From Candidatus Jettenia ecosi (GTDB lineage Bacteria > Planctomycetota > Brocadiia > Brocadiales > Brocadiaceae), in the NCBI GenBank assembly GCA_005524015.1, contig SULG01000017.1:1-51273 (forward strand): a stretch of DNA of 51,273 bases, given 5' to 3'. Positions 1 through 51,273 of this stretch are shown here, one piece after another. The notes below the pieces were generated by a model. The model made no database searches. It was not told where the DNA came from and saw only the letters and a list, made by a program, of their open reading frames with translations. Every line of letters starts with the position of its first letter. The stretch's first letter is position 1. The translations under genes and the position numbers were made by a program.

Positions 1-97
1 ATACCTCTACAGCCCATATATTACCCAAATTATCCCGAATGCCTCTTTATCACAAATCCCCTGTCAAACAAATTTTAAAATATCTTTCGCTGAATAG

Positions 98-901
98 TTA
101 CTTACAGACAAAGAAATTAACAAGTTAATTGAACATTTCAAGGACAAGTCAAAGAGAAAGGAGTTTTTCAAACTCTACAAGGAATTGGAGGCTCTCTATG
201 AAATTATCTCGCCCGATGCGTTTTTAAGACCATACTTAAAAGACTATAATTTCATCTCTGAAATATACGCTGTTGTGAGAAATGCCTTTACCAAAAAGGT
301 AAATATGGACAGGGAGTTTTTAAGAAAGACCAATCAATTGGTTAGAGAACATGTAGATATATACAAAGTACAGGGTGGTTTTGACATCTTTGAGATTGAC
401 GAGGATACCTTAAAGAAGATTAAAGAAAAGACCGGGAACGATAATGTCAGGGTTATCAACCTGATTAAGAGCATTGAGAAATATGTGGCGGAAAATTCAG
501 ATGATTTGTCTTTGATACCTCTTGTAGTAAGGGCGCAAGAGATACAAGAACGGTATGAGAATAGGCAGGAAGAAACCCGGAAAATTTTAGATGAGTTATC
601 TACTATTATGGAAAGTGAAGTCAAAAGGAAAAAGGAACAGCAGGCAAAGGGTTTTGATGGTCTGGCATCATTTATTTACACTGTCCTGGTAGATAAGAAA
701 ATGAAAAGCCCTAATTGTACTACAAGGAAGATTAGAAATACCTTTAAAGAATTTCCTCATTGGCAGGGAAGCGAACAGGAAGCAAGGGAATTAAGGACAG
801 CTTTATATGGTGTGTTAGGTTCAATTGAAGATGACATGGATAAAGTCGTGGGCTTTGTAGATTACCTATTTAATCTGCTGGAGAAGGCACAGAACATTTA
901 G
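98..901 (+). pseudogene. hsdR: C-terminal remnant of type I restriction enzyme R subunit (HsdR)
   Basis: The reading frame gives about 267 residues that resemble the helical C-terminal domain of type I restriction HsdR subunits (EcoR124_C-like), with phrases such as ALYEIISPDAFLRPYL. Full HsdR proteins are about 800-1100 residues, with an endonuclease domain and two helicase domains; none of these is present. The homologous-looking frame runs upstream of the TTG at 185 to a stop at 95-97, and the bases before it look unrelated. The gene is therefore probably truncated at about position 98 by deletion or rearrangement rather than starting there. No hsdS or hsdM is in the window. The assignment rests on remembered family resemblance; the truncation is read directly from the sequence. 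Confidence 0.7.
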
Positions 902-903
902 TT

Positions 904-1263
904 ATGGAAACAGTGTTGACTATGGAAAGATGGCAAGATAAAGCGGAGTTTAAAGAGCGGATTTTTTATTTTTCGAGGGAATTGGGAATTGACATAAAAC
1001 TTCTTTCCTTAAGACCTATGAAAAATAAATGGGCTTCTTGTTCTACAAACGGCAACCTGAACTTCAATACAGAACTTCTGGAATTGGACAAAGAAATAGG
1101 CGATTATGTAATTGTTCATGAACTTTTGCATTTTCGTGTTCCTAATCACGGTAAATTATGGAAAAGTTTAATGATGACGTATTTGGGAGATTATGAAAAA
1201 ACAGAACGAAAGCTGAAGACTTTACAAGGTAAATTCGATTTTCGGCAGTGTAATAAGCCGTAA
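904..1263 (+). CDS. YgjP/SprT-like zinc metallopeptidase, short form
   Basis: This 119-residue protein carries HELLH (about residues 77-81), the zinc-binding HExxH motif of gluzincins. It is followed by NHGKLW, the third-ligand region typical of YgjP-like (DUF45, M48-type) peptidases. The upstream WASCSTNGNLNFN segment matches the family's W-x-S-C-S-x-x-G pattern. The ATG lies two bases after the HsdR stop, so the pair were probably co-transcribed. Such small metallopeptidase genes commonly sit at the 3' end of type I restriction operons, where their role is unknown. It is shorter than the usual 160-240 residue members but looks intact. It may be a surviving orphan of the decayed locus. Confidence 0.75.
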   Translation: METVLTMERWQDKAEFKERIFYFSRELGIDIKLLSLRPMKNKWASCSTNGNLNFNTELLELDKEIGDYVIVHELLHFRVPNHGKLWKSLMMTYLGDYEKTERKLKTLQGKFDFRQCNKP

Positions 1264-1495
1264 CATTAACGGCTTGCCCTTAATTCCACTTTCCAGGATT
1301 ATTAAATAAGTAGTGTCTGAATGAAAACATTTAACAAGTAAAGATGACTTTAAGGTATGCTCACCTTGCACCGAGTCACAAGGTTAAAGCAGTTGATACG
1401 TTAGATAGTATCATGACAGAACAACCAAGTATACAAAAAGTATACAATTTGAGAGAGGCATCAAATGGCTAATATCCTGAAACCCTTGAAAATAC

Positions 1496-1573
1496 TGGTC
1501 GGGGTGGCGGGATTTGAACCCACGACCTCTTGAACCCCATTCAAGCGCGCTAGCCAAGCTGCGCTACACCCCG
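1496..1573 (-). tRNA. tRNA-Pro (anticodon GGG)
   Basis: On the minus strand the acceptor arms CGGGGTG and CACCCCG pair over 7 bp. The anticodon stem CTTGA/TCAAG closes the loop ATGGGGT with anticodon GGG, and a GTGGGTTCAAATCCC T-arm follows. The discriminator is A and a CCA end appears to be encoded (1496-1498). The flanking 1264-1495 shows no gene I can support. Confidence 0.95.
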
Positions 1574-1633
1574 ACTTACGCATATTATAGTATCTTTTTA
1601 TCTATTATCAACTTAAATCTCTTTTGAAATATT

Positions 1634-1662
1634 TTGACATCATCCTTATTTTTTACTATAAT
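1634..1662 (+). promoter_or_regulatory. Sigma-70-type promoter of ftsH
   Basis: A perfect TTGACA (1634-1639) and a perfect TATAAT (1657-1662) are separated by 17 bp. Transcription would start near 1669, about 60 bases before the ftsH start. It lies between the minus-strand tRNA-Pro gene and ftsH, so ftsH is the only target. Confidence 0.8.
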
Positions 1663-1728
1663 TTAATCTGTTTTTCTCGGAAAAAATTGCTAGTATTATA
1701 ATTATAGTTTACTTATCTCACTAAATAC

Positions 1729-3663
1729 ATGCTTAAAAAAAATAAGAACAAAACTAAAAAGACACCTTTTTCTATTGGATATATATTACTATTCCTTGCC
1801 GTTATGTATATCGTGCAGATGTTTTTATCCCCTAAGGCTGAGGAACTGTCTTATAGCCAATTCCGGTTATATCTGAAGAATGGTTATATATCCGATTGTT
1901 CCGTAGGAGCTAATCTTATCCGCGGCCATTATAAAAAATCATCTCCTGAAGAAACTGGTAAAGAACAGAAAATTGCATTTGCTACCGTACCAATACACGA
2001 CAAAGAGCTTGTCAACGAACTCGAATCACAAAAGGTTCGATTTAAAGGCACAGCCGAAAATAACTTTCTTAAAAATATCTTGATGTGGTGGGTGTTCCCC
2101 TTCGGTATTATGGCATTAGGCTGGTTTTTTCTCTTCAAAAAAGTTGGCGGGATGGGCTCACCTTTTATGTCTTTTGGAAAGGCAAAAATTAAATTATATT
2201 CGGACAATGGCTCGCAGAAGACTACTTTTATAGATGTTGCAGGATGTGACGAAGCAAAAGAAGAATTAAAAGAAATCATAGATTTTCTCTCTTTCCCTGA
2301 ACGATTTCAAAAGCTAGGGGGAAAAATTCCTAAAGGGGTACTTCTCATTGGTCCTCCGGGAACAGGAAAAACATTACTTGCCAGGGCCGTCGCCGGAGAA
2401 GCAGGAGTACCTTTTTTTTCGATTAGTGGATCAGACTTTGTCGAAATGTTTGTTGGAATGGGCGCAGCAAGGGTGCGGGACATGTTTGAACAAGCAAAAG
2501 AAAAAGCCCCGTGTATTGTCTTCATTGACGAAATCGATAGCGTTGGCCGGCAAAGGGGCACAGGATTAGGCGGCGGCCATGATGAGCGCGAACAAACTCT
2601 TAATCAACTCCTTGCAGAAATGGACGGTTTCAATTCACAAAAGGGAGTCATTATAATAGCAGCAACGAACCGACCTGACGTCCTGGATAGCGCATTGCTT
2701 CGTCCAGGTCGTTTTGACCGGCAAGTAACCGTTGATAGACCGGATCTTATTGGACGGGAGGCTATTTTGTCAGTCCATGCCAAGAATATAAAGCTGGCTT
2801 CCAATATTAGTTTAAAGGTTATCGCAAAACGCACGCCTGGCTTTTCCGGGGCAGATTTAGCCAACGTTATCAATGAAGCTGCACTGCTTGCAGCAAGGTA
2901 TAATAAGACTGACGTAGGCATGGAGGAATTAGAATCTTCCATCGACAGGGTGTTAGCTGGTCCGGAAAGAAAGAGCAGGATTATGAGCAGTGGTGAAAAA
3001 AGGACTGTTGCTATTCACGAGTCAGGACATACCCTGGTAGCGGCTTTGCTTCCCAATACAGACCCCGTACATAAGGTTTCTATTATCCCCAGAGGAACTG
3101 CAGCGCTTGGCTATACTATGCAACTGCCCATGGAAGACAAATATCTAACCAGCGAATCTGAGATACTTGACACTCTTTGTGTATTACTCGGCGGCCGCGC
3201 TGCTGAAGAACTCATATTACAGGAAATATCGACAGGCGCTCAAAATGATCTCGAAAAGGTCTCACAATTATCCCGAAGTTATGTATGTCGGTTTGGCATG
3301 AGCAAGATACTCGGACCCCAAACTTTCGGTAGACAATCGGGAAATATCTTTCTCGGACATGACCTTGTCCAGGAAAAGGAATATAGCGACAAAACCGCTG
3401 TAATTATCGATGAAGAGGTTACCAATATTATTATGAGAAGTTATGAAAAGGTAAAAAAACTCATCAATGATAACCGTGATAAACTAGAATTATTATCAAA
3501 AAAGCTAGAGGAAGAAGAGGTATTAGAGGGAGATCAGGTACTTGAATTGCTCAATATAGAAAGGAAACATCCAAAGACGCATAAAGAAACTGAGATTTCT
3601 TCCGTAGAACAGTCACAAAAAAGCTTGCAATACATAACCAAAGATATTGGACTGGGACTATAA
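1729..3663 (+). CDS. ftsH: ATP-dependent zinc metalloprotease FtsH
   Basis: FtsH is a membrane-anchored hexameric AAA+ protease that degrades misfolded membrane proteins and short-lived regulators. The 644-residue product has membrane segments at about 15-33 and 113-136 around an extracytoplasmic domain. The AAA module follows, with Walker A GPPGTGKT at 208-215, a Walker B ending FIDEID and an arginine-finger region (RPGRFDR). The peptidase domain has the zinc motif HESGH at 430-434. Length and layout are normal for the family. The ATG at 1729 has no clear ribosome binding site, but it gives the expected N-terminus. The gene stands alone behind a consensus promoter and converges on yebC. Confidence 0.97.
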
Positions 3664-3763
3664 ATAATACTATGCAGGATTACCGGAAGGCTATCCTTAT
3701 CTCAGCTCATGCATCACAAGGAACAAGTTTTATCAGTTAAATAAAAGAGTATGCTATTACCAT

Positions 3764-4522
3764 TTACTTCGAAGATTGCATTTCTGCAAGAAGGCTTTGT
3801 GGAAGATTAAAATTAGAATATACGTTTTGCACATCATCATGTTCTTCAAGCGCCTCCATAAGTCCCAATACTTTGCGGCCTGCAGTTTCATCTAAATCAA
3901 CGCTATTTTTAGGTATCCAGCTGAGTTCCGCGGTTTGGACTGTTATGTTTTTATTTTCAATTGCATCCTTAATGTTGTACAAGTCTGCTTGTGAACAGAT
4001 TACCTGAAAGGCGTCACCTACCTTTTGCAGATCCTCTGCACCTGCTTCCAAAGTCAGCATCATCAAGTCATCTTCATTGAGGGTATCACTATTTATTATA
4101 ATAAGCCCCTTCTTTTCGAACATCCAGGAGACGCAACCTGATTCTCCCATATTTCCACCAAATCGTTCAAATATTTTTCTTATTTCAGGTGGGGTTCTAT
4201 TTTTATTATCAGTCACAATCTCCACCATTAATGCAACACCGCCCGGACCATATCCCTCGTACATGCATTCAAATAACTCGGTGTCTGCGCTCCCCTCTCC
4301 TGTCCCTTTTTGAATAGCACGTTCAATATTATCTTTCGGCATATTAACAGCTCGTGCTTTACTTATAGCAAGTTGTAACCTTGGATTCATCTCTGGATTT
4401 CCCCCGCCCCTTCTGGCAGCTACGGTAATCATACGAGCTATTTTAGAAAACGCTTTGCCCTTTTTAGCGTCAGTAGCGCCCTTTTTATGCTTTATACTTG
4501 CCCAATGTGAATGTCCGGCCAA
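3764..4522 (-). CDS. yebC: YebC/PmpR-family protein (TACO1-like)
   Basis: The 252-residue product starts with the diagnostic MAGHSHWASIKHKKGATDAKKGKAF pattern, here beginning MAGHSHWASIKHKKG. It has the three-domain length of the YebC/TACO1 family. Members are described as DNA-binding regulators or, for some, as factors that relieve ribosome stalling; the sequence does not decide between them. The gene lies 38 bp downstream of the TPR lipoprotein gene and is the last gene of the nusA-infB-hisG directon, which fits a translation-related role. The ftsH gene converges on it. Confidence 0.95.
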   Translation of the reverse strand: MAGHSHWASIKHKKGATDAKKGKAFSKIARMITVAARRGGGNPEMNPRLQLAISKARAVNMPKDNIERAIQKGTGEGSADTELFECMYEGYGPGGVALMVEIVTDNKNRTPPEIRKIFERFGGNMGESGCVSWMFEKKGLIIINSDTLNEDDLMMLTLEAGAEDLQKVGDAFQVICSQADLYNIKDAIENKNITVQTAELSWIPKNSVDLDETAGRKVLGLMEALEEHDDVQNVYSNFNLPQSLLAEMQSSK

Positions 4523-4560
4523 ATTTCTTTCTCTCTTCCAAAATTATTTTAATACATTGA

Positions 4561-6120
4561 TTACGGTTGATTACTATTTTCAACCTCTCTGTGATTTACC
4601 GTAAGTTTTAAAGTCGTTTCTTCCAGAGAAATTAATCTTCTTATTTTTTCTAATTTTGCTGTTATATTCTTTAATTTCGTCTCATGGTTAAATATCTCTT
4701 TATAGAGGATCTTTGCTTTCTCAAAAGCCTTTATAGCTTCATCCCAATACCCAAGACTATAATAGACATCTCCCATATGCTCATAAATATCAGGTTCTTC
4801 CGCAAATTGAACAGCTTCCCGTAACTTTTCAAGCGCCATAACAAGATAATTATCTTTTCTTTCCTTCTGCGCCTTTTTATAGTATGCCCAACCTAAACTA
4901 TCAAGATATGCCCCATTTTTAGGTTGTACTTTTAATGCCCTGCTAATAAGTAGTATGGCTTCGTCTAAATTTTTATTATTTTCAACAAATAAATAACCAA
5001 GAAAATTATTTGCCTCATGGAACTCAGGATCAAGTTTTACCGTCATATATAACTCCTCTTCTACCCTGTCAAATTCCTGACTCTCATAATAAAGATTTGC
5101 TAACAAGAAATGGGCATCCCTGTTTGTTTCTTTATCCAAAGGAATCAATTTCATATTCTCAATAACGGCAATTGCCTTACCAATCCTATGTTGATTCCTA
5201 TAAATTTGACTTAATAAAAAATATTCCTTTGGATTTTTACTGCCAGCATCTACATTTTTTCTCAAAATTTCTCGGGTTTTTTCAATTTCTTCGTTTCTTT
5301 TGGATTCATCATGTATTTTTCTGTATATATCAGACAACGCAAAATGCATAATCCAGTTGTCTGGTTCTTTTTCTAAAAAAGCTTTTCCCTCATTTATGGC
5401 ATGAGAGTAATCGTTGAGTGCATCGTAACAAAGGGTAAGATAGAAGTGTGCAAAATTTAAGTTCGGATCAGCCTTTTTCACAAGAAGGAAGTACTCCAGG
5501 GCATTTTTGATATCATTTTTTTCAAAATATCTTCGGCCAATCTCATAATATATCTTTGCAGGCTCATTAACAAGCTTCATATCGAGCATACTTTTGTAAC
5601 ACTCCGCGCCTTTTTCCATCATCCCTTCCTGCATGTAAAGATTGGCAAGTCTGTACAAAGTATCAGCCAAAAATACATGGTCTAACTTTGTTATTTTGCA
5701 TCGGCGCGCATTCTCGTATTCCGTAATAGCATCTTGATATTTTCCCCCAATCTCATAGAGCGTAGCCAACGTATAATGCACATTGAATTCATGAGGTTTC
5801 ATTTCAGCTAATTTTTTAATGAAGTTAACTGCCTTTTCATTCTTACCCGATTGAAAATAGCAGGTCGCTAAGTGACGTAGTATTTTTTCAGAAGAATTAT
5901 CTAACTGCAGCGCTTTTTCAAAATAACGAGCTGCGTCTTCCCAATTTTTCTCTAACATATAAAAGTAGCCGGTACAGAAATAAGAGTATGTTTTTTCCTG
6001 AACGTCTAAAGGTTGAGCGCCTTGCCTGGCAGTAATACTATTACATCCTAAAAGACCAATACATAAGAACGCTATCATACCCAAGACAACATTACCTGGG
6101 TTGGGGAAAAAACATCTCAT
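4561..6120 (-). CDS. TPR-repeat lipoprotein
   Basis: The 519-residue product has an N-terminal hydrophobic stretch ending in a lipobox (IGLLGC, lipidated Cys at about 26). It is therefore probably an exported lipoprotein. The rest is a nearly continuous array of tetratricopeptide repeats from about residue 45 to 480; typical units contain AARYFEKALQLD or EAIKAFEKAKILY. TPR solenoids act as protein-interaction scaffolds, so the partner cannot be named. The gene lies 43 bp downstream of hisG on the same strand. Anammox planctomycetes carry many such proteins, but no specific function is evident here. Confidence 0.85.
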   Translation of the reverse strand: MRCFFPNPGNVVLGMIAFLCIGLLGCNSITARQGAQPLDVQEKTYSYFCTGYFYMLEKNWEDAARYFEKALQLDNSSEKILRHLATCYFQSGKNEKAVNFIKKLAEMKPHEFNVHYTLATLYEIGGKYQDAITEYENARRCKITKLDHVFLADTLYRLANLYMQEGMMEKGAECYKSMLDMKLVNEPAKIYYEIGRRYFEKNDIKNALEYFLLVKKADPNLNFAHFYLTLCYDALNDYSHAINEGKAFLEKEPDNWIMHFALSDIYRKIHDESKRNEEIEKTREILRKNVDAGSKNPKEYFLLSQIYRNQHRIGKAIAVIENMKLIPLDKETNRDAHFLLANLYYESQEFDRVEEELYMTVKLDPEFHEANNFLGYLFVENNKNLDEAILLISRALKVQPKNGAYLDSLGWAYYKKAQKERKDNYLVMALEKLREAVQFAEEPDIYEHMGDVYYSLGYWDEAIKAFEKAKILYKEIFNHETKLKNITAKLEKIRRLISLEETTLKLTVNHREVENSNQP

Positions 6121-6163
6121 ACTTCTTTCTATGCTTTACCATATCGTAGTAATTCATCTCTTC

Positions 6164-7036
6164 TTAAAGAATAACTTTATTTAAGGGATATTCAATAATC
6201 CCCTCAGCTCCTGCCCTTTTTAATTCAGGGGTTATCTTTCTTGCTATTGTTTCATCCAGCACAGTTTCAATTGCATAACCAGCTCCCTCAGCTAATGATG
6301 AAATCGTTGGTTTCCTTAGCGCAGGTAATTTTTTTAATACCTGATCTAAAGCGCCGTTTGGCACATTCATTTTCAACCCAACCTTTTCACGGGCAATGAT
6401 AGCTCCCTCAAAGAGCATTGCAAGGTTTTCTATCTTCGTACGCTTCCATTCATCCTCCCATGCATTATGATTTACAATAAGGAGTGTTGATGATTCCATA
6501 ATAGTTTCCACAATACGAAGTTTATTTGCCCGTAAACTGTTACCTGTTTCGGTGAGTTCTACAATTGCATCAACTAAATCAGGGGCTTTTGCCTCTGTAG
6601 CGCCATGAGAAAATTCAATATCAGCAACAATTCCCCGTTCAGCCAGATATCGACGTGTTACATTTACCAATTCAGTTGCAATCTTTTTCCCCTGCAGATC
6701 ATTTACGGTATGTATTGCTGAAGTTTCAGGAACTGCCAAAACCCATTTAACTTTTGTCAACTGTTGTTTTGCATATATCAGGCTTACAACAACTCTGACA
6801 TCAGATTCAGCCTCTTTTACCCAATCTGCGCCAGTTAAGCCAGCATCTATAATGCCTTTTTCAATATACCTTGACATATCCTGCGGTCTTATCAATCTTA
6901 CAGAAATTTCGTCATCATCAATCGTAGGATAATAGGACCGTGAATTCACAATGACCGTATAACCTGCCTTTTTCATCATATCAATAGTTGCTTCCTGAAG
7001 ACTGCCCTTAGGCAAGCCTAAACATAATTTTTTCAT
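6164..7036 (-). CDS. hisG: ATP phosphoribosyltransferase, long form
   Basis: HisG joins ATP and PRPP in the first step of histidine synthesis. The 290-residue length is that of the long, HisZ-independent form with a C-terminal regulatory domain (roughly residues 215-285) that binds histidine. The N-terminus (KLCLGLPKGSLQEATI) and the segment GLTGADWV are typical of the periplasmic-binding-protein-like catalytic fold. The start codon overlaps the rbfA stop by four bases (ATGA, 7033-7036), which implies translational coupling. No other his gene is in the window, so this histidine gene is embedded in a translation operon. Confidence 0.95.
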   Translation of the reverse strand: MKKLCLGLPKGSLQEATIDMMKKAGYTVIVNSRSYYPTIDDDEISVRLIRPQDMSRYIEKGIIDAGLTGADWVKEAESDVRVVVSLIYAKQQLTKVKWVLAVPETSAIHTVNDLQGKKIATELVNVTRRYLAERGIVADIEFSHGATEAKAPDLVDAIVELTETGNSLRANKLRIVETIMESSTLLIVNHNAWEDEWKRTKIENLAMLFEGAIIAREKVGLKMNVPNGALDQVLKKLPALRKPTISSLAEGAGYAIETVLDETIARKITPELKRAGAEGIIEYPLNKVIL

Positions 7037-7410
7037 TCTTCCTGCTCACCCTTTACCGTTATATCACTTCCCTTAACGGCTTCATCAATAAGTTTTGAAA
7101 TATGTATACTCTTTTTAATCGATTCATCCAAAAAAAATGACAAAACAGGTGTATATCGCGTTTGCAAATGCGCGCCAACTTCAGCCTGGATAAATCCTTT
7201 AGCATGTTCTAATGCCCTGATGGTTTTCCTCTGCGTTGGTTCATCACCTAATATAGAAATATATACTTTTGCCCTTTTCAAATCGGGTGTTATTTCCACC
7301 TTTGTTACGGTAATAAAACTTATCCGGGGGTCTTTCAATTTATAGAGGATGGCTTTGCTTACCTCTTGCTTGAGGACCTCAGATAATCTCGCAATTCTTC
7401 TTGAAGACAT
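7033..7410 (-). CDS. rbfA: 30S ribosome-binding factor A
   Basis: RbfA is a KH-fold factor that binds the 30S subunit and assists maturation of the 16S rRNA 5' end. The 125-residue product has the usual features: SSRRIARLSEVLKQEVS near the start, KDPRISFITVTKVEITPDLKRAKVYIS in the middle, and a final region with PVLSFFLDESI. Its position after infB and DUF503 is the conserved order in many bacteria. It overlaps hisG by 4 bp. About 85 bp separates it from the upstream DUF503 gene, with no obvious terminator. Confidence 0.96.
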   Translation of the reverse strand: MSSRRIARLSEVLKQEVSKAILYKLKDPRISFITVTKVEITPDLKRAKVYISILGDEPTQRKTIRALEHAKGFIQAEVGAHLQTRYTPVLSFFLDESIKKSIHISKLIDEAVKGSDITVKGEQEE

Positions 7411-7494
7411 AGTACGTTCCCTCTTCTTTTTATGAAGAAAAAAATAAATATCATAATAAGGGACTTAAAATTTATATGCTTAATGCTGAATAAG

Positions 7495-7806
7495 TTAAAC
7501 AAATTCAAGTTTATAATCAACAAGCTCTACAGAGTTTGCACACCTGATCAGGTTAATCAAATTCGACAAGACGCTATTCATATATCGATTGTCGTTTCCT
7601 ACCATTGCAATTCCTATTTGAGAATATTGACAGTGGTCTAAAGATCCTGTTTCTGCAATAGATACATTAAAATTATTTTTAATACGATCTTTCAGGCTTT
7701 TAATAATACGACGCTTATCTTTTAAAGTATTTGCGCTCCTGATTACCAACCGAATATTTACAACACCGATTACCGTATCGTTAGATTTATAAAACTCAAG
7801 ATTCAT
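7495..7806 (-). CDS. ylxP: DUF503 (YlxP-like) protein
   Basis: The 103-residue protein fits the DUF503/YlxP family (about 90-100 residues): GVVNIRLVIRSANTLKDKRRIIKSL near the start, then NFNVSIAETG and a QIGIAMVGND segment. The family has a ferredoxin-like fold and no firmly assigned biochemical role. Its recurring place between infB and rbfA, seen here too, ties it to translation or ribosome assembly. It lies 75 bp downstream of infB. Confidence 0.9.
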   Translation of the reverse strand: MNLEFYKSNDTVIGVVNIRLVIRSANTLKDKRRIIKSLKDRIKNNFNVSIAETGSLDHCQYSQIGIAMVGNDNRYMNSVLSNLINLIRCANSVELVDYKLEFV

Positions 7807-7881
7807 ACCATAGTAAACTGCGATTAAAGTATCAAAAAATATTTCTTTTAGACCATTACAGAATACTATTTAATTCAATTA

Positions 7882-10110
7882 CTATCCCGTTAAGGTACGG
7901 GCAATCTTTTGCACTTCGTATGCTTCTACAATATCGCCGACTTTGATATCATCATAATTTGCAATCTTTATTCCGCATTCGTGACCCGCTCTAACTTCTC
8001 TCACATCGTCTTTAACTATCTTTAGAGATTCTAACTTTCCATCATAAATAATAATACTATCACGAATCAAGCGAACAGAAGCGTTTCTGGTAATTTTACC
8101 AGATTTCACATAACAACCAGCAACATTGCCAATCTTCGAGATATTGTAAACAAGTCGTATTTCAACTTGCCCAAGAACAACCTCTTTAGTTTCTGGTTCT
8201 AACATACCTTCCATTGCGGCCTTTATTTCGTTCGTAGCATCATAGATAATTTTGTAAAGTCTGACCTCAACTCCTTTTTCTTCTGCTAATATACGAGCCT
8301 TATCTTCAGTTGTCACATAGAAACCAATCACAAATGCATCCGATGCATCCGCAAGAAGCACATCTGATTCCGTAATCCCCCCTACACCACAGTGTAAAAT
8401 TTTCACTTTAATTTCTGGGGTTGAGAGCCCTTCTAAAGCCTTTTTCAACACTTCAACGGAACCTTTATAGTCTGCCTTTAGTATCACTTTAATCTCTTTT
8501 ACCTTTCCTTCGGCAATTCTGGAGTAAAGGCTATCCAAGGTAACATGCTGAAATTTCATTAAAGAGGTCTCTCGTTCCTTCTTTTGCCTCTCCTGAGCGA
8601 TTTCCCTTGCCTTCTGTATATCGCTGACTACGAAGAATTTATCTCCAGCTTCGGGAACCTCAGAAAAATCTGAAACAGATACAGGAACCGCCGGGCCAGC
8701 CTCTTTGAGCTCAACACCTCTTTCATTTGTCATGAGACGAGCCCTGCCAAATGTTTTACCACAGAGAATTATATCTCCCTGATGCAGGGTGCCGTCCTGT
8801 ATCAGGACACTGGCAACAACACCCCGTCCCTCACTCAAATGCGCCTCTAATACCACACCGCGCGCAGGATTTTTAGGGTTTGCTTTTAATTCAAGAATTT
8901 CGGATTCTAATAGAAGCCTTTCGAGAAGGGTATCAATTCCTTTTTTTGTTATAGCAGAAGTTTCAACAAATTGAGTTTTTCCACCCCATTCTTCGGGGAT
9001 TAAATCCAGCCCTGCAAGCTGCTGTTTGACTCTCATAGGATTGGCGCCTGGTTTATCAATTTTGTTCACCGCTACAACAATCGGCACATTAGCAGCCTTG
9101 GCATGGTTTAACGCCTCCTCTGTTTGAGGCATCACTCCGTCATCAGCTGCCACAACAAGCACCGCCACATCAGTAATATTCGCTCCTCTTGCCCGCATTG
9201 CGGTAAAGGCCTCATGACCCGGAGTATCCAGAAACACCACATGCTTCCCGTTCATTTCTACTTTATATGCTCCTATATGTTGCGTAATACCGCCTATTTC
9301 TCCGGCAGCTACATCTGTTTGCCGGATACTGTCGAGAAGCGATGTCTTCCCGTGGTCAACGTGCCCTAAAAAAGTCACAATTGGCGCACGATATATCATA
9401 TCCTCTACTTTTGTGGATACATGCTCAGCTATAAAATTATGTTCCTCAACAACCTCCCGTTTTCTAATCTCAATTTCGATTCCATACTCGATGCCTAACA
9501 AGCGAACAATATCTTCTTTTAAGATTTGGTTAATTGTTACACGAATATTATGCTCAAGAAGTAGTTTTGTTATAATTTCGTTTGCGCGTATCCCCAATTT
9601 GGAGGAAAGGTCTTTTACCGTTATTGGTGATTCCATAATAACCTTTGTTTCTTTCTCCTTAATTATCGGTTTTTTTACTTCTGCAGCTTCCTCTAAACGT
9701 TCTCTCCTTTTAGGGGATATACTACCCGACGGATGCTTCTTTTTCCAATATGATTTTACGGGTGTTACCCTTACAACCTGTTTTTGCGCAGGAGCACTTC
9801 CCCTGTGAACGGTAACAACTTTGTTTGGTTGAACAACTTTAACAACATTACCTGTCTGTGGCGCTGTCTTGACTTCTTTCTTTTGTTCAACAATTGGTGG
9901 CGGCGCCGTTTCTTTTACTTTAGGCTCTTCTGCAGGAGTTACCTTTGTGCTTGGCTGGAACAGTTGCCGTATCATTTCTGCTTGCTCAGGCACCAGCGTA
10001 TTTGCATGGTGAGTAATATGAGTGAGCCCTCTCTCATGGCACTTATCAATCAACAGGCTACTCTTTACTCCTAGTTCTTTTGCAAGTGAACTGATCCGAA
10101 TTTTTTCCAT
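7882..10110 (-). CDS. infB: Translation initiation factor IF-2
   Basis: IF-2 is the GTPase that delivers initiator tRNA to the 30S subunit and promotes subunit joining. The 742-residue protein has an N-terminal IF2-N motif ([14 protein letters not shown]), a Pro/Lys-rich linker to about residue 160 and a second IF2-N motif. The G domain begins near residue 245, with [16 protein letters not shown] and NKIDKPGA. The later domains end in the C2 fold that holds initiator tRNA ([18 protein letters not shown]). The length is normal. It lies 41 bp downstream of nusA, the canonical pairing. Confidence 0.98.
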
Positions 10111-10151
10111 CTAAACTCCTAAAATATAACGTAATTTTCTAATATATAGAA

Positions 10152-11225
10152 TTAAGATTCCTCTTTTTTATCACTCGTTTCAATATTGTCGGGAGATATT
10201 TCATGTTTCGCAGGTAAATCACTTGAGGGCATTTTATTTGTTTCGGCAACTTCTGTAAGTTCTACAGCATGAGATTTTTGCCTCTCTTCAAGTTCTGATT
10301 CTGTTATGATGTCAATATCCCAGGAAGTTAAACGAGCTGCAAGGCGCACATTTTGCCCTCTTTTCCCAATCGCTAAAGAAAGCTGATCATTTGGTACCAC
10401 AATCGTTGCAACCTTATTTTCTGCAGAAAGAATAATCCCGGAAACTTCTGCAGGTTTCAATGCATTCGGCAACAAGAGTTCTGGCTCATCACACCATCTG
10501 ATAATATCAATCTTCTCACCATTCAACTCATCAACAATATTCTTGATCCGAGCCCCGCGTACACCAACACATGCGCCGACGCTATCCACATTTGGATCAC
10601 TCGAAGCCACAGCAATTTTGGTCCTGTGTCCCGGCTCTCTTGCGAGAGATTTAATCTCAATTGTACCTTCTGCAATTTCAGGTACTTCCAGCTCAAAAAG
10701 CCTGCGAACAAAATCAGGATGCGCTCTTGAGAGTAATATCTTTACCCGTGCTCCTGCTTTCTTAACATCGAGAACAATTGCTCTGATCCGTTCACCCGTA
10801 TTATAATGCTCATCAGCAATTTGTTCTGGCTTGTGCAAAATACTTTCCGTTTTGCCAAGATTCACAACCATTGTAGAACCTTCGAATCTTTGCACTGTGC
10901 CACTGACAATAGTACTCTTCCGGCTGGTAAAGTCCTCGTATATCACATCCCGTTCAGCCTCTCGTATCTTTTGGATAATAACTTGTTTAGCAGTTTGTGC
11001 TGTTATCCTGCCTAACTCAGAAGGATCGATTTTATGATCGCCCTCCATAGCTATAATCTCCCCAGTATTTCTATCAATTTGGATGGAAATGGTATTCTGA
11101 GATTTAAAATGTTTTCGCGCAGCAGTAGTCAAAGCAGCTTCTATACCCTGGAAAACAACATCCTTGGCAATTTCCTTATCCCTATGTAAACTATCTACTA
11201 AACGTAGTAAACTTTCCTTGTCCAT
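10152..11225 (-). CDS. nusA: Transcription termination/antitermination factor NusA
   Basis: NusA binds RNA polymerase and modulates pausing, termination and antitermination. The 357-residue product contains the N-terminal polymerase-binding domain, an S1 domain (about 133-200) and two KH domains (GACVGVRGARIKNIV and LAIGKRGQNVRLAARL). It lacks the C-terminal acidic repeats of E. coli NusA, ending soon after KH2 in an acidic tail, as in many bacteria. RimP, which normally precedes nusA, is absent; instead there is a leader of about 300 bases containing an intrinsic terminator. The gene is therefore probably regulated by attenuation or by its own product. Confidence 0.96.
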   Translation of the reverse strand: MDKESLLRLVDSLHRDKEIAKDVVFQGIEAALTTAARKHFKSQNTISIQIDRNTGEIIAMEGDHKIDPSELGRITAQTAKQVIIQKIREAERDVIYEDFTSRKSTIVSGTVQRFEGSTMVVNLGKTESILHKPEQIADEHYNTGERIRAIVLDVKKAGARVKILLSRAHPDFVRRLFELEVPEIAEGTIEIKSLAREPGHRTKIAVASSDPNVDSVGACVGVRGARIKNIVDELNGEKIDIIRWCDEPELLLPNALKPAEVSGIILSAENKVATIVVPNDQLSLAIGKRGQNVRLAARLTSWDIDIITESELEERQKSHAVELTEVAETNKMPSSDLPAKHEISPDNIETSDKKEES

Positions 11226-11533
11226 AAATGCCTTTATACAATTTAAATAATTATACTACAAGGTAAACAGCTTCTTCGCTTTGACCAGAAGGAAAACAAC
11301 TCATAGAGTATAGTATCAGGACGACTCGACAACTCATTGAAATCTCCTATCCAGAACAGGCAAAGAACTTTAAATCCTTAAAAATTCCCAAACATTAAAA
11401 CAAAAAAGTGGGTTACCCCACTCTTGTAGTCTTAAAATCTTCTCTTGCCTGGTTTACAACTACTTAAAAATCCTTTAGAAATAGCGCATCTATTTTTTCC
11501 CTAAATTGAATAACTAATGAATCTTTAAAGAAA
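11226..11533 (-). other. Leader region of the nusA-infB operon
   Basis: About 300 bases of leader lie between the inferred start of transcription near 11526 and nusA. No coding sequence of useful length was seen, only a four-codon ATG frame near 11485-11499. The leader holds a complete terminator hairpin (11401-11422) and, just before it, a GTAGT...ACTAC pairing that might form an alternative stem. No rimP-like frame is present. The stretch between the terminator and nusA (11226-11400) shows nothing further. Confidence 0.55.
11401..11422 (-). terminator. Intrinsic terminator inside the nusA leader
   Basis: On the minus strand AGTGGG, loop GTAA and CCCACT form a perfect 6-bp stem, followed at once by TTTTTTG. 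Transcription from the promoter at 11534-11561 would meet it after about 105-125 nt, some 175 bases ahead of nusA. It is therefore a candidate attenuator rather than the end of an upstream operon, because no minus-strand gene lies upstream. Confidence 0.75.
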
Positions 11534-11561
11534 ATTTTAACAAAAAAAACAATATTGTCAA
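11534..11561 (-). promoter_or_regulatory. Sigma-70-type promoter of the nusA operon
   Basis: On the minus strand TTGACA (11561-11556) and TAAAAT (11539-11534) are separated by 16 bp. The spacer is T-rich. Transcription would start near 11526. The divergent pabA gene begins at 11696. Confidence 0.7.
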
Positions 11562-11695
11562 GTTATTTTTAGGGTATAGATCTATTGTAAATAGGTGTTA
11601 CAACTTGTCTTATTTATTTATTCATGAAAAAATATCTTTGATATTCATACCTTATTTTGTTAATATCAAAACGCTAAGGAAAGAAGAAATATACT

Positions 11696-12259
11696 ATGGT
11701 AATCATTATCGATAATTACGACTCCTTCACGTATAATCTTGTGCAACAAATAGGCGCATTTGGTGCAAGAATGGAAGTCTTTAGGAATGACAAGGTCAAT
11801 CTTAAAAAAATTGAAGAAAAGATGCCTAACCATATCATTATATCACCCGGACCTTGCACACCTAAGGAAGCAGGCATCTCGAATGATATTATAAAGCGCT
11901 TCTCCGGTAAAATACCTATCCTCGGAGTCTGTCTCGGTCACCAGTGTATTGCTTATACCTATGGCGCAGATGTGATCCGTGCACGCAGGCTTATGCATGG
12001 CAAGACATCCATGATCACTCATGATGGCAAAACTATTTACAAAGGACTTCCCAATCCCTTTGTAGCAACACGTTATCATTCTCTTACGGTCAAAAGCGAC
12101 TCATTACCTGATTGTCTTGAGGTCACTGCCAGGGCAGATGATGATGAAATTATGGGTATACGCCATAAGGAATATCCGTTGGAGGGAGTTCAGTTTCATC
12201 CGGAATCTTTTTTAACTGAAGAAGGTCCAAAACTTCTTAAAAATTTTTTAGCGCTTTAA
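11696..12259 (+). CDS. Aminodeoxychorismate/anthranilate synthase glutaminase subunit
   Basis: This class I glutamine amidotransferase of 187 residues supplies ammonia to the chorismate-using partner in folate (PabA) or tryptophan (TrpG) synthesis. It begins MVIIIDNYDSFTYNLVQ, has an ISPGPCTP oxyanion-hole segment, the nucleophile in GVCLGHQ and the His/Glu pair in FHPES. Many bacteria use one such subunit for both pathways, and no trpE or pabB neighbour decides the case here. A purine-rich ribosome binding site (AAGGAAAGAAG) precedes the ATG. A promoter probably lies in the 470-bp divergent region shared with nusA. It is followed by pyrF. Confidence 0.93.
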   Translation: MVIIIDNYDSFTYNLVQQIGAFGARMEVFRNDKVNLKKIEEKMPNHIIISPGPCTPKEAGISNDIIKRFSGKIPILGVCLGHQCIAYTYGADVIRARRLMHGKTSMITHDGKTIYKGLPNPFVATRYHSLTVKSDSLPDCLEVTARADDDEIMGIRHKEYPLEGVQFHPESFLTEEGPKLLKNFLAL

Positions 12260-12300
12260 CTGCTCAAGGCTATTAAAATTTAGTCCCCGTCTTGTACAAC

Positions 12301-13242
12301 ATGGAAAATTTTGCCGACCGCCTTATCGCTACTATCCGCGCAAAAAACAGCCCCGTGGTAGTAGGTCTGGATCCTTATTTTACCCTCATTCCTGATTCAT
12401 GTAAACAAAAGCCCTTAACCCTGAATAAAGACAATCTTGAGTATGCAGCATATGTTATCCTGGAATTTAATAAACAAGTCATCGATATTATTGCTCCATT
12501 TGCAGGTATCGTAAAACCTCAAATTGCTTTTTATGAACTTTATGGTTACTGGGGAATTTGGGCCTATACAGAAACTGTTAAATATGCTAAACAAAAGGAA
12601 TTAATTGTAATCGGTGATATTAAGAGGGGTGACGTTCCCGGCACGGCTGAGGCTTATGCTAATGCCCATATTGGAGAGGTTCAGATAGATAACGTCATCG
12701 AATCCCCTTTCTCTGCAGACGCCATAACTGTTAACCCGTTTTTGGGAACCGATAGCCTGCTTCCTTTTATACAAACAGCAAAAAAAAATTACAAGGGCAT
12801 ATTTATTCTTGTTAAAACATCGAACCCCCTCTCTGGTGAATTTCAGGATCTCTTATGTGGAAAGAGAAAACTCCATGAGATTATTGCAGAAAAGATACCT
12901 GTATGGGGAAAGGAATTAATCGGTAAGCAGGGATACAGCGCTATTGGAGCAGTCGTAGGAGCTACATTTCCACAAGAATTATCAATTTTACGAAAAATTA
13001 TGCCTGCAGCTTACTTTCTCATACCAGGTTATGGCGCTCAGGGTGCAACAGCAAAAGACATGAAATGTTGTTTTAACCCCGATGGTCTCGGAGCGATTAT
13101 CAATGCTTCCCGTTCTATTCTTTATGCTTATAACCTCTCGCCATGGAAAGAAAAATACGGCGTGAGTGCATGGAAAGAAGCTACCCGGGAAGCTATTATT
13201 AAAATGAATAGAGAACTTGAAGAAATCTCAGGTATGACATAA
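12301..13242 (+). CDS. pyrF: Orotidine 5'-phosphate decarboxylase, type 2
   Basis: This enzyme decarboxylates OMP to UMP, the last step of pyrimidine synthesis. The 313-residue product is of the longer type 2 family: N-terminus NFADRLIATI, PVVVGLDPYF, catalytic segment GDIKRGDVPGTAEAY, a VGATFPQEL segment and LIPGYGAQG near the phosphate site. I chose the ATG at 12301, which gives the expected start, over an in-frame TTG at 12292; neither has a good ribosome binding site. It lies 41 bp after pabA/trpG and may be co-transcribed. Confidence 0.94.
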   Translation: MENFADRLIATIRAKNSPVVVGLDPYFTLIPDSCKQKPLTLNKDNLEYAAYVILEFNKQVIDIIAPFAGIVKPQIAFYELYGYWGIWAYTETVKYAKQKELIVIGDIKRGDVPGTAEAYANAHIGEVQIDNVIESPFSADAITVNPFLGTDSLLPFIQTAKKNYKGIFILVKTSNPLSGEFQDLLCGKRKLHEIIAEKIPVWGKELIGKQGYSAIGAVVGATFPQELSILRKIMPAAYFLIPGYGAQGATAKDMKCCFNPDGLGAIINASRSILYAYNLSPWKEKYGVSAWKEATREAIIKMNRELEEISGMT

Positions 13243-13294
13243 ATAAAATTATTAGATATACTACATTATCATGAATAGATTAAGGAGTAACACG

Positions 13295-14089
13295 GTGAAA
13301 ATTTTTTTGCACATACTCGTATTCGGAATGATGGTGTTTTCTCATGAGAAATACCTACAGGCTGGTCTTCTTGAAGATGCTATGGATGGTAAGGCTTTGG
13401 TTATTGATTTAACATATCCTTTGAATGAAAAGAATCCTCACTGGCCAATTGGTAATTACACTCCATTTAAATATGAAATTATTGCTACAATCAAAAAAGA
13501 CAGGGTTTTTTCGGGCAAATATAGTACACCAGAACATCTTGGAACACATATAGATGCACCAAACCATTTCGAACAAAATCAACCTTCCGTAGACCAAATC
13601 CCTTTTGAGCAGTTAATTGGGTCCGCTGTTGTTATTAACATAGCAGAGAAGGCAGAGAGAGATGCTGACTATACCCTTTCATTGTCAGATATTTCATTAT
13701 GGGAAAAGGAACATGGGATAATACCCAAAGGATCGATTGTATTAGTAAATACAGGATGGAGTAAACGGTGGAATAATTTTGACGATTATAAGAACATTGA
13801 TAAAAATAGTTGTATGCACTTTCCTGGTTATTCAAAAGAAGCGGCTGGTTTCCTGGTAGAGAAGAGACATATCAAAGGTATTGGCATTGATACCCTTAGC
13901 GGGGATTGTGGAAATTGTTCCGATTTTCAGGTACATCATATTGTAAACGGTGCAGGAAAATTTATCCTTGAGAATATAGCAAACCTTGATAAATTACCTC
14001 CGAAAGGAGCCACCCTCATAATAGCCCCGATTAAGATTGAAGGAGGCTCAGGGGGACAGTGCCGTATATGGGCAATTTTGGCAAAGTAA
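13295..14089 (+). CDS. Exported cyclase-family hydrolase (kynurenine formamidase-like)
   Basis: The metal motif HLGTHIDAPNH is the signature of the cyclase/kynurenine formamidase fold (PF04199), whose members hydrolyse amides or lactones with a bound divalent metal. A later segment, GIGIDTLSGDCG, matches the second half of the fold. The chosen GTG at 13295 follows AAGGAG with 7-bp spacing and gives a 264-residue protein that starts with a hydrophobic signal peptide (about residues 1-20). An ATG at 13271 would add eight residues but has no binding site. Export to the periplasm-like space or the anammoxosome is inferred. The substrate is unknown, and there are no kynurenine-pathway neighbours. 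Confidence 0.8.
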   Translation: MKIFLHILVFGMMVFSHEKYLQAGLLEDAMDGKALVIDLTYPLNEKNPHWPIGNYTPFKYEIIATIKKDRVFSGKYSTPEHLGTHIDAPNHFEQNQPSVDQIPFEQLIGSAVVINIAEKAERDADYTLSLSDISLWEKEHGIIPKGSIVLVNTGWSKRWNNFDDYKNIDKNSCMHFPGYSKEAAGFLVEKRHIKGIGIDTLSGDCGNCSDFQVHHIVNGAGKFILENIANLDKLPPKGATLIIAPIKIEGGSGGQCRIWAILAK

Positions 14090-14179
14090 ATATCCTAACA
14101 TTGGAATTCAGCAGTATGTCTTAACACGTCAGAAAAGCGGTCAGTGCAATGCATGGACTCGGGTGGGTATACTCTTGCC

Positions 14180-14383
14180 CTATACAAGAAGCCGTACGCG
14201 CTTGTTCTTAGCCTTGTACTCCTCAATGAGGCCTTTTCTTTTCAATACACCAAGGTTTCGCATAACACGCTTTTCAAACTCTAAACGAGGATTGCCTCTC
14301 GCCCGCACTCCGAGTTCCTTCAAGACATTGAAGATATTGAATACATCAATAACTAAGCCGAAAAAATCCATCAAAGGCGACAT
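14180..14383 (-). CDS. Small protein of unknown function, coupled to the flavodiiron gene
   Basis: The 67-residue frame begins with an ATG that directly abuts the stop of the flavodiiron protein gene (TAAATG), with CAAGGG just upstream inside that gene. The product is basic, with a hydrophobic first third (MDFFGLVIDVFNIFNVL). Its second half (EKRVMRNLGVLKRKGLIEEY) could be part of a winged helix. I do not recognise a family. The tight junction and codon use speak for a real gene, but its shortness leaves doubt. Confidence 0.5.
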   Translation of the reverse strand: MSPLMDFFGLVIDVFNIFNVLKELGVRARGNPRLEFEKRVMRNLGVLKRKGLIEEYKAKNKRVRLLV

Positions 14384-15589
14384 TTACCCTTGAGATCCAA
14401 CAAAACAGGATGTTTCTAGTAAACCCGATATTTCCTGCTTTAGTTTATCGAAGATTTCCTGCAGTTGCGTTTCATCAGGAACATACTGGATGTTTATGGA
14501 TTCTATCATATCAAAGCCGCATCCCTTTAATACTTCTTCCACATGGCGAACTCCTTGCCCTCCCCATCCATAAGAACCGAAGGCTAATCCAATCCTGTTT
14601 TTGGGAGATAACCCTTTTAAATAGGTTAAAAAACCTGCAACAGTGGGAAGCATATTACTATTTATCGTAGGAGAGCCAACACAGATAAATTTCGCTGTTA
14701 ATATATCGTTCATTATGTCAGAAATATGGCTATACTGAAGATTGAGTATCTTTGTAGGAATCCTATATGATTCAAAGGCTTTTTGAATTGCAGAAGCAAT
14801 CTTTTCCGTAGATTTCCACATGGTATCATAAATAATCAGCGCCTTCATTTCTGTCTGATTGGCAGACCATTTTCCATACTCTTCTAAAATCATCTTTACA
14901 GAAGAACGCCAGATGATTCCGTGTGCAGGAGCAATCATGTCAATGGCAAGCGGAGTTATTACCTCTATTGCCTTTTTTACCAGCATAGAGTAAGGTAAAA
15001 CAATATTAGCATAATACTTCTTTGCCTCTTCGACAACAATACCTAAAGGGTATTCGTCATCGAACCTTTCAGAGGAAGCGATGTGCTGCCCAAATGCATC
15101 ATTAGAGAAAAGGACATTATCTTCTTCCAGATAACTCACCATATTGTCCGGCCAGTGAATCATTGGAGTATGGAAGAATTTTACCTTTCTCTTACCAAGG
15201 TTAACAGACTCATCTGATTTAACTACCTTAAAATTCCAGTCATTTCTTTTATAATGAGCGATTAACCCCTTGTGTCCGTTTGGAGAGGTTATAATCGTTG
15301 CATTCCTGGCAGTTTCCATAAGGAGCGGCAGACTACCAGAATGGTCCATTTCTATGTGGTTTGCAATAATATAATGAATTTGTGAAGGGTCTATGAGAGA
15401 AGATATGCGACTTATCATTTTTTCATAGAGGTAAGGTCTGACCGTATCGACCAGGGTAATTTTTTCATCAAGTATCAGATAGGCATTATACGTTGATCCC
15501 CGTTGGGTTAAATAGCCATGAAAATTGCGAAGATCCCAGTCAATTTCTCCAACCCAATAAATTCCTTCTTTTAATTTTACTGGATTCAT
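14384..15589 (-). CDS. fprA: Flavodiiron protein (A-type flavoprotein; O2/NO reductase)
   Basis: Flavodiiron proteins reduce O2 to water or NO to N2O in the cytoplasm of anaerobes. The 401-residue product has an N-terminal metallo-beta-lactamase domain with the diiron motif HIEMDHSG and further ligand regions (FHTPMIHWPDNM, PAHGIIW). A C-terminal flavodoxin domain follows from about residue 250 (ALIIYDTMWKSTEKIA, then GSYGWGG). No rubredoxin domain is attached. The ATG at 15589 follows GGAG at a good distance; an ATG four codons upstream (15601) is the alternative. In an organism that makes NO as an intermediate, detoxification of NO or O2 is a natural role, but this is inference. Confidence 0.93.
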   Translation of the reverse strand: MNPVKLKEGIYWVGEIDWDLRNFHGYLTQRGSTYNAYLILDEKITLVDTVRPYLYEKMISRISSLIDPSQIHYIIANHIEMDHSGSLPLLMETARNATIITSPNGHKGLIAHYKRNDWNFKVVKSDESVNLGKRKVKFFHTPMIHWPDNMVSYLEEDNVLFSNDAFGQHIASSERFDDEYPLGIVVEEAKKYYANIVLPYSMLVKKAIEVITPLAIDMIAPAHGIIWRSSVKMILEEYGKWSANQTEMKALIIYDTMWKSTEKIASAIQKAFESYRIPTKILNLQYSHISDIMNDILTAKFICVGSPTINSNMLPTVAGFLTYLKGLSPKNRIGLAFGSYGWGGQGVRHVEEVLKGCGFDMIESINIQYVPDETQLQEIFDKLKQEISGLLETSCFVGSQG

Positions 15590-15679
15590 TCGTTTCTCCA
15601 TAAAAAGTTAAATATCTGAAAAAATTATTTATGAATAGTTAAACTCAAACATTTTATAATTTTGTTTATCGCTTCTTTG

Positions 15680-16321
15680 TTATAGAGATTGGATTGGCTG
15701 TCCCACTATTTCTTTGATATGATTGAGAAAAACCTCGTTAGGGGTGTAATTTTCCCGAAGTGGGCTTATGATAAAAACAGGTACATGACAACCGATCTGA
15801 TGCAACCTCTCTTGCGTTTTTATGATATCGTCAGCGGTATCATCTTTATATCTATTAATCACTGCAAGATCGATCTTGGGAATAATCTGTTTTGTAGAAC
15901 TTTTTATTTTCGGTTCTCTGGCTGTGGTAACAAGAATACTGAGATTAGCGTTATGGGTATGTAAAAAGCTATTGCCTTCTACCAGGACGAAACTGCCTTT
16001 ATCAAAATAGGACAATGCCTCTTCGATGCCTGCTTGAAGATATTCAGAATGGGTTTGAAGCCATACAACCTTCCGTGCGCCGGCGCTTTTGAAGAGGGCT
16101 GTATCTTTACCCGGTTGATTAATCTGAAGCGGATCAACGGTAATCTCATAAGGATATGCCATAGTATCGCATACAGCACACTCGGAGTGTCTGGTGCAGT
16201 TACCTTCATGTTTTGTAGTAATTTTTAAGGCTGATAAGTCAAAAAAATGCCTGAGTAAAAATTGTGCAATTGTCGTCTTTCCTACACCACTTGCTGTGCC
16301 AGTAATAGATATAATCTTCAT
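15680..16321 (-). CDS. P-loop NTPase, MobB-like, function unknown
   Basis: The 213-residue protein starts with a P-loop (ITGTASGVGKTT, about residues 6-17) and has LVEGNSF in the position of the second acidic motif. This resembles MobB-type and related small GTP/ATP-binding proteins that serve cofactor synthesis. A cysteine cluster (CTRHSECAVC, about 42-51) could bind metal. It lies in the same-strand run nuoE-nuoF-this gene-fprA, with about 110 bp to nuoF and about 90 bp to fprA. A cofactor or metal insertion role is possible but unproven. No other molybdopterin gene is in the window. Confidence 0.6.
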   Translation of the reverse strand: MKIISITGTASGVGKTTIAQFLLRHFFDLSALKITTKHEGNCTRHSECAVCDTMAYPYEITVDPLQINQPGKDTALFKSAGARKVVWLQTHSEYLQAGIEEALSYFDKGSFVLVEGNSFLHTHNANLSILVTTAREPKIKSSTKQIIPKIDLAVINRYKDDTADDIIKTQERLHQIGCHVPVFIISPLRENYTPNEVFLNHIKEIVGQPIQSL

Positions 16322-16429
16322 ACCATGTAAGTATACTATCTTCTGCCGATTCCTACAACTCCTTTTGCCTTTTTCTCCTTATTAATGCCAGAAATTCCCG
16401 TCTAATTGTATTGTATTGCATCTTTAAAC

Positions 16430-18112
16430 TTACGATTGTTGGGCCGAACTCTGCTGGGGTGAAGTTTGAGAGCTTTTTTTGTTAATCAATTCCTCGTACT
16501 CATTGATATAGTAACGAATTGTAGACAGTACAGGATTGGCTGCCGTTTGACCTAGACCACATAACGATGCTGTTTTAGTAACCTCGGCCAATTCCCTGAG
16601 CAAATCAATATCCTCTTTTTTGCCCTCTCCTTTTGTAATACGGGTAAGAATATCGAGCATCCTTTTGGTTCCAATCCTGCAAGGAACACACTTTCCGCAA
16701 GACTCATCCTGGCAAAACTCCATAAAATACCGTGCAATTTCAACCATGGAGGCTGAGTCATCCATGACAATAAGGCCGCCAGAACCCATAATAGCCCCTA
16801 CCTCTTTGACTGTTTCATAATCAATAGAAAGGTCAAGATGCTGAGCGGGCACACATCCACCTGAGGGGCCGCCCATTTGAGCTGCTTTGAATTTTTTCCT
16901 TCCGGGAATACCACCACCGATATCAAAAACAATTTCACGCAGTGTCGTTCCCATCGGAACCTCTACAAGCCCTGTATTCTTTACATTACCTGCAAGAGCA
17001 AATATCTTTGTGCCTTTACTTGTTTCTGTACCAATAGCTTTATAGAATTCAGATCCTTTGAGAATAATGACGGGTACGTTTGCAAAGGTCTCCACATTAT
17101 TAATATTCGTAGGTTTTCCCCAAAGACCATTGGTAGCCGGAAATGGAGGACGTGGACGCGGCATACCTCGTTTTCCTTCAATAGAGGCAATGAGGGCCGT
17201 CTCTTCACCACATACAAATGCACCCGCGCCCATTTTGATTTCTAAATCGAGACCAAACTGAGATCCAAGGATATTTTCTCCTAAAAGTCCAAGGGTCTTT
17301 GCTTGTTCTATGGCAATTTTTAAATGCTCCACTGCAATAGGGTACTCTGCACGCACATAGATAATCCCTTTTCTTGCCCCAATTGCATAAGCGCCAATAA
17401 GCATCCCCTCAATCACCGTGTGGGGGTCACCTTCAAGAACTGCCCGGTCCATGAAAGCACCTGGATCGCCTTCGTCTCCATTACAAATGATATATTTTAT
17501 GTCTCCTGCTGCCTTTTTAACAAATTCCCATTTATTGCCTGTAGGAAACCCGGCGCCGCCTCTGCCGCGGAGGCCTGAGCTTTTCATTTCATGAATCACA
17601 TCCTCCGGCGTCATATCCGAAAGCACCTTTGAGAGGGCTGCATATCCGTCCCTTACGATATATTCATGAATGTTTTTTGGATCGATCTCGCCACAATTTC
17701 TTAATACAATCTTCTCTTGTTTGCTATAAAATGGAATATCACGAACATAGGGAATACGTTTGCCAGCATCTGTATAACAGAGTCGCTCGATAACCTCGCC
17801 TTTCAGGATAGTTCGTGAAACAATTTCTGTAACGTCCATCTCTGTTACTCTGCCATAAAAAATACCCATGGGTTCAATAGTTAAGACAGGCGCCCGGGCA
17901 CATAAACCCTGACAACCGGTATCAACAATTTCCACTTTATCTTCTAAAGATAGCTTTTTGATCTCAGCCTTAAAGGCCTTAAAAACTTCTTCTGCGCCAA
18001 GCGCCCTGCAACCTGTCGTACAGATCAATACGCGTATCTTATCAGAGCGATATTTCAATTCGAGGGATTTCCTGAACTTTACCAGTTCATCAGGACTTTC
18101 TAATTTTTTCAA
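16430..18112 (-). CDS. nuoF: NuoF-like NADH dehydrogenase subunit with N-terminal thioredoxin-like domain
   Basis: NuoF-type subunits bind NADH, FMN and one 4Fe-4S cluster and pass electrons to or from NAD. The 560-residue protein starts with a thioredoxin-like 2Fe-2S domain (CTTGC and GCQGLC in about the first 90 residues). The core follows: GRGGAGFPTGNKW for NADH/FMN, then cluster ligands in ESCGKCVPCRIG. It ends in a Ser/Gln-rich tail and lacks the C-terminal ferredoxin domain of HndC-type homologues. Translation starts at a TTG preceded by AAGGAG at 7 bp. It lies 15 bp after nuoE. No nuoG, hydrogenase or formate dehydrogenase gene is adjacent, so the partner complex is open. Confidence 0.93.
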   Translation of the reverse strand: MKKLESPDELVKFRKSLELKYRSDKIRVLICTTGCRALGAEEVFKAFKAEIKKLSLEDKVEIVDTGCQGLCARAPVLTIEPMGIFYGRVTEMDVTEIVSRTILKGEVIERLCYTDAGKRIPYVRDIPFYSKQEKIVLRNCGEIDPKNIHEYIVRDGYAALSKVLSDMTPEDVIHEMKSSGLRGRGGAGFPTGNKWEFVKKAAGDIKYIICNGDEGDPGAFMDRAVLEGDPHTVIEGMLIGAYAIGARKGIIYVRAEYPIAVEHLKIAIEQAKTLGLLGENILGSQFGLDLEIKMGAGAFVCGEETALIASIEGKRGMPRPRPPFPATNGLWGKPTNINNVETFANVPVIILKGSEFYKAIGTETSKGTKIFALAGNVKNTGLVEVPMGTTLREIVFDIGGGIPGRKKFKAAQMGGPSGGCVPAQHLDLSIDYETVKEVGAIMGSGGLIVMDDSASMVEIARYFMEFCQDESCGKCVPCRIGTKRMLDILTRITKGEGKKEDIDLLRELAEVTKTASLCGLGQTAANPVLSTIRYYINEYEELINKKSSQTSPQQSSAQQS

Positions 18113-18127
18113 TTTGTTTCTCCTTTT

Positions 18128-18622
18128 TTAATAACCCTTGAGAATAGCCTCTGTTTTTTCTACGGTTAATTTCCCATAATATCTACCATCAATCATCATA
18201 ACTGGCGCCAGAAAACATGTGCCCAGACATGCTACAGGTGTATAGGTAAATTTATAATCTGGAGTTGTCTCGCCTTCTTGTATCTGGAGAACATCTGAAA
18301 TCTTTTTCTTTATGTCAGGTGCACCCTTGATGTGACATGCCGTACCTGTGCAGACCTTGATGGTATATTTACCACGTGGTTCCAGATAGAATTGTGAGTA
18401 AAAGGTAACAACTCCATAAATTTTACTTAAAGGAATATGTGTTTTGGCAGATATTTCTATCAGGACATCCTGAGGTAAATACCCATAAGCATCTTGTATA
18501 AGCTGCAAGATAGGAATAAGATCCGCGTGAGTTACCGAGCTATAGTTTGAGAGTATAGACCTGCACTGGGCCAAATCAACCGAAGGGCTACTTTCTTTGT
18601 TTAGAGTAACGTTTTTCTGCAT
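18128..18622 (-). CDS. nuoE: NuoE-like 2Fe-2S subunit
   Basis: This 164-residue thioredoxin-fold ferredoxin has the 2Fe-2S ligands in CTGTAC and CLGTC, and the helical N-terminal domain with DAYGYLP and TFYSQFYLEPRGKYTIKVC typical of NuoE/HndA proteins. It works with the adjacent NuoF as a soluble NADH-oxidising or NAD-reducing module. The two genes are 15 bp apart and form one operon. It lies about 150 bp after purQ, and that gap shows no clear terminator. Confidence 0.95.
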   Translation of the reverse strand: MQKNVTLNKESSPSVDLAQCRSILSNYSSVTHADLIPILQLIQDAYGYLPQDVLIEISAKTHIPLSKIYGVVTFYSQFYLEPRGKYTIKVCTGTACHIKGAPDIKKKISDVLQIQEGETTPDYKFTYTPVACLGTCFLAPVMMIDGRYYGKLTVEKTEAILKGY

Positions 18623-18773
18623 AATATCTTGTCTCCAAATTGCTTATTTAATAAATCAAAGTTAGAGAGTTCAATTCAACGCAAATGCACAGAGAGCTTG
18701 GGGTCTTGTGTTTCTTATTAAAACTCTAAACACGGGACAGTAAGGTCTTATCCTGCGCCTTTGCGGTAAACTA

Positions 18774-19586
18774 TTAAAAATTAGTTTTAACATAACGAAC
18801 TGCATTTTTAAAAATGAGAAAACCATCTTCCCGCTCTTTGAGTCCGTTACGTGTCCAATGTGGGTGCTGTGTCGGCTCTACACACCTTTCGGGATGTGGC
18901 ATCATGCCAAGAATTTGACCTGTCGAGTCGCAAATTCCCGCAATATTTTGAACAGAACCGTTGGGATTCCATGGATAACCAGCTTCTTCTCCGCGTTCGT
19001 TTACATATTTAAAGATAATCTGATGATTCGCTGTGATCTTATGTAAAACGCTCTCATCCCGTACAATAAATTTCCCTTCTCCATGCGCTACTGGCAGGTA
19101 TATTGCCGGGATATGCTCATCATGGATAAAGATAGATTTGTGAGAGCAGATTTTTAAATAAACCCATCGAGCCTCGAATTTGTTCGAATCATTAAAAGCC
19201 AATGTAGCCTCTTGCTGATGTTCACCCTGTGTGCTATTGTTACGGGACAGATTAAAAGCTGGCAGTAAATTCGCCTTTGTTAATACTTGAAATCCATTAC
19301 ATATCCCAAGAATTAATTTTTTCTCATGAATAAAGGTTGTAATCTCCTCTCCCAGATTATATTTGATTTGATTTGCTAATATTTTACCAGCAGAAACATC
19401 ATCTCCGTAAGTAAATCCGCCAGGAAGTGCTAATATCTGATAATTCTTCAGTAGTTTCCGGTTTGTCAGGAGTATATTGATATGAATTACATCCACCTTT
19501 GCCCCTGCTTTTTCAAAGGCATAATGGGTTTCATAATCACAATTTGTTCCGGCTGTTCTTAGAATTAATACCTTTGGTATTGTCAT
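18774..19586 (-). CDS. purQ: FGAM synthase glutaminase subunit
   Basis: PurQ releases ammonia from glutamine for formylglycinamidine ribonucleotide synthesis, the fourth step of the purine pathway. The 270-residue product shows the class I amidotransferase pattern: RTAGTNCDYET near the start, ALPGGFTYGDDVSAG, the nucleophile in GICNGFQVL, and HGEGKF and PHPERCVEP toward the end. It is somewhat longer than the about 225-residue Bacillus type. The partner purL lies upstream, separated by about 345 bp that hold a palindromic repeat. Confidence 0.95.
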   Translation of the reverse strand: MTIPKVLILRTAGTNCDYETHYAFEKAGAKVDVIHINILLTNRKLLKNYQILALPGGFTYGDDVSAGKILANQIKYNLGEEITTFIHEKKLILGICNGFQVLTKANLLPAFNLSRNNSTQGEHQQEATLAFNDSNKFEARWVYLKICSHKSIFIHDEHIPAIYLPVAHGEGKFIVRDESVLHKITANHQIIFKYVNERGEEAGYPWNPNGSVQNIAGICDSTGQILGMMPHPERCVEPTQHPHWTRNGLKEREDGFLIFKNAVRYVKTNF

Positions 19587-19931
19587 AGTATCTATAGTAA
19601 CCGATTATATACTTAATTTAAACCTCAAAGTCAGAAAGGACACTAAGGAAATATATACATAGCGACATAAGTTTACAACTCCCCGATAACTACATTCGAG
19701 GACAAGCGTCTGTCATTCAGGGCTTGACCCGGAATCCAGTATTTTTCTGGATTCCCGCTTCCGCGGGAATGACATACTTGTCCCCGTGAAACCTGTCCTC
19801 ATGGAAATGGGGAACGGAGATTCGTATCTGATTAATGACGCTGTGTATAGCCATAATTCTTCACACGCTTTTCCTCCAAATCATCGTACCTTCTGCGCCT
19901 TCATAACCCTTCATTATTAAAATAGAGTGCT
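19587..19931 (-). other. purL-purQ intergenic region
   Basis: About 345 bases separate purL from purQ. No open frame of interest is present. The main content is the palindromic repeat at 19700-19783. No clear promoter for purQ was found in the remainder. Confidence 0.6.
19700..19783. repeat. Palindromic intergenic repeat (REP/MITE-like)
   Basis: Inverted segments GTCATTC (19712) and GAATGAC (ending 19773) enclose GGAATCCAG and CTGGATTCC around a short AT-rich centre. A second dyad, TCCCGCttccGCGGGA, lies in the right arm. Outer GGACAAG (19700-19706) and CTTGTCC (19777-19783) extend the symmetry. The words resemble the GTCATTC/CCCGCGGGAATGAC type of dispersed repeat known from many genomes. 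Only one copy is in this window. Confidence 0.7.
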
Positions 19932-22808
19932 CTACCATCTCAATGGCGATTGCCATGCTTCTTTTAAATCGTAAATATTTTCGTGAACAATTAGCCTGTT
20001 GTTGAGTCCGTTAATTTTGAGCAACGGCTCTCCGGTGACCTTTCCTATCATTCCGTAAGGAATATCTTTTATAAGAGCTTCGAATTGCTGGTGATGTTCA
20101 GGCCGCACTTCAACAACAAAACGGGTATTTGACTCAGAAAAAAGAAGAGTATCGTTTCTGTGGATTTGACCTTCTATCGCTATGGCAGAGAGATTAAGCA
20201 ACATACCATATCCCCCTGCAAATGCCATCTCTGCTGCGGCAACGGCAAGGCCTCCCTCCGAACAATCATGACAAGATCTGATAATTCTCTGGTTTGTTGC
20301 CTCGGATAGAGCATTCATGATTTTCATGCCCAGGGTTACGTCTACCTTTGGAACATTATTTCCCGTATATCCGTGGATATGGTAATAATGCGAGCCGCCT
20401 AATTCGGCGCGAGTAAGCCCAATAAGATAGATCAGGTTATCAGGCTCTTTGATATCCATTGACACAGCATTCCGCACATCTTCCATTACTGAAATAGCAG
20501 AAATAAGGAGCGTTGGAGGAATTACAATCGTCTCTTTATCAGTAACAAATTCGTTATTCAGGCTATCTTTTCCGGAAATAAAGGGAGTCCCATATGCAAG
20601 AGCAATATCATAGCAAGCCTGCGCAGCCATTACAAGACTACCAAGACGGTCCGGCTTATTGGTATTACCCCAGCAGAAGTTATCTAAGAGTGCAACCTGT
20701 TTTAAACTTCCGCCAACAGCTATTATCTGCCGTAGCGCCTCATCAATTGCCGAGGCAGCCATGTGATACGGGTCTATATCACCATATCGGGGGTTCATTC
20801 CGTTCGATACAATAATACCTTTCCTGCTCCCCAGCACAGGGGTAATAATACATGCATCGCCCGGCCCATCATTCTGGATACCCTGAAGAGGCTTTAATAC
20901 ACTTCCCCCCTGCACTTCATGATCATATTGGCGTATAATCCATTCCTTACTGCAAACATTCCAGGCAGAGAGTATCTTCTTTACATCAAATCCGTAATCT
21001 TCCTTTTCGGATAAAACAGGCTCTTCAAAAACACGTCTATGCCATACAGCTTTGCGCTCTAATCTCGGTATACCTTTGTGGAGGAAATTCATCTCTATTT
21101 CTCCAACTCCCTGAGAATTGTACATCAGGCGCAATATCTTATCACGGGTAAATCTTCCGATAACCGTTGCTTCTACATTTTCTGCCTTAAATAAGTGAAG
21201 AATCTCAGACTCTTTTTCTGGCGGAACAGCAAGCACCATTCGCTCTTGTGACTCAGAGATCCAGATCTCTGAGTAAGAGAGACCCTCATATTTAAGAGGC
21301 ACCTTTTCCAGATAAACAATTGCTCCTAAATCTTCACCCATTTCACCGATAGCAGAGGATAAACCTCCGGCTCCGCAATCAGTAATGCATGTGTACAACC
21401 CCTTATCGCGCGCCTGTAAGAGGGTATCCAATAACGCCTTTTCTGTTATTGCATTTCCAATTTGTACAGCGCCTCCGGAGATCTGTTCTGACCGATCATG
21501 TAATTCTACGGAGGAAAATGTTGCGCCATGGATTCCATCACGGCCAGTTCTCCCCCCTACAACAATAATGAGATCGTCCGGGCGAGCCTCTTTTTGACAT
21601 TTATTCTTTGGTATAATGCCTACAGTTCCACAAAAGACGAGCGGGTTGCCAATATATCGCTCATCAAAAAAGACAGCGCCATTTGAGGTAGGAATACCCA
21701 TACGATTACCATAATCCCTCACACCAGCAACAACGCCTTTCATGATCCTTTTTGGATGCAAAACACCCTTCGGAATTTTATCAAAGGGGGTATCGGGCAG
21801 ACCAAAACAGAATATATCAGTATTAAGAATCGGCTTGCCTCCTAATCCTGTACCCATAATATCCCTGATTACACCCCCGACACCCGTATTAGCTCCTCCG
21901 TATGGTTCAATTGCGGAGGGATGGTTGTGGGTCTCTACCTTAAAACAAATATTATAGCAATCATCAAATTGTATAATACCGGCATTATCTTTAAATACAG
22001 AAACACACCACGGTTTATTAAGCTCTTCTGTAACTTTCATAATCGTGTTGCGTAACAGGTTATCAATGCGGTTCCCGTTGAAATCAATAATGCCTTTTAG
22101 GGTCTTATGGATACAATGCTCAGACCATGTCTGTGCAATTGTTTCAAGTTCAACATCTGTAGGTTCTCGTTTCAGTGACCGGTAATACCCCTGAATCGCT
22201 TGCATTTCCTGAAGATTGAGAGAGAGCTGACCAAGCCTGCTTATCTCTTCCATCTGAGCATTATCAGCGTCCAGCAAGGGTACAAAATTCTTCTTAAAGG
22301 TATAATGGATATTGCCGTGGTTGTAATCTGGCATCTCCGGATAAACAAAAACATCTTCTATCTTGGTATTTGCAAGAACTCGGGTCGCAATAGTCTGAAT
22401 GGTCTCCCGTGATAGGTTTCCGTTTATGATATATTTCTGCGCTGTTTTAATACCATCTACATGTATTCCTATATCACCGAGCGCTTTCAAAATCGATAGT
22501 TCTGCAGGGTCCATAACGCCCGGTTTACGGCTGATCTCAATAATGTGGAAAGGCGAACGATCACTCACCCCTCTATGACTTACTGTATCCCCGTTATATT
22601 GATAATGCTGAGTAACCGTATCCACAAAAAGCTTTCTGGCAATCGTATCCAAATCATGTTTGCTTACATTTCCAAAAATGATATAAACCTGGTGAACCCT
22701 TACGCTTGCCACGCCGGGAAAGCCAAACGTTTCAATTTCTGATCGTATGGTATTTCCTAAAGGATCAGGAAATTCGTTCTTAAAAAATACCTCTATTCTT
22801 GAGTACAT
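19932..22808 (-). CDS. purL: FGAM synthase, synthetase subunit with fused PurS-like region
   Basis: PurL makes formylglycinamidine ribonucleotide from FGAR, ATP and ammonia. This 958-residue protein is longer than small PurL (about 740) and shorter than the E. coli fusion (about 1300). The first 160 or so residues look like two PurS-type units (RIEVFFKNEFPDPLGNTI and HIIEISRKPGVMDPAELS). The synthetase core follows, with SEHCIHKTL, KVETHNHPSAIEPYGGANTGVGG, a repeated AIR-synthase fold, and ISGKDSLNNE and SEGGLAVAAAE in the second half. The glutaminase is separate (purQ). No purS gene is therefore needed. It lies 12 bp after tyrA. Confidence 0.95.
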   Translation of the reverse strand: MYSRIEVFFKNEFPDPLGNTIRSEIETFGFPGVASVRVHQVYIIFGNVSKHDLDTIARKLFVDTVTQHYQYNGDTVSHRGVSDRSPFHIIEISRKPGVMDPAELSILKALGDIGIHVDGIKTAQKYIINGNLSRETIQTIATRVLANTKIEDVFVYPEMPDYNHGNIHYTFKKNFVPLLDADNAQMEEISRLGQLSLNLQEMQAIQGYYRSLKREPTDVELETIAQTWSEHCIHKTLKGIIDFNGNRIDNLLRNTIMKVTEELNKPWCVSVFKDNAGIIQFDDCYNICFKVETHNHPSAIEPYGGANTGVGGVIRDIMGTGLGGKPILNTDIFCFGLPDTPFDKIPKGVLHPKRIMKGVVAGVRDYGNRMGIPTSNGAVFFDERYIGNPLVFCGTVGIIPKNKCQKEARPDDLIIVVGGRTGRDGIHGATFSSVELHDRSEQISGGAVQIGNAITEKALLDTLLQARDKGLYTCITDCGAGGLSSAIGEMGEDLGAIVYLEKVPLKYEGLSYSEIWISESQERMVLAVPPEKESEILHLFKAENVEATVIGRFTRDKILRLMYNSQGVGEIEMNFLHKGIPRLERKAVWHRRVFEEPVLSEKEDYGFDVKKILSAWNVCSKEWIIRQYDHEVQGGSVLKPLQGIQNDGPGDACIITPVLGSRKGIIVSNGMNPRYGDIDPYHMAASAIDEALRQIIAVGGSLKQVALLDNFCWGNTNKPDRLGSLVMAAQACYDIALAYGTPFISGKDSLNNEFVTDKETIVIPPTLLISAISVMEDVRNAVSMDIKEPDNLIYLIGLTRAELGGSHYYHIHGYTGNNVPKVDVTLGMKIMNALSEATNQRIIRSCHDCSEGGLAVAAAEMAFAGGYGMLLNLSAIAIEGQIHRNDTLLFSESNTRFVVEVRPEHHQQFEALIKDIPYGMIGKVTGEPLLKINGLNNRLIVHENIYDLKEAWQSPLRW

Positions 22809-22820
22809 ACCTTAATAAGC

Positions 22821-23699
22821 CTATTCTTTCATTTCGTTTTTTTGGTTTATCGAATTATTATGAAACACACTATCACGTGATACCTTTGCCATTCTTAGTC
22901 TGTTCAGTAACGTAGCATTGTCTTTATGTAAAAGATTATTTTTAAATCCGATAAGTTCAACCATAAGCTGATCGATTGATTGTATGATATTCTCGCGATT
23001 TTGATCAAAAATATCCACCCACAACTCCGGATCGCCAGATGCGACTCTTGTAGTATCCCTTAATCCGCTGGCGCCATAACCAAGATATTCCTTTTTGACT
23101 GCGTTTATAAGGCATGACGCAACCAGATGAGGGAGATGACTTACATCCGCCAATATTTTATCATGTTGTTCCGGGGTTAAATATATTACTTTAGCGCCTA
23201 AGAATTTCCATAAACAGGAGATTGTGTCTAATGCGCTTGCATGGTTGAGTTGCGATGGTGTTACAATGCATGTACAACCTTCAAAAAGATCGGGTGAGGC
23301 AAACTCAACACCCTTTTTCTCTGATCCGGCAATAGGGTGCGCACCAACAAAGGCAACATCGCTTCTCATGTTTTGAGTTATTTGTTCAACGATGCAATTC
23401 TTTGTACTGCCTACATCAGTGAGAATAGCATTGCTCTTCATTAATTGTATAACTTCTTTCGCGGTTTTAATAATTTGATTTACTGATGTAGCTAGTATTA
23501 CAATATCAGCATCTTTAACAGCCTTATCAATACATGAAACCCCAACATCAATAGCATTCATTTTAAGGGCTTTTTCTAAAGAAGAAGCCCTCTGGCTTAC
23601 ACCAATAATGGTTTTCGCCAAATTTCTTTTTTTTAACGCTAAACCAATGGAACCACCAATAAGCCCCGGGCCGATTATACAGATGGTCTCGAAGTACAT
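22821..23699 (-). CDS. tyrA: Prephenate dehydrogenase
   Basis: This enzyme oxidatively decarboxylates prephenate (or arogenate) in tyrosine synthesis. The 292-residue product begins with a Rossmann motif (IIGPGLIGGSIGLALKK). It has DVGSTK and the substrate-region HPIAGSEKKGVEFA, followed by a helical C-terminal domain with HLPHLVASCL and GLRDTTRVASGDPELW. There is no ACT or chorismate mutase domain. It is the first gene of a same-strand run into purL and diverges from accA. Confidence 0.94.
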   Translation of the reverse strand: MYFETICIIGPGLIGGSIGLALKKRNLAKTIIGVSQRASSLEKALKMNAIDVGVSCIDKAVKDADIVILATSVNQIIKTAKEVIQLMKSNAILTDVGSTKNCIVEQITQNMRSDVAFVGAHPIAGSEKKGVEFASPDLFEGCTCIVTPSQLNHASALDTISCLWKFLGAKVIYLTPEQHDKILADVSHLPHLVASCLINAVKKEYLGYGASGLRDTTRVASGDPELWVDIFDQNRENIIQSIDQLMVELIGFKNNLLHKDNATLLNRLRMAKVSRDSVFHNNSINQKNEMKE

Positions 23700-23858
23700 A
23701 GATTTCTGAATTATGTTTACCCTACATTACAGAATATAAAATTTCATGTATAAAGAAACCAAATGTTACATTTCAGGCTTCTTTTTGTCAATATTTTTAA
23801 ACCATTTGAATTAACAATTTTTAGAGAATAAATCCTTTACATACACATCTTAATTTCC

Positions 23859-23886
23859 TTGCAATAAAACAAAAATTAATTAAAAT
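23859..23886 (+). promoter_or_regulatory. Candidate promoter of accA
   Basis: TTGCAA (23859-23864) and TAAAAT (23881-23886) are 16 bp apart in the tyrA-accA divergent region. Transcription would begin near 23893, about 95 bases before the preferred accA start. The match is moderate and the region is AT-rich. Confidence 0.45.
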
Positions 23887-23988
23887 AAATCCGCTATATT
23901 AAGTTCCATAATGAATACTCATTACTATATTATAAGATATTCTCTTAATATTAAGAAGCAATATAACAATATAAAGAGAGGAGATATT

Positions 23989-24951
23989 TTGTCTGAGAAA
24001 TCTGTAACAGAATTAGAGAATTTGATACTGGAGATTGAGCATCGTATAGAAGATTTAGAAACCGCTTCCCCACAAGATAACGCTCATAGGATAACAGAGA
24101 TAGAATATTTGAAGGAGAGAAAAGAGAGGCTTCAAATAAAGCTATATTCTCAATTAACTCCATACGATGTAGTCAAGATAGCGAGGCATCCCCTGCGTCC
24201 GCTTTCAGCGGATTACATAAATCTTATCGTTGAGGACTTTGTTGAACTTCATGGAGACAGGTGTTTCGGAGATGATAAAGCAATTATTTGTGGTTTAGGA
24301 AAAATCGGACAGGAGAAGCTTTTAATAATCGGACAGCAAAAAGGAAAGAGCACAAAGGAACGCATCGCTTGTAATTTCGGCATGCCAAACCCCGAAGGAT
24401 ACAGAAAGGCGCTGCAAAAAATGATGCTCGCAGAAAAGTTCCATTTACCCATTGTTACACTCATCGATACACCAGGCGCCAATCCAGACATCGGGGCGGA
24501 AGAACGAGGCCAGGCACACGCCATTGCAGAAAACATCTATGAGATGAGCAGGCTGAAGACTCCAATTATCAATATCGTCATAGGAGAGGGTGGAAGCGGT
24601 GGCGCCTTAGGTATTGGCATCGGTGACAAATTTTCCATCCTTGAATACGCCTATTATTCTGTAATTTCACCTGAGGGTTGCGCTGCAATATTGTGGAAAA
24701 ATAGTGAAAGTGCATCCGAAGCAGCAAAATCTTTGCAGCTTACAGCAAAAGATTTGTTAAAGTTAGGTATTGTGGATGAAATTATCACGGAACCCATTGG
24801 AGCAGCACATAAGGACCCTAAAACGATGGCACATATACTCAAATCACATATAATTAAATATTTAGAAGAGTTAAAGGGTATTCCAATTATCAAACTTGTG
24901 GAAAACCGATATAATCGGTACAGAATGATAGGTAAATATTTGGAAGGCTAA
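23989..24951 (+). CDS. accA: Acetyl-CoA carboxylase carboxyltransferase subunit alpha
   Basis: AccA is half of the carboxyltransferase that makes malonyl-CoA for fatty acid synthesis. The product contains DFVELHGDRCFGDD, TLIDTPGANPDIGAEERGQ and the oxyanion-hole segment GEGGSGGALGIGIGD. I chose the TTG at 23989, which follows AGAGGAGA, over an ATG 26 codons upstream. It gives a 320-residue protein, the normal AccA length, beginning with the helical SEKSVTELENLILEIEHRI. The accD partner is not in the window. The korB gene converges on it. Confidence 0.94.
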   Translation: MSEKSVTELENLILEIEHRIEDLETASPQDNAHRITEIEYLKERKERLQIKLYSQLTPYDVVKIARHPLRPLSADYINLIVEDFVELHGDRCFGDDKAIICGLGKIGQEKLLIIGQQKGKSTKERIACNFGMPNPEGYRKALQKMMLAEKFHLPIVTLIDTPGANPDIGAEERGQAHAIAENIYEMSRLKTPIINIVIGEGGSGGALGIGIGDKFSILEYAYYSVISPEGCAAILWKNSESASEAAKSLQLTAKDLLKLGIVDEIITEPIGAAHKDPKTMAHILKSHIIKYLEELKGIPIIKLVENRYNRYRMIGKYLEG

Positions 24952-24998
24952 ACTTATGAGCCTTTACAGAAACCATAATCTCTCATGTGGACTCAATA

Positions 24999-25745
24999 TC
25001 AAGAACTGCTTTTTATAATTCCGATCTCATCCTGAGCTAGTTCTTCTGCGTAGTCATTGATTTTATAAAGTTCCTTGTAATGCATAAGCATTTCGTTGGA
25101 ATTCTTATAACCCAGACGGCGACCGTAGTTAACAATGCACATAGTCCTTACTTCCACAAAGGAAAAGCCGTTAAATTCTAACGACTCTGTAATGCATTTT
25201 TTCATATGATTCAGATGGTACGCCGAAGTCCGGGCAAAGTAGCCGTTATGATGTTTAAATAAAAACTGCACATCGGTTGGGTAGTCTGGGTTACCATCAG
25301 GCGTGGTCAGGGTCTTCGTATTGTGAGGTGTGATAGGAGAAGCCTGACCACCTGTCATAGCATAAATTTCATTGGCATAACATACCACAGTAATATTTGT
25401 TTTTCTCCGTATTGCATGGAGTAAATGATTAGCTCCAATACCAAGCAAATCGCCATCTCCACTCACCACAACAACATGAAGGGCATCATTTGCATATTTG
25501 ATACCTTCAGCTACCGGTATCGCTCTGCCATGAGCTGTATGGACTGAATCAAGATTAAAGAAACCGGCGCTTCTGCCTGCACATCCAATTCCGGAAATAA
25601 CTACCGTGCCATCCTTCGGCAGGTCAAGTTCATCAAAAGCCTGACATATCGTTTTCAGGACAATGCCATTCCCGCACCCCGGACACCAGGGTGTGGGTAA
25701 CAAGTCGAGTTTCAAATAACGTTTAAAACCACTCTCTTTATCCAT
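24999..25745 (-). CDS. korB: 2-oxoacid:ferredoxin oxidoreductase beta subunit (KorB-like)
   Basis: The beta subunit holds thiamine pyrophosphate and the proximal 4Fe-4S cluster. The 248-residue product has WCPGCGNG near the N-terminus for cluster ligands and GIGCAGR. The TPP motif is in SGDGDLLGIGANHLLHAIRR, and YAMTGGQASP follows. The latter segments match 2-oxoglutarate-type (KorB) better than pyruvate-type enzymes. Placement with sucCD supports 2-oxoglutarate/succinyl-CoA as the reaction, in either direction, using ferredoxin. The gene follows korA by 67 bp and ends the operon. Confidence 0.88.
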   Translation of the reverse strand: MDKESGFKRYLKLDLLPTPWCPGCGNGIVLKTICQAFDELDLPKDGTVVISGIGCAGRSAGFFNLDSVHTAHGRAIPVAEGIKYANDALHVVVVSGDGDLLGIGANHLLHAIRRKTNITVVCYANEIYAMTGGQASPITPHNTKTLTTPDGNPDYPTDVQFLFKHHNGYFARTSAYHLNHMKKCITESLEFNGFSFVEVRTMCIVNYGRRLGYKNSNEMLMHYKELYKINDYAEELAQDEIGIIKSSS

Positions 25746-25812
25746 TCCTCTTTCTCTCTACGGATTTATCTTTTTTTCCGCTTTTTCTGAACCATATACC
25801 CTGCTGATTTTT

Positions 25813-26847
25813 TTATTCCTCATTTCTCTCTATCGTTTTTTGCCTTATTTTTTGCTTTATTTCATGTAAATCAATACGGCCACCCAGGATTGGTATAAAT
25901 TCTATCTCACGATGCAATATACACTCAATCTCACGAACATATTGTCCTGTATTCATTTCCATAACAAGGATACGCTTATACCTGGATGCAATTATTTTGA
26001 TTTCTTCGACCACAGGGAACATTTGTATCGGCCTATACAGCGCAAAATCATTCTTAAAATAATAAGCTACCCTGGAGAGCGCCCCGTATGATATGAGGAG
26101 TGTATCGGTATCTTTACCACATTCCAGATACTCGTAGCAATTGTATCGCTGAGCCACCAGTTGCTGCTTTTCATATAAATGAGTAATAAGCCGCCTGTAG
26201 TTATCAACATCGGATGTCCTTGGCACAGATCCTTCGTGGGATAGTCCTGTAAAATGCCGGTCACCCTTACCCAATGGCGGGCGACTGCGATTCTTAATAT
26301 CAAAATCTCTGTGAGGCATAATAGTCTCATAGAGATGGCTAATATATCCATCACTGAGGAGGATAACAGGACTCATGGATTCCTCCGCTGCATTAAAGGC
26401 CATGACAGTATATGCATAGAGTTCCGAGACGGAATTGGGATAGAATACAATAGGGAAGTAATCCCCATGACTGCCATGAATGCATTGTATAACATCTCCT
26501 TGTGCAGGCAGAGTAGGCATGCCCGTACTCGGACCTACTCTTTGAACATTTACAATAACAAGTGGTATCTCCATCATATGTGCCAGCCCTATACTCTCCT
26601 GCATAAGAGAAAATCCTGGTCCTGAGGTAGCAGTCATTGCTTTAAGCCCGGCCAGAGACGCGCCAATACAGGCACTGACTGAGGCAATCTCATCCTCCAT
26701 CTGCAGTACCTTGATGTGTTTCTTATTGACCAACTCATGGATAATTTCAGATGCAGGTGTTATAGGGTAGCCTGCATAGAATTTCAATCCAGCAACTTCA
26801 GCCGCCATTACGATGGCCTGATTTCCCTGTACCAACTGTTTTTTCAT
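25813..26847 (-). CDS. korA: 2-oxoacid:ferredoxin oxidoreductase alpha subunit (KorA-like)
   Basis: The 344-residue product has the alpha-subunit pattern: GNQAIVMAAEVAGLKFYAGYPITPASEI, then QMEDEIASVSACIGASLAG and TATSGPGFSLMQE, and a pyrimidine-binding and C-terminal transketolase-like region. It lacks the gamma domain that is fused to the front of two-subunit enzymes. The start overlaps the preceding ferredoxin gene by 50 bp. The ATG at 26847 is set by GAGGAAG just upstream, so the overlap looks real and implies coupling. Sequence plus the sucCD context favours 2-oxoglutarate as substrate; another 2-oxoacid cannot be excluded. Confidence 0.88.
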   Translation of the reverse strand: MKKQLVQGNQAIVMAAEVAGLKFYAGYPITPASEIIHELVNKKHIKVLQMEDEIASVSACIGASLAGLKAMTATSGPGFSLMQESIGLAHMMEIPLVIVNVQRVGPSTGMPTLPAQGDVIQCIHGSHGDYFPIVFYPNSVSELYAYTVMAFNAAEESMSPVILLSDGYISHLYETIMPHRDFDIKNRSRPPLGKGDRHFTGLSHEGSVPRTSDVDNYRRLITHLYEKQQLVAQRYNCYEYLECGKDTDTLLISYGALSRVAYYFKNDFALYRPIQMFPVVEEIKIIASRYKRILVMEMNTGQYVREIECILHREIEFIPILGGRIDLHEIKQKIRQKTIERNEE

Positions 26848-27052
26848 CTACTTCCTCAATTTCGATAGCTATATCCGGACAATATCGCTGGCACATCTTG
26901 CAAGCAATGCATCTATTTAATTCCATAAGCTTTTGTTGCCGAATTTCCAGATTTTTCACAGGACAGAAATTAACACAAATACCGCAACGTTTACAGTATT
27001 CATGATTGATATGGACAATCCCTTTTCGTTTTTGAATTTTCTCCCCGGTCAC
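26798..27052 (-). CDS. korD: Ferredoxin-like delta subunit of the 2-oxoacid oxidoreductase
   Basis: The 84-residue product has two full 4Fe-4S motifs, CKRCGICVNFCP and CIACKMCQRYCP, as in the KorD/VorD/PorD ferredoxin subunits of multi-subunit 2-oxoacid oxidoreductases. It precedes korA and overlaps it by 50 bp. The short tail after the second motif (EEVDEKTVGTGK) is coded in the overlap. It would carry electrons between the KorAB core and soluble ferredoxin. It lies about 120 bp after sucD. Confidence 0.9.
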   Translation of the reverse strand: MTGEKIQKRKGIVHINHEYCKRCGICVNFCPVKNLEIRQQKLMELNRCIACKMCQRYCPDIAIEIEEVDEKTVGTGKSGHRNGG

Positions 27053-27171
27053 TTCACCTTCCTACTTTCCCCTTTAATAACGTATTCTCAGTTACCGCAA
27101 AAAAACACAAAGCATCGTTTTCTATCATTATACCAGATACCAGAAATCTCATAACTCATAGTCCATACCAT

Positions 27172-28044
27172 TCATAATAACATCATCTCTGCCACTGTTT
27201 CACCGATATGCGCAGGACTATCAACGATAGTAACACCGGCATTCCTCAATGCTTCAACTTTTGAAATCGCAGTGCCTTTATTCCCTGAGATAATAGCTCC
27301 GGCATGCCCCATACGCTTACCATGGGGAGCCGTACTTCCTGCAATAAAACTAATAACCGGTTTTGTGATCTCCTGCCCTAGGACCTCAGCAGCCTCCTCC
27401 TCTGCGCTTCCTCCGATTTCTCCAATTAATACAATAACTTCTGTTTCTTTATCCTCCTGAAATAACCTGAGTATGTCTACAAAGTCAGTTCCCACAATCG
27501 GATCGCCTCCAATTCCGATACAGGTAGACTGTCCCAGCCCCCGTTGTGTAAGCTGCCAGACAACCTCATACGTAAGAGTTCCACTCCGCGAGACAACTCC
27601 TACATGACCAGATTTATGGATATATCCCGGCATAATACCAATCTTGCATGCATCAGGTGTAATAATACCAGGACAGTTTGGGCCAATCAGACGTGTTTTC
27701 CTCTGGAAAAGATATTTTTTTACTTTGATCATATCCAGGGTAGGAATACCTTCTGTAATACAAACAATCAACTCAAGTCCTGCCTCAGAGGCCTCCATAA
27801 TTGCATCTGCTGCAAAGGGTGCAGGCACATAGATTACAGAAGCATTTGCCCTGAAATCTATTGCAGCTTCACGTACACTATCAAAAACAGGTATGCCCAA
27901 TTGTGTCGTGCCACCCTTACCCGGTGTAACACCTGCAACGAGTTTAGTACCGTATTCCAACATTCGTTCAGCATGAAAACTTCCTGCATGCCCGGTCATA
28001 CCCTGACATATTACCCTTGTATTTTTATCTATTAATATACCCAT
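27172..28044 (-). CDS. sucD: Succinyl-CoA synthetase subunit alpha
   Basis: SucD binds CoA and carries the phosphohistidine of succinyl-CoA synthetase. The 290-residue product has [13 protein letters not shown] and [10 protein letters not shown] in the CoA-binding Rossmann domain, PNCPGIITP in the second part, and the active-site histidine in [10 protein letters not shown]. It lies 32 bp after sucC. Together with korDAB it links succinate, succinyl-CoA and 2-oxoglutarate in one operon. Confidence 0.96.
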
Positions 28045-28076
28045 TATCTTTCTCTGTGCGTTCTGTGGCTAAGCTC

Positions 28077-29237
28077 CTATCTTGATACCTTCACTACCAA
28101 ACTTGCAGCTTCTTTCATATCCTTTGCAGAGAGGATAGGTAAACCAGAATCATGAAGTATCTTTTTCGCTCTATCGACGTTCGTTCCTTCCAACCGCACA
28201 ACCAGAGGTATATGGATCCCTACTTCTTTAACGGCTTGAATAATACCGGATGCAATGATATCGCATTTCATAATTCCCCCAAAAATATTGATTAAAATTG
28301 CCTTCACTTTGGGGTCTGATAAAATAATTTTGAACGCCTGGGTAACCTGTTCCAGGGAAGCATCACCACCAACATCTAAAAAATTGGCAGGCTCTCCGCC
28401 ATGGAACTTAATGATATCCATCGTAGCCATAGCGAGACCTGCTCCATTTACAAGACATCCAATATTCCCATCAAGACTTATATAACTAAGCTTGTATTTC
28501 TTAGCCAGTGCTTCGGGAGGTGAAAGGTCTTGGTTTTGAATAAACTCCTGAAATTCGGGATGGCGGTAAAGAGCATTATCATCAATATCTATCTTTGCAT
28601 CTAATGCACATAGTTCTTCATCTGCCGTCACGACCAAAGGATTAATTTCTAATAATGAACAATCATTTTTCACAAAGATATGAAACAGATTGGTAATAAG
28701 ATTATTGAATTTTATGGAGAGTGTCCCTGATATATCCAGCCTGGATGCAATATGACGCAATTGAAATGAAAGTATCCCTAAAAACACATCAACAGGTTCT
28801 TTCACAATTTTATCGGGTGTCTTTTTGGCAACTTCTTCTATTTCTACCCCTCCTTCAGAACTAACAATCAAGATTGGTGTACGAAGTGAGCGATCGATAG
28901 TTATAGCAAGGTATAATTCCCTCTGAATTGAAAGTGCTTCTTCAATAAGGAGGTAGTTAACTTTAATACCTGTTTGGCCAGTCTGGTGTGTTGCAAGATA
29001 GGAGCCAAGCATACCTGCTGCGCATGCCTGCGCTTCTTCATGTGTATTAACGAACTGGATGCCGCCGCCCTTCCCCCTGCCGCCAGCGAGAACTTGCGCC
29101 TTTAAGACACAACGGTTACAACCAATTTCCTGGAATACTTTTGATGCATCATTACCGGAAGATATGGCTTTACCACGAGGAACGTAAATGCCATACGTTT
29201 TAAGGATATTTTTTGATTGAAACTCATATAGCTTCAA
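28077..29237 (-). CDS. sucC: Succinyl-CoA synthetase subunit beta
   Basis: SucC holds the ATP-grasp domain that binds the nucleotide. The 386-residue product starts [17 protein letters not shown], has [18 protein letters not shown] for nucleotide binding and [10 protein letters not shown] for metal ligands. The CoA-ligase-like second half has [25 protein letters not shown] and [10 protein letters not shown]. The length is normal. It lies 12 bp after the Re-citrate-synthase-like gene, so co-translation or at least co-transcription is likely. Confidence 0.96.
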
Positions 29238-29249
29238 AGATAGTTATTT

Positions 29250-30632
29250 TTATACGGTATCCGGTTTGATAATGCCCTGGAGATGGATGCGCACTTGATC
29301 CACCATCTCTCCATCAGAAATGGAAATGATACGTCCTTCAACATATTGCTTATCTACCCATTCTTTTATCTTTGCAATCCCCTCGTGATTTTTAGGAATT
29401 TGCTTATCTCCTTCCAATCCGAAAAAGATATTAATCCATTGAGCAATCCCAGCTGCACCGGATTTATCGGTAACGGAAACACCGATAGGTCTGTTTAAAA
29501 GCTTTTTTGTATCAAAGATATTGTATATTTCTTCGTTTTTCAATAATCCATCCGAATGGATACCTGCACGGGTAATATTGAACTCTGAACCTACAAAAGG
29601 CTGCGTTGGGGGAATTGCATATCCGATCTCATTTCTATAATAATCGGCAATTTCTGTAATTACCGTGGTATCGATGAGTTCATCGTTACCCCGCAAGGCG
29701 AGATATTCAATTACCAGGGCCTCTATAGGTGTATTTCCGGTACGTTCTCCCAAGCCCAATAATGTGCCATTAATTCCGCTGCATCCGTAAAGCCAGGCAG
29801 AAGTTGCGTTGCTTACCGCCAGGTAAAAGTCATTATGGCCATGCCATTCCAGATACTCTGAGGGAACACCCGCAAAGTGGTTAAGTCCATAAATAATACC
29901 TGGCACGCTGCGGGGTAATGCAGCCCCGGGATAACTAACGCCCATTCCCATAGTATCACATGCGCGAATTTTTATAGGAATTTTACTTTCCTTTGATAAT
30001 TTCATAAGCTCCTTAGCAAAGGGAACGACAAAACCGTAAAAGTCGGATCTGGTAATATCCTCAAAGTGGCAACGAGGGGCAATCCCCTCATCCAGAGCAG
30101 CCCGTATAATATCCAGGTACATCTCCAGCGCCTGCTTTCTATTTTTATTTAACTTTAAATAGATATGATAATCTGAAGAAGAGCATAAAATACCGGTTTC
30201 TTTGAGCCCCATTTCCTTAACTAATTTGAAGTCGCTCTTTACAGCCCTAATCCATCCCGTAACTTCCGGATATTTATAACCCTTTTCCAGGCATTTTCTT
30301 ACCGCTTCCTGATCCTTTGCATTATACAGGAAAAATTCACACTGGCGGATAAGACCACTTTTACCACCCAATTTGTGAATCAAGTCAAAGAGATCCACAA
30401 TTTGTTTAACGGTATAGGGTGGCCGGGATTGTTGACCATCTCTAAAGGTCGTATCCGTAATCCATATCTCATCAGGCATGTTCATCGGGTTGAGCCGGTA
30501 ATTAAACGGTATCTTGGGAATTTTATCGTAGGGAAATACATCTCGAAAGAGATTCGGTTCTGCCGAATCTTGCAATTGAAAAATATACTCTTCGGGTTCT
30601 AATGTTTTGCGGAATTTATTAAATCGAAGCAT
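29250..30632 (-). CDS. Re-type citrate synthase (HMGL/isopropylmalate-synthase fold)
   Basis: The 460-residue protein belongs to the DRE-TIM/HMGL-like superfamily. It has DTTFRDGQQ near residue 60 after an N-terminal extension, PPYTVKQI just behind it, and the metal pair in WHGHNDFYLAV. It also shows GLGERTGNTPIEALV. DTTFRDGQQ with PPYT after about 55 leading residues is, as I recall, the pattern of Re-citrate synthases (Clostridium kluyveri type) rather than LeuA or NifV, which start close to DTTLRDG. It condenses acetyl-CoA with oxaloacetate. Operon partners sucCD and kor strongly support a TCA role. The promoter probably lies in 30633-30760. Confidence 0.82.
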   Translation of the reverse strand: MLRFNKFRKTLEPEEYIFQLQDSAEPNLFRDVFPYDKIPKIPFNYRLNPMNMPDEIWITDTTFRDGQQSRPPYTVKQIVDLFDLIHKLGGKSGLIRQCEFFLYNAKDQEAVRKCLEKGYKYPEVTGWIRAVKSDFKLVKEMGLKETGILCSSSDYHIYLKLNKNRKQALEMYLDIIRAALDEGIAPRCHFEDITRSDFYGFVVPFAKELMKLSKESKIPIKIRACDTMGMGVSYPGAALPRSVPGIIYGLNHFAGVPSEYLEWHGHNDFYLAVSNATSAWLYGCSGINGTLLGLGERTGNTPIEALVIEYLALRGNDELIDTTVITEIADYYRNEIGYAIPPTQPFVGSEFNITRAGIHSDGLLKNEEIYNIFDTKKLLNRPIGVSVTDKSGAAGIAQWINIFFGLEGDKQIPKNHEGIAKIKEWVDKQYVEGRIISISDGEMVDQVRIHLQGIIKPDTV

Positions 30633-31016
30633 CTACAATTTCCCTTAATAAATATTTTTAAAAATAGAGAAAGACTTCATGGATGGGCTAAACTCCAAAT
30701 TTTAAATACAACATTTTTGCAAGTCAAGCGAAATGATAGAAAATTCGAGAAATATTCTTTTTAAATTTTCCCAAGAGGTTATGGTAGATTGACATTATTG
30801 GAGAAAATTGGGATACTATTGCGATTCAATGCTTAAGGAACCAAGCAAGTGTTTTTAAGCTTATCTCTAAAATCTCTTCTTTGAATAAAATTTTAAATTT
30901 ATGGAACCAAATAGCTAAATTATTGTTTCCTACTATCTAGGAATTTCAATTCCATAGTGTTATTTTCTTATCGGTGAAATATTTTATCTAAGTTTATTGA
31001 GTTAAGGGAGGGGTAT
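30633..31016. other. Divergent intergenic region
   Basis: About 385 AT-rich bases separate the Re-citrate-synthase-like gene from the divergent yceI-like gene. A plus-strand promoter candidate lies at 30789-30817. I could not settle on a minus-strand promoter. No open frame, repeat or riboswitch was recognised. Confidence 0.5.
30789..30817 (+). promoter_or_regulatory. Candidate promoter of the yceI-Rieske-cytochrome b genes
   Basis: A perfect TTGACA (30789-30794) and GATACT (30812-30817) are 17 bp apart. Transcription would start near 30824 and leave a leader of about 190 bases. No other promoter upstream of the YceI-like gene is clearer. Confidence 0.5.
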
Positions 31017-31574
31017 ATGGTTTTACATGCTGGTAATTATCACTTGACGCCAAGTTCAGGAAAATTATGCGTCTATACATTCAAAGAAGGATTCCTTAGT
31101 GCAGTAGCTCACGACTTATTGATTGAGGTAACCGATTTTATTATTAACCTGAATATCCCTGCTGCTGGTTCGGCAAGTGTAGAGGCAGAAATAAAGGCAA
31201 ATTCACTGAAAGTAATCTGTGCAATGAAAGACGGACAGCGCCAACCAGACACATTAAAAGAAAAAGACAAAACAGATATTGAAGAAGCTACTCACAAGGA
31301 TGTCCTCCACCCCACAAAATATCCTGCGATTAACTTCCGTTCCACAAGCATTACTCAAGAAAAAGAAGGTTGTTACCTCGTAAAGGGAGAATTAACCTTG
31401 CATGGAGCTACTCATCCTGTAGAGTTTAAAGCAAACACCACCACAGGGAAAGACTTAAAAGGCAAATTTACCATATCTCAGAAGGATTACGGAATAAAGC
31501 CATACAAAGCTTTATTAGGAACCCTGAAGGTTAAAAACGAGATAGATATCGCCTTCGATTTATCTTTAAGCTAA
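31017..31574 (+). CDS. YceI-like lipocalin-fold protein without signal peptide
   Basis: YceI-family proteins are beta-barrels; structures of some members show bound polyprenyl molecules or fatty-acid-like ligands. The 185-residue product begins directly with the domain (GNYHLTPSSGKLCVYTFKEGF). It contains SAVAHDLLIEV and HPTKYPAINFRS, and ends in LTLHGATHPVEFK and a final strand region. No signal peptide is visible, unlike many exported members. A strong AAGGGAGGGG precedes the ATG. It lies just ahead of the Rieske and cytochrome b genes, which hints at a quinone- or membrane-related role, but this is inference. Confidence 0.85.
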   Translation: MVLHAGNYHLTPSSGKLCVYTFKEGFLSAVAHDLLIEVTDFIINLNIPAAGSASVEAEIKANSLKVICAMKDGQRQPDTLKEKDKTDIEEATHKDVLHPTKYPAINFRSTSITQEKEGCYLVKGELTLHGATHPVEFKANTTTGKDLKGKFTISQKDYGIKPYKALLGTLKVKNEIDIAFDLSLS

Positions 31575-31690
31575 AAATTGACTTTATTTTTCAATAAAAA
31601 GCATATAAAATTTATATTTTAATTATCAAAATATCTGATGAAATATAGAGGGTCAGAATTTCTTGTCAACAGGAGGAGAAAGGGATAACA

Positions 31691-32179
31691 GTGGAAAATA
31701 GTAGAAGAAAATTCCTGAAAATTGCATCTCACACCTTAGGAGGTGCTTTAGCTGCAGGTATAGTGGCCCCATTAGTTGGATTGGCAGTACATCCTTTAAT
31801 GAAGGAAACGGTGTACGGAACTGAAAATTTTATCAATCTTGGTTCCCTGGAAGATTTTCCCATTGGTGTTCCTAAAAAAATGACCATTACATCCTCAAAA
31901 ATGGATGCATGGAATATTTTTGAAGGGTTAGTTATGGGATCTGTCTGGGTAATCAGACAAGAGGATAATTCATTCAACGTATTTTCCACAAACTGCCCGC
32001 ATCTTGGTTGTGGAATAGACTGGGGACAGGAAGAAAATAAGTTTTTATGCCCGTGTCATGGCGGTGTATTTGATGTGGATGGCAAGACCCTCGCAGGCCC
32101 TTCCCCACGCGACCTTTACGCATTTGAGACAAAGGTAGAAAACAATAACGTATTGGTAAATTACAAAAGGGTAATATAA
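31691..32179 (+). CDS. Rieske 2Fe-2S protein, Tat-exported
   Basis: The 162-residue protein is the iron-sulfur subunit of a cytochrome bc-type quinol oxidase complex. It starts at a GTG after AGGAGGAGAAAGGG. A twin-arginine signal/anchor (SRRKFLKIA followed by a hydrophobic helix to about residue 30) implies export of the folded protein. The Rieske ligands are in CPHLGC (C102, H104) and CPCHGG (C120, H123), with C107 and C122 placed for the usual disulfide. It lies 35 bp before the cytochrome b-c gene, its partner. Confidence 0.96.
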   Translation: MENSRRKFLKIASHTLGGALAAGIVAPLVGLAVHPLMKETVYGTENFINLGSLEDFPIGVPKKMTITSSKMDAWNIFEGLVMGSVWVIRQEDNSFNVFSTNCPHLGCGIDWGQEENKFLCPCHGGVFDVDGKTLAGPSPRDLYAFETKVENNNVLVNYKRVI

Positions 32180-32214
32180 CTATCAGGATATTTTTTTCTA
32201 AGGTGATTTAATCA

Positions 32215-34011
32215 ATGGCAAATAAAATACGTGAATGGATAGAAGACAGAACCGGATTAAATAAATTTTTAAAAGTAGCCCTGGACGAACCTGTACATGG
32301 CGGAGCTAAATGGTCATATGTATTTGGAAGCGCACTCGTATTCCTTTTTGTTCTTCAGGCAGTTACCGGTATAGTAATGGCCAGTTTTTACTCTCCCTCT
32401 TCGACTTCAGCATGGGGAAGTGTCTATTATATTCAGGAAAAAACATCTTTTGGCTGGTTCGTACGTGGCTTGCATCATTATGGCTCAAGCGCCATGATTA
32501 TCGTGGCTATCGTTCATATGTTCCAGGTTTTTATTTTCGGCGCATATAAAAAACCCCGTGAGCTCAACTGGATATCCGGGGTAATTCTTCTTCTGTTTTT
32601 GATGGGTTTTGGTTTAACAGGCTATCTTTTACCCTGGGATCAAAAAGGATATTGGGCTACTCAGGTGGCTACCAATATCATAGGAACTATCCCTGTAATT
32701 GGCGATTACATCAAAGTGCTCCATCAGGGTGGTTCTGATTACGGAAACTTTACTTTAACCCGTTTCTATGCGCTTCATGTATTTTTGTTGCCCATCTCCT
32801 TACTCTTCTTCCTTGGCATTCATATAGCGCTTTTTCGTAAACATGGTGTAACTCCTTACTGGAAGATGAAAGAGGACGTATTAAAAAACTGTGTAGATCC
32901 ATTCTGGCCAGATCAGGTATTTAAAGACATCGTATTTGCCATGGGAATATATGCTGTTCTCGTGGGATGGGTCTTTTGGAGCGGAGGCGCAGAACTTCAT
33001 GCGCCAGCTGACCCGGCATCTAATTTTCTTGCCAGGCCAGAGTGGTATTTTCTGTTCTTATTCCAACTGTTAAAATATTGCCAGGGTAACCTCTTAATCG
33101 TAGGCACTGTTATTATACCAACACTGGCTATCATATTCTTATTTGTGTTGCCATTTATCGACAGAAACCCCTCAAGGCACCCATCGAAAAGAATACCATT
33201 TTTCAGCACTGTGTTCTCCGGATTAGCAGGAATCGTTGTTTTAACGGTTATTTCGATAGTCCACGACAACCATGATATACACATAATCCATCAAAAAGAG
33301 GATGCAGAACAGCAATCGGCAAGGGCTATGAAACTTGCAGACAAAGGCGTTCCGCCCGGAGGCGGTAATTTGATCTTCCTGAATGATCCAATATATCTTG
33401 GGGAAAAGATTTTCAAGGAAAGTTGTATCGGCTGTCATATGGTGAAAGGACAGGGAGGAGATACTGCCCCCGATTTTACTGACTTTGGATCAAGAGAATG
33501 GGTAGTGGGACTGTTAAAAGATCCCAAGGGTGCAAAATATTTTAAAGAATCAGGAACTATGCCTCCCGTTAAACTCCCTGATGAATCAATTTTTGATATG
33601 GCAGAGTTCTTATTAAGCCAGTCAGGGGAACTTCTCAATAAAAATATTGATAGTATTGAAAGAGGAAAGGGTCTTGTCTTAAAAGGGAATTGTGCTATTT
33701 GTCATCCTATAGGCGATAAAGATGCAAAGAGAATTGCGCCAAACCTGACCGACTATTTATCAGAAACCTGGTTAAAGGAATTCATTAAAAATCCATCCGA
33801 TCCTAAATTCTATGGCACAAAGAACAAGATGCCCGGTTTTGACAGGCTTACCGATAAGGAAATGGAAGCGCTGATACACTATCTGTTTACGTTGTCAAAA
33901 GACCGAACACTAATCTCGCGGAATGAAATAAGCTCACAACCAAAGAAAAGAACCTATATATTTGGCCTGTCATTTCCGAGAACAATGATAGACTTTAAAA
34001 ATAATAGTTAA
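32215..34011 (+). CDS. Cytochrome b fused to a C-terminal dihaem cytochrome c
   Basis: The 598-residue protein carries a full cytochrome b (about residues 1-340) and two c-type haem sites. The b part has two His pairs for haems b (HHYGSSAMIIVAIVH, and an H-x14-H in ALHVFLLPISLLFF...H, the b6f-like spacing) and the quinol-site motif PEWYF. The c part has CIGCH at 404-408 and CAICH at 493-497, each followed by a distal Met candidate (SGTMPP, KNKMPG). It thus covers cytochrome b, subunit IV and a cytochrome c in one chain and forms a complex with the Rieske protein. An AAGGTG site precedes the ATG. Confidence 0.95.
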   Translation: MANKIREWIEDRTGLNKFLKVALDEPVHGGAKWSYVFGSALVFLFVLQAVTGIVMASFYSPSSTSAWGSVYYIQEKTSFGWFVRGLHHYGSSAMIIVAIVHMFQVFIFGAYKKPRELNWISGVILLLFLMGFGLTGYLLPWDQKGYWATQVATNIIGTIPVIGDYIKVLHQGGSDYGNFTLTRFYALHVFLLPISLLFFLGIHIALFRKHGVTPYWKMKEDVLKNCVDPFWPDQVFKDIVFAMGIYAVLVGWVFWSGGAELHAPADPASNFLARPEWYFLFLFQLLKYCQGNLLIVGTVIIPTLAIIFLFVLPFIDRNPSRHPSKRIPFFSTVFSGLAGIVVLTVISIVHDNHDIHIIHQKEDAEQQSARAMKLADKGVPPGGGNLIFLNDPIYLGEKIFKESCIGCHMVKGQGGDTAPDFTDFGSREWVVGLLKDPKGAKYFKESGTMPPVKLPDESIFDMAEFLLSQSGELLNKNIDSIERGKGLVLKGNCAICHPIGDKDAKRIAPNLTDYLSETWLKEFIKNPSDPKFYGTKNKMPGFDRLTDKEMEALIHYLFTLSKDRTLISRNEISSQPKKRTYIFGLSFPRTMIDFKNNS

Positions 34012-34012
34012 A

Positions 34013-34041
34013 GTAGAGATGCATTACAAATGCATCTCTAC
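34013..34041. repeat. Perfect 13-bp inverted repeat after the cytochrome b-c gene
   Basis: GTAGAGATGCATT (34013-34025) and AATGCATCTCTAC (34029-34041) flank the loop ACA. The hairpin begins right at the end of the upstream gene. It could stop or protect the transcript, but no T-run follows, so it may equally be a dispersed palindromic element. Confidence 0.7.
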
Positions 34042-34103
34042 ACCGTTATATATTTATATCCCATAACCTCTTAAACATCAATCGAATAATTTTCATATGT
34101 ACC

Positions 34104-34154
34104 TTGATATAACCTTATTTATATTGTATCATTAATGTGAATAGTGATTCACAT
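34104..34154 (+). promoter_or_regulatory. tetR promoter with overlapping operator
   Basis: TTGATA (34104-34109) and TATCAT (34127-34132) are 17 bp apart, placing the start of transcription near 34139. A perfect dyad ATGTGAAT-AGTG-ATTCACAT at 34135-34154 covers that start. Its size and position suit a TetR-family operator and imply autorepression. A closely related dyad precedes the next gene (34779-34798). Confidence 0.75.
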
Positions 34155-34165
34155 GAGAAATATAC

Positions 34166-34765
34166 ATGAGTACAGGAAAATTAGATACGGAAGTCAGGCA
34201 AAGTCAGATAGCACAAGCAGCTTTAAGTTTGATTGCAAGTCATGGTTTAAAAGGATTAAGCATAGCAAGGATAGCCCGCAAGGTCGGCATTGTGCCTTCA
34301 GCAATATACCGGCACTTTAAAAATAAGGAAGAGATGCTCGATGCTATTCTTCATCACATTCAAAAGAGGTTGCTCGATAACATCGATATTGTATGTAATG
34401 AAACTCTTGAGCCACTTGACCAACTCAGGCGGCTACTTATGTATCACGTTAAGCTTATTCGGGAAAACCAGGGAATTCTTCGCATTATCTTTTCTGAAGA
34501 TTTCTGCCATGGGCATCCAAAACGAAAAGGTAGGGTATATGATATCATACTAAACTATCTCAATAACGTAGACAAAATTATTATCCAGGGACAGCAAGAA
34601 GGCAAAATACGACGGGACATAGGCCCGGCAACTATTTCCTTAATGTTTTTGGGTATCATTCAGCCAGCGGCAATTCTCTGGCATATAAGTGATGGTAAGT
34701 TTGATGTAACAAGACATGCAGAAAAGGCCTGGAAAACGTTCAGTGAATGCCTTATCATGAAATAA
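34166..34765 (+). CDS. TetR-family repressor of the exporter operon
   Basis: The 199-residue product has a TetR_N helix-turn-helix at about residues 13-59 (AALSLIASHGLKGLSIARIARKVGIVPSAIYRHFKNKEEML in essence, with SAIYRHFKNKEE as recognition end). A helical ligand-binding domain follows. It opens the operon for a membrane fusion protein, two ATPases and two permeases. Similar dyads lie in its own promoter and in front of the fusion-protein gene, which supports local repression relieved by a ligand. In E. coli the analogous ybhGFSR exporter also has a TetR regulator. The ligand is unknown. Confidence 0.93.
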   Translation: MSTGKLDTEVRQSQIAQAALSLIASHGLKGLSIARIARKVGIVPSAIYRHFKNKEEMLDAILHHIQKRLLDNIDIVCNETLEPLDQLRRLLMYHVKLIRENQGILRIIFSEDFCHGHPKRKGRVYDIILNYLNNVDKIIIQGQQEGKIRRDIGPATISLMFLGIIQPAAILWHISDGKFDVTRHAEKAWKTFSECLIMK

Positions 34766-34778
34766 CTTTTTATCCATT

Positions 34779-34798
34779 ATGTGAATATCAATTCACTT
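34779..34798 (+). promoter_or_regulatory. Second TetR operator, upstream of the membrane fusion protein gene
   Basis: ATGTGAAT-ATCA-ATTCACTT repeats the tetR-promoter dyad with the same 4-bp centre spacing and one arm mismatch. A weak promoter (TTATCA 34752-34757, 17 bp, CATTAT 34775-34780) would put its -10 element against the operator. Confidence 0.7.
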
Positions 34799-34823
34799 AG
34801 ATAGTACAACTAAGAGGTAAGAC

Positions 34824-35837
34824 ATGAGAAAAGGTATAAAAATAATGACATTTTTGATACTCATAGGCATTATCACAGCAGCGTCAACATACCTGTATCT
34901 CAAAAATAAGTCACACAGCGATTCGAATATCATTCGTGTCTCCGGTAATATCGAGGTCACTGATGCCGAGGTGAGCTTCAAGATTTCAGGACGCGTGGAT
35001 AAGCGCCTGGTGGATGAAGGTGAATTCGTACAAAAAGATGAACTGGTAGCCTTGCTCGATAGTTCAGATTTGACTAGCGAGGTAGAGATACGTCGTGCTG
35101 AACTACAAATGGCACAAGCAGACCTGGCTGAACTTGAAGCCGGTTCGCGTCCTCAGGAAATTGCTGAAGCTGAGGCAAAACTTGCAGCGGCAAAAGCAGA
35201 TAAAATACATTTAGAGAGTGATTTTCATAGAGCGGAAAAACTATTCAAGCAACAGACGATTTCTGCTGAGGAATACATGCACTCCAGGGGAGATTACGAA
35301 GTTGCGGTTGCCCGATTACAGGAAGCTGAGGAACGTCTCAAATTGATTCAGGAAGGCCCTCGAAAAGAACGGCTAGATCAAGCCCGTGCACGGGTGAAGC
35401 AGGCGCGGGCAGCCCTTAAGCTAGCTCAGATACATCTGGGTTATGCGAGACTAGCTTCCCCCCTTTCCGGTGTCGTTCTCTCAAAGAATATAGAACCGGG
35501 AGAATACGTTGCCCCTGGAGCACCGATTGTTACGATTGGTAATCTTGAGAATGTATGGTTGCGAGCATACATTAACGAGACAGATTTAGGTCGCGTGAAG
35601 GTTGGTTATCAGGCAAATATAATCACCGATACCTATCCGGATACGATATACAAAGGCTATGTATCATTCATTGCATCTCAGGCCGAGTTTACTCCGAAAA
35701 ATGTCCAGACAAAAGAAGAGCGTGTTAAGCTTGTTTATCGAATAAAGATCAACATCTCTAATCTCGGTATGGAACTAAAACCCGGGATGCCTGCTGATGC
35801 GGATATTATAATTCCTGATACCATTATTAATAATTGA
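34824..35837 (+). CDS. HlyD/YbhG-type membrane fusion protein
   Basis: The 337-residue periplasmic adaptor has one N-terminal membrane anchor (about 7-27). The first half of a lipoyl domain follows (SFKISGRVDKRLVDEGEFVQ), then a long coiled-coil hairpin rich in Ala, Glu, Arg and Lys (about 85-200). The second lipoyl half (ASPLSGVVLSKNIEPGEYV) and a beta-barrel (VWLRAYINETDLGRVKVG) complete it. This is the layout of adaptors such as YbhG and YhiI, which connect ABC-2 permeases to an outer-membrane channel. No channel gene is adjacent. A TetR operator lies 26 bp upstream of the start. Confidence 0.93.
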   Translation: MRKGIKIMTFLILIGIITAASTYLYLKNKSHSDSNIIRVSGNIEVTDAEVSFKISGRVDKRLVDEGEFVQKDELVALLDSSDLTSEVEIRRAELQMAQADLAELEAGSRPQEIAEAEAKLAAAKADKIHLESDFHRAEKLFKQQTISAEEYMHSRGDYEVAVARLQEAEERLKLIQEGPRKERLDQARARVKQARAALKLAQIHLGYARLASPLSGVVLSKNIEPGEYVAPGAPIVTIGNLENVWLRAYINETDLGRVKVGYQANIITDTYPDTIYKGYVSFIASQAEFTPKNVQTKEERVKLVYRIKINISNLGMELKPGMPADADIIIPDTIINN

Positions 35838-35888
35838 TAAAACGATGGAAATCTTCATTTGGTACGCCATTTGTATTATGATAAATAT

Positions 35889-36824
35889 ATGGAAATGATT
35901 AAGACTACTCACCTTACAAAAAATTTTGGTAATATCCGCGCAGTCGGCGATCTCAGCTTCAGTGTATTTAAAGGAGAAATTTTTGGGCTTGTTGGCCCTG
36001 ATGGTGCCGGAAAGACGACTACCATGCGGCTGTTGACCTCGATCATGGAGCCGACATCAGGTAATGCCTGGGTCGTTGGCCATCATGTGGTAAAAGAATC
36101 AGAGATAATCAAGGAGAAAATCGGTTATATGAGCCAGAAATTCGGTCTGTATCCAGATCTCACCGTGATAGAAAATATCAATTTTTACGCTGATATTTAT
36201 GGCATACCACGTAAGGAACGTGAAAAAGAGACAGACAATCTCCTTGCCTTCAGTAACCTAAGACCCTTCAAGAAACGACTGGCAGGAAATCTTTCAGGTG
36301 GGATGAAACAAAAGCTGGGCCTCGTCTGCGCATTAATTCATACACCCAGGGTACTCTTCCTCGATGAGCCAACGAATGGTGTGGACCCGGTCTCTCGCCG
36401 CGATTTTTGGCGTATTTTATATGGGTTGCTTCACAAAAACGTTACGATCTTCGTCTCAACTGCTTATCTCGATGAGGCTGAACGCTGTAACAGGGTTGGA
36501 CTCATTCATAAGGGCAGACTGCTGGCTTGTGGAACTCCAGATGAGGTAAAAAAGCTTATGCATGGGACCATCCTTGAGATCCATTCCTCAGAACCACGGA
36601 AAGCCTTAGCCATCTTACGTGAAGAGTTACACGCTGACTCCCTGGGAATTTTTGGTGCCTCCATTCACCTGGTGACCCAGAATCCAGAAAAGTCAATGGT
36701 TCAAGTCGAAAAACTTCTCAGGAAAGCTGATCTTAAACTTAGTGGGATGAGGGTCATTAAGCCAACACTGGAAGATGTATTTGTCTCGGTCCTTGTCAAA
36801 GACAAGGGAGTTCAACAATCATGA
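35889..36824 (+). CDS. ABC transporter ATPase 1 (H-loop His replaced by Ala)
   Basis: The 311-residue nucleotide-binding protein has Walker A GPDGAGKTT, signature NLSGGMKQKL, Walker B VLFLDEPTNGVD and a C-terminal DUF4162-like region. In the switch segment the sequence is VSTAYLDEAE, with Ala where His is usual. It pairs with the next ATPase, whose motif changes are complementary. The two together correspond to the single tandem ATPase YbhF of E. coli. I chose the ATG at 35889; a TTG at 35859 is open in frame but gives an atypical N-terminus. It overlaps the next gene by 4 bp (ATGA). Confidence 0.93.
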   Translation: MEMIKTTHLTKNFGNIRAVGDLSFSVFKGEIFGLVGPDGAGKTTTMRLLTSIMEPTSGNAWVVGHHVVKESEIIKEKIGYMSQKFGLYPDLTVIENINFYADIYGIPRKEREKETDNLLAFSNLRPFKKRLAGNLSGGMKQKLGLVCALIHTPRVLFLDEPTNGVDPVSRRDFWRILYGLLHKNVTIFVSTAYLDEAERCNRVGLIHKGRLLACGTPDEVKKLMHGTILEIHSSEPRKALAILREELHADSLGIFGASIHLVTQNPEKSMVQVEKLLRKADLKLSGMRVIKPTLEDVFVSVLVKDKGVQQS

Positions 36825-37795
36825 AAACCATTAAAAATGACAAAGCCATCGTGGTAAAAGATCTGGAGAAACGGTACAGCAAATTTATGGCTGTAAACCG
36901 TATGAGCTTTGAAGTCTCCAAAGGTGAGATATTTGGCTTTCTCGGTCCCAATGGATCTGGCAAATCTACAACAATTCGGATACTGTGTGGCATTCTTGCA
37001 CCAACTGGCGGTGCGGGAACAGTGGCAGGGTTCAACATCCGCACCGAAGCGGAAAAGATCAAGAGCCATATTGGGTACATGAGTCAAAGATTTTCACTTT
37101 ATGAAGACTTAACCGTTGAGGAAAATATTAATTTCTATAGCGGCATTTACCACATCACTCCCAAAAAGGAGAAGGAACGAAAAGAATGGGTAATCGAGAT
37201 GGCCGGCCTTAAGGAACACCGCCATTCCCGGACGGCCTTTTTATCAAGCGGTTGGAAGCAGAGACTGGCACTTGGTTGTGCAATCCTTCATGAACCACCG
37301 ATACTATTTCTCGATGAGCCAACATCCGGGGTTGACCCCATTAGCCGCCGCCAATTCTGGGACCTGATTTATGTATTATCTGGCAGAGGTATTACCGTAT
37401 TTGTTACTACCCATTATATGGAAGAGGCCGAATATTGTAATCGAATAGGCCTTATCTATCGGGGTAAATTAATTGCCAGCGGAACGCCAGAGATGCTGAA
37501 GACAGAATGTATGCAAGAGGGCGTTTTGGAAGTTCTGTGCGAGCGGCCTCAAGATGCAATGATCGAAATTAAAAAGGTTGAAGGTATCAAAGATGTTGCT
37601 CTCTTCGGCAAGGGATTGCATGTCGTAGCCGAGGATGGTGATACTGCTGCATTTGCAATCAGACGTTTGCTCATGGGAAAAGGCTACGGGATTGCACCTG
37701 TTGAAAAGATTGTTCCTTCACTTGAAGATGTATTTGTGTCCCTTATAGAAGCTCAGGACCGGGCGGAGCAACCTCAACAGGAGGTACAACGATAA
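36821..37795 (+). CDS. ABC transporter ATPase 2 (degenerate signature motif)
   Basis: The 324-residue protein has Walker A GPNGSGKST, Walker B ILFLDEPTSGVD and a normal H-loop (VTTHYMEEAE). The signature reads FLSSGWKQRL instead of LSGGxxQ. In a heterodimer with ATPase 1, its Walker motifs and switch His would face the intact LSGG of ATPase 1 and form one canonical site. The other site would combine the Ala-for-His ATPase 1 with the altered signature. Start and upstream stop overlap as ATGA, so the two are probably made in equal amounts. The product energises the two ABC-2 permeases downstream. Confidence 0.93.
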   Translation: MKTIKNDKAIVVKDLEKRYSKFMAVNRMSFEVSKGEIFGFLGPNGSGKSTTIRILCGILAPTGGAGTVAGFNIRTEAEKIKSHIGYMSQRFSLYEDLTVEENINFYSGIYHITPKKEKERKEWVIEMAGLKEHRHSRTAFLSSGWKQRLALGCAILHEPPILFLDEPTSGVDPISRRQFWDLIYVLSGRGITVFVTTHYMEEAEYCNRIGLIYRGKLIASGTPEMLKTECMQEGVLEVLCERPQDAMIEIKKVEGIKDVALFGKGLHVVAEDGDTAAFAIRRLLMGKGYGIAPVEKIVPSLEDVFVSLIEAQDRAEQPQQEVQR

Positions 37796-37840
37796 AATTA
37801 TGAGAATCTCACAGGAAATGATGAATTCAAAGGAGAAAAT

Positions 37841-38437
37841 ATGATGAGAAATAAAAATATATTCGCTGCATTAACTATCTTGGCAATCTTATTTATGCAT
37901 GTTCTTTTTATGCCTAGCTCCATTGAATGTTTAGCACAAGGCCATACTCATACATCAGAATCTCGCGAAATAAAAGGAGGTAAAACGATGAAATTCCATA
38001 TCCCCCAACCGTTAAAGGTAGAACATGAAGAACTTCACGAGGAACTTGTCAAAGCTACTAAGGCAGGTGGCAAGACAGGAGATGCAGCAAAGGCTGTTGC
38101 AGATCTCTTACATCCACATTTTATAAAGGAAGAGGAATTTGCCTTACCACCGCTCGGTTTATTATCCCATATAACAAAAGGAAAAGTTACAGCAGAAATA
38201 GAAGGTGTTCTTACAATGACTGATAAATTAAAAGCAGAACTTCCCCGAATGCTTCAAGAACATAAAGCAATTGTCGATTCCTTACAGAATTTAATAAATG
38301 CAGCAAAGGGAGAAAAGAAGACGGAATATGTACATTTTGCAGAGAAGCTCATACTGCATGCACAAACTGAAGAAGAAGTTTTATACCCAACTTCTCTTTT
38401 GATTGGTGAATATCTGAAATTGAAACTGAAGAAATAA
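37841..38437 (+). CDS. Hemerythrin-like HHE-domain protein with signal peptide
   Basis: The 198-residue product starts with a hydrophobic signal sequence (about 5-32) after AAGGAGAAAAT. The mature part is a four-helix HHE domain, with His/Glu ligand segments VEHEELHEEL, HPHFIKEEE, LQEHKAIVD and HAQTEEEVLYP. Such domains bind a non-haem diiron centre and sense or bind O2, NO or reactive species, or store iron. The gene is inserted between the exporter ATPase and permease genes. A second ATG at 37988 with a perfect binding site would give a 149-residue form without the signal. The link to export is inferred from position only. Confidence 0.85.
   Translation: MMRNKNIFAALTILAILFMHVLFMPSSIECLAQGHTHTSESREIKGGKTMKFHIPQPLKVEHEELHEELVKATKAGGKTGDAAKAVADLLHPHFIKEEEFALPPLGLLSHITKGKVTAEIEGVLTMTDKLKAELPRMLQEHKAIVDSLQNLINAAKGEKKTEYVHFAEKLILHAQTEEEVLYPTSLLIGEYLKLKLKK
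37973..37990 (+). promoter_or_regulatory. Internal ribosome binding site and second start in the hemerythrin gene
   Basis: AAAGGAGG (37973-37980) stands 7 bp before an in-frame ATG (37988). It is stronger than the site of the first start. Translation from here would leave out the signal peptide and begin exactly at the folded domain (MKFHIPQPLKVEHEE). Confidence 0.6.
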
Positions 38438-38545
38438 CGCAACAATAGTTATTGAGAGACTGTCCGAAAATTCAAAAATGTCGTCCCGATCAATAAAGAT
38501 GCGAGAAGTTTCTCCATGCACAGACCCAAAATACTCTTTAATAAA

Positions 38546-38564
38546 GACAGGTTTCAAACGTGTC
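38546..38564. repeat. Imperfect dyad in the hemerythrin-permease gap
   Basis: GACA-G-GTTT-C-AAAC-G-TGTC forms a hairpin with one mismatch, in the middle of 195 non-coding bases (38438-38632) between the hemerythrin and permease genes. No T-run follows. The rest of the gap shows no gene; such a gap is unusual within this otherwise tight operon. Confidence 0.4.
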
Positions 38565-38632
38565 TCTATTCGGAATAACAGTCCTTATTTTCTGATAGGC
38601 CCTTATTCTTCCTAATAGGAGTCGAGAAGGCG

Positions 38633-39766
38633 ATGAAGTTGTTTCGAATCAGGGCCGTTGCCCATAAGGAATTTATTCATATTGCGCGTGACCCAAGAAG
38701 CCTTGGTATGGCCATCGCCATTCCACTATTGCTGCTGGTACTCTTTGGTTATGCTTTGACACTCGATGTGGATAATGTACCCATGGTAATATGGGATCAG
38801 AGTGAATCTCAGGTAAGCCGGGAATTCATAAGCCGTTTTAGAGGTTCTCACTACTTCTCACTCAAAGAGTTTGTACACAGCTACCGGGGAGTAGAACAGG
38901 CTATCGACTCCGGTAAGGCCTTTGTAGCCCTCATAATCCCGACAGATTTTGCGAGGCGCATTGGGCGTGGAAACCCTGCTCCTGTACAATTAATTGTGGA
39001 TGGAAGTGATTCCAACACTGCAACGATCGCGATTGGATATGTTGATGCGGTTACCCAGATCTACTCCCGTGATATCGCTGTTCGTGAAATCCAGAGGATA
39101 GGAGGAAAAAAACTTCAGTCGCCAATTGATATACAGACCCGGGTTTGGTTTAACGCCGACCTGGAATCAAAAAACTATATTATTCCTGGCCTTATCGCTG
39201 TAATTATGATGGTAATCGCTGCACTTCTTACCTCATTAACGGTAGCCCGTGAATGGGAGCGAGGCACTATGGAACAACTTATTTCCACACCCGTAAAGAG
39301 CCAGGAGCTGATCATTGGGAAGCTTATCCCCTACTTTGCTCTAGGAATGTTTGACGTATTTTTATCTGTGCTCATGGGAGAATATCTTTTTAGAGTTCCA
39401 CTTCGTGGTAACATTGCCTTGCTCTTTAGTATGGCAGCGGTCTTCCTGGCAGGCGCCTTATCATTGGGTATGGCTATCAGTATACTTACCAAAAGTCAAC
39501 TTCTCGCCAGCCAATTAGCAATGATATTGACGTTTTTACCCTCATTTTTGCTGTCAGATTTTATGTATGCAACTAGTAATATGCCAAAAGTAATCCAGAT
39601 CATTACCTATGCAATTCCGGCAAAGTATTTTGTGACTATACTAAAAGGTATTTACCTGAAGGGTGTAGGTTTAGAGGTTTTGGCGTTCGAGGCAGGACTC
39701 TTGATTATTTTTGGTATAGCCATGGTACTTTTAGCTAACATAAAATTCAAGAAAAGGTTAACATAA
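38633..39766 (+). CDS. ABC-2-type permease 1 (YbhS/YbhR-like)
   Basis: The 377-residue protein has one N-terminal membrane helix (about 24-46, SLGMAIAIPLLLLVLFGYAL). A large extracytoplasmic domain of about 130 residues with VDGSDSNTA follows, and then five or so membrane helices from about residue 180. The segment REWERGTMEQLISTPVKSQELIIGK is the typical cytoplasmic loop of the ABC-2 family that touches the ATPase. It forms a heterodimer with the next gene, one base away. Substrates of this subfamily are drugs or other small molecules; none can be named here. Confidence 0.93.
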   Translation: MKLFRIRAVAHKEFIHIARDPRSLGMAIAIPLLLLVLFGYALTLDVDNVPMVIWDQSESQVSREFISRFRGSHYFSLKEFVHSYRGVEQAIDSGKAFVALIIPTDFARRIGRGNPAPVQLIVDGSDSNTATIAIGYVDAVTQIYSRDIAVREIQRIGGKKLQSPIDIQTRVWFNADLESKNYIIPGLIAVIMMVIAALLTSLTVAREWERGTMEQLISTPVKSQELIIGKLIPYFALGMFDVFLSVLMGEYLFRVPLRGNIALLFSMAAVFLAGALSLGMAISILTKSQLLASQLAMILTFLPSFLLSDFMYATSNMPKVIQIITYAIPAKYFVTILKGIYLKGVGLEVLAFEAGLLIIFGIAMVLLANIKFKKRLT

Positions 39767-39767
39767 T

Positions 39768-40898
39768 ATGTACGAACGCATTAAACACATGCTCATGAAA
39801 GAGTTTATCCAAATATTCCGCGACCCGAAGATGAAGGGAATAATCTTCTTAACGCCGATCATTCAAGTGCTTATATTCGGTTATGCCGTAACAACCGATG
39901 TGAAACACGTTGCCACGGCGGTCTACGATCTCGATAACAGCGTAGCTAGCCGTGAACTTGTGAGCCGGTTCGTAAAGTCGGGCTACTTTGATGTCGTAGA
40001 ATACATAAACAACGAAGGCCGTGACCGTGACTTGATTGACCATGGCAAAGTTCGGGTCGTCTTTCGTATGAACAAGGGCTTCGAGGACGATTTAAGAGCA
40101 GGGCGAACTGCACAACTCCAGGTGATCGTAGACGGAACCGACTCGAACACAGCAGGGGTTGTACTTGATTACAGCGCAAAGATTGTTGGGCAATTTTCAC
40201 AAAAGATTTTCATTACAAGGTATACTCAAATAAAAGGCCCAGCCGAGAGGACTGCCAGGATAGAAATGCAAACACGGGCATGGTTTAACGAAAACCTGGA
40301 AAGTCGTAATTTCTATGTACCGGGTGTAATCGCGATCATTGTGATGCTTATCACCTTGATGCTCACCAGCATGGCAATTGTGCGCGAGAAGGAGGTCGGC
40401 ACGATGGAACAAATTCTGGTTACCCCAATCACACAAACAGAGTTTATACTTGGTAAAACCGTACCCTTTGCTATAATAGGTATTGCTGATGCAATCATGA
40501 TTACCCTGATTGGAGTATTCTGGTTTGAAGTGCCGATACGAGGCAATCTCTTTATACTCTTTATCGCCACAGCCCTTTACCTTATGACAACACTTGGTAT
40601 AGGACTCTTGATTTCAACAGTCAGTAAGACGCAGCAGGAGGCAATGATGAGCGCTTTCTTATTCTACTTCCCTGCGGTACTCCTTTCGGGATTTATGTTT
40701 CCCATTGCCAATATGCCAGTAATCGTCCGGTGGCTCACCTACTTGAATCCACTCAGATATTTTCTGGTAATCGTCCGGGGCATCTTCCTTAAGGGAGTGG
40801 GCCCAATTATTTTATGGCCACACATGATTGCACTTGCCATAATGGGTATAGTAATATTATGGATAGCATCAAAAAGATTCAGAAAGACTATTGCTTAA
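39768..40898 (+). CDS. ABC-2-type permease 2 (YbhS/YbhR-like)
   Basis: The 376-residue protein is a paralogue of permease 1 with the same plan: N-terminal helix (FLTPIIQVLIFGYAVTTDVKH), extracytoplasmic domain with VDGTDSNTAG, and five or so C-terminal helices. The coupling loop reads REKEVGTMEQILVTPITQTEFILGK. The two permease genes are separated by one base, so a fixed heterodimer is likely. About 19 bp after it comes the gene for a small four-cysteine protein. Confidence 0.93.
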   Translation: MYERIKHMLMKEFIQIFRDPKMKGIIFLTPIIQVLIFGYAVTTDVKHVATAVYDLDNSVASRELVSRFVKSGYFDVVEYINNEGRDRDLIDHGKVRVVFRMNKGFEDDLRAGRTAQLQVIVDGTDSNTAGVVLDYSAKIVGQFSQKIFITRYTQIKGPAERTARIEMQTRAWFNENLESRNFYVPGVIAIIVMLITLMLTSMAIVREKEVGTMEQILVTPITQTEFILGKTVPFAIIGIADAIMITLIGVFWFEVPIRGNLFILFIATALYLMTTLGIGLLISTVSKTQQEAMMSAFLFYFPAVLLSGFMFPIANMPVIVRWLTYLNPLRYFLVIVRGIFLKGVGPIILWPHMIALAIMGIVILWIASKRFRKTIA

Positions 40899-40917
40899 AT
40901 ATCAGAAAGAGGAAAAG

Positions 40918-41133
40918 ATGAGTTGGATTTGCCCGCATCAGATAAACGATGAATGCACCCGTTTAAGAAAAAAATGCCAACCTTCACAAAAAGGTTGTGT
41001 GCTGGAAGGTGAGGTCAGGTTTATCGATTATCAGGAAAATAGTGAAAACAAAAAGGATTTAAGAAAAGAAAAGAGGCAAGAGAATAAAACAGATTCCAGT
41101 TTCAGAATTCAAAGAAGACAACGAAAAAATTAG
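40918..41133 (+). CDS. Small four-cysteine protein at the end of the exporter operon
   Basis: The 71-residue product has four cysteines in its first 27 residues (CPHQINDEC, KKCQPSQKGCVLEG), followed by a highly charged tail. I chose the ATG at 40918 behind AGAAAGAGG; the open frame extends to 40891 and overlaps the permease. The CPHQ-x3-EC-x6-C-x6-C pattern suggests metal or cluster binding, or disulfides if exported, but there is no signal peptide. I have a faint recollection of similar small proteins next to such exporters in other anaerobes, which needs a search. Function unknown. Confidence 0.65.
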   Translation: MSWICPHQINDECTRLRKKCQPSQKGCVLEGEVRFIDYQENSENKKDLRKEKRQENKTDSSFRIQRRQRKN

Positions 41134-41205
41134 CTTTAACCCGTCGCACAGCTATTCGGCATCAACACACAAGCGTACCCTGATAAGATACAATCATTTC
41201 TTAAA

Positions 41206-41673
41206 TCATCGAAAAGCAATACTGGCATTTCTAAACAACGACTTATGATAAACCGATGCAGGATCTCTTAACGTTTCATCGGACTGGTTTTGTGATGTAA
41301 TATCATGAATCGTACCGTAGATACGAATAACCCGACCCTGTTCCTTTCCCCATATAGGCTGAGCGAAATCACGCAACCATCGGCTTTCACCATTTTTAGC
41401 AATGATACGGAACTCACTTATATGGGACTGGCCTGAGAGCAGGTTATCAAGATGCTTCATAAAGATATGAATATCGTCTGGATGAATAAGGCTGAGCCAA
41501 CCTCCACGGATGTTTACCTCTTTCAGAGTATATCCGGTGATATGGGTAAAAGATTCAGTTACACATTCATATACCAGGGTATTATTAGATTCTAACCGGC
41601 AATCATATGCATACCTGGAGATATGTTCGTAACGTTTATAGAAGGAACGATGATCTTCCTCAAAATAATTCAT
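41206..41673 (-). CDS. Stand-alone PAS/PAC domain protein
   Basis: The 155-residue product is almost wholly one PAS domain with its PAC tail: YECVTESFTHITGYTLKEV, WLSLIHPDD, EFRIIAKNGESRWLRDFAQPIW and IYGTIHDITSQNQ. No kinase, GGDEF or DNA-binding part follows before the stop. It may be a single-domain signalling partner or the front piece of a sensor that has lost its output domain. The ATG at 41673 was chosen over a GTG at 41694; neither has a good binding site. It is tail to tail with the exporter operon. Confidence 0.75.
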   Translation of the reverse strand: MNYFEEDHRSFYKRYEHISRYAYDCRLESNNTLVYECVTESFTHITGYTLKEVNIRGGWLSLIHPDDIHIFMKHLDNLLSGQSHISEFRIIAKNGESRWLRDFAQPIWGKEQGRVIRIYGTIHDITSQNQSDETLRDPASVYHKSLFRNASIAFR

Positions 41674-41853
41674 TGAAGATAGGTAAAATACCACATAATG
41701 TTTTCAAAAAGAATTAGTATTGGCAAATAGCATACTGAACTCTCGCGATTACATTCTCCTTTGAAGTATTATAGCATGTTGTAATATTATTTAAAGAAAA
41801 ATATTTCCTTGTGAAATTGTTTTGTATAACAAACTGCTATACCATATGCTTCT

Positions 41854-42240
41854 ATGGAAAAAAGGAATATCGTAGGAAGCAATATAAGGAGATTTAGATT
41901 AGATGCTGGAATTACCCAGGAAGAACTTGCCCTGATAAGCGGTCTATCTCAGGGTTATATAAACCAATTAGAAAATGGCAGGAGAAATTATACGCAAAAA
42001 TCACTAGAACTCATCGCACACGCCATGTCAATACCGCTGATAGAGTTCTTTAAAGAAGAAGAGAGCAAACAGGTTTCTTTTGTTGCAGAAAAAGGCGATA
42101 ATTACCAAAAGAAAAGCCCTAATAAGAGAGAATTTTTCCAACTTTTAAGTGATTTACCGGAACACATTATTGATCACTACCTCACTCTTCTAAAATTAGA
42201 ACGTGAATTAGTAAGCAAGAATAAAAAAAATGCATTGTAG
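41854..42240 (+). CDS. XRE-family (Cro/CI-type) regulator
   Basis: The 128-residue protein has an HTH_3 domain at about residues 7-62 (IRRFRLDAGITQEELALISGLSQGYINQLENGRRNYTQ in outline; recognition helix SQGYINQLENG). A charged helical C-terminal half follows. It is a likely DNA-binding regulator of stress or signalling genes. It starts about 160 bp from the divergent PAS gene and runs tail to tail into the GGDEF-EAL gene 8 bp away. A short dyad (GTATA...TATAC) precedes it, but this is weak. Confidence 0.88.
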   Translation: MEKRNIVGSNIRRFRLDAGITQEELALISGLSQGYINQLENGRRNYTQKSLELIAHAMSIPLIEFFKEEESKQVSFVAEKGDNYQKKSPNKREFFQLLSDLPEHIIDHYLTLLKLERELVSKNKKNAL

Positions 42241-42248
42241 TAAACAGA

Positions 42249-45200
42249 CTATTCACCTTTGTACTTTTTTAACAACAGCTTTCCCATATCAACAGCAGAC
42301 AGAGGGTGACTGTAAATGTATCCTTGTATCTCGTTACAACAGATCTGGTGCAAAAAATCTAATTGCTCTTTGTTTTCAACGCCCTCAGCAATCACTTTTA
42401 ATTTAAGACTTTCTGCTATGGCAATAATAGCGGTAACAATTGCTGCATCATCCTGGTTCGTAGTAATATCCCGCACAAATGATTGATCAATCTTAATCGT
42501 ATCTATGGAAAATCGTCTTAAGTAACTGAGAGAGGAATACCCCATGCCAAAGTCATCAATGGAAAGTCGTATTCCAAGTTCCTTTAGTTCACAGAGCACT
42601 TTGAGGCTTGATTCTATATTGTGCATAACAATGCCCTCGGTAATCTCCAGCTCTAAATATTTTGGATCAAGACCAGTTTCTTTTAGCACGCCTGCAACCA
42701 TGCCTACAAGATTTTGTTGCTTTATTTGACGCGCCGAGAGGTTTACCGAGACACGGAGTGTAGGAAAGCCTGCATTATGCCACGCTTTGGCTTGAGTACA
42801 AGCTGTAGCAAGAACCCATTCACCAATAGGTATAATAAAACCTGTCTCTTCTGCAATGGGAATAAACTTAGATGGATAGATCATACCAAGGTCAGGATGC
42901 TTCCAGCGTACAAGGGCCTCTACACCAATAATTTGCTCTGTATCCATATCTACCTGCGGCTGGTAATATATCGAGAGTTCTCCCCTTTCAAGCGCTTTTC
43001 GCAAGGAGTTTTCCAGCATCATTCTCTCAAAGTTATTACTATTCATGCTTTCCATGTAGAGCTCGAAGGTGTTTCTGCCCTGCTCTTTCGCATGATACAT
43101 CGCAGTATCAGCCTTTTTGATCAGCATACTAACATCATCGGCATCAACGGGATAGATACTTACTCCTATGCTCGTAGTGGTGTGAATCTCGTAGCCTTCA
43201 ATCTGGAAAGGTTGGTATAATACATCAAGTATCTTCTGCGCAACAATAGCAGCATTCTTTGCGTGAGCAAGATCAGGAACGACAACAATAAATTCATCGC
43301 CACCCATACGGACAATGGTATTGCTCTCACGCATATATCGTGTCAGGCGCTCCGCAACAGCCTTCAACAGTAAATCACCCATGTGATGTCCCAGGGTATC
43401 ATTGATGGTTTTAAAGCGATCCAGATCAAGAAGCATAACGGCAACCATATGCTCATTCCGTTTTGCCTGCATAATAGCTACTTCCAGACGGTCTTGTAGC
43501 AAAATGCGGTTAGGCAAATTGGTAAGGGCATCATGGTAGGCCATATGATTAATAAGAGATTCCGATTGCCTTCGCGCAATTGCATTCCCTATAATCTCCG
43601 CCGTAATACGAAGCAAGGCTAAATCTTCCTCATACCGTGAACCAGTTGTCAGGGCATTATCGAAACCTATAAATCCAACTAATCTCTTTTCAGCATATAC
43701 CGGTAGCGCCAACAACGATTTGATAGCATATTTCTCTAATATCTCCTTTTCAGCAACAGACTCTGGAGACATTTTGGAAACATCAGGAATGTGAATCACA
43801 TCGCCAGTATGTAACTTTTCCATTAACCAGGGAAATTTTGAAGTAGGAAGATTCTGAAGATTTTGTATTTTAGAGGTAATCTCCTTAGCACACCACTCAT
43901 GGGTATTGTCCATAATACCACCGTTATCACGGAACTGAAATAAGTAAACCCTATCCGCTTCACTCAATAGACCAATATCAGCCAACGAAACGGAAATAGC
44001 ATTATTGAAGTCCGAAAGAGCAACAAATCTCGTAGAGATGCTGGCTACCGTTTTTTCAAAATCTATTCTACGCCTGAGGGCCTCATCTGCCTGTTTTTGC
44101 TCAATAAACTTGCCGATCTGCCCACCGATAGATATCATCATCGTAAGGAGTTCTTCGTCAGGTTGTTGTACCTCGTGGCTAAAAAACTCAAGAACACCTA
44201 ATATTTCATTCCTGGTAAAAACAGGAAAACCAAAAGCCCCATGTAAGTTTTCTTTAGCAGCAAGCGCAGCCCGAAGAAAGCTTGCATCACAGACAATATC
44301 ACTGATCCATATGGGTTTGCCGGAAGCCCAAATTTTTCCCGGCAATCCAATGCCAGATGAAAAAACAATCTGCCGGCTAAATGCCTTAAACCCTGGCGCC
44401 TCCACGAAAGGCTTATGCCAGATTTCAATACAACGTAACACGTTAGTTTTCTGATCTATAGTCCAGAAAATACCTAAATCCCATCCCAAACTTTCACACA
44501 CCGCCTGAATAATTTTGGGGATAACTTCATCAATAGTGATTGACTCTACCAATACACGAGTTGCAGCGTATTGTAAGCACAAATGTCGTTCAACTTTTTT
44601 ACGATCAGTAATATCTTCCTTAATCGCAATGAAGTTCGTAATAACACCGTCAGGATTTTTTACCGGGAAAATAGATGCCAGTTCCCAATAGAGTTCACCA
44701 TTTTTCTTCTTATTAATAAATTCTCCCTGCCATTTATTACCAGAAGTGATTGTATTCCATAATTGTTTATAGTTTTCATATGGAGTTTTACCGGATCTCA
44801 AAACGCTGGGGTTTTTTCCCATAATTTCTTCGTTCGTATACCCTGTCAATTTCATGAAATTGGCATTGACATATTCGATTTTTCCCTTAGTATCAGTAAC
44901 GATAATCGAATTTGAAATTTGTTCGATAGCGTTTGATAACTTGCAAAGCTCTTCCATATGCTTACGTTTAGTAATATCCTGGATTATTCCATTCATCTGA
45001 ACCACCGCACCCGTATCATCAAGAATAACTTCTGCCTGGTCATGGACAATGCGTACAGAACCTCCCGGAAGAATAATGCGATGCTCAATACGGTAAGGCT
45101 TTCCCCTGGATAATGCCTCATCGAGAGATTGTTTTACCAATACTCTGTCATCAGGATGAACGGAATTGAGATACGCCTCACAGACCCCGCCAATTGTCTG

Positions 45201-45737
45201 CGGAGCAAAACCAAAGATGCGATACATCTCGTCTGACCAATACGTTTTATTCTCCCTAATATCCCATTGCCAATTTCCCAGATGGGCGATTCGTTGTGCA
45301 TTGGCAAGACCGGCCTCACTTTTCCGAAGCGCCTCTTCTGCCTCTTTACGCTTTCTTCGTTCCCCGGCTTCTTTCAGTTCCCGTTCAATAGCAGGAACAA
45401 GCCGCGCCAGATTATCCTTCATAAGGTAATCATGAGCGCCTGCTCTCATGGCTGCTACCGCTATCTCCTCTCCAATAGCGCCCGATACAATGATAAACGG
45501 CAGATCAAGCCCACTGAGCTGTAACTGCGTAAGCGCGCCAATCCCGCTAAAGAACGGCATGGAGTGATCGGAAAGGACAACATCCCATTCCTGTTGTTCA
45601 AGCAGTATCTTCATGCCTGAGGCTGTCTCGGCCCGCTCGTAAACCGGATTATAGCCACCGCATCTCAATTCACGGAGGAGGAGTTCTGTATCATCCAGTG
45701 AGTCTTCGATAATTAATACACGGAGTAGTTTCCTCAT
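42249..45737 (-). CDS. Receiver-PAS-PAS-GAF-GAF-GGDEF-EAL cyclic-di-GMP protein
   Basis: This 1162-residue cytoplasmic protein combines a receiver domain (about 1-125, phospho-acceptor in VLSDHSMP) and two PAS domains (about 135-260 and 270-385). Two GAF domains (about 395-550 and 570-715) follow, then a GGDEF domain with intact GGDEF near 811-815 and an EAL domain with intact EALVRW near 937. The EAL metal and catalytic segments DDFGMGYSSL and KIDQSFV are present. Both synthesis and breakdown of cyclic di-GMP are possible; which dominates cannot be read from sequence. There are no membrane segments. The partner kinase is not next to it. A promoter probably lies in 45738-45900. Confidence 0.92.
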   Translation of the reverse strand: MRKLLRVLIIEDSLDDTELLLRELRCGGYNPVYERAETASGMKILLEQQEWDVVLSDHSMPFFSGIGALTQLQLSGLDLPFIIVSGAIGEEIAVAAMRAGAHDYLMKDNLARLVPAIERELKEAGERRKRKEAEEALRKSEAGLANAQRIAHLGNWQWDIRENKTYWSDEMYRIFGFAPQTIGGVCEAYLNSVHPDDRVLVKQSLDEALSRGKPYRIEHRIILPGGSVRIVHDQAEVILDDTGAVVQMNGIIQDITKRKHMEELCKLSNAIEQISNSIIVTDTKGKIEYVNANFMKLTGYTNEEIMGKNPSVLRSGKTPYENYKQLWNTITSGNKWQGEFINKKKNGELYWELASIFPVKNPDGVITNFIAIKEDITDRKKVERHLCLQYAATRVLVESITIDEVIPKIIQAVCESLGWDLGIFWTIDQKTNVLRCIEIWHKPFVEAPGFKAFSRQIVFSSGIGLPGKIWASGKPIWISDIVCDASFLRAALAAKENLHGAFGFPVFTRNEILGVLEFFSHEVQQPDEELLTMMISIGGQIGKFIEQKQADEALRRRIDFEKTVASISTRFVALSDFNNAISVSLADIGLLSEADRVYLFQFRDNGGIMDNTHEWCAKEITSKIQNLQNLPTSKFPWLMEKLHTGDVIHIPDVSKMSPESVAEKEILEKYAIKSLLALPVYAEKRLVGFIGFDNALTTGSRYEEDLALLRITAEIIGNAIARRQSESLINHMAYHDALTNLPNRILLQDRLEVAIMQAKRNEHMVAVMLLDLDRFKTINDTLGHHMGDLLLKAVAERLTRYMRESNTIVRMGGDEFIVVVPDLAHAKNAAIVAQKILDVLYQPFQIEGYEIHTTTSIGVSIYPVDADDVSMLIKKADTAMYHAKEQGRNTFELYMESMNSNNFERMMLENSLRKALERGELSIYYQPQVDMDTEQIIGVEALVRWKHPDLGMIYPSKFIPIAEETGFIIPIGEWVLATACTQAKAWHNAGFPTLRVSVNLSARQIKQQNLVGMVAGVLKETGLDPKYLELEITEGIVMHNIESSLKVLCELKELGIRLSIDDFGMGYSSLSYLRRFSIDTIKIDQSFVRDITTNQDDAAIVTAIIAIAESLKLKVIAEGVENKEQLDFLHQICCNEIQGYIYSHPLSAVDMGKLLLKKYKGE

Positions 45738-45946
45738 TTTTATGTTCTCTTCCTTAATTGCTTGTCAATCAATGCTGTAGAGTCTTCTTTTTTTCAAACG
45801 TAAACATACATTTTTGAAAATAAAAATCAAGAAGATTTTATCTACTCCGAATCTGACATTCTTTTTCCTAACTTAAAAAACTTCTTGCCTTACCTTTTTT
45901 CTGATGGTATCATAAAACACTTACATAATTATAAAAATAAAATACA

Positions 45947-46019
45947 GGCGGCATCGCCAAGTGGACTAAGGCCACGGTTTGCAAAACCGTTATCCTGGGT
46001 TCGAATCCCAGTGCCGCCT
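45947..46019 (+). tRNA. tRNA-Cys (anticodon GCA)
   Basis: Acceptor arms GGCGGCA/TGCCGCC pair fully. The anticodon stem ACGGT/ACCGT closes TTGCAAA with anticodon GCA. The T-arm is GGGTTCGAATCCC and the discriminator is T, as expected for Cys. CCA is not encoded. Confidence 0.96.
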
Positions 46020-46205
46020 TTTAATTAATACCTGCTAACGGTACCAATGAGTACGCCATAAAAATTAGCCACATAATAAATGCAAATCTACACAAACACA
46101 AATGGGAAAAAAATTACGATACCTTTAAGATGCCCCGTTTATCCTTTTTTGTTTGTGCCTGCTTGTATAAATTTATGGTTAGATTATTGCGAAATGAATA
46201 CCATC

Positions 46206-46290
46206 GGGCGAGTGGTGGAATGGCAGACACGAAGGACTTAAAATCCTTTGACCGTAAAAGGTCATGTGGGTTCGACTCCCACCTCGCCCA
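46206..46290 (+). tRNA. tRNA-Leu (anticodon TAA)
   Basis: Acceptor arms GGGCGAG/CTCGCCC pair fully. The anticodon stem AAGGA/TCCTT closes CTTAAAA with anticodon TAA. A long variable arm (type II tRNA) and the T-arm GGGTTCGACTCCC follow. The discriminator is A and CCA is not encoded. Confidence 0.96.
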
Positions 46291-46451
46291 TGTATAGAGG
46301 AATATTTAGTGTTGTATTTATCTTAAGAAAAAATCTCTATTCTTGCCTTTGTTCCCGTTATGAATGAGACAATTTGAATGTAGCTTCTCCGTAAAAATAT
46401 CAAAATCAGGGAACTTATTTAATTGGTTACTTGTTAAGTATCATAAATTTT

Positions 46452-46682
46452 ATGGACATTAAACTTTTAAAATATTTTATGCTTAAACCAAAAACAGCGA
46501 TAGAGATAGATCCGGAAATATTCGAGGCTTTAAAGCAGATTACGGCAAAGAATCCCCGTCTTTCAGTTAATCTCCTCATCGATGTTGGATTAGATTATAT
46601 TTCAAACCTAAAAGAAGAAGACCTCCTGAAGCTTATCACAGAATATTATGGAAGAAAACATACCCCTCGCACATCCATTTAA
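46452..46682 (+). CDS. Ribbon-helix-helix-like small protein
   Basis: The 76-residue product contains a short strand followed by two helices (AIEIDPEIFEALKQITAKN and SVNLLIDVGLDYIS), the pattern of CopG/Arc-type DNA-binding proteins. A charged C-terminal tail follows. The start is uncertain: ATG codons at 46452 and 46482 and a TTG at 46431 are all in frame and none has a clear binding site. No toxin gene is adjacent, so an antitoxin role is not supported. It lies between tRNA-Leu and the isomerase gene. Confidence 0.6.
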   Translation: MDIKLLKYFMLKPKTAIEIDPEIFEALKQITAKNPRLSVNLLIDVGLDYISNLKEEDLLKLITEYYGRKHTPRTSI

Positions 46683-46733
46683 ACTAAATTTTTGTTAGTT
46701 CACAATTAAAATTATCTTTACTAAGGAGTATTT

Positions 46734-47831
46734 ATGTTTAGAGTTACCATTTTTATGATTTTCTTAAGTGTATTTGCTTTATCCTTTTATGGTTGTAAAA
46801 AAAGCGAATTCAATAATCCGCAATTAAGTGGCGAAACAACTGAACAAGATTTCGCGGAAATACACAAAAATGTCGACTTTGATAAAAAAGATAAAGAAAA
46901 AATGCATGATGCAGGGATGTCTATGGAGGGCGGTGGGCATGGTATGAGCGCTCATGGCAAAAAGGAAAAGATTGATCCCGATAAGGTAATCGCCACGGTT
47001 AACAATGAAAAAATTCTCCGCAAGGAGTTGGATACAATCCTGAACCGCTTCAGAAACCATGTAAATCCCATTGCATTAGCTTCTATGGAGCAACAAATCA
47101 CAGAACAACTTGTTACGCAAAATTTGTTACGGCAATTTGTTACAGAAAATAAGCTAACTGTTAAGGAAGAGATTGTAGATAAAGAAATTAACAAAATGCG
47201 GGATAATATCAAAAATAATCCATCCACAAAAGATAAGACATTAGAACAGTTTTTGGAATTCCAGGGCAGCAATATAGATGAATTAAAAACTGCGATTCGT
47301 ATGTCAGCCGCCATTGAAAGCTATGTATCCAAAAATATCAATGACAAAAAGATGGAAGACTATTTCATGAAAAATCTTAGCAATTTTAATGGCGAATCCG
47401 TTACGGCCAGCCACATATTAGTTGATACAAAAGAGATGAAAACTCAAGAGGAATTGGATAAGGCAAAGGCAAAAATTGACTCCATAAAAAAAGAGATCGA
47501 CGAAGGAGCTGATTTTGCCGAATTGGCTAAAAAACATTCTGATTGTCCAACCGGAAAAACTGGTGGCGGATTAGGTTCATTCCCCAAACAAGGCGCTATG
47601 GTTCAAGCCTTTGCTAATGCGGCTTTTGCTACAGAAGTAGGTAAAATCAGCGATCCGGTAAAGACAGAATTTGGATATCACCTGATCAAAGTTACCGCTC
47701 ACACCTCTCCAAAAGACATAAGTTTTAGCGAGGTAAAAGATAAAGTACGGGAAGAGGTAACCGCTGTTGAAATGAATAACCTTATTAAGACTTTGCGGGA
47801 AAAGGCAAAGATCGAAATTACTTTACCATAA
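46734..47831 (+). CDS. Parvulin-type peptidyl-prolyl isomerase lipoprotein (SurA/PrsA-like)
   Basis: The 365-residue product has a signal peptide with lipobox (SFYGC, Cys at 21), so it is an exported lipoprotein. A SurA-like N-terminal helical region runs from about 85 to 205. The parvulin domain runs from about 222 to 322 (ASHILVDTKE, GGGLGSFPKQGAMV, TEFGYHLIKV). It would fold exported proteins. A Met/His-rich stretch at about 57-75 (MHDAGMSMEGGGHGMSAHG) might bind copper or nickel. AAGGAG precedes the ATG. It is followed after 14 bp by ccsA and then resB, which suggests a role in maturing exported cytochromes. Confidence 0.93.
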   Translation: MFRVTIFMIFLSVFALSFYGCKKSEFNNPQLSGETTEQDFAEIHKNVDFDKKDKEKMHDAGMSMEGGGHGMSAHGKKEKIDPDKVIATVNNEKILRKELDTILNRFRNHVNPIALASMEQQITEQLVTQNLLRQFVTENKLTVKEEIVDKEINKMRDNIKNNPSTKDKTLEQFLEFQGSNIDELKTAIRMSAAIESYVSKNINDKKMEDYFMKNLSNFNGESVTASHILVDTKEMKTQEELDKAKAKIDSIKKEIDEGADFAELAKKHSDCPTGKTGGGLGSFPKQGAMVQAFANAAFATEVGKISDPVKTEFGYHLIKVTAHTSPKDISFSEVKDKVREEVTAVEMNNLIKTLREKAKIEITLP

Positions 47832-47845
47832 CGGAAACAGTTAAA

Positions 47846-48613
47846 ATGGAAACAGCTCATTTTCTTAATCAGGTCTCTATACTTATCTATTGGATATGCT
47901 TCGGCGCTTACTCAATCTATTGGATTTTTGGATTCACACGATGGAAATTACGATTCTTTATTCTATTAGGAATTGTTATTCTCCATATTGTAACCATCAT
48001 ACTTCGTGGTATATCGATAGAGTATTTTCCTTTAACCAATAAGTTTGAATCCTTTAATGCCTTTGCCGCTGCTGCATTTATTATTCTGCTCATCTATGCG
48101 AAAACAGAAAGCCCTATCTATCGCATGTCATTGTTTGGAGTTGGGTATGGCTTCTATGTGGCAGCCATGCTCTTCCCAAAAGGGTTGAATTACGCTCCGC
48201 CCCTGATGCTTACTATCTGGTATATATTACACGTTCCCTTGTCCTTTTTCTGTTATGCCTTATGGGTTAGCGCTATGGCTGCAGCCGTTGCGCGGTATTT
48301 CGTGTCAGGCGAAAAAAAACCGTACGATCAAATCATCGACTCGGGTTTTCAATATGGTCTTATTACCTTTTCAATCTCTATGATATTTGGGGGGTTATGG
48401 GGGTATGTCGCATGGGGATCGTATTTCCTTTGGGATGCTAAGGTCGTCTGGTCTGTAATAATCTGGTTTTTTTATGCTACCTGTCTCCATCTTGATTACT
48501 GGCCAGAGGCAAAATGGCTTAAGCCGCCTATGGCCATTGCGGGATTTATCATACTATTAATGACCTATGTAGGTACGAGTTTTCTCATTGGCAGTTCTCA
48601 TAGTTTTCAATAA
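47846..48613 (+). CDS. ccsA: System II cytochrome c biogenesis protein CcsA/ResC-like
   Basis: CcsA, with ResB/CcsB, moves haem across the membrane and attaches it to CxxCH motifs of c-type cytochromes. The 255-residue protein has about eight hydrophobic helices. The tryptophan-rich WWD-type segment reads YVAWGSYFLWDAKVVWS, with conserved His residues in flanking loops (YILHVPLSF, CLHLDYW). It belongs to the short CcsA class. It lies between the isomerase lipoprotein gene and resB. An organism with many c-type cytochromes needs this function. Confidence 0.92.
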   Translation: METAHFLNQVSILIYWICFGAYSIYWIFGFTRWKLRFFILLGIVILHIVTIILRGISIEYFPLTNKFESFNAFAAAAFIILLIYAKTESPIYRMSLFGVGYGFYVAAMLFPKGLNYAPPLMLTIWYILHVPLSFFCYALWVSAMAAAVARYFVSGEKKPYDQIIDSGFQYGLITFSISMIFGGLWGYVAWGSYFLWDAKVVWSVIIWFFYATCLHLDYWPEAKWLKPPMAIAGFIILLMTYVGTSFLIGSSHSFQ

Positions 48614-48626
48614 AGTAAAATCTTAC

Positions 48627-49595
48627 ATGAAAAAGATATACGCTATATTCAAATCACAAAAACTGGGTATCATTATAGGATTCACCGTTACCGGCTTGCT
48701 TATCATTGGAAGCCTTATTATGAACTATCAGCCACGCCAATATGCAGGGCTTTCCGGAGAAGATATCTCCTTCTTTTTTACCAATAAGAAACCCCTCCAT
48801 CTGTGGTTTTATATCCTGTTTCTTGCTTGCATTCTCTACGGCATCAATACCTTCTTATGTACTCTCGATTCGATTATTAAGAAAACAAAACGGGGTATAA
48901 AGAAGATACCTCTCTACGGGGCATCCGTTGTGCATATTGGATTTGTAATCACTTTGGTTGCTCATCTCATAGGAGGTCTCTATTCAACAACAGAACCTCC
49001 TGTGTCTGTAGCAGATGAGTGGACAAATATTGGCGGTGTTGAAATGAAAGTTACCGATCTTAAGACAAGCTCTTATCCAAATGGTATGCCTAAGAAGATA
49101 GAAGCCTTTGTCTCGGTCAGGAAGGATGGAATTGAATACTCGGATACCCTCGGTTACAATAATCCCGTTCTTTTGGAACACGGAATCTCCGCAATCCTCA
49201 TGCGAGATTACGGCTGGATTGCATCCAGCGTGATTCTTAAAGTAGATGATCGTATCTGTAATCTCAAGATTGACGAGGTATGCAACGTTAACACCGGTAA
49301 GATCCGTGTCGATGATCTCTACATGCCACCACAATATCGTTATCCGGTAGTAAAATTAATTTCTACTGCAGAAAATCAAGAGACACAGCAAACCCTTTTA
49401 CCTATCGGAGAAACGAGCGGGAAAAATATTCACGGGGCACAAGTTGTCTTTGCAGATATCAACAGTGTACCTGGCGTTCTTGTCAGTGTTAAAAAGAACC
49501 CCAGCATTCCACTAACCTTTGTAACCGTATTCTTTTTTTCTATCGGTATGCTCCTTGTAATCCTGAGGGTTATTGGAAGGATGGTTAATAATTAA
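48627..49595 (+). CDS. resB: ResB-like cytochrome c biogenesis protein
   Basis: The 322-residue protein has membrane helices near residues 12-32, 50-70, 90-110 and at the C-terminus (about 295-315). A large extracytoplasmic domain lies between the last two, as in ResB/Ccs1. It is shorter than the 400-550 residue bacterial and plastid members. The helix-loop start (KSQKLGIIIGFTV) and GASVVHIGFVITLVAHLIGGLYSTTE are typical. I chose the ATG at 48627 just past the ccsA stop; an in-frame TTG at 48588 would overlap ccsA. It is the partner of CcsA in haem delivery. Confidence 0.88.
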   Translation: MKKIYAIFKSQKLGIIIGFTVTGLLIIGSLIMNYQPRQYAGLSGEDISFFFTNKKPLHLWFYILFLACILYGINTFLCTLDSIIKKTKRGIKKIPLYGASVVHIGFVITLVAHLIGGLYSTTEPPVSVADEWTNIGGVEMKVTDLKTSSYPNGMPKKIEAFVSVRKDGIEYSDTLGYNNPVLLEHGISAILMRDYGWIASSVILKVDDRICNLKIDEVCNVNTGKIRVDDLYMPPQYRYPVVKLISTAENQETQQTLLPIGETSGKNIHGAQVVFADINSVPGVLVSVKKNPSIPLTFVTVFFFSIGMLLVILRVIGRMVNN

Positions 49596-49619
49596 TATTC
49601 AACAAGATAGGGGTAAACC

Positions 49620-49944
49620 TTATATTCGCCCACTTTTTGAGTAAGTTCCAGGCTTATGCATTTTTCCACAATTAGGACAAACATAAAATTCGTCCCTACA
49701 AGTACCACGATAAGGGTAATAATGTAGAGTAAAACACTGACGTAGTGGCTATAGGCTGAGGTTTGTCTTCCCCGTTTCTCTCCGCTCCCTCTGAGAGTGT
49801 CACACCATTTCGACCATACTCTATTTCCAGAACAATTCGTTCCGGTTTCTCTTTGTGTGATCTCAAAAATGCATTAAGAAAAAATCGCTCTATCTTCTCC
49901 CCATGATATGAGAAATCCGGGTTAGCGATAATTGGAAACAACAT
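49620..49944 (-). pseudogene. Probable decayed gene with a C-terminal zinc-ribbon-like end
   Basis: Two minus-strand frames follow one another. The first (49696-49944, 82 codons) contains SHKEKPERIVLEIEYGRNGV. The second (49620-49748), one frame off, contains CRDEFYVCPNCGKMHKPG and then a stop. A single frameshift near 49740 would join them. The first part faintly recalls transposases of the IS1380 type (a FxxSYKExPxxIVLD-like segment). No inverted repeats of an insertion element were found. The call is tentative; nothing else was seen in 49596-49964. Confidence 0.3.
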
Positions 49945-49964
49945 AGGCTATAAGGGGTGCCTTA

Positions 49965-51095
49965 TTATCTGAACAAATCAAGATATTCATACAGGGCAAA
50001 CATGCGATTGCGTGAATAACCGGTAATTTCTTTTAAAATATTTAACTTTTGAAAATCTTCAATCATCCTGTTAACCCGTGGGAAAGTCATATTCAATTCT
50101 TGTGCGGCATGTTTAACGGTAATAATTGGATCAGAAAATAAGACCAACAACAGCTTCTGGCCTTGTTTAGTACGGCTACCTAATGATAAAATCCTTTGTT
50201 CATACTGTTGTCTCAGCTTTATTATCGCCTCAAATGTTTCTTTTCCGCTTTTAGCCGTGGTAATAACACCCATAAGAAAAAATTTAATCCATTGCTCCAG
50301 ATCATTTGAAGCCCGCACCATAGTAAGAGAATCATAATAGGACCCTTTGTTACGTTCAAAAAAATCTGACAAATATAAGGTAGGTTTTTTTAATATTCCC
50401 AAGGCGACAAGTTGTAAAGCAATTAATAATCGCCCGGTCCTTCCATTACCATCCAAAAATGGATGAATTGTCTCAAACTGATAATGGACTATAGCGATTT
50501 TGATAAGATGTGGAATATCAAGTTCCTTGTTATGTAAAAACTTCTCAAAATCAGTTAACAGCGCAGGTAACTCATCCGGATACGGCGGTATAAAAAAGGC
50601 ATCTTGCAAGCTTGAACCTCCAATCCAGTTCTGGCTTCTTCTTATTTCCCCAGGAGATTTTGATTCACCTCTTACCCCGGATAATAAAACACCATGTGTC
50701 TCTTTTATCAAACGCATCGAAATGGGAAGTTTTTCAAGCTCACCTATTGCAAAATTCATAGCACGGATATAATTTTGTACCTCAATCCAATCGTCTCTTT
50801 TTTCAGGATTAATTTCCTCTTCTGGTAAAATAGCTTCGTCTATTTTCGTGCGTGTTCCTTCGATACGACTGGATGTAGTAGCTTCTTTTGCCACATGCAT
50901 TTTGATAAAAAAATCAACATCTGGCACTAGCATCGAGTATGCGTTCAATTCCCCTACATACCGCATCGCTTCTTCCAAAAGTAAGTTTATTTTTCTATCG
51001 TGCCATTCAAAAAGCTTATTGATCAAAGAGGGACTAAAACTTTTGTATTGATATTGTTGCTTATAAATCCCTGATCTATATACTTCTTTTTCCAT
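49965..51095 (-). CDS. Class II Fic-family protein with C-terminal winged helix
   Basis: Fic proteins transfer AMP (or other nucleotide-derived groups) to protein hydroxyls. The 376-residue product has the complete active-site motif [12 protein letters not shown] (His at about 211). An N-terminal inhibitory motif, SSRIEG (about 75-80), fits class II, with Glu 79 expected to hold the enzyme inactive. The last 70 residues look like a winged-helix DNA-binding domain ([24 protein letters not shown]). The ATG at 51095 gives the usual start; the open frame reaches 51167 without a binding site. Two dyads cover its promoter, so self-regulation is likely. Targets are unknown. Confidence 0.92.
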
Positions 51096-51140
51096 AAAAT
51101 TAAAAATAAGGGTTTTTATGTTTACATTAATAATTAATAT

Positions 51141-51207
51141 TGTTAATAAAATATATTTTATTAACATTTTCTAGTTATATTGTTAATATAATAAACTCTT
51201 ATTAACA
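51141..51207 (-). promoter_or_regulatory. Twin-dyad promoter region of the fic gene
   Basis: A perfect 26-bp palindrome made of TGTTAATAAAATA and its complement lies at 51141-51166. A second dyad has TGTTAATA at 51181-51188 and TATTAACA at 51200-51207. On the minus strand TTAACA (51186-51181), 17 bp and TAATAA (51163-51158) form a promoter, so the dyads overlap the -35 and -10 elements. The rest up to 51273 shows nothing. Confidence 0.65.
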
Positions 51208-51273
51208 TTTCCAGCATTTTCCTCAAAGTAAAATTCTAAAACATAAAACAATCTTTCGATTGCTTACCCTTAT

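Follow-up and report, generated by a model that had tools for sequence, protein, structure and literature searches.

Why does a gene for a hemerythrin-like protein, lodged inside an exporter operon, carry two well-formed translation starts? The question arises from a contig of 51,273 nucleotides of Candidatus Jettenia ecosi (SULG01000017.1, hereafter the window), in a genome of 223 contigs. The HHE gene occupies positions 37841 to 38437 of the forward strand and encodes 198 residues. A first-pass annotation had given it the interval 37841-38632; its start stands and its end does not, since the gene stops at 38437 and the following gap of 195 bp had been included. We favour, with a probability of roughly 0.68, the view that the gene would give one main exported product, that its internal start would be a fossil, and that it was probably added to an existing YbhGFSR-like operon.

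The setting of the gene was described correctly: it is flanked by the genes of an ABC ATPase (36821-37795) and of an ABC-2 permease (38633-39766). The operon reads as follows.

34166 to 34765, forward strand: TetR-family regulator, first gene of the operon (PF00440, 8.4e-14)
34824 to 35837, forward strand: HlyD/YbhG-like membrane fusion protein (PF16576, 1.3e-24; NF002939 at 268 bits, below the cut-off of 393)
35859 to 36824, forward strand: ABC ATPase 1, start codon tentative (PF00005, 4.4e-31)
36821 to 37795, forward strand: ABC ATPase 2 (PF00005, 4.2e-30), overlapping ATPase 1 by 4 bp (36821-36824)
37784 to 37804, forward strand: putative worn relic of the original start of permease 1 (local alignment to the permease start of G056, score 14, 1 of 2000 shuffles as high)
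37841 to 38437, forward strand: HHE hemerythrin-like gene (PF01814, 28.1 bits, above the curated cut-off of 25.3)
38438 to 38632, forward strand: gap of 195 bp with pieces of a dispersed repeat (about 38535-38603)
38633 to 39766, forward strand: ABC-2 permease 1 (PF12698, 1.1e-46)
39768 to 40898, forward strand: ABC-2 permease 2 (PF12698, 3e-54)

A TetR regulator, a membrane fusion protein, ATPases and two ABC-2 permeases also make up, in this order, the ybiH-ybhGFSR genes of E. coli, according to extracts of PMC7190983, and the window operon resembles them. It differs in having two separate ATPase genes, whereas YbhF is one protein with two ATP-binding domains, in its extra HHE gene, and in scores that do not reach the model cut-offs. 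A terminator dividing the operon was considered and rejected, none being found within 37700-38700. The repeat pieces at 38535-38603 have five further matches in the same genome.

The protein itself is a modest variant, an ordinary member of the HHE family with an unusual history. Among the eight PF01814 matches in the genome it is the weakest. Its putative ligands, H62/H66, H93, E97, H141, H173 and E177, are kept in 50/50 or 49/49 of the rows covering each position in a 50-row alignment. In an AlphaFold model, made from an alignment of 47 sequences (the 50 rows used for the tree without L014, L016 and L033), helices 56-73, 77-101, 118-157 and 161-195, with a short one at 103-112, form a bundle with pLDDT mostly above 90, preceded by the signal core, which forms an isolated helix at 5-22, and by 28 residues of low confidence (22-49). 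The pattern H, HxxxE, H, HxxxE is found with H62/H66, H93-E97, H141 and H173-E177 each on bundle helices. The predicted four-helix bundle is of the kind that PF01814 proteins, including RIC/YtfE/ScdA, would share, and the ligand order is that of YtfE (H84, H129, E133, H160, H204 and E208 in the extracts of PMC9268430). Unlike these proteins, and with little similarity to them in sequence, the window protein has a further histidine that never varies (H62 as well as H66) and an export signal instead of the ScdA domain: a Pfam scan found no such domain at its N-terminus, where the signal-like helix and the low-confidence stretch stand.

Comparison with solved structures placed staphylococcal RIC/ScdA and E. 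coli YtfE at the top (Z 9.8-9.3, about 150 residues, rmsd 4.5-5). An unrelated helical bundle reached Z 9.6, so the comparison of folds by itself decides nothing. A plain Foldseek search with the model returned nothing at E 0.001 and ranked ferritins first, a sequence search of solved structures gave three chance matches (E 0.31-0.62), and the bacteriohemerythrin model NF033749 scored 17.1 bits against a cut-off of 84. On indirect signs, namely the HHE family, the ligands and the neighbouring genes in other genomes, the best reading is an exported diiron protein that would bind or consume NO, O2 or peroxide, or handle iron, and would be made together with a stress-type exporter. It may be sent to the periplasm or to the anammoxosome. 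NO is a central intermediate of anammox bacteria, and this gives an exported diiron protein its interest there.

Three features at the beginning of the gene frame the problem of its two starts.

37841 to 37936, forward strand: predicted export signal (hydrophobic peak 2.93; likely cleaved after A32, judged by eye)
37973 to 37981, forward strand: in-frame Shine-Dalgarno (SD) sequence AAAGGAGGT, translated as KGG within the long form and in the register of the true SD of short relatives
37988 to 37990, forward strand: internal ATG (M50), putative ancestral start codon of the family, where 36 short relatives begin; ATA in G002 and ATT in G003

The first start, at 37841, has AAAGGAG ahead of ATGATG, and the earlier claim that it gives an exported protein agrees with a hydrophobic N-terminus ending in ECLA, followed by QG; export is thus predicted, with the cleavage site again placed by eye. 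The internal site is as perfect as had been stated: AAAGGAGG at 37973-37980, followed by a spacer of 7 nt to the in-frame ATG at 37988, codon 50. The anti-SD at the 3' end of the 16S rRNA of this genome matches the SD. The computed strength of the internal SD is -12.9 kcal/mol, versus -8.7 at the annotated start, and accessibility is 0.62 versus 0.46. Across the 44 ORFs of the window, AAGGAGG at a spacing of 4-9 precedes 2 of 324 in-frame internal ATGs, and such a site is therefore not unique. A second perfect SD with an in-frame ATG lies within the permease 2 gene, at window position 40404, most likely by chance.

The origin of the internal site becomes clearer when relatives are considered. 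In a scan of genomes, relatives turned up at 52 loci, in many phyla and with archaea included. The classified set has 49 members, made up of the window, four relatives from anammox bacteria and 44 further sequences; seven were left unclassified, six of them truncated or altered (L025, L039, L053, L054, L056 and L057) and the seventh being L033. The same six were left out of the tree, which kept 50 rows; L013, L014 and L016, identical within the tree region, were counted separately. Short forms number 36/49 and start exactly at the position of ATG 37988, with an SD-like sequence in 29 of these 36. The 13 long forms have an upstream start and a hydrophobic segment. Six changes between short and long forms are needed on the tree, at least three of them forced by well-supported branches. 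The family protein would thus be intracellular in most relatives and exported in a few anammox bacteria; HHE or an HHE stub is present in 6 of the 33 family genomes.

The stretch KGG-K-T-M of the window protein aligns without gaps onto the SD and start codon with which short relatives begin, e.g. that of Methanoperedens. Because this alignment meets the start of 36 short relatives, the internal site has the look of an ancestral SD and ATG that became buried once an export signal had been joined in frame upstream. GGAG stands at the fossil register in 6/13 long forms, against 110 of 2931 codon positions (3.8%) in the same frames, the six cases not being independent; among the long forms of anammox bacteria, L011 and L012, the count is 6/7. 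Six long forms (window, G020, G022, L011, L012 and L035) still have Met where the old start was, and the other seven have another residue there.

If the internal start were a working one, a membrane would have a diiron protein on either side, as a long exported form and a short cytoplasmic form, as the first-pass annotation proposed. The perfect SD of the window with its 7-nt spacer to ATG, an internal start region that equals or exceeds the first in accessibility, and a predicted fold that begins just past M50 speak for this. So does a precedent in Salmonella, where, according to extracts of PMC11005335, PagC and OmpX have alternative-start proteoforms that lose the signal peptide. They share with our gene two in-frame starts placed around a signal peptide; unlike theirs, the inner start of the window would be ancestral and is not conserved. 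G002, a sister species with 87% identity, has AAGGGAAGTAAAACAATA at this site: the SD is broken (-6.0 versus -12.9 kcal/mol) and ATG has become ATA. Identity between G002 and the window is 14/18 at the internal start site and 30/33 immediately upstream, the site diverging faster than its flank. In the anammox fusion protein G003, whose gene runs off the contig end, the ATG has become ATT. The Brocadia copies G020 and G022 retain the internal site, at moderate quality, and its SD and ATG are thus intact in three of the four intact exporter-operon copies (window, G020 and G022). Descent from a short ancestor explains such retained sites. Conservation of both starts in close relatives is therefore not what we found, and the proposal of one gene for two compartments finds no support as an account of this site; we consider it unlikely. 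Since the site is intact in three of four copies and its SD is stronger than the annotated one, some short product remains plausible in the window species. More generally, a strong internal ribosome-binding site may be left over from an ancestor rather than serve regulation, and looking for relatives that start there is a simple test.

A broader reading can be proposed with some hesitation. The family may have switched compartment repeatedly, by in-frame capture behind export signals, with the old SD and start translated within the linker, and intact fossils (in the window species, some Brocadia, L011 and L012) may still give a cytoplasmic form. If so, a dual-localised gene could be observed while it loses one location.

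The second part of the preferred reading, a single exported product from a gene added to an existing operon, concerns the operon. The first-pass annotation took the 195-bp gap as a sign of insertion into an older operon. The insertion is upheld by other evidence, namely HHE-free operons and what remains of a permease start upstream of HHE, and the gap is not part of it: we rejected it as an insertion scar, both gene-bearing members of the genus having the gap and Brocadia only 9-12 bp. The junction between ATPase 2 and permease 1 could be read in 11 genomes. It holds HHE or a stub in five (window, G002, G022, G020 and G013) and is HHE-free in six (G011, G012, G041, G053, G055 and G056), with gaps of 0-150 bp between protein matches. 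The permease search at E 1e-60 had found 13/59 relatives, of which G031 and G032, with a partial or distant match, were left out of the junctions.

Between ATPase and HHE, Brocadia keeps what reads as a relic of the permease start. That of G013 matches G056 at 19/21 positions, with 0/2000 shuffles as good, and G022 likewise; the copy in the window is worn (1/2000 as high) and that of G020 not distinct (225/2000). These shuffles, like those given below for signal and linker, preserve letter composition only and ignore relatedness. Since a relic stands upstream of HHE and HHE-free operons exist, the HHE gene was, on this sequence evidence, put in where the permease of an older operon began. One route would be that permease-permease-HHE was duplicated in tandem and a deletion came later, as we infer from L012, an uncultured planctomycete in which the same exporter operon ends in a gene fusing DUF6448 to HHE. 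In G022 (L060), about 1 kb separates the two exporter ATPase genes and holds an open frame, which we take to resemble a REP-associated transposase.

Might the hemerythrin be a working part of the exporter, for instance one that senses for the pump or protects it? It occupies the same slot in two genera, and the same exporter type adjoins an HHE gene in L012 and L030. We find this quite improbable, as the pump goes without HHE at 6/11 junctions and as, in G013 (Brocadia sp. AMX1; L063:3860-4040), a deletion has left of HHE a stub of 36 codons, fused with the permease-start relic, and the reading frames of the exporter genes are uninterrupted; from this stub beside intact exporter genes, the pump seems not to depend on the HHE protein. 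The survey of YbhGFSR-like operons that had been suggested points the same way. Among 43 other genomes with HHE, 14 have a homologue of the exporter at E 1e-80, and in only two, L012 and L030, do the two adjoin, so that hemerythrin beside related exporters elsewhere is borne out in part. The stretches fetched around 10 further copies of the exporter, two of which lie on contigs of some 7 kb, showed neither HHE nor DUF6448. In L030 (Desulfuromonas), a short HHE gene and a heme protein gene lie directly ahead of a TetR-HlyD-ABC-ABC-permease-permease array. The heme protein gene (L030:8507-8860) encodes a hexameric tyrosine-coordinated heme protein (PF11534), right after the short HHE gene and before the TetR-exporter operon. 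Both the planctomycete and the Desulfuromonas arrangements appear to be new: nothing was found in open papers on hemerythrin together with YbhF, nor on DUF6448.

The long form is real, judging from substitution patterns. Over four between-species pairs, dN/dS is 0.35-0.57 in signal and linker and 0.10-0.31 in the domain, as expected of a translated, loosely constrained signal with purifying selection on its codons. That translation in the window begins at the internal start alone, the signal-like segment upstream being untranslated, is hardly credible, for although the internal SD is the stronger and the family mostly short, each of the four operon copies has an open upstream frame preceded by an SD, these dN/dS values extend over signal and linker, and the hydrophobic core is kept.

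Where did the signal come from? Direct relatives of the window protein follow or are fused with DUF6448 (PF20046), an uncharacterised exported protein, at 13/55 loci. It lies just upstream on the same strand, exported and separate, at 10/55, and is fused to HHE at 3/55 (G003, L011 and L012).

L012:7344-8471: DUF6448-HHE fusion
L062:4344-5288 (G003): DUF6448-HHE fusion
L011:1349-2404: DUF6448-HHE fusion
L009, L015, L017, L022, L024, L031, L034, L036, L038 and L040: DUF6448 and HHE pairs, L015 with only 69 residues matched

The window gene differs from these in having no DUF6448 domain, and DUF6448 was not found in its genome. Its signal resembles that of the G003 fusion (shuffles as high: window 1/500, G020 0/500, G022 0/500, G002 9/500), and likeness to L012 is weak or absent (window 408/500, G022 4/500). 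We rejected the claim that the window linker is proven to come from a DUF6448 linker: shuffles as high were 224/2000 in the window, 881/2000 in G002 and 680/2000 in G020, and only in G022 as few as 45/2000. The signal thus likely came from a DUF6448-HHE fusion that later lost its DUF6448 part.

The preferred history can then be stated in full. A cytoplasmic ancestor of about 150 residues would have started at today's internal SD and ATG. In-frame fusion behind an export signal, probably that of the DUF6448 gene, its recurrent upstream neighbour, would have turned the old start into coding sequence. The HHE gene would then have come to lie inside an existing YbhGFSR-like operon, where a TetR-controlled transcript would yield both pump and iron protein. 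With the signal removed, the four-helix diiron bundle would act outside the cytoplasm, in the periplasm or the anammoxosome.

The pairing and fusing of DUF6448 with this hemerythrin family appears to be new, and it ties an uncharacterised exported domain to a hemerythrin-like protein through repeated adjacency and fusion. In some genomes the surroundings include rubredoxin, a gene like that of CoA-disulfide reductase, a regulator of the Crp type or a heme protein, which points to a part in handling reactive oxygen or nitrogen species. The neighbours of G003 include rubredoxin and pieces of a pyridine-nucleotide-disulphide oxidoreductase with a rhodanese domain. On that contig (L062:2081-3859), the two halves of a broken CoA-disulfide-reductase-like frame come first, the rubredoxin gene next and the DUF6448-HHE fusion after it. 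At the Ignavibacteria loci L009, L011, L015, L017 and L022, a Crp-type regulator is found in four of five, and a small COX1-like membrane protein also in four of five.
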